24,305 nucleotides of DNA from a virus, in IMG/VR virus record IMGVR_UViG_3300020437_000888, positions 1 to 24,305 of that record, one strand, 5' to 3'. Below, in pieces: positions 1 to 24,305 of this stretch. The first letter of the stretch is position 1; each line of letters starts with the position of its first letter. The position numbers were made by a program, and so were the translations under genes. The notes beneath the pieces were generated by a model. The model did not search any database. It worked only from the letters and a program-made list of their open reading frames with translations, and was not told the origin of the DNA.

Positions 1-2
1 CT

Positions 3-527
3 GGTGAGTTAATGAATGAGGGATTGCGCGCTGGCGGATATTATGATGAGGATGAAGACATTCTTGGCGAAGCGTATGGTTATATTGGTAGAAGGGCAAG
101 CTCATTGTATAACAGTATTTTTAATTTTAAAGGGCGCCGACCAGGAATGCGAATGCCACCAAGAGGACGTGGTATGGCCGGAGAGTTAGGACCAGAATTG
201 ATAGCTGACTTTGCTAAAGGATTTTTAGGCATATCCGGATTACAGGGTCCAGAGGCTGTTAATATTTCACCTACTACAGAAATATTCCCGACTCAACAAA
301 CTGCTAATATGTTATCTACAATGGAGGGTTTTGGAGACAGCATTAAAGGATTTTTTGATATGATCACAAATGCAACACAAAACACTACCCCAGCAGTGGC
401 GACATCCGGCGGACAAGCACAAGCGCCAATACAAATGAATATTACTTTAGAGATGGACGGTCAAGTTTTTGGACGAACAGTTGAAACAATATCAGTGGAA
501 ACACTAAATAGAGCTTTTGGAAACTAG
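3..527 (+). CDS. C-terminal end of probable tail tape-measure protein (5' partial)
   Basis: The frame is open to the left window edge (codons GGT GAG TTA precede the ATG at 12), so this is probably the tail end of a longer gene; an independent start at 12 cannot be excluded. The visible part has a Gly/Arg-rich patch, then GELGPELI followed by PTTEIFPTQQTANML, and ends with NITLEMDGQVFGRTVETI. This order (GE-GPEL, a short linker, then a terminal beta strand with DG-x-x-x-x-R) is what C-termini of many phage tape-measure proteins look like. The role would be setting tail length inside the tail tube. The next genes are tail/baseplate-like, which fits. No transmembrane or peptidase region is visible in this fragment. 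Confidence 0.6.
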   Translation, partial: GELMNEGLRAGGYYDEDEDILGEAYGYIGRRASSLYNSIFNFKGRRPGMRMPPRGRGMAGELGPELIADFAKGFLGISGLQGPEAVNISPTTEIFPTQQTANMLSTMEGFGDSIKGFFDMITNATQNTTPAVATSGGQAQAPIQMNITLEMDGQVFGRTVETISVETLNRAFGN

Positions 528-544
528 GAGATAAATAAAAAAAC

Positions 545-1312
545 ATGGCAGGCGGAAAAAGAACTGGAAACTTTATTAGGATAACGGCTTTGCATGTAAC
601 AGGCGAGCCTTCAATTTTATTTCTAATTAATAGGTTGACATTCAAAAATGTCATAACTCCATCTTGGAATGCGGAGCCAGCTTATGGGAAAATGGACGAC
701 ATTCCATTTTATAGCAATACAAAAAGAAATGTGCAGATAAATTTTAATACGTATGTCGACGAAAAACTAAATTATAGTGCAGTGGAAATGCAAAAAAATG
801 TAGGAGAATTAATAAAGTTTCAGTACCCGAGATATTCATATGCAAAGAGAGGCGCAGCGCGAGTTTTGTCGTCGCCTCCATTTTTCAGAGTCGAGCATTT
901 TTTGCAAGACATTAATAATAGTTACTATGAATATGATCCGATAAGTGGTTATATAGTTGGCAGCTTAACGATTGACCCCGCAAGTGAAGCGGGATTTTCC
1001 GGGGGGCAACCATTACCAATTTTATACAATCAGCCCGGTGCTCAACCAAATGAAGTTTTTGAATCTGGTTTTTCAATCGCAATGAATATTACTGTGCTGC
1101 ATCAAGATCCACCCGGGTGGGTTCGCGACGAGTGGGTTGGTAATAATAAAGTATTCTTTAGTGACAACGATGTAAACAATGAAGACACGATAATCTTGGA
1201 CAGCACCGATCCTGAACAAGAAGTAAAATCACCTGCTGTTGTTGGTACGGCCAACACAGTAGTGGGCACTCCATCAGTTGGAGGGGATGCGGGGAGCACT
1301 ATAGTCGAATAA
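545..1312 (+). CDS. Probable tail/baseplate virion protein, 255 aa
   Basis: I do not recognise a named family. The protein has no signal peptide, membrane segment or enzyme motif. It is rich in aromatic and beta-type segments, for example WNAEPAYGKMDDIPFYSNT and VGELIKFQYPRYSYAKRGAAR around residues 40-100, and has an acidic, then Val/Gly/Ala-rich low-complexity tail after about residue 200. Its position, between a tape-measure end and a LysM-like baseplate protein, suggests a tube-initiator or baseplate-hub component that contacts the tail tube. A Shine-Dalgarno AGGAG lies at 526-530, an unusually long 14 nt before the ATG. Structural role is inferred from position only. Confidence 0.55.
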   Translation: MAGGKRTGNFIRITALHVTGEPSILFLINRLTFKNVITPSWNAEPAYGKMDDIPFYSNTKRNVQINFNTYVDEKLNYSAVEMQKNVGELIKFQYPRYSYAKRGAARVLSSPPFFRVEHFLQDINNSYYEYDPISGYIVGSLTIDPASEAGFSGGQPLPILYNQPGAQPNEVFESGFSIAMNITVLHQDPPGWVRDEWVGNNKVFFSDNDVNNEDTIILDSTDPEQEVKSPAVVGTANTVVGTPSVGGDAGSTIVE

Positions 1313-1335
1313 CAATGAAGGAGTTAATAAATTAA

Positions 1336-1677
1336 ATGGGAGTTTCAAGATATTCTAGAAATGCAATTGTGCGCACATCAGAGCAATCATACAATGAAAT
1401 TTTAAGTAATAGAGGTGTAAGTCAAATTGATCATTATGCTTTTAGAAAATTTAAAATATTAAAAGTAAAAGATATACAAGGAATAAGACTGATTAATCAT
1501 ACCTGGGTAAGCTCCGACAGGTTTTATAAACTTTCCTCACAATATTATGGCGACCCTACATATTGGTGGATTATAGCGTATTATAATAGCACTCCGCTAG
1601 AGACAGACGTTAAATTAGGACAAAACCTCAAAATTCCAACACCCTTGGAACTTATTTTACGAGCTTTGGAGTATTAG
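1336..1677 (+). CDS. LysM/gp53-like baseplate wedge protein, 113 aa
   Basis: The C-terminal half has the pattern of phage LysM-like baseplate proteins: DRFYKLSSQYYGDPTYWWII, then YNSTPLETDVKLGQNLKIP and a final PLELI. Known members of this type (the T4 gp53 family and small LysM proteins of other contractile tails) sit in the baseplate around the hub. The WW pair followed by a Leu-Lys-Ile-Pro turn is the characteristic part. AAGGAG at 1318-1323 is 12 nt from the ATG. An ATG at 1315 hits a stop after six codons, so 1336 is the start. The gene is followed after only 3 nt by the large hub-like gene, in the same transcription unit. Confidence 0.65.
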   Translation: MGVSRYSRNAIVRTSEQSYNEILSNRGVSQIDHYAFRKFKILKVKDIQGIRLINHTWVSSDRFYKLSSQYYGDPTYWWIIAYYNSTPLETDVKLGQNLKIPTPLELILRALEY

Positions 1678-1680
1678 TAA

Positions 1681-4542
1681 ATGGGAACACCTGCAGGAAG
1701 TTCAAGAAAAGATGCAGAACAAGAGCAACCGATTGGCGGTATTGATCCAAATGCGTTTGACGCACAAATGCTTTTGATTGATGCGTATATAGGAAATTTA
1801 TCATCTGCAGGCATCAGCACAAAAACAGGTCCAACGGTTACATCAGACGTGTTGCAGAATTCCACAGCCACAATTGATTCTAACATAATGTCTAATGTGC
1901 CTTATTTCACAAAAGGCTTTAGTTCTGTTAATAGATTGACTGGCTTTAGTTTTTCAGACACTATGGACTCAATTAATAATTTTATAACACAGATAACGCC
2001 ATATGAAATAGCTCAAATATACCCTAAAATACAATTTTTCATAGTGGAATCTAGCACTGGCGCACAATTTGAAATACCAATATCAAAACACTCTGATATA
2101 AGTAAGGTTTCAACTGGTGTTTCTTTTTATTCAACAAATCAAATGGGTTTAAAAAATCTTTCATTGAGATTAGATGGTTCTAGTCTGGCATTTTTTGCTA
2201 AACAATATCTCGTTGATGCAACTTTTGTTTTTGATTCCATAAACACTTTCACCAGTCGTGCCCCTGGATTACCAATTACGTATGCCGACATTTTTAGATC
2301 ATCTGGTCGTGTAGGGACTTCAATATATTATACTAAAATAGCGATTAGTTATGATAGTAACAATGAAGAAATACTTAATAAGTATGCTTTAAGATCAACA
2401 GATATGTCTTTTATGTTGACACTACAGTTGGCCATTACAAAAATTAAAATTCAAGAAAACTTAAAACTAGAGGTGTCTGTAAGGTATAACTCTCGCGAAG
2501 AAGATCTTTTTAAATCAAATTTGATTTTTGATTTTCTTGGCCTAAACTTACAAAACAAAATAGATCAAACAAAGAGCGGACTTAAAGAGGTACGAGAGAA
2601 AAAAGAGGCTCTAGAAGAGGCAAAAAATAACTTTTTTAAGGAAGTCCGTGAAAAGACGAAAGGAAGTCAATATTATAAAGATCTAGACTCGGAATATAAA
2701 AAGAAAAAAGAAATTGTAGATAAAAAAAAACAAGCTTATGATGAGAGACTTGCAAGAGTAAAAAAAGGAAAAGATAGTGGAGGTTTGTTTACTCCTGGGT
2801 ATACAAAAGATCAAGTAGCCGAATTTAAAATGTATAGTAGTGAAGCAGAAGATCTAGTAGCAGCTAGAGATGATTTGAACGCCATACAACAGAGAGTGGA
2901 TAATGTAAATAACAGCTTAACAGATGAAGAACTAGGTAAAAAATTTAGAGAACTGACACCTGGAAAAGACCCTGAAAAAGATCTCGATGATGAAGAAAGA
3001 TCTTTAAAGAACAGACTCGCGGCAATAAGACACGATGAAGTGGTTAAAGCAATTAATCAAACATTTCCTTTTGATGAAAAAGATTTTTTGGAGGCTGGGA
3101 TTGTTAAAACAATATATTTAACAGCAGACGATGTATACAAGTATTATAATTCAGAATTAACCAAAACAGACGCAAAAGAATTAAGTGATTCAAGTAAAGC
3201 AGGGAAGAAAAAACCCAGCACCACTCCTACCCCTAGTAAGGTAACAGTTCCTATTAAACCAAAGCCAAAAAGCGGAGACAAAAAAACCGTGCCTCAACAA
3301 GATGTCTCCAGATATGAGCAAAGTCGTGATGAACTGTTAAAAGACCTCGGAAATTTTAAACAAATAGATTATGTCACTTTCGGAGATATTATGAGGCTTG
3401 TTTATAAGAGACTGTATGATGTAAAAGAGTCTCAAATTTTTGCCATGCAAGGATACAAGCCTGGAGATGAAGAAAGAGCCATGAAAAGCATAAAACAATC
3501 CATGATGCTTTTCACTGAAATGACATTTGATATATTTGAAGAAAGTAAGGTAGTAAACGGTAAGGCACAAGTTGATAAAAGCATATATGATATCCCCATA
3601 GCTGTTAAGAATTTAAAATACATTTTAGCTAAAAATTTATATGGTCAACAAAAAAACTTTTTTTCTATTTTTGAACTTGTAAAAGAATTATTAGATTTAA
3701 TATCTTTGACGAGAAAAAGAAAAGTTTTACTACTAAACGATCAAGCTAATTTTGGCAATTACAAACTTAAACAAGTAACATATCCGTTAGTCCGAAATGC
3801 AAAAGGAAGCAAAACGCCATTTCAAATATGCACTAATCCTTATGTTAAACAAGAAGATCTTTATAGTGCGATGTTATTTTTCGTTAGTAGGGTTAAAAGC
3901 GATAAGCCAATTGATGAAGCTAAAGGTATATTGCCAGAATTCATTTTTGGAGGGGTTGACAGAGGAATCATAAAGAAATTTGAGTTGGAAGAAATAACCG
4001 ATGATGATTTGCAAAAGCTAGTCATGGAAAGATTAATTAGTGATGATAGAAACGAAATAATACCATCATTTTTTAAAGCAAACATAAGCACCATAATGGC
4101 GCCATTCTTGCAACTATCAATGCACATAAGAATATTGGCCCCAACACTAATATCTTCCGCAGCGTCGGGCGGCCGCGCCAACTTTTTTATTGACGGCTCT
4201 TATGATATTAGAGGTGTCACTCATGATTATTCAGTTGGTGGTTCGTTTACAACTAACTTTAGCGCGATGATGTATAGCAGTGAACGTTATAATAAAGTTA
4301 AAAAAGCACTAAAAAAAGGAGTAGAACCAAATAAAACGACAGAAGACTCTAGCACGGCAGTAAAAGAGTTTAAAAAAACCTATACTACGAATGAAGGCGC
4401 ATCACAACTAGTATCTAGCGCGTTGATAGACGATCTTAAATCTAGTGACAAACAAAAACCAACTAATTCTGATGGATCTGGATTTACCGAAAATTCTGTT
4501 GAAAAAGTAACACAAGTAATGAAAAACAACATGAAAGATTAA
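1681..4542 (+). CDS. Large baseplate hub-like virion protein with central coiled coil, 953 aa
   Basis: This is the largest complete structural gene in the window. The N-terminal third (to about residue 290) is a beta-rich domain with segments like IYPKIQFFIVESSTGAQFEI. Residues about 293-437 are extremely Lys/Glu-rich with heptad-like spacing, a probable coiled coil. A Pro/Lys/Thr-rich linker follows near residues 507-540. The C-terminal domain ends in FFIDGSYDIRGVTHDYSVGG then FTTNFSAMM (about 832-868), resembling the closing strands of phage hub proteins (G-x-Y-x-V-x-x-V-x-H-x-I-x-x-G-x-F-x-T). The role as hub or central baseplate protein is inferred from this end and from gene order. It is much longer than T4 gp27, apparently because of the coiled-coil insertion. 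SD GGAG lies inside the previous gene's end. Confidence 0.5.
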   Translation: MGTPAGSSRKDAEQEQPIGGIDPNAFDAQMLLIDAYIGNLSSAGISTKTGPTVTSDVLQNSTATIDSNIMSNVPYFTKGFSSVNRLTGFSFSDTMDSINNFITQITPYEIAQIYPKIQFFIVESSTGAQFEIPISKHSDISKVSTGVSFYSTNQMGLKNLSLRLDGSSLAFFAKQYLVDATFVFDSINTFTSRAPGLPITYADIFRSSGRVGTSIYYTKIAISYDSNNEEILNKYALRSTDMSFMLTLQLAITKIKIQENLKLEVSVRYNSREEDLFKSNLIFDFLGLNLQNKIDQTKSGLKEVREKKEALEEAKNNFFKEVREKTKGSQYYKDLDSEYKKKKEIVDKKKQAYDERLARVKKGKDSGGLFTPGYTKDQVAEFKMYSSEAEDLVAARDDLNAIQQRVDNVNNSLTDEELGKKFRELTPGKDPEKDLDDEERSLKNRLAAIRHDEVVKAINQTFPFDEKDFLEAGIVKTIYLTADDVYKYYNSELTKTDAKELSDSSKAGKKKPSTTPTPSKVTVPIKPKPKSGDKKTVPQQDVSRYEQSRDELLKDLGNFKQIDYVTFGDIMRLVYKRLYDVKESQIFAMQGYKPGDEERAMKSIKQSMMLFTEMTFDIFEESKVVNGKAQVDKSIYDIPIAVKNLKYILAKNLYGQQKNFFSIFELVKELLDLISLTRKRKVLLLNDQANFGNYKLKQVTYPLVRNAKGSKTPFQICTNPYVKQEDLYSAMLFFVSRVKSDKPIDEAKGILPEFIFGGVDRGIIKKFELEEITDDDLQKLVMERLISDDRNEIIPSFFKANISTIMAPFLQLSMHIRILAPTLISSAASGGRANFFIDGSYDIRGVTHDYSVGGSFTTNFSAMMYSSERYNKVKKALKKGVEPNKTTEDSSTAVKEFKKTYTTNEGASQLVSSALIDDLKSSDKQKPTNSDGSGFTENSVEKVTQVMKNNMKD

Positions 4543-4575
4543 AGATTTATTTTAAATGCGCGCCCTAATTAGATT

Positions 4576-5886
4576 ATGCCTAGAAAAATTGACATAGTAC
4601 CATTCGGAGACAATGACCTAACATCTGATTATCTTTTTACCCAAAGGGAATATTATGTTGCCAACCCAGAAGTATATCCAGAAGAAGACTTGCCAAAGCC
4701 AGTTGATATGTGGTATAATAAACCATATTGGGGTAAGGTAGACACCAAACAAAGATTAATTATACCAGACCCTGATGCTTTGTTACCAATTTCTGGAGAG
4801 TTGGAGGTTATAAATTTTGTCGCTGACGCATATTTTTCATTTAGAAACTTTGTTTTAGATGCCACCAGCAAATTTAGAACTTCAATGTCCTCTTTCATTG
4901 ATTTTGATAACCCAAAAAAAGCACATCAGGATACGATACTAGATTACAAAAATTATTTTGAAAACACATTAGAGCCTGGTTTCATTAATACATTTTTATC
5001 AGAAAAAGATAAATCGGAAATTAAAAACTTTGAAGATTATGCGTCGGAATATATTCTTTTCGTTGATGTAAACCCAGACATTCCTCACACTTTAGCTGGC
5101 TTTATATCTTCACCTCTCGTAAGCTATAGACATAGCGGTATGATAATAGAATTTGCTACAGACGACTATGATGATGATGGTAACAAATGGGACAACTTTT
5201 TGTCAAATGATTTTTTTGATGATTACGTAAGAATAGCTGCAAGTTTTGGATTTTATGTTAGTAAACATGTACCATGGGCCATTGCTGCAAATTTGAATTC
5301 ACAGAGAATGAGGCAATATATGATTAATTACGGTGTAACAAATATTGCTAATAATTTCAATTTGAATTTTTTACAAGCTGAATTTATTAGTTTTGAATCA
5401 TTTAAAAAATACATGTATTTGGCATACTCATCATTTATTACATATAGACCAAGAACCGAAAGAGTAATATATAATAATTGTATAAAACAAAGAATATCAG
5501 ATTCCTCTTTTAAAACCATCAGAGAGATATATTTTAGACCATTAGAATTGAATTTTTTAGTACCTGATTATCAACAATTTACTAGGATATATTCTGATAT
5601 TTTTCTTTTAAAGATATATGTTAAAATAAGATTAAAAGAAGAAAAAATATTATTGAATAAAAGACAACAAGAAATATTAATGATAAATATATATAAAACA
5701 AAAGGTGATATATATAATAAAATTGATACATTATCAAAATACATCGCTTCACAAAGAAAAAATAGATTTAATAAGTTGACAAGAAAAACAAAGTCAGTTA
5801 GTATGACCGAAGAAATGGCACCGGCATCATCATACTTCAGCGGAATGGATGGATCTGGTGGCGGTGGCGGAACAACAGGATATTAA
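4576..5886 (+). CDS. Probable virion structural protein, 436 aa, Gly-rich C-terminus
   Basis: No family recognised. The protein is acidic and aromatic-rich, with no signal peptide or membrane helix. It ends in a Ser/Gly-rich tail (GSGGGGGTTGY), a feature often seen at the ends of phage virion proteins. All 21 arginines are AGA or AGG. No Shine-Dalgarno is visible upstream of the ATG, where the sequence reads AATTAGATT, and the 33-nt gap to the hub gene holds no alternative start, so translation may depend on read-through from the upstream gene. Its last 110 nt contain a consensus-type promoter (5776-5804), so this gene appears to be the last of the structural block. Role inferred from position. 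Confidence 0.5.
   Translation: MPRKIDIVPFGDNDLTSDYLFTQREYYVANPEVYPEEDLPKPVDMWYNKPYWGKVDTKQRLIIPDPDALLPISGELEVINFVADAYFSFRNFVLDATSKFRTSMSSFIDFDNPKKAHQDTILDYKNYFENTLEPGFINTFLSEKDKSEIKNFEDYASEYILFVDVNPDIPHTLAGFISSPLVSYRHSGMIIEFATDDYDDDGNKWDNFLSNDFFDDYVRIAASFGFYVSKHVPWAIAANLNSQRMRQYMINYGVTNIANNFNLNFLQAEFISFESFKKYMYLAYSSFITYRPRTERVIYNNCIKQRISDSSFKTIREIYFRPLELNFLVPDYQQFTRIYSDIFLLKIYVKIRLKEEKILLNKRQQEILMINIYKTKGDIYNKIDTLSKYIASQRKNRFNKLTRKTKSVSMTEEMAPASSYFSGMDGSGGGGGTTGY
5776..5804 (+). promoter_or_regulatory. Sigma70-type promoter inside the end of the structural gene
   Basis: TTGACA at 5776-5781, a 17-bp spacer, and TAGTAT at 5799-5804. The -10 hexamer is identical to that of the promoter before dnaE (21167-21172). 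It lies within coding sequence about 84 nt before the family A polymerase start, so it could separate replication-gene transcription from the tail genes. Because it is intragenic and AT-rich, a chance match remains possible. Confidence 0.45.
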
Positions 5887-5887
5887 A

Positions 5888-7075
5888 TTGCTTTTTCAGA
5901 CATTTGATGAAAAAAACAAATGTGCTTTAATTTATAAAAAAGGCACGTTTCAAGAACAAATTACAGACAACTGCACAAAAACATGGTCTTATGCTACTTA
6001 CCTACAAGATAAGGAGATTGAATATGCTAATCTTTACACCGGGGGTCAATCCCTGGAGCAGCTTTGCCCAGAAAGTATTAGAGGGGAGTGGTCCTCCGTC
6101 CAAACAAGAATCAAAGCGGCCCTTAAAGCAGCAAACGAAGTAGGCTTAAATATTGATGATTATTGTATTTATGAATTTATCCCAAAACATTACCTCCAAA
6201 CATTTGCAGAAATAAAAAATAAAATCTGCGAGGATGTTTTTGGTAGTTATTCAAAACCCACAAATTACGATCAGTTGTTGAAGATAAATAAAGTTATCGC
6301 AGACATAAGAACAAAAAGAGTAAATATAGATCCAACACAGATAGAACGTCTTACAATTCAAGATCGTAACATGTTTAAAACTGTGAGCAACTGTAAGCCT
6401 TATATCGATTATGATATGTTTAAAACTGTTACTGGTCGACTGGCAACAAAACCAAATTCGTTTCCAGTTATGACACTTCCAAAAAAATATCGTCAAGTTC
6501 TTACTCCCACTAATGACTGGTTGTTTGAATTAGACTTTAATGCTTGTGAGTTACGAGTCGCGTTGGCCCTCCTTGGTCATGACCAACCTCAAGAAGATTT
6601 ACACGATTGGAATCTTAAAAATGTATTTACTAGAACGAAAAGTAGAGAAAACGCAAAGAAAAGGATTTTTTCTTGGCTTTATAACCCAAATAGCACCGAT
6701 GACAAGGTAGATAAGATTTATGACCGTAAAATACTAAAAGATATGTATTTTGATAAAGTTTTAGGTAAAGTTTATACGCAGTTTGGTAGAGAAATTGATT
6801 CTGATGAGGATCATGCGGTTAATTATATTGTCCAGTCTACAGCCGCAGATTTGGTTTTTGAACAAATGTATGGAGTTTGGGAGTTTCTCCAAGGAAAAAA
6901 ATCTTTTGTTAAGTTCTGTAATCATGATAGTTTGATTATTGACTTATCAGAAGAAGATCAACATGAGATAAATAATATTTCAAAACTATTTAGTAATACA
7001 AGATTCGGCAAGTTTAAAGTAAACCACGAAGGCGGTAAGAACTGGTCAGAAATGAAACCATTACACATTAAATGA
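5888..7075 (+). CDS. Small family A DNA polymerase (polymerase domain only), 395 aa from TTG
   Basis: Residue numbers are from the TTG at 5888. The family A palm/fingers motifs are all present: TGRLATKPNSFPVMTLP before motif A; motif A LDFNACELRV with Asp 216 and Glu 220; an O-helix with Arg 253, Lys 257, Phe 261 and Tyr 265 at exact i+4 spacing; TQFGRE; QSTAADLV; and motif C NHDSLIID with Asp 347. Motif C has Ser where most members have Glu (HDE). About 170 residues precede the TGRL motif, too few for a standard 3'-5' exonuclease domain, and no exonuclease motifs are seen. I prefer TTG because AGGA at 5878-5881 lies 6 nt upstream; an ATG at 5849 in frame would overlap the structural gene by 38 nt. 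Role: DNA synthesis, probably repair, gap filling or translesion work next to the DnaE encoded later. The tubulin-like gene follows after 7 nt. Confidence 0.85.
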   Translation: MLFQTFDEKNKCALIYKKGTFQEQITDNCTKTWSYATYLQDKEIEYANLYTGGQSLEQLCPESIRGEWSSVQTRIKAALKAANEVGLNIDDYCIYEFIPKHYLQTFAEIKNKICEDVFGSYSKPTNYDQLLKINKVIADIRTKRVNIDPTQIERLTIQDRNMFKTVSNCKPYIDYDMFKTVTGRLATKPNSFPVMTLPKKYRQVLTPTNDWLFELDFNACELRVALALLGHDQPQEDLHDWNLKNVFTRTKSRENAKKRIFSWLYNPNSTDDKVDKIYDRKILKDMYFDKVLGKVYTQFGREIDSDEDHAVNYIVQSTAADLVFEQMYGVWEFLQGKKSFVKFCNHDSLIIDLSEEDQHEINNISKLFSNTRFGKFKVNHEGGKNWSEMKPLHIK

Positions 7076-7082
7076 GGATTAA

Positions 7083-7931
7083 ATGCAAACCGTCATAGGT
7101 TTGGGTAAAGCGGGTTGTAATATAGCTGATGCTCTCTCTGCCTACCCACAATACGAAATAAAAAAAATAGATGTAGGTTTAAAAAAGACTAAAACAACAT
7201 TTGGTCTTAAGCATCAAGACGGCCCCGAGCTTTATGAAAAAAGCAATATGCCGAAAGGTATAAACAACTTTCTAGAGGGGGTGATGCCTGAAACTTTATT
7301 TATTACAAGTTGCGGTGCTGTCTCTGGTGCTTCTTTAAAGATATTACAGAAAATACACACTAAAACAAAAATACGAGTAATGTATATTGTTCCACAAAGA
7401 GATGATCTAGTGGGTGAAAAACTTCTACAAAATAACTTACTTTTCAATGTGTTTCAAGAGTATGCTCGATCAGGATTGTTTGATCGTGTTTTTTTAGTTG
7501 ACAATTCTAAATTATCTGATATAATGGGACCTGTACCAATAATGAAATTTTGGGACTCGATAAATAATTTAATTGTTACAACGTATCACATGTTAAATGT
7601 ATTTCAAAACACACAACCAGTAACAACCACGCAGACAAAGCGTATTTCTACTGCGCGAGTGTCAACTTTTGGATTATTAGATTCACAAAATAATCAAGAA
7701 AAAATGTTTTTTGGGCTTGACATCCCAAGAGAGAAGTGTTATTATTATGGAGTTCCTAAAAAACAATTGGAAGAAGATCCTAATTTAATGGAGGTTATTC
7801 GTAAAAATTTAAAATGTAATGTAGAACATGAAAAAATGAAAACTACTTATTCAGTTCATTCAACTGATTATAATGAGCTTATAGCTTACTGCGAAAAAAG
7901 CAGCACTTTAATACAACAACTAGCAGTGTGA
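7083..7931 (+). CDS. Divergent tubulin/FtsZ-like protein, 282 aa
   Basis: The N-terminus VIGLGKAGCNIADAL (residues 4-18) matches the first strand and T1 loop of FtsZ/tubulin (G-x-G-x-A-G-x-N). Residues 71-88, TLFITSCGAVSGASLKIL, sit where FtsZ has its GGGTGTG phosphate loop; the loop is altered but keeps Gly 78 and Gly 82. The following IRVMYIVPQRDDLVGEK, then a helix, then DRVFLVDNSKLSD (134-146) and FWDSINNLIVTTYHML (156-171) follow the FtsZ order (strand, P-F-x-x-E-G-like turn, N-x-x-L strand, central helix). The length fits phage tubulins such as PhuZ (about 315 aa) better than full FtsZ. The role could be positioning replicating DNA or capsids. The alternative is another Rossmann-like nucleotide-binding protein. 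GAGGA at 7074-7078 provides the SD. It lies between a polymerase and the SSB gene. Confidence 0.55.
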   Translation: MQTVIGLGKAGCNIADALSAYPQYEIKKIDVGLKKTKTTFGLKHQDGPELYEKSNMPKGINNFLEGVMPETLFITSCGAVSGASLKILQKIHTKTKIRVMYIVPQRDDLVGEKLLQNNLLFNVFQEYARSGLFDRVFLVDNSKLSDIMGPVPIMKFWDSINNLIVTTYHMLNVFQNTQPVTTTQTKRISTARVSTFGLLDSQNNQEKMFFGLDIPREKCYYYGVPKKQLEEDPNLMEVIRKNLKCNVEHEKMKTTYSVHSTDYNELIAYCEKSSTLIQQLAV

Positions 7932-7970
7932 TAGATCAACGCACTGACTTTAACCAAGGAGAAAATTATT

Positions 7971-8720
7971 ATGGGAATTAATATGGAGAAAATGCGTGCT
8001 CGTATGGAGGCGCTACAAGGAAACGGAAATAATCGAAAGAATAACTTTTGGAAACCACAGGAGGGTGAGCAAACTATTCGTCTAGTAGCTCCGTCAGATG
8101 GCGATCCCTTCCGAGATTATTGGTTTCATTATGACGTAGCGGGTGAGCCTGGATTTCTTTCGCCAAAGCGTAACTTTGGTGAGGATTGCCCACTCGATGA
8201 CTATGTACGTGCCCTATGGCGTGAAGGCTCTGAAGAGTCAAAGCGTGTTGCACGTAAGCTAGGTGCGAAGCAGCGTTTCTTTGCTCCGGTCCTTATTCGA
8301 GGACAAGAAGAAGAAGGTGTAAAGGTTTGGGGATTCGGCAAGCGTGCTTACGAAACTCTACTTGGCCTTGTTCTTAACCCAGAATATGGTGATATTACAG
8401 ATCCGTCTGAAGGCACTGATTTGGTTATCACTTACTCAAAGCCAGCGGGTGCATCTTATCCTGAAACCAAGATCACGCCACGCCGCCGTTCATCTCTTCT
8501 TCATGAAGATGAAACACAGGCTCGCGCTCTTATGGAGTCCGTTCCTGATTTTGATGAGGTATTTTCGGATGCTCGTCGCTCCTCTACGCAAGTAGCGGAT
8601 ATTCTTGATCGCTTCCTCAACACTGTTGATGAATCGGTTTCTAACCAACCAGCGGCCGCTACCTCTGCTGGAACGGTTTCGGATGTCGATAAGGCATTCT
8701 CTGAATTGCTAGGTAGCTAA
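7971..8720 (+). CDS. T4 gp32-like single-stranded DNA-binding protein, 249 aa
   Basis: The order FWKPQEGEQTIRLVAPSDGDPFRDYWFHY, then FLSPKRNFGEDCPLDDYV matches the OB-fold core of gp32-type SSBs of T4-like and marine phages. The C-terminus, after an Ala/Ser/Thr linker, is acidic-hydrophobic (DVDKAFSELLGS), the usual partner-binding tail. Gp32 holds a zinc through Cys/His residues; here a single Cys (in EDCPLDDY) remains, so zinc binding is probably lost. Role: coating ssDNA at forks and recombination sites and loading helicase and recombinase. A strong SD (AAGGAG, 7957-7962) precedes the ATG; a second ATG lies 12 nt further in. Codon use differs sharply from the structural genes: all 20 Arg are CGN, as expected of a very highly expressed protein. 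Confidence 0.85.
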   Translation: MGINMEKMRARMEALQGNGNNRKNNFWKPQEGEQTIRLVAPSDGDPFRDYWFHYDVAGEPGFLSPKRNFGEDCPLDDYVRALWREGSEESKRVARKLGAKQRFFAPVLIRGQEEEGVKVWGFGKRAYETLLGLVLNPEYGDITDPSEGTDLVITYSKPAGASYPETKITPRRRSSLLHEDETQARALMESVPDFDEVFSDARRSSTQVADILDRFLNTVDESVSNQPAAATSAGTVSDVDKAFSELLGS

Positions 8721-8742
8721 TCGTTTTTTTTTCAACCGCAGG

Positions 8743-8766
8743 GAGGCCAGGGTTGACAGTGGCCTC
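8743..8766. promoter_or_regulatory. Perfect inverted repeat around a -35 box (candidate operator)
   Basis: GAGGCCA (8743-8749) and TGGCCTC (8760-8766) form perfect 7-bp arms separated by 10 nt. The -35 hexamer TTGACA (8753-8758) lies exactly in the central 10 nt. No T-run follows on the + strand, so it is not an intrinsic terminator. A dimeric repressor bound here would block RNA polymerase. The binder is unknown; the downstream ParB-fold protein is one candidate. Confidence 0.6.
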
Positions 8767-8781
8767 AACATTTGTTATAAT
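8753..8781 (+). promoter_or_regulatory. Perfect-consensus sigma70 promoter for the ParB-like gene
   Basis: TTGACA (8753-8758), a 17-bp spacer and TATAAT (8776-8781) match the bacterial housekeeping consensus at all 12 positions. The expected start is near 8788, which gives a leader of about 91 nt before the ATG at 8879. It lies between the SSB stop and the ParB-like gene and would run that gene as a unit ending at the terminator at 9812-9842. Confidence 0.85.
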
Positions 8782-8787
8782 ATAAAA

Positions 8788-8878
8788 GAATCATTTGATT
8801 CAAAAGGTGATAAGGTACCTTGTGTAAGCGCTAACGCCTTCGAAACCTTAGTATGTCTCATGAGAAAGGAGAAGTATT
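8788..8878 (+). promoter_or_regulatory. Palindrome-rich leader of the ParB-like gene
   Basis: Within 91 nt are: GAATCA-TT-TGATTC at 8788-8801, right at the expected transcription start; a 10-bp palindrome AAGGTACCTT at 8812-8821; AGCGCT at 8827-8832, within a small AAGCG-CTAA-CGCCTT hairpin (8826-8840); and TCTCATGAGA at 8856-8865. Two AAGGT copies (8804-8808, 8812-8816) can each pair with either of two ACCTT copies (8817-8821, 8845-8849), so alternative folds are possible. A 9-codon ORF (8853-8882) ends at the ATG as ATGA. SD AAAGGAG is at 8865-8871. Confidence 0.5.
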
Positions 8879-9805
8879 ATGAGCAATCAGATTATTGGTA
8901 ATTTAAAATTATCTCAACCAATCCCGGTTCTAGGTCAATTGGGAAAATTATCAAAAGTCAAAGTTAATGTCAAGAGCTTGGTCAATCGTGAAACAAAAGC
9001 ATCCACGATAAAAAAATATCTTAAGGATGGATTTGATTTTAAGAAGTTTGTTCCTCCAGTCGTCGCACAATATCCTGATGGAAAGCAATACCTTTTGGAT
9101 GGTGATCACCGAAGAGCAATGTGGGAAAAAACGTTTCCTTTCAAGCCTATGATGCCTTGTTTTATTATTAATGTTGTGAACGATCAAGAGTACCACCTAT
9201 TGTTCGTGGAGATTAATGCCAAGAATCGTAAAACAGCAAACAAAGAAGAGGTTTTTGTTCATGAAGTTCTAGCAGGTATTCCAAGCGCTGTAACTACAGC
9301 GAGAAACCTTAAGAACGCTGGACTAAGTGTTTATGGCGCACCTGGACCACTAGGAACTGTGGGCGCACTAAACTCTCCTAATGTAACAGTTGGGGCGTTT
9401 CGAAATGCAATGAAGCATGGCGGCACCTTTGGTGTTAACGTATCACGCGCTAGGGCAGCAGCGCAAATCGCGTGGCCAACTAATCTGAAAAAGATTAATG
9501 GCGAACTATTAGAGGCACTTACTATTTGTTATTCTTTGTATCCAGACTTAAGCAATGGAAGCAAGATACAAACTGACTTTGAATTATTTTTAGATAGAAT
9601 AGTCGGGCCAGAAAACCAAAGCAATATTGCTTATAAGTATAAGTCCGAAGGTGGCCGTGTACATCATAGACATGGTGAATCAATTGCAAAGGGTATGATG
9701 ATGCATTTTCGCAAAGTTGATTTACAATCTCGTGGTGGGTGTAGCCTCCAGTGGAAACAAAAAACAATTAATTTAAAGCCTTTAACTAAAATGTTAGAAG
9801 ATTAA
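8879..9805 (+). CDS. ParB-fold (ParB/Srx superfamily) protein, 308 aa
   Basis: Residues about 25-110 show the ParB N-terminal pattern: KVKVNVKSLVNRETKASTI, a positively charged helix, FVPPVVAQYPDGKQYLLDG, then DGDHRRAMW (74-82), which carries the G-x-H-R type signature of this superfamily, followed by MPCFIINVVNDQEYHLLFVE. Members include CTPase DNA-partition proteins, phage ParB-like nucleases and transcription regulators, so activity cannot be fixed. Residues 120-308 match nothing I know; there is no obvious helix-turn-helix, but the region is basic and Gly/Ala-rich near 150-190. The gene has its own consensus promoter, a structured leader and a terminator, unlike its neighbours, so it appears to be expressed independently. 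It may bind the palindromes in its own control region. SD AAAGGAG is 7 nt before the ATG. Confidence 0.7.
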   Translation: MSNQIIGNLKLSQPIPVLGQLGKLSKVKVNVKSLVNRETKASTIKKYLKDGFDFKKFVPPVVAQYPDGKQYLLDGDHRRAMWEKTFPFKPMMPCFIINVVNDQEYHLLFVEINAKNRKTANKEEVFVHEVLAGIPSAVTTARNLKNAGLSVYGAPGPLGTVGALNSPNVTVGAFRNAMKHGGTFGVNVSRARAAAQIAWPTNLKKINGELLEALTICYSLYPDLSNGSKIQTDFELFLDRIVGPENQSNIAYKYKSEGGRVHHRHGESIAKGMMMHFRKVDLQSRGGCSLQWKQKTINLKPLTKMLED

Positions 9806-9811
9806 TTTATT

Positions 9812-9842
9812 GGGACACCTTCGGGTGTCCCTTTTTATTTTA
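9812..9842 (+). terminator. Strong intrinsic terminator with UUCG loop
   Basis: GGGACACC (9812-9819), TTCG loop (9820-9823), GGTGTCCC (9824-9831): a perfect 8-bp stem with a very stable tetraloop, followed by TTTTTATTTTATT. It lies 6 nt after the ParB-like stop codon and closes that transcription unit. It is the clearest terminator in the window. Confidence 0.93.
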
Positions 9843-9863
9843 TTATGAAAGGAAGGGATAAAA

Positions 9864-10151
9864 TTGCTAGTAAGAGCGATTCATTGTGAAGAGTGTAATA
9901 CAACCGTATATTCAAGAGCGTCAGAAGATTTAAGAGAATGTAAGTGCGGCCGAGTTAGAGTTTATGGCGGCTTCTTAAGTCACTTTAAATACGACATAAT
10001 GGGTAAAAAAACAAAGTTTAAAAAAATAAAAATGGAGATCAAAGCAACACCTGATGATCTATATGATGACTATGAAAGCATGGAGGACAGATTTGGCTTA
10101 ATAAATAAAAACACAGATAAAGAAACAACACAAACAACGTATGTTTTTTAG
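9864..10151 (+). CDS. Small zinc-ribbon-like protein, 95 aa
   Basis: Two Cys clusters, C8-E-E-C11 and C27-K-C29-G, frame a short strand-rich segment (HCEECNTTVYSRASEDLREC, then KCGRVRVYGGF), which looks like a zinc ribbon. This pattern (CxxC, xSRxxxD, CxCG, GG) recalls a small phage/bacterial family of unknown function. The C-terminal part is acidic (DDLYDDYESMED) and Thr/Lys-rich. The TTG at 9864 is the start, since GGAAGGG at 9851-9857 is 6 nt upstream and no in-frame ATG fits. It lies just after a terminator, so its promoter is not obvious; some read-through or an unseen promoter is needed. The next gene follows after 9 nt. Confidence 0.6.
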   Translation: MLVRAIHCEECNTTVYSRASEDLRECKCGRVRVYGGFLSHFKYDIMGKKTKFKKIKMEIKATPDDLYDDYESMEDRFGLINKNTDKETTQTTYVF

Positions 10152-10160
10152 GAGATAATT

Positions 10161-10496
10161 GTGAAAAAATGGAAAAAAGGAGAAGAGGGTTTTGAAAAAG
10201 CCTTACAAGACATAGCAAGTAGATATAAAGGTCTTGGAGGTGGACCAAGTAGTGAATCTTCAGTTCATGCATCAAAGCAAGATATAAGAGAGGGATATGC
10301 TTGGTTTTGGTCTGACAATAGCGACGTGTCTAACTTAATTCAACGATCTAAAGATTATATTTTAGAGATCAGAGACCATGGTGATAATATTTCATTTAAG
10401 CTAGACAAAGCTGGCTATAGAGGTCCAATATACGCATTTAGACCAGATAGATTACTAAATGAAAATTTAGATGAGGAGGAAAATGAGATTGGCTAA
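10161..10496 (+). CDS. Hypothetical protein, 111 aa
   Basis: No family recognised. The protein has a basic N-terminus (KKWKKGEEGFEKAL), a Gly/Ser linker near residues 26-35, a core with YAWFWSDNSDVSNLIQRSKDYILEI, and an acidic C-terminus. No membrane segment is present. The GTG start is supported by AGGAG (10150-10154) 6 nt upstream. Its stop overlaps the start of the recombinase gene by several nt, so the two are probably translationally coupled. The overlap and consistent SD spacing are the reasons to accept it as a real gene. Confidence 0.6.
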   Translation: MKKWKKGEEGFEKALQDIASRYKGLGGGPSSESSVHASKQDIREGYAWFWSDNSDVSNLIQRSKDYILEIRDHGDNISFKLDKAGYRGPIYAFRPDRLLNENLDEEENEIG

Positions 10497-11595
10497 AAAG
10501 AAATCCGCTGGTCGTCTATCGATAGACCAGATGAGAAAACTAATAAATAAAAAAGCAGGACAAGAAGTTTCTGTTGACTTAACAGATCCAGACAACCCAA
10601 CCACTGTAAAACAATGGATTCCAACAGGTGCTCGTTGGCTAGATGGCATTATTTGTCGTGGCAAATTAGCTGGTATTCCAGTGGGTAAGGTCACAGAGAT
10701 TGCTGGGTTAGAAGCTAGTGGTAAGTCTTATATGGCTGCTCAAATAGCAGGTAATGCCCAGAAAATGGGTATTGATGTTGTTTATTTTGATTCAGAGTCA
10801 TCACTTGACTTTAACTTTTTGGAGAAAGCAGGATGTGATCCTTCAAAGATTCTTTATGTTCAAGCAACTTCAGTAGAGTTTGTTTTAGAAACAATCGAGG
10901 AATTACTTTCTTCCACAGACAGCCAGTTTCTTTTTATTTGGGATAGTTTGGCACTTACTCCTTCTATTTCAGATGTGGAGGGCGACTTTAATCCACAGTC
11001 AACGATGGCTGTAAAGGCTCGCATTTTATCAAAGGGAATGTCAAAATTAACTGTTCCTATTGCAAATAGTCAGTCTACTTTCCTTGTGTTAAATCAGTTG
11101 AAGGCAAACATTACTCGTTCGCCATCTGAAGCACTTACCACTCCTTACATGACACCGGGTGGTAAGGCATTAATTTACACTTATTCACTGCGCATTTGGC
11201 TGACTCGACCAAAAGCAAAGGCATCTTTTGTAACTGATGACAAAGGCTATCGCATTGGCAACACTGTAAAGGTAAAGCTAGAAAAGTCTCGTTTTGGCTC
11301 TCAAGGCCGTCAATGTCAATTCAAAATACTTTGGGGTGATAGCGTTGGTGTAGCTGACGAAGAAAGCTGGTTTGATGCTATTCAGGGATCAGAACATCTA
11401 GATCGTGCGGGTGCTTGGTATGAGCTTAAGTTTGAAGACGGCACGAGCGAAAAATTTCAGTCTGCTAGATGGATTGATAAATTACAAGATGACAAGTTTA
11501 AAGCACGCGTTCTTGAAATAATGGATGAAGAGGTTGTTCGTAAGTTTGATAAAAGAACGGGCGATGCCACTGAATTTTATGAGGAAAGTGCGTAA
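10489..11595 (+). CDS. uvsX: UvsX/RecA-type recombinase, 368 aa from TTG
   Basis: Numbering is from the TTG. Walker A GLEASGKS (73-80), the hydrophobic strand FLFIWDSLA with Asp 152 as Walker B, a VVYFDSESSLD strand (MAW-type Glu region), and QLKANITRSPSEALTTPYMTPGGKAL (L2-like DNA-binding loop and following helix) place this in the RecA/UvsX family. Function: ATP-dependent strand exchange in recombination and recombination-primed replication, working with the gp32-like SSB. The start is ambiguous: ATG codons at 10471 and 10483 are in frame, but AGGAGG at 10474-10479 is only 3 nt from the second and is 9 nt from the TTG, giving MAKKKSAGRLSI. The start overlaps the previous stop by 8 nt. The C-terminus is acidic. 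Confidence 0.85.
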   Translation: MAKKKSAGRLSIDQMRKLINKKAGQEVSVDLTDPDNPTTVKQWIPTGARWLDGIICRGKLAGIPVGKVTEIAGLEASGKSYMAAQIAGNAQKMGIDVVYFDSESSLDFNFLEKAGCDPSKILYVQATSVEFVLETIEELLSSTDSQFLFIWDSLALTPSISDVEGDFNPQSTMAVKARILSKGMSKLTVPIANSQSTFLVLNQLKANITRSPSEALTTPYMTPGGKALIYTYSLRIWLTRPKAKASFVTDDKGYRIGNTVKVKLEKSRFGSQGRQCQFKILWGDSVGVADEESWFDAIQGSEHLDRAGAWYELKFEDGTSEKFQSARWIDKLQDDKFKARVLEIMDEEVVRKFDKRTGDATEFYEESA

Positions 11596-11604
11596 GGATA
11601 AAAC

Positions 11605-12579
11605 ATGAGCGAGAGAGTCATCATTATTGATGGACTAAATATGTTCCTACGAAGTTACATTGTAGTCCCACAACTTTCAAAAGAAGGCCAGCCCATTGGT
11701 GGAACAACTGGCTTTCTTAAGTCTCTTCAAAAGCTTTGCCGAGAAATGAAACCAACACAGATCGTTGTTTGTTGGGATGGTCGCGGAGGAAGCAGAAAGC
11801 GCAAACAACAAAACAAAAACTATAAAGAAGGTAGGGCGCCCATTCGCCTCAACCGTAATTTTAAAGTTTTAACAGAAGAGCAAGAAAAAGAAAATAAAAT
11901 CTGGCAGCAAGAAAGAATTTGTGAGTATTTAAATAACTTTCCAGTTATGCAGTTGATTGCAGATGAAGTTGAGGCTGATGATATTATATCTTATATGTGT
12001 CGCTACAGTAGTTTGCGAGATAGTCAAAAAATTATAGTTTCAAGCGATAAAGATTTTTATCAGCTGCTTGATCAAAAGACTATTTTATATCGTCCTGTGC
12101 AGAAAAAGCTTTTAACACAAAATAGTATAATAGATGAGCACGGCATTCATCCAAATAACTTTGCCCTTGCTCGTGCTATAGTTGGAGACAAGTCAGATAA
12201 TTTAGATGGAGTTCCCGGTATTGGACTAAAAACGGTTGCTAAACGCTTTCCTTTCTTTGAGAAAGAGGAGGATGTTTACATCAATGATTTGATAGAGTTC
12301 TGTGAAAATCAAGAAAGTAATGCGAAAGCTTTCATTTCCATAAAAGAGAACAAACCGCTTATTCAGTCTAATTATAACCTGATGCAACTGTATAGTCCCA
12401 GTCTTTCGACACAGACTAAACAAAGCATCGAATGGATTATTGACAACTTCGAACACACCTTCAATAAGACTCAAACGTACAAGATGATGTTAGAGGATGG
12501 GATCAATGAGATCAATTGGAATGCTATGTTCGAAAGTTTCGCAAGAATCCAAAGGGATAAAAAGGAACTTAATAAATGA
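11605..12579 (+). CDS. FEN-family 5'-3' exonuclease / flap endonuclease (T4 RNase H type), 324 aa
   Basis: The N-terminal IIIDGLNMFLRSY has the first metal-binding Asp (D9). CWDGRGGSRKRKQ supplies D58 and the basic helical arch. EVEADDIISYM carries the E-x-x-A-D-D cluster (E123, D125, D126 region). VSSDKDFYQLL provides D148 and D150. GDKSDNLDGVPGIGLKTVAKRF provides the last Asp pair and the helix-hairpin-helix DNA-binding motif (about 194-215). Function: removal of RNA primers and 5' flaps during lagging-strand processing. It is a separate gene from the family A polymerase, unlike bacterial PolI where they are fused. AAGGA upstream supports the ATG. It follows uvsX by 9 nt and overlaps the next gene by 4 nt (ATGA-type overlap). 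Confidence 0.9.
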   Translation: MSERVIIIDGLNMFLRSYIVVPQLSKEGQPIGGTTGFLKSLQKLCREMKPTQIVVCWDGRGGSRKRKQQNKNYKEGRAPIRLNRNFKVLTEEQEKENKIWQQERICEYLNNFPVMQLIADEVEADDIISYMCRYSSLRDSQKIIVSSDKDFYQLLDQKTILYRPVQKKLLTQNSIIDEHGIHPNNFALARAIVGDKSDNLDGVPGIGLKTVAKRFPFFEKEEDVYINDLIEFCENQESNAKAFISIKENKPLIQSNYNLMQLYSPSLSTQTKQSIEWIIDNFEHTFNKTQTYKMMLEDGINEINWNAMFESFARIQRDKKELNK

Positions 12580-12953
12580 AGAAATTAAAGCCAATTTTTA
12601 TTGAAAATAGCAAACTGCCTGTTTGGTTATCGAAGATTGCCCCTATTGATGTGTGGGCATTTTCTGCTGGGCCTTTTGTTGTTTGTCGCGGAGAGTTAAG
12701 TGAAAAAGTTAAAACTCATGAAACAATTCACTTCGTTCAACAATTAGAAATGTTGTTTGTCCTTCAATGGATTTTGTACGGTTTATTTTATGTTATTGGT
12801 CGCTTTACAAAGGGAAGTTGGAAAGCGGGTTATTATGCAAACCCGTTTGAAGTCGAGGCATATGCAAACGACATAGATCCAGATTATCTGGAAGAGAGAA
12901 AGTTTTGGGCCTGGACAGGTTACATGAGGAACTTGTTTGGTCGACAAACTTAA
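12576..12953 (+). CDS. Membrane-associated HExxH putative metallopeptidase, 125 aa
   Basis: HETIH at residues 48-52 followed by FVQQLE gives the zinc-binding HExxH helix. A hydrophobic stretch, FVLQWILYGLFYVIG (61-75), is a likely membrane helix. NPFEVEAYAND (89-99) then offers a Glu as a possible third zinc ligand, as in gluzincin-type enzymes. The spacing HExxH to NxFExEAY recurs in small phage and bacterial proteins of unknown substrate. Activity is inferred; catalytic residues are present but the fold is very small. The start overlaps the FEN nuclease stop (ATGA), so it is coupled to the recombination genes. It could act on membrane or envelope proteins, or be a degenerate structural relative. 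Confidence 0.6.
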   Translation: MKKLKPIFIENSKLPVWLSKIAPIDVWAFSAGPFVVCRGELSEKVKTHETIHFVQQLEMLFVLQWILYGLFYVIGRFTKGSWKAGYYANPFEVEAYANDIDPDYLEERKFWAWTGYMRNLFGRQT

Positions 12954-12975
12954 AACCAACATAATTACCTATAAC

Positions 12976-13000
12976 GGGTGTGATCATTTCCGCACCCTTT
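12976..13000 (+). terminator. Weak terminator-like hairpin
   Basis: GGGTGTG (12976-12982) pairs with CGCACCC (12991-12997), including one G-U pair, across an 8-nt loop, followed by only three T. It sits in the 62-nt gap between the HExxH gene and the next small gene and could attenuate rather than stop transcription. Confidence 0.4.
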
Positions 13001-13015
13001 ATGGGAGTTATACTA

Positions 13016-13252
13016 TTGAAAAAAATATTTATTATCACTTTATTAATCTTGTCTTTTGCTGCTATTGCAGCCCCACCAAATAAATCAAAATTTTATGATT
13101 TCGGAGATCAAATGATCGATGGTGAAATTAAAAAACCCACAGGCCAATATATCAATTCTAGAGAAAGAGCAAGATTTGATAGACTGTTAAGTTTAAAGAA
13201 ATCTTTTCTGCCTAAAATGTTTCTCACTTCAAAAGAAAAAATATTTAAATAA
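13016..13252 (+). CDS. Small secreted protein, 78 aa from TTG
   Basis: The N-terminus MKKIFIITLLILSFAAIAAP is a clear Sec signal peptide with an A-x-A cleavage site, so the mature part (about 58 aa) would reach the periplasm. It contains YDFGDQMIDGEIKKPTGQYI and RARFDRLLSLKKSFLPKM. A pattern of Y-D-F, D-G-E, K-P-x-G, then R-x-x-F-x-x-L-L-x-L-K-x-S-F seems familiar from deltaproteobacterial motility- or envelope-associated proteins; this is from memory and unverified. The TTG at 13016 is chosen because GGGAG (13003-13007) is 8 nt upstream and it begins the signal peptide; the in-frame GTG at 12980 lies in a hairpin. Role unknown. Confidence 0.6.
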   Translation: MKKIFIITLLILSFAAIAAPPNKSKFYDFGDQMIDGEIKKPTGQYINSRERARFDRLLSLKKSFLPKMFLTSKEKIFK

Positions 13253-13259
13253 ATTGGCC

Positions 13260-13288
13260 TTGACATTGCTTTTCAGTTAAGTTAAATT
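13260..13288 (+). promoter_or_regulatory. Probable sigma70-type promoter for the Lys/Arg-tailed small gene
   Basis: TTGACA at 13260-13265 matches the -35 consensus fully. At 17 bp the -10 is TAAATT (4 of 6). The small gene at 13318 has a good SD downstream, and the region is intergenic, both in favour. The weak -10 lowers confidence. Confidence 0.5.
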
Positions 13289-13317
13289 ATAGTTACTGTA
13301 TAACACAGGAGGCAGTT

Positions 13318-13479
13318 GTGCGTAGCTTTTTATACGGTTTAGGTTTATTACTGTATGTTTTGTTCACTTCTGCGTTTGTTCAGCCTGTTGATTATAGCGA
13401 ATCATCAAGCATTTCAGAGACTTCTGAAACTTCAAAAGGTAAAAAGAAAAAGAAAAAAAAGCGTAGACTGCGCCGCTAA
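13318..13479 (+). CDS. Small membrane or secreted peptide with Lys/Arg tail, 53 aa
   Basis: The ORF begins with GTG and is preceded by ACAGGAGG (SD, 13306-13313) 4-5 nt upstream. The peptide has a hydrophobic N-terminus, RSFLYGLGLLLYVLFTSAFV (signal peptide or membrane anchor), then an acidic Ser-rich segment (DYSESSSISETSETS) and ends in GKKKKKKKRRLRR. It is too short to be found by a 60-aa cutoff. Its own promoter candidate lies upstream at 13260, and a T-run follows the stop. The charge layout (membrane segment, acidic linker, strongly basic end) would suit a small membrane-bound protein that contacts nucleic acid, lipid headgroups or lysis partners. Function unknown. Confidence 0.65.
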   Translation: MRSFLYGLGLLLYVLFTSAFVQPVDYSESSSISETSETSKGKKKKKKKRRLRR

Positions 13480-13486
13480 TTTTTTT
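13459..13486 (+). terminator. Possible weak terminator after the Lys/Arg-tailed gene
   Basis: AGCG and CGCT arms with a 10-nt loop overlap the end of the small gene and are followed by AA and seven T (13480-13486). The stem is short, so efficiency would be low. A fresh promoter starts 44 nt later. Confidence 0.3.
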
Positions 13487-13529
13487 TACCCTTTAACATT
13501 CACCACTTATGAAATAGTTGATATTCAAC

Positions 13530-13558
13530 TTGACTTTTCAAACCATAAAGGTTATATT
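13530..13558 (+). promoter_or_regulatory. Sigma70-type promoter for helicase and RNR
   Basis: TTGACT (13530-13535), a 17-bp spacer, TATATT (13553-13558). The expected start near 13565 leaves a short leader of about 20 nt with SD GAGGAA before the helicase ATG. It is intergenic, and it probably drives both helicase and ribonucleotide reductase, which are 14 nt apart. Confidence 0.7.
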
Positions 13559-13584
13559 TATATCCACAAGTCAGCGAGGAATTA

Positions 13585-14943
13585 ATGGACAGTTTAGGAA
13601 TTTTTGGAAAGAGTTTCCAAGAAAACATGTGTAAGCTCATGCTTTACGACCGGTCTTATTGTGACCAAATGCAAGAAGTGCTAGATGTAAAATATTTGGA
13701 GCTAAAGTATCTTCAAGTTTTTACCGACAAACTTTTTAATTACAAAAAAGAATACGGCATTCATCCAACAAATGACACCCTCAACTCGGTTCTCAATACG
13801 GAACTAACAGATGAAAATGAAGTAGTCCAAAAACAAGTGATGGATTATTTTGTTAAAGTCCAGGCGTTTCCCGAGATCCAAGATACAGAATATATCGTGT
13901 CAAAGTCGGTGGATTTTTGTAGGAAACAAGTTCTTAAAAAAGCCATGATGAAATCAGTGCCACTTCTGAATAAGTGTTCGTTTGAAGAAATAGAGAAACT
14001 AATATCTGATGCTCTACGTTTGGGTGTAAGTAATGACCATGGTTATGATTATATCAAAGACTTTGAAGCAAGGTTTATTGAAAGAGCCCGTAATCCAGTT
14101 TCAACTGGGTGGGAAAAGATAGATAAAATCACCAAAGGTGGTCTGGGCCAAGGCGAACTTGTGGTGGTCGTTGCTCCAACAGGTGCGGGTAAATCTCACG
14201 TTCTCGTACATCTTGGCGCTCAAGCACTAAAGCAAGGTAAAAATGTTGTCCATTTTACGTTAGAATTAGCAGATACGGCCGTTGCACAACGATATGATGC
14301 CTGTCTTACTGGTTTTCAACTTGACGACCTTATAAATCAAAAAGAAGCAGTTTATGAGGAAATCAAGGAAATAGACGGTCAACTTATTGTAAAAGAATAT
14401 CCAACAAAATCTGTATCTCCTGTGACTCTTAAAAATCATCTAGAGAAGATCAGGCAAACAGAAATGGAAATCGATATGATCATCGTTGATTACGGTGATT
14501 TGCTAAAAAGTTCAACAGTTCGTAAAAATTCCGAGAAAAGACATGAATTAGAATCTATTTATGAAGAACTACGCGGAATTGGTCAAGAGTTCGGTTGTCC
14601 TATCGTAACTGCTTCACAAACCAACCGGAAGGGTCTTAACGAAGAAGTAATCACAATGGAGTCAATCGCAGAGGCATTTAACAAGTGCTTTGTTGCGGAT
14701 TTAATTATAAGCCTGTCTAGAACTATAAAAGATAGAAACTGCAATATTGCGCGTATCTTTGTAGCTAAAAACAGGAATGGGCCTGATGGCATTGTGTATT
14801 CTGCGTTCATGGACACATCAAGCGTAGCAATAAAAGTGTTAGAAAGAGATGATGTTGTGAAGTTACAGCAGCAGCAGCTGGCAAAAGAAAAACAAAAAGA
14901 ATTTTCAAAAGCCCGAGAAGTCTTCAGAAATATGAAAAAATAA
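13585..14943 (+). CDS. DnaB-type replicative helicase (T4 gp41-like), 452 aa
   Basis: The C-terminal RecA-like domain has TGWEKIDKITKGGLGQGEL, Walker A APTGAGKS (197-204), then VVHFTLELAD (motif H1a-like, Glu), Walker B IIVDYGDLL with Asp 302, and CPIVTASQTNRKG (motif H3 with Gln), followed by ISLSRTIKDRN and FVAKNRNGPDG with the arginine-finger region. The N-terminal part (1-150) is the hexamer/primase-interaction domain and is poorly conserved. It would unwind duplex DNA ahead of the DnaE polymerase. No primase is seen in this window. The C-terminus is Gln/Lys-rich. A promoter lies immediately upstream and the RNR gene follows. Confidence 0.9.
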   Translation: MDSLGIFGKSFQENMCKLMLYDRSYCDQMQEVLDVKYLELKYLQVFTDKLFNYKKEYGIHPTNDTLNSVLNTELTDENEVVQKQVMDYFVKVQAFPEIQDTEYIVSKSVDFCRKQVLKKAMMKSVPLLNKCSFEEIEKLISDALRLGVSNDHGYDYIKDFEARFIERARNPVSTGWEKIDKITKGGLGQGELVVVVAPTGAGKSHVLVHLGAQALKQGKNVVHFTLELADTAVAQRYDACLTGFQLDDLINQKEAVYEEIKEIDGQLIVKEYPTKSVSPVTLKNHLEKIRQTEMEIDMIIVDYGDLLKSSTVRKNSEKRHELESIYEELRGIGQEFGCPIVTASQTNRKGLNEEVITMESIAEAFNKCFVADLIISLSRTIKDRNCNIARIFVAKNRNGPDGIVYSAFMDTSSVAIKVLERDDVVKLQQQQLAKEKQKEFSKAREVFRNMKK

Positions 14944-14957
14944 GGAGAGAAAGACAT

Positions 14958-16820
14958 ATGCCACAAGACATCGCCAACAAAACCCTATCGGACATCACAG
15001 TCCACATGAAGTATGCAAAGTACTTGCCCGAGAAAGAGAGAAGAGAAGTATGGTCAGAATTAGTAGATCGCAACAAAGCGATGCACATAAAAAAGTTTCC
15101 AGAGATGAAAGAAGAGATAGAGGCAGCGTATGGATACGTATATGATAAAAAAGTTTTGCCTTCTATGCGCTCTATGCAGTTTGGCGGTAAGCCCATTGAA
15201 GTGGCCCCTAATCGCATTTTTAATTGTGCCTATTTGCCTATCGATGATTGGCGTTCATTTCATGAAATTATGTTTTTACTTCTTGGTGGCACTGGTGTCG
15301 GTTATAGCGTACAGTTTCATCACGTAAACAAACTACCAGAAATTGTAAAACCCTCTACCAAGCGTACACGTCGTCACCTTGTTGGTGATAGTATAGAGGG
15401 CTGGGCAGACGCCGTAAAGGTTTTAATGAAGTCTTACTTTGTTGGTGGTTCAAAAGTTCGTTTCGATTATAGTGATATTAGGCCAAAGGGAGCCCGTCTT
15501 GTAACTTCAGGTGGTAGAGCACCAGGCCCACAGCCTCTCCGCGAATGTTTGGTAAAGCTGGAAGGTATCTTGTGTAATAAAGAAACAGGCGACAAACTTA
15601 CTCCTATTGAAGTTCATGACATGGTATGTTATGTGGCTGACGCAGTTTTAGCTGGTGGTATTAGACGAGCAGCCCTTATTTCTCTATTCTCTGCCGGCGA
15701 TGATGAAATGATCTCCGCAAAAAGCGGTCATTGGTGGGAAAAGAATCCACAAAGAGGCCGTGCAAACAATTCTGTAGTTCTTATGCGGCACCTAGTTACA
15801 GAAGAATTCTTTAAAGACCTCTGGTTCCGTGTAAAAGCGTCAGGAGCAGGCGAACCAGGGTTTTATTTCTCAAATGATAAGGATTGGGGGACTAATCCTT
15901 GCTGTGAAATTGCTCTTCGGCCTTATCAGTTCTGTAATCTTACAGAAATTAACGCTTCAGACGTAGACAATCAAGAAGAGATCAATGCCCGCGCCCGTGC
16001 AGCTTCACTTATTGGCACATTACAAGCATCTTACACTGATTTTCACTATCTTCGTGATGTTTGGCGTAGATCAACAGAAAAAGACGCTCTTGTTGGCGTG
16101 TCAATGACTGGTATTGCCTCGGGTAATGTTTTAAAGTTAGATATGAAAGAGGCAGCTAAAGAAGTTAGAAAAGAAAACAAAAGAGTTGCTGATCTTGTGG
16201 GTATCAAACCTGCAGCACGCACAACTTGCGTAAAACCGGCAGGAACAACCAGTTTGACTCTTGGAACATCCTCTGGCATTCACGCTTGGCACAATGATTA
16301 TTATATTCGTCGACTTCGTGTTGGTAAAAATGAGGCTATCTACAACTACTTGTCAATCTATCACCCAGATTTAGTAGAAGACGAGTTCTTTAGACCACAC
16401 GACACAGCAGTAATCTCTGTTCCACAGAAAGCACCAACCGGCGCTATCACACGAAATGAAACTGCAATGGATATGTTAGAAAGAGTTAAAAAAGTTTCTA
16501 CAGAGTGGGTAAAAAATGGGCATGGTAAGGGTCAAAACACTCACAATGTTTCAGCTACTGTTTCTATTCGCGAAGAAGAATGGGACACTGTTGGCCAATG
16601 GATGTGGGATAATCGTGCTGTTTATAATGGTCTTTCGGTTCTTCCTCACGATGGTGGCACCTACAAGCAGGCTCCATTTGAAGACTGTGATGAAGTAACT
16701 TATATTAAACTGCTAGATACTTTAGAGGACATTGATTTGTCTAAAGTTATCGAGATTGAAGATAATACAGACCTCAAAGGCGAACTAGCTTGTGCTGGTG
16801 GAGCTTGCGAAGTTTCCTAA
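14958..16820 (+). CDS. nrdJ: Adenosylcobalamin-dependent (class II) ribonucleoside-triphosphate reductase, 620 aa
   Basis: The sequence shows MRSMQFGG, NRIFNCAYLPI (Cys 90), LLGGTGVGYSVQ, GGRAPGPQPL, and NPCCEIALRPYQFCNLTEIN, which holds the thiyl-radical Cys, the catalytic Glu and the second redox Cys (Cys 326). The C-terminal tail ACAGGACEVS has a C-x4-C pair (612, 617), as in the Lactobacillus monomeric RTPR. The family enzyme reduces NTPs to dNTPs using coenzyme B12, so it is oxygen-independent but requires host cobalamin. At 620 aa it is about 120 residues shorter than the classic 739-aa enzyme. SD GGAGA precedes the ATG. It follows the helicase by 14 nt in the same unit and would supply dNTPs to the phage polymerases. 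Confidence 0.92.
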   Translation: MPQDIANKTLSDITVHMKYAKYLPEKERREVWSELVDRNKAMHIKKFPEMKEEIEAAYGYVYDKKVLPSMRSMQFGGKPIEVAPNRIFNCAYLPIDDWRSFHEIMFLLLGGTGVGYSVQFHHVNKLPEIVKPSTKRTRRHLVGDSIEGWADAVKVLMKSYFVGGSKVRFDYSDIRPKGARLVTSGGRAPGPQPLRECLVKLEGILCNKETGDKLTPIEVHDMVCYVADAVLAGGIRRAALISLFSAGDDEMISAKSGHWWEKNPQRGRANNSVVLMRHLVTEEFFKDLWFRVKASGAGEPGFYFSNDKDWGTNPCCEIALRPYQFCNLTEINASDVDNQEEINARARAASLIGTLQASYTDFHYLRDVWRRSTEKDALVGVSMTGIASGNVLKLDMKEAAKEVRKENKRVADLVGIKPAARTTCVKPAGTTSLTLGTSSGIHAWHNDYYIRRLRVGKNEAIYNYLSIYHPDLVEDEFFRPHDTAVISVPQKAPTGAITRNETAMDMLERVKKVSTEWVKNGHGKGQNTHNVSATVSIREEEWDTVGQWMWDNRAVYNGLSVLPHDGGTYKQAPFEDCDEVTYIKLLDTLEDIDLSKVIEIEDNTDLKGELACAGGACEVS

Positions 16821-16827
16821 AAAACCC

Positions 16828-16856
16828 TTGACAAAATAATAAAATTTTATTATTAT
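16828..16856 (+). promoter_or_regulatory. Sigma70-type promoter giving a leaderless lipoprotein mRNA
   Basis: TTGACA (16828-16833), a 17-bp spacer and TATTAT (16851-16856). Transcription would begin near 16862-16864, which is the ATG of the lipoprotein itself (16863). There is no room for a Shine-Dalgarno between -10 and ATG. Confidence 0.7.
16835..16854. repeat. 20-bp perfect palindrome in the promoter spacer
   Basis: Two 10-bp arms (AATAATAAAA and its complement) meet with no gap, centred between 16844 and 16845, between the -35 and -10 boxes and overlapping the -10. It could be an operator or simply an AT-rich chance palindrome. Confidence 0.5.
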
Positions 16857-16862
16857 ATATCC

Positions 16863-17162
16863 ATGAAGAAATCACTTATTGGTTTGGTCCTTATGCTTAC
16901 TCTTGGGTGTGAGATTCGACCTTATCCCTTTTCAAGAGTACAATTTGTTAATCAACCGGTACAACCAGTTACCGCTTGTGAATATAATTTTTACCATACT
17001 GGTCCAAGAAATTATGAGTATTGCACATCATATGATGAACTAGGTGAGTGTAATTGTTATGTGGTTTACGACCCAACGGTTATTGATCACGAGTGCTATG
17101 TTGAGTATTGTTACTACTGGGATACTTGCCAGTGGGAAACTTATGACTACAGTTGTTATTAA
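16863..17162 (+). CDS. Cys/Tyr-rich phage lipoprotein, 99 aa
   Basis: The start MKKSLIGLVLMLTLGC is a lipoprotein signal peptide with lipobox LTLGC, so Cys 16 would be lipidated and the mature protein anchored in the envelope. The mature part has eight further Cys and many Tyr in a tandem-like arrangement (CTSYDELGECNCYVVY, ECYVEYCYYWDTC), which suggests several disulfides in the periplasm or outer surface. Known phage lipoproteins of this size often block superinfection, for example T5 Llp; that role is inferred here, not shown. The ATG is needed to start the signal peptide, so translation from the promoter at 16828 would be leaderless. The next gene has its own SD 2 nt after the stop. Confidence 0.75.
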   Translation: MKKSLIGLVLMLTLGCEIRPYPFSRVQFVNQPVQPVTACEYNFYHTGPRNYEYCTSYDELGECNCYVVYDPTVIDHECYVEYCYYWDTCQWETYDYSCY

Positions 17163-17171
17163 GGAGAAAAA

Positions 17172-17477
17172 ATGACACCAAAATTTTTACAAGTTGTTGA
17201 AGAGATAGAAGAAAAACAAGATAATGAAGAATCAAAAGAACATTATGTTGTAAATTACCTTAAATCTATGATTGCTCTAGAAGAGGCCATGGAGCCATTT
17301 AAAGAGCAGAAAAAAGAATTACGAGCAGAATATATCGAAAACGGCTGGTTGAGTAAAGAAGAGATTTGGTCAGCAATTAAAGCTTTTCGAATGTATCAAA
17401 AATCTGCAGATCTAGATGCAGTCAATGAAATGTTTGACTTAATTGAAAAGAAATTTGGACCCAAGGAGGAAGTATGA
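17172..17477 (+). CDS. Hypothetical helical protein, 101 aa
   Basis: A highly charged, predicted all-helical protein without Cys or membrane segment. Residues about 38-75 (LEEAMEPFKEQKKELRAEYI, then SKEEIWSAIKAFRMYQK) alternate acidic and basic runs in coiled-coil style. The pattern faintly recalls small nucleoid-binding proteins of the GapR/DUF2312 type (helix E-x-K-K-x-L-x-E-x-x, then a second basic helix), but this is a weak similarity. SD AAGGAGAAAA lies directly upstream. The stop overlaps the start of the next gene (ATGA), so it is coupled to the GroES-like gene. Confidence 0.6.
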   Translation: MTPKFLQVVEEIEEKQDNEESKEHYVVNYLKSMIALEEAMEPFKEQKKELRAEYIENGWLSKEEIWSAIKAFRMYQKSADLDAVNEMFDLIEKKFGPKEEV

Positions 17478-17758
17478 GTTTAGATCCACGAAATCGTTTT
17501 TTACTTTTGGAAGAGGCACCACAAATCACGGAACCGACAACAGAATCTATGGTTCTTTTGCCTGAAAATTACAAAATAAACACAAATAATTTTGGTGTTT
17601 ATAAAATTAGTCAAATTTCCACTGATTGTGTTCAAGTAACTTTAGATGACATCGGCAAACTAGTTGTTGTTGAAGACCATATGGTATCAACGGCGAGTTT
17701 GGATCAAGGAGATTTTCTTTTGGTGCAAGAGAATCATGTTTTTGGAGTTTTGGGCTAA
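17474..17758 (+). CDS. GroES-like co-chaperonin (T4 gp31-type role), 94 aa
   Basis: The protein matches the GroES pattern in order: DPRNRFLLLEE (the PLGDRVLV strand), a Thr/Glu-rich segment with SMVLLPENY (mobile loop followed by LPE), VYKISQIS, GKLVVVEDHMV, and GDFLLVQENHVFGVLG (the closing E-x-D-I-L-A-V strand). Length, 94 aa, equals that of GroES. The likely role is capping host GroEL to fold phage proteins, as T4 gp31 does for its capsid protein. The mobile loop, TTESMVLLP, is shorter than gp31's. The assignment rests on this order; sequence identity is low. AAGGAGG at 17463-17469 and the ATGA overlap support the start. Confidence 0.6.
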   Translation: MSLDPRNRFLLLEEAPQITEPTTESMVLLPENYKINTNNFGVYKISQISTDCVQVTLDDIGKLVVVEDHMVSTASLDQGDFLLVQENHVFGVLG

Positions 17759-17822
17759 ACTAAATCAATCAACCTATTTAAGTTTATTAACTTTAATATA
17801 TGGACAAAAAGGAGAATAAGGT

Positions 17823-18401
17823 TTGATAGGATATATAGTTTTAAGCATTATCACCTCAAATAACTTAAGCTACGATTACAATGATTTAATCAATGAGGCA
17901 TATAATTGTAGAAATGCAAAAGCAGAAACTCTACAGACAGGTATAATAGAAAAATTAGTCGAAATAGAGGATTTCTATTTTAAAGCATATAAAATCCCAG
18001 AAGATTTACGAGGAATGTTATTGGCTGCAGCCTGTGTTGAGAGTGGTTACGATGCCCGTGCAAAAGGCGATTGGAAAATAACTTTAGCACCAAAAAAACA
18101 CCCAAGAGCTAAAGGTATATTACAGTTTTGGCATTGGGCAGAAAAAGAGTATGGCCTCAATCGACTTGATCCAATACAATCAGCACATGTTTGGATGGTT
18201 CATGTTGCCAACACTCGTGATAAAAACCGTTGCAGAGGATACAGGTTGACAGATAAACAAAAATGGTTGGGCGCTTGGGCACAAGCAGTCAGAGGCCGTT
18301 TAACAAAAGAAAACCGTTATCGTTGTTTTCAGCGAACAAAGCATTGGAAAAAACTAAAAAAGTGGAAAAGAAACATTAAAAATTATGTCCCAGGGTGTTA
18401 A
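17823..18401 (+). CDS. Lytic transglycosylase-type endolysin, 192 aa
   Basis: Residues 62-125 contain LRGMLLAAACVESGYDARAKG with catalytic Glu 73 in the SLT/lysozyme E-S-G-Y-x-A pattern, then AKGILQFWHWAEKEYGLNR and DPIQSAHVWMVHVAN, the rest of the SLT-type fold. The reaction would be cleavage of peptidoglycan MurNAc-GlcNAc links at host lysis. The first 10 residues are hydrophobic (MIGYIVLSII), a possible weak export or signal-arrest segment. The C-terminus is very basic (KHWKKLKKWKRNIK), suited to outer-membrane or lipopolysaccharide contact. TTG start, with SD AAAAAGGAG 8 nt upstream. The stop lies 17 nt into the next gene. Confidence 0.75.
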   Translation: MIGYIVLSIITSNNLSYDYNDLINEAYNCRNAKAETLQTGIIEKLVEIEDFYFKAYKIPEDLRGMLLAAACVESGYDARAKGDWKITLAPKKHPRAKGILQFWHWAEKEYGLNRLDPIQSAHVWMVHVANTRDKNRCRGYRLTDKQKWLGAWAQAVRGRLTKENRYRCFQRTKHWKKLKKWKRNIKNYVPGC

Positions 18402-19068
18402 TATAACAATAGGTGGAAGCTTACAAGCTCTACAGTGGGCGCATCAACACGGGACTAGATTGATAATAAATAAGCTTTCCTTTCCTCCTCCCTATGAGCC
18501 CTCAAGCACAAAACTTGCTTGGGGGCTACTTTATTATAAGCTCATGATAGACGGTAAAATTATTGGTGGTGATACTGTCAATGCGATTAAAATCAATGAT
18601 GATGACATAACTATAGCTTGTAAAAATAATGTAATTAATACAATAAGTTATGAAAAAATTACGCTTTTCAATGACGAAAACATCATCGGCCTGCCTGACG
18701 TAAAAAAACAAATTGATGAGCATATTGTAATAGATTTTATGAGTTCTATTTCTTTTGTCTTTAAAGATACAAGTTTTTTACATAAAACCGGCGACAATCT
18801 AGCTAGTGAGATACATGTGCACAAAGATTACCTAAATAGCCCCGCACAAATATGGGCTGTTTCAAAATTAAACAAAGACCAGCTAAATAATTTTGATTAT
18901 TCTGACACAATGGCAAAGTTTAAAACAGAAACAATTCTAAAACAATTAGGTTTTACAGGAAACTTTATGAAAAGAGATGAGGTTGTTTTAAAGGTTGAAT
19001 CTCGCAGTGTTGAGAAAAAAATGAACATTTACGAGGAATCAGAGAAGATAGAATTTATTTATGTATGA
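18385..19068 (+). CDS. Unknown protein paired with the nucleotidyltransferase-like gene, 227 aa
   Basis: I do not recognise it. The first 30 residues, VNITIGGSLQALQWAHQHGT then RLIIN, read like a beta-alpha-beta nucleotide-binding start with a Gly loop. The middle has conserved-looking GLLYYKLMIDGKIIGGDTV and a strand-rich domain, then a His-containing EIHVHKDYLNSP near residue 150. No membrane segment. It starts 17 nt inside the endolysin gene and its stop overlaps the next ATG by 8 nt, so all three are translationally linked. That coupling suggests it works with the following GT-A-like protein, perhaps on a nucleotide-linked sugar, but function is inferred from context only. Confidence 0.6.
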   Translation: MSQGVNITIGGSLQALQWAHQHGTRLIINKLSFPPPYEPSSTKLAWGLLYYKLMIDGKIIGGDTVNAIKINDDDITIACKNNVINTISYEKITLFNDENIIGLPDVKKQIDEHIVIDFMSSISFVFKDTSFLHKTGDNLASEIHVHKDYLNSPAQIWAVSKLNKDQLNNFDYSDTMAKFKTETILKQLGFTGNFMKRDEVVLKVESRSVEKKMNIYEESEKIEFIYV

Positions 19069-19966
19069 ACCTGCGTTAACAATTAAAAACAAATTGCACA
19101 CAAACCTAGCAGGTATAGTTCCAGTAGCAGGACAGCCGCTGGACTTTAACTTTCCCTGGCATGATAGTCTAATACCCATTGGACACAATTACCTTGCTGT
19201 TGAGAAAGCAGTCTTTGATTGTGTAGTTGCAGGTTGTAATACAGTTTGGCTTGTTTGCCCAAGAGATATGCAACCTCTTATTAGATATCGTTTAGGTGAT
19301 TGGGTTGTAGATCCCGTTCGTTATGATAAAGGACACACGTTCGGAAGTAGACCAAAAGTTTATGAGGTGCCCGTTTATTATACACCAATGCACCCAAAAG
19401 ATACAGGCCGCAGAGATTGTCTTGCTTGGAGTGTTATTACCGGCGCCCAGTACGCTTGGCACGTAAGCAGAAAGATAAGCCGCTTCGCACATCCAGATAA
19501 GTACTTTGTGTCGTTTCCTTACGGTATGTTTTCTCCGTGGTGGCTGAAAGATCACAGGGCGGCAATAAGAAACACAGATAAAAACTTTTATGTTGAATGT
19601 GATAATCAGAACTTTAAAGATGGAAGTTTTTTGCCCTTTACTTTCTTTTCGGAGGATTTTTTAGAATGTCGTAAACATTTTAGAAAAAGTGAAGCAAAAG
19701 GCTATGATGATAAGCTAAACAAGTTGAAAGCGTCTGAAAGTTGGACCGGCCGGTATTTTACACACGACTTTGTTTTCAGCAAAGTGAATACAGAAGGCGC
19801 AGCAACTTGTAGCCTGCCTTGGTATTATGATGTCTCTTCTTGGGAGGGATTAAAAGATTGGCTAGGTGGCGAACACAAGTTGGAAAGGCCAAAAGATTTT
19901 TTAATGTCATATAACGAGTGGAACCCATTAGGAGTGGATATTGAAGAAAACACTGAAAATAATTAA
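19061..19966 (+). CDS. GT-A / nucleotidyltransferase-fold-like protein, 301 aa
   Basis: Residues about 15-75 follow the nucleotide-sugar pyrophosphorylase pattern: LAGIVPVAGQPLDF (strand and loop in place of the Gly-rich GxGTR loop), DSLIPIGHNYLAVEKAV (the P-K-x-L-x-P-I-x-x-x-P step), then VVAGCNTVWLVCP (helix and second Rossmann strand). VSFPYGMFSP near 150 could be the metal/substrate region. The usual G-x-G-T-R and Lys are not present in standard form, so activity is uncertain: it could be an active NTP transferase, a glycosyltransferase or a structural relative. Asp/Trp-rich ending (WGLK-type, SYNEWNPLG). ATG overlaps the previous gene by 8 nt. Its end holds the start of a 40-aa ORF. Confidence 0.5.
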   Translation: MYEPALTIKNKLHTNLAGIVPVAGQPLDFNFPWHDSLIPIGHNYLAVEKAVFDCVVAGCNTVWLVCPRDMQPLIRYRLGDWVVDPVRYDKGHTFGSRPKVYEVPVYYTPMHPKDTGRRDCLAWSVITGAQYAWHVSRKISRFAHPDKYFVSFPYGMFSPWWLKDHRAAIRNTDKNFYVECDNQNFKDGSFLPFTFFSEDFLECRKHFRKSEAKGYDDKLNKLKASESWTGRYFTHDFVFSKVNTEGAATCSLPWYYDVSSWEGLKDWLGGEHKLERPKDFLMSYNEWNPLGVDIEENTENN

Positions 19967-20063
19967 CGAAGCTTTGTATTTTGTAATATTTTATACGGCA
20001 CTTTTGTGTTATACAGCCGCGTATAAAATTCAAAGCTTGTTTGCCAGAAAGAAAAAGAAATAA
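19941..20063 (+). CDS. Small single-pass membrane peptide, 40 aa
   Basis: TTG start 6 nt after AGGAG (19930-19934), inside the last 26 nt of the previous gene in another frame. The peptide reads MKKTLKIINEALYFVIFY, then TALLCYTAAYKIQSLF and ends ARKKKK. One hydrophobic helix (about residues 11-28) lies between two basic ends. This is the shape of small holins or other lysis-accessory peptides, and an endolysin lies 1.5 kb upstream, but no holin family is recognised. It is below common ORF length cutoffs, and the exact SD spacing is the main evidence that it is real. Confidence 0.55.
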   Translation: MKKTLKIINEALYFVIFYTALLCYTAAYKIQSLFARKKKK

Positions 20064-20075
20064 CTATTTATTATC

Positions 20076-20912
20076 GTGAAACTTATACTTGAAAACTGGC
20101 GTAAATACTTAAAAGAACAACAAACAAAAGAATCATTAGGAGTGATGGTAGACTTTAACGAAGGTTATGAAATATCTCTTTCTCTTGTTGATTTAAACAA
20201 AATAAAAGAACAGCTGGCGAATTCAAATTCTGTTCAAGATTTTGCACAAAAAATAAAAAATAAAGAAATATATGATAAATCAATACTGGGATATATAGAG
20301 GCACAGTATAATCCAATGAGCGCCAAAGCCGGCGTTTCCGGTGGTAATTGTTCTGATACATATTCAGTTATTAAATCTATTGGCAAAGGTTATGGCGAAA
20401 TGCTTTACAATGCTCTTCTCGGCTTTGCTGCGACAAAAAATATATACATAGCATCAGATCGAAATGCTGTATCTCCTGGTGCCAAGAAAAGATGGATAAA
20501 GATAGATGCTCAAACTGATGATGAAGTTCCTTCAAATCAAGACCCGTACAAGGGGACGTTTGACAATTTTCAGAATAAATCAACCTCTCCGACTGATGAT
20601 GATTGCAAAGTGTGGGATGTTGAAGCATTAGATAAAGGCTATAAAGATGAAAAACAGCTTGCATTTTATAATAGTTTAAAAGATAATTTAGATAACTTCT
20701 TTGTTAAAGAAATACAACCAATGTTCGACGAACCAAGCTTTTTTGGCAAACTATTTGGAAATACACCAGAAAATAGAGCCTTAAAGATAAAAAAACAACT
20801 TCTTAAATTGGGAAGAGATAAATTCTATGATTGGCTTTCACCCGTTTACCGTAACCGCACTACAGGCAACCAGCCTACTGACCCCCAAAAGCCAGACCCA
20901 CCTTTCGAGTAG
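20076..20912 (+). CDS. GNAT-like phage protein with MKLILENW N-terminus, 278 aa
   Basis: The N-terminus MKLILENWRKYLKEQ is a leader I recall, unverified, at the start of many phage proteins. Residues 103-140 contain GKGYGEMLYNALLGFAA and DRNAVSPGAKKRW, which resembles the acetyl-CoA loop and following strand of GNAT acetyltransferases (G-x-G-x-L then a late D-R-x-x-V-S-x-x-A-x-x-x-W). A DDC motif (about 174-177) follows. Whether it is an enzyme or a virion protein is open. The GTG is chosen to keep the conserved leader; no good SD precedes it, which is odd. The C-terminus, Pro-rich (QPTDPQKPDPPFE), overlaps another ORF by 86 nt in the +1 frame. Confidence 0.5.
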   Translation: MKLILENWRKYLKEQQTKESLGVMVDFNEGYEISLSLVDLNKIKEQLANSNSVQDFAQKIKNKEIYDKSILGYIEAQYNPMSAKAGVSGGNCSDTYSVIKSIGKGYGEMLYNALLGFAATKNIYIASDRNAVSPGAKKRWIKIDAQTDDEVPSNQDPYKGTFDNFQNKSTSPTDDDCKVWDVEALDKGYKDEKQLAFYNSLKDNLDNFFVKEIQPMFDEPSFFGKLFGNTPENRALKIKKQLLKLGRDKFYDWLSPVYRNRTTGNQPTDPQKPDPPFE

Positions 20913-21135
20913 TCGGTCTTGCTATATCGACAACAGCAAATATTCTGGCTTTCTTCAAACAACAAAAGACAAACCACAGTTTTCTGTAAAATGGGGAAAT
21001 AAAATTTTTGTAAAAGAAGCTAACAAACCTTTTTCAATTGAGCACCCATTGTTAAGCAAGTATACTTTCAAAATCACTAATGTCCGGCCTAAACCAAAAC
21101 CAATTTCTATTTTTGAGTGGCTCAAAACACGTTAA
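20827..21135 (+). CDS. Overlapping small ORF, 102 aa, uncertain start
   Basis: The frame is open from ATG 20827, overlapping the previous gene by 86 nt. The first 27 residues are Ser/Thr/Pro-rich and may not be translated as such. After the upstream stop the sequence looks like a compact small protein, FSVKWGNKIFVKEANKPFSI then HPLLSKYTFKITNVRPKPK, ending in SIFEWLKTR. There is no ATG, GTG or TTG in frame between the upstream stop and residue 45. So either the start is 20827 (GGAAGAG at 20811-20817), or a +1 frameshift fuses it to the upstream product. No family recognised. Confidence 0.45.
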   Translation: MIGFHPFTVTALQATSLLTPKSQTHLSSSRSCYIDNSKYSGFLQTTKDKPQFSVKWGNKIFVKEANKPFSIEHPLLSKYTFKITNVRPKPKPISIFEWLKTR

Positions 21136-21143
21136 GTTTTCTC

Positions 21144-21172
21144 TTGACTTTAAACGCAAACTATATTAGTAT
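21144..21172 (+). promoter_or_regulatory. Sigma70-type promoter for dnaE
   Basis: TTGACT (21144-21149), a 17-bp spacer, TAGTAT (21167-21172). The expected start near 21179 gives an 18-nt leader with SD TTGGAG at 21186-21191 before the ATG at 21197. It is intergenic and has the same -10 as the intragenic promoter at 5776. Confidence 0.65.
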
Positions 21173-21196
21173 TAGCAAAAATAACTTGGAGAATAA

Positions 21197-24100
21197 ATGT
21201 CCGAAAGAACACAAAGTAGTATTCCGTTTGTAGGCTTGCACGCTCACAGCGGAACGGGTAGCCCTTTTGATGGACTCGGCTATCCTGGCGAACATATGGA
21301 CTTTGCCTATCAAAATGGTAATGATGCTCTGGCTTTAACTGATCACGGCAACATGAACGGCTTTGCTTATCAGGTACAACATGCTCAAAAAATGATGAAG
21401 GAAGGCAAAGACTTCAAGCCTATCTTTGGTGTTGAAGCTTATTTCTTACCTAGTATTGAAGAATGGCGCCAAGAGTTAGAGCGCGCCAAAGAAGATAAGA
21501 AAGCAAAGAAATCGATTGATAAGTCGGCCTCTGGAACGACTATTGAGAATGAAGAAAACAAAAGAGAAGTTAAAAACATTCTTAATCGTCGGCGCCATCT
21601 TATCTTGTTAGCGCAGAACCAAAAAGGTCTAAACAATATCTTTTCTCTTGTATCAAAGTCATACAGAGAAGAAAACTTCTATCGCTTCCCGCGTATTGAT
21701 TACGCTATGCTGAAAGAACACAATGAAGGTGTAATCGCAGCTTCGGCCTGTCTTGGCGGTGTATACGCTGGGAATTTCTGGGAAAACCGTGAAGAGGGTG
21801 AAGAAGCTGTTCTCAATGCCATGCGTGATACAACGAGGAATATGGTTGATATCTTTGGTGATCGCTGGTATGGCGAACTTCAGTGGAACAATGTACCCGA
21901 ACAACATCAATTAAACCGTCTAATTGTAAAAGTTTGTGATGAATTTGGCGTCGAATTGATTTCTACGGCTGATAGTCACTATCCAAACAGAACGGCTTGG
22001 AAAGATCGAGAACTTTACAAAAGACTAGGTTGGTTAAGTAGAGGTATGCCAAAGTGGGCAACAAACACAGAACTCCCAGAGGGCGTCGAAGAAATTGGTT
22101 ACGAATTGTTTCCAAAGAACGGCGATCAAATGTGGGAGGCATATAAAGAATATTCAGAAAAAGCAGGAGTACAATACGATGATAATATTATCCGAAGATC
22201 TATTGAAAGAACGCATCAGATTGCTCACGAAAGAATTGAACGGTTTATGCCAGACAACACAGTTCGCCTACCAAGCTTTGTGGTTCCCGCTGGACAGACT
22301 CCCGATAGAGCCCTTGTCGCTGCTTGTGTGGATGGGCTTAGAGGGCTTGGCCTAACAAACAACCCAGACTATGTTCAACGATTAAAAGAAGAAATGAATA
22401 TTATCAGCGAGCGTGGCTTTAGCAAATATTTCTTAACTATGAAGTCTATCGCTGATAAAGCAACAGAAGTTCAGCTAACAGGTGCTGGACGTGGTTCTGC
22501 GGCTGGCTCTTTAGTTGCTTATGCTCTTGGCATCACACAAGTTGATCCTATCAAATATAATCTTCTATTCTCTCGTTTTATGACGAAAGATTCGAAAGAC
22601 TATCCTGATATCGATTATGATGTTTCTAATCCAATGGAACTTAAAGAAATGTTGATTGATGAGTGGGGTGGCAATACTGTTGTGCCTATTTCCAACTTCA
22701 ATAAACTTCAGTTACGTTCTTTGATTAAAGACATCGCAAAGTTCTATGAGGTGCCGTTTACAGAGGCCAATGCTGTTACTTCGAAGATGCTGGCTGAAGC
22801 AACGCCGATTGCAAAAAAGAAACATGGTATTAAGGCTGGTGTATATGCGCCTACATTTGAAGAGGTGATGGAATATTCCGATTCGCTCAAAGCGTTTCTC
22901 CGAAAGTATCCAAAGATTAAAACACACGTTGAGGCTTTGGTCGGTGAAGTTCGCTCTGTGTCTCGTCACGCTGGTGGTGTGGTTATTGGCGAAGAATTAG
23001 ATAAGTATATGCCGCTTATTAACTCTGGCGGTGTAACCCAAACGCCTTGGTCCGAAGGGCAGCATGTTCGACAACTAGAGCCAATGGGTTTTATTAAGTT
23101 TGATATTCTTGGTCTTTCTACTTTGAAAATGATTGAGGGGGCTGTCTATCACATCTTAAAGAAGCAAGGAAATCCAGATCCTACTTTCGAGGATATTAAA
23201 AAGTTTTATGATGAAAACTTACATCCTGATAGCATTAATCTGAAAGACAAGAAGGTTTATGAAAATATCTTTTGGAAAGGTAAGTGGGCAGGTATCTTTC
23301 AGTTCGCAGAGAAAGGCGCGCAGAACTTTTGTAAAAGAACAAAGCCAAAGAATATTATTGATATTGCTTCCATCACTTCTATCTATCGTCCTGGTCCGCT
23401 ATCAGCGAACGTGCACGAAGATTTTGTAGAGGCAAAAGAAAACCCAAGGAGTATTCGTTATGGTCATGATATTGTAAAAGAAGTTACAAAAGAAACTTAT
23501 GGCTTTCTTATTTTCCAAGAGCAGATTGCTTTATTGGCCCACAGATTGGGCAAAGACTTATCTCTGGATGAAGGTAACAAGCTCCGTAAGCTGTTAACTA
23601 AAAAGGGCACTGGAGCAGCTGCAGAACAAAAAAATAAAATAAAGCTTAAGTTTATTCAAGGATGTATCGATAAAGGTTTAAAGGAACAATGGGCAGAAAA
23701 AATGTGGGCGAAGTTTGAATACTTCTCCGGCTATGGTTTCAATAAATCCCATGCTGTTTCATATTCTATTATATCTTTTCAATGCGCTTGGCTATTTAAT
23801 TATTATCCTGATTGTTGGATGGCAGCTTTCTTGGACAAAGAACCAGAGAGTAGAAAAGAAAAAGCAATCAATATAGCAAAGAAGTTTGGGTTCAAGCTAG
23901 AGCCTGTCAATATTAATAAGTCCAGTTCTGTCTGGGATATTGGCGAGGACCAAAGAACGCTCATTCAGCCCTTAACTTCGATAAAAGGATTAGGAGACAA
24001 AGCAATTGAACAAATCATCGAACATAGACCATTTAACTCTGTTGAAGAACTTCTCTTTAGCAAAGAGATTGTATATTCTAAACTCAATAAGAAAGCATTG

Positions 24101-24305
24101 GATGTCCTCATCAAAGCAGAGGCAGTAGATGAGCTAATAGACGATAGATTTAAAAACCAAAAACATTTCTGGTTATCTGTTGCAGATAGTAGGCCCAAGA
24201 CTAAAAAGAAGTTGGCCGAGAACATAGAAGAGTTTAGGGACACTGAAGATTTTACTAGAGATGAATATATCGAAACAAAAACTAATATTACTGGTATGTT
24301 CCCCT
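21197..24305 (+). CDS. dnaE: DNA polymerase III alpha subunit (family C, DnaE) with PHP domain, 3' partial
   Basis: The frame stays open to the window end (over 1030 codons), so the C-terminus is missing. The N-terminal PHP domain has GLHAHSG (His 15, His 17), LTDHGNMNG, GVEAYF and ADSHY, with metal-ligand residues kept. A Lys/Glu-rich insertion of about 45 residues follows GVEAYF. The polymerase core has GAGRGSAAGSLVAYALG, the catalytic PDIDYD (Asp 471, Asp 473), SRHAGGVV, KFDILGL (third Asp, 636), YRPGPLS, FQEQIALLA and YGFNKSHAV. A helix-hairpin-helix, KGLGDKAIEQII, follows at about 930. This is the main replicative polymerase of the phage, using the helicase, SSB and RNR encoded nearby. 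SD GGAG is at 21188-21191. Confidence 0.95.
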   Translation, partial: MSERTQSSIPFVGLHAHSGTGSPFDGLGYPGEHMDFAYQNGNDALALTDHGNMNGFAYQVQHAQKMMKEGKDFKPIFGVEAYFLPSIEEWRQELERAKEDKKAKKSIDKSASGTTIENEENKREVKNILNRRRHLILLAQNQKGLNNIFSLVSKSYREENFYRFPRIDYAMLKEHNEGVIAASACLGGVYAGNFWENREEGEEAVLNAMRDTTRNMVDIFGDRWYGELQWNNVPEQHQLNRLIVKVCDEFGVELISTADSHYPNRTAWKDRELYKRLGWLSRGMPKWATNTELPEGVEEIGYELFPKNGDQMWEAYKEYSEKAGVQYDDNIIRRSIERTHQIAHERIERFMPDNTVRLPSFVVPAGQTPDRALVAACVDGLRGLGLTNNPDYVQRLKEEMNIISERGFSKYFLTMKSIADKATEVQLTGAGRGSAAGSLVAYALGITQVDPIKYNLLFSRFMTKDSKDYPDIDYDVSNPMELKEMLIDEWGGNTVVPISNFNKLQLRSLIKDIAKFYEVPFTEANAVTSKMLAEATPIAKKKHGIKAGVYAPTFEEVMEYSDSLKAFLRKYPKIKTHVEALVGEVRSVSRHAGGVVIGEELDKYMPLINSGGVTQTPWSEGQHVRQLEPMGFIKFDILGLSTLKMIEGAVYHILKKQGNPDPTFEDIKKFYDENLHPDSINLKDKKVYENIFWKGKWAGIFQFAEKGAQNFCKRTKPKNIIDIASITSIYRPGPLSANVHEDFVEAKENPRSIRYGHDIVKEVTKETYGFLIFQEQIALLAHRLGKDLSLDEGNKLRKLLTKKGTGAAAEQKNKIKLKFIQGCIDKGLKEQWAEKMWAKFEYFSGYGFNKSHAVSYSIISFQCAWLFNYYPDCWMAAFLDKEPESRKEKAINIAKKFGFKLEPVNINKSSSVWDIGEDQRTLIQPLTSIKGLGDKAIEQIIEHRPFNSVEELLFSKEIVYSKLNKKALDVLIKAEAVDELIDDRFKNQKHFWLSVADSRPKTKKKLAENIEEFRDTEDFTRDEYIETKTNITGMFP

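Follow-up and report, generated by a model that had tools for sequence, protein, structure and literature searches.

Organisation of the locus

The window, i.e. the whole stretch of DNA analysed here, comprises 24,305 nucleotides of an IMG/VR virus record, and the genes for FTSZL, PolA, gp32, UvsX, the exonuclease, the helicase and Pol III alpha described below lie on its forward strand. The gene of interest, FTSZL, is located at positions 7083–7931, starts with ATG and encodes a protein of 282 residues with a predicted tubulin/FtsZ fold. A GAGG sequence (7074–7077) lies just 5' of the start codon and overlaps the stop codon of the preceding gene, which encodes a bare family-A DNA polymerase (PolA) of 395 residues (5888–7075). 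The next gene downstream encodes a gp32-type single-stranded DNA-binding protein (SSB; 7971–8720), identified by matches to Pfam gp32 (E 1.9e-12) and phrog_1192 (1.3e-22). The initial annotation placed FTSZL between a family A polymerase and the SSB gene, and the Pfam matches on both sides (DNA_pol_A upstream, E 1.6e-12) confirm that location. Beyond gp32 the window contains, in order, a ParB-like gene, a UvsX/RecA-type recombinase gene (10471–11595), a gene for a 5'-3' exonuclease of the FEN type (11605–12579), a DnaB/gp41-type helicase gene (13585–14943; phrog_19, E 2.3e-72) and a ribonucleotide reductase gene. The ParB-like assignment, at 8879–9805 between gp32 and UvsX, is a weak match to the N-terminal part, and the gene is absent from this position in relatives such as L010. 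Between the exonuclease and helicase genes (12576–12953) lies a gene for a small protein that matches the PHROG 'protease' family phrog_15610 (E 5e-20) and is conserved in relatives.

The arrangement around FTSZL is conserved in related viral contigs, although the sampled loci were ranked by their likeness to the queries and the counts that follow are no unbiased census of linkage. FTSZL is present at 78 of the 79 polymerase loci with room downstream, the contig at the sole exception ending about 470 nt past the polymerase. It is followed by gp32 in 216 of 217 loci and by UvsX in 126 of 126, while the FTSZL start overlaps the polA stop in 102 of 219 loci and lies within 50 nt of it in another 67. 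The earlier impression that the gene is seated in a replication module is therefore upheld, polA preceding it and gp32 following it at nearly every locus. Conserved gene order is, nonetheless, frequent among replication genes whose products make no physical contact. Specific coevolution between FTSZL and PolA was not found, the mirror-tree correlation being lower for this pair (r 0.50) than for FTSZL and UvsX (r 0.63).

Distribution and selection

Relatives of FTSZL were recovered from at least 101 IMG/VR contigs with single-sequence patterns, and from at least 595 with profile patterns. From these, 257 complete sequences were reduced to 128 at less than 80% identity, and it is to this non-redundant set that the counts out of 128 given below refer. 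Close pairs have a dN/dS of about 0.06–0.16, a sign that purifying selection preserves the gene. Since the reading frame is conserved in so many viral contigs, selection is evident and the N-terminal glycines G6, G8 and G11 are kept, the signal amounts to more than chance; an origin in a fortuitous motif is ruled out, and FTSZL is a real gene under purifying selection.

The family appears to have escaped previous notice. FTSZL had no match among the cultured phages of INPHARED, no PHROGs family matched the window protein, no match above 16% identity was obtained in the BFVD viral structure library, and no description of the family was found among the open-access papers searched. The best explanation of the records is that they derive from uncultured, myovirus-like viruses of bacteria; judging from the metagenome sources, as opposed to contig by contig, these phages are inferred to be mostly marine. 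FTSZL is single copy in all ten of the records of 130–190 kb. The lone bacterial match, in the WOR-3 metagenome-assembled genome CP070664.1 (L088), is a piece of phage DNA bordered by runs of N, and an origin as a host or prophage gene was rejected on this basis; the presence of the piece in this 'chromosome' is probably a scaffolding or binning error.

Predicted structure of FTSZL

An AlphaFold2 model of FTSZL, calculated from an alignment of 36 family sequences (A1), has a mean pLDDT of 94.5 and a pTM of 0.92. It presents a complete two-domain tubulin/FtsZ fold, with a Rossmann-type N-terminal domain, a central helix H7 and a C-terminal alpha/beta domain, the elements running S1-H1-S2-H2-S3-H3-S4-H4-S5-H5-H7-S7-hairpin-S8-H10-S9-S10. 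The FtsZ order of strands and helices, which had previously been inferred by eye, is borne out by this model. Helix H7 comprises 23 residues (153–175; 7539–7607), among which H169 is kept in 122 and N172 in 123 of the 128 relatives. It is followed by a coil leading to S7 (7608–7658), where FtsZ has the T7 loop and helix H8, and then by the C-terminal domain S7-S8-H10-S9-S10 (7659–7904), in which a short hairpin replaces H9.

When the model was compared with the PDB using Foldseek, the best 50 matches were all to FtsZ, TubZ or tubulin, with E values from 3.9e-13 and TM scores (TMq) up to 0.74; these matches share 10–14% identity with FTSZL and cover the whole protein, both domains included. Evidence independent of structure was obtained with hhalign, in which A1 aligned with nine FtsZ sequences over 236 collinear columns (E 4e-5, probability 70), the match being weaker and confined to the N-terminal domain when the most divergent FTSZL members were added (probability 39, E 3e-4). 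Single sequences carry less signal. Indeed, the window protein alone matched Pfam Tubulin (PF00091) with an E value of 0.17; 14 of 36 relatives matched this family, the best with an E value of 0.0014 and all below the gathering cut-off, and sequence searches of the PDB returned only noise. It is thus the modelled fold, not the motif, that provides proof of a relationship to tubulin. The proposal of a divergent tubulin/FtsZ-like gene is supported with high confidence at the level of the predicted fold.

Catalytic motifs and putative nucleotide site

Two published signatures mark the superfamily: GTP is bound through GGGTG[T/S]G and hydrolysed with the help of the T7-loop motif NxDxx[D/E] (PMC12583498). 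The FtsZ-type N-terminus GLGKAGCN, noted initially, is present at residues 6–13 of FTSZL; the corresponding T1 loop (G6-L-G-K-A-G11-C12; 7098–7118) follows a strand formed by residues 2–7 of the model, and is well conserved (G6 in 125, G8 in 127, G11 in 125 and C12 in 122 of 128 relatives). Similarly, the degenerate phosphate loop CGAVSGAS is present at residues 77–84 as described, and the T4 equivalent, S76-C-G-A-V-S-G82 (7308–7328), replaces GGGTG[TS]G, a motif found in none of the 128 relatives as against nine of nine FtsZ controls. In some relatives T4 is GGGxISG-like, the form in the window being SCGAVSG. The alteration extends beyond that originally claimed, in that neither the catalytic T7 loop nor helix H8 is present: NxDxx[DE] occurs in the T7 region of one of 128 relatives and in all nine FtsZ controls, and the model has neither an H8 after H7 nor an H9 after S7. 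The spacing between H7 and S7 (N161 to R192) is identical in 126 of 128 relatives, and no conserved acidic position was found among them within residues 173–190. Together with the lack of any close match in PHROGs, INPHARED or BFVD, these observations bear out the suggestion of a new tubulin-superfamily branch with altered GTP contact.

Conversely, residues at the positions that contact the guanine base are retained. N141, within VDNxxL (codon 7503–7505), is kept in 118 of 128 relatives and aligns with the S5-H5 asparagine (PND) of FtsZ, while W157-x-x-x-N161 in H7 (7551–7565) is the equivalent of F-x-x-x-D in FtsZ and aligns with its AND/ADN motif; N161 is kept in 119 of 128, and position 157 is aromatic or histidine in 110. 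We take N141 to correspond to tubulin N206, a guanine contact, and W157-x-x-x-N161 to tubulin Y224-x-x-x-N228, which provides guanine stacking and contact, this equivalence of N141 and N161 resting on profile alignment rather than a bound structure. The most conserved block of the protein lies elsewhere, in the H4 motif FNVFQEYARS (residues 121–130; 7443–7472), where Q125 is invariant and R129 and S130 are each kept in 127 of 128. Overall, the analysis shows that the guanine-base signature has been retained, and that the GTP loop, the T7 catalytic motif, H8 and H9 have been lost.

Rows of the alignment without N141 usually lack N161 too; the joint loss affects nine rows, or about five losses on a FastTree tree, a number too small for a sign test to reach significance, and the T1 and T4 loops are often degraded further in the lineages without both residues. 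Such joint loss and decay is as expected if the residues share one nucleotide site, which from the sequence comparison would appear to be used by most, though not all, FTSZL lineages. In the relatives without both asparagines (L262, L271, L278, L258, L218, L261, L265, L279 and L247) the gene still lies beside polA. It is possible that the proteins of these relatives are nucleotide-free scaffolds.

DNA polymerases of the phage

The PolA encoded upstream of FTSZL probably starts at TTG, as judged from relatives and the sequence; an ATG at 5849 would give a protein of 408 residues. Its AlphaFold2 model (pLDDT 95.5) has Klenow-type polymerases as Foldseek matches, and almost no sequence match was found in cultured phages. 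The protein is without a 3'-5' exonuclease domain, motif A being DFNACELR and motif C HDS. A second polymerase gene, encoding a DnaE-type DNA polymerase III alpha subunit (21197–24305), runs off the end of the window; it matches PF07733 (3.1e-51) and the finger (1.9e-34) and PHP (3.8e-26) families, and has PHP, palm, finger and HHH domains.

A DnaE-type Pol III alpha is encoded by nine of the ten large relatives (130–190 kb), for which reason the role of main replicase probably falls to the phage's own DnaE-type Pol III and not to the bare PolA. PolB and a bacterial beta clamp were not found in these ten records, and a T4-type clamp gave no match in them using a search model whose positive control was poor. 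The idea that bare PolA is the only polymerase, with FTSZL replacing the sliding clamp, was dropped given the Pol III alpha genes in the window and in the large relatives.

Proposed role and alternative explanations

The best reading of these data, to which we would assign a probability of about one half, is that FTSZL represents a new minimal branch of the tubulin superfamily, probably non-hydrolysing, that works with the replisome. The protein would be made together with PolA, as the overlapping or adjacent start codons suggest, and may bind guanine nucleotide in most lineages. Judging from the missing motif, it would not hydrolyse nucleotide via the T7 route. The absence of H8 and T7 from the model argues against a canonical longitudinal protofilament interface, and FTSZL is not expected to drive canonical dynamic protofilaments. 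Instead it may associate with the replisome as an accessory or scaffold, and nucleotide occupancy may switch or stabilise it. The end of H4 (Q125, R129, S130) and the end of H7 (H169, M170, N172), both strictly conserved and placed together from the order of secondary structure in the model, form a probable candidate docking patch for a partner in replication such as PolA, gp32 or UvsX. Since the main replicase is probably the DnaE-type Pol III, the tasks of PolA and FTSZL would lie in maturing the lagging strand, in repair or in synthesis linked to recombination. A more specific version, in which FTSZL is an obligate non-motor part of the replisome that binds nucleotide, is catalytically dead and is partnered with bare PolA and SSB in a phage with its own Pol III alpha, is put forward tentatively, and we would not bet on it at even odds.

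The foremost alternative is a cytoskeletal role, in which FTSZL would form filaments in the manner of PhuZ or TubZ and position or segregate phage DNA during replication. The fold is the same as that of FtsZ and TubZ, the nucleotide base residues are conserved, the phage tubulins PhuZ and TubZ form polymers and serve to centre or partition the DNA of phages (PMC4244570, PMC3678025), and the phage actin AlpC is needed for efficient phage replication (PMC4446434). However, FTSZL has neither GGGTG[TS]G nor the T7 motif, H8 is absent from the model, there is no C-terminal tail, and no conserved adjacent gene for a TubR-like partner was noticed among polA, FTSZL and gp32 in relatives; a cytoskeletal role is therefore considered unlikely, at perhaps half the weight of replisome association. 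Alternatively, FTSZL may have some other function, for example as a regulatory GTP sensor, a membrane tether or in packaging, and be merely co-transcribed with replication genes. Operon position by itself is no proof of function and there is no PolA-specific coevolution, but the invariance of the polA-gp32 position across deeply diverged relatives, and the frequent translational overlap with polA, render this improbable. Slightly less probable again is that FTSZL mimics FtsZ or tubulin, capping or poisoning the FtsZ filaments of the host and so blocking division during infection. Many phages encode FtsZ inhibitors, and a copy of the fold without the T7/H8 bottom face could conceivably serve as an end cap; identity to FtsZ is, however, only 10–14%, and nothing points to conservation of a longitudinal face like that of FtsZ. 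Moreover, genes for host takeover tend to be variable and early, whereas FTSZL belongs to the core, lodged between polA and gp32.

That FTSZL is unrelated to tubulin, and is instead an enzyme of the Rossmann type that binds nucleotide or a domain resembling dehydrogenases, is strongly disfavoured, and we give this explanation very little credence. The N-terminal GLGxxGC does resemble GxGxxG, and single members have weak Pfam matches to TrkA_N and NAD-binding families. Against this, the leading PDB matches belong without exception to the tubulin superfamily and span both domains, the first named functional match of another fold in BFVD is an epimerase with an E value of 3.5e-3 and a TM score of 0.34, and the model contains H7 and a tubulin-like C-terminal domain. 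The fold and profile searches and the AlphaFold model, which the initial annotation had proposed as checks, hence returned a tubulin/FtsZ fold as opposed to a plain Rossmann domain without H7.

To our knowledge, the bacterial and phage members of the tubulin superfamily that have been well studied all form GTP-driven polymers, which serve in movement or division. What is new here is a large branch of the superfamily whose site is degenerate and whose genes occupy an unexpected position in the genome. A widespread branch that retains the base pocket, has discarded its phosphate and catalytic loops along with some of the polymer interface, and is confined to a replication operon would exemplify the use of this fold for a different purpose; a fold known from the cytoskeleton may thus have been adapted to work next to a DNA polymerase. 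FTSZL would in addition be a core replication gene, overlooked by present annotation libraries, in a common group of uncultured and mostly marine phages. Because it is small and predicted to be ordered, the protein can be tested directly.

Comparison with known systems

FTSZL has in common with FtsZ, the bacterial and archaeal cell-division GTPase, the two-domain fold with H7, the T1 loop and the guanine-contact positions in S5 and H7, and FtsZ provides the best fold matches as well as the collinear profile alignment. Identity is 10–13%, however, and FTSZL is without GGGTG[TS]G, the T3 GAGxxP loop, the T7 NxDxx[DE] motif, H8, H9 and the C-terminal tail; moreover, it is encoded in a phage replication operon as opposed to a division cluster. 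In comparison with alpha/beta-tubulin, the 'VDN..L' and 'Y/W-x-x-[IL]-N' motifs of FTSZL match N206 and Y224/N228, but FTSZL is far shorter and has neither the C-terminal H11-H12 nor GGGTG[TS]G.

TubZ of Bacillus plasmids and phages (fold match E 1e-12) and PhuZ, or phiKZ TubZ, of jumbo phages are, like FTSZL, superfamily proteins of mobile elements. TubZ and PhuZ make filaments and have a catalytic T7 aspartate (PMC3678025). The PhuZ of 201phi2-1 retains GGGSGS and its own T7 acid, unlike FTSZL, and the FTSZL profile did not match this single sequence (gp59) in hhalign (probability 0.1). A search for chimallin in the ten large FTSZL relatives, run with no working positive control, gave no match. 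The closest BFVD models are other phage FtsZ-like proteins (A0A6J5RW92, A0A8S5UFG9 and A0A8S5USZ9), which have a similar fold (TM up to 0.77) but share 12–14% identity with FTSZL, are larger (347–452 residues) and belong to another family. Other divergent superfamily members, FtsZl1 (Makarova and Koonin 2010, PMC2875224) and Misato (PMC9871819), provide earlier examples of drift away from the cytoskeletal core; unlike FTSZL, the former is a large multi-domain protein that retains the GGGTG(S/T)G loop, and the latter is eukaryotic.
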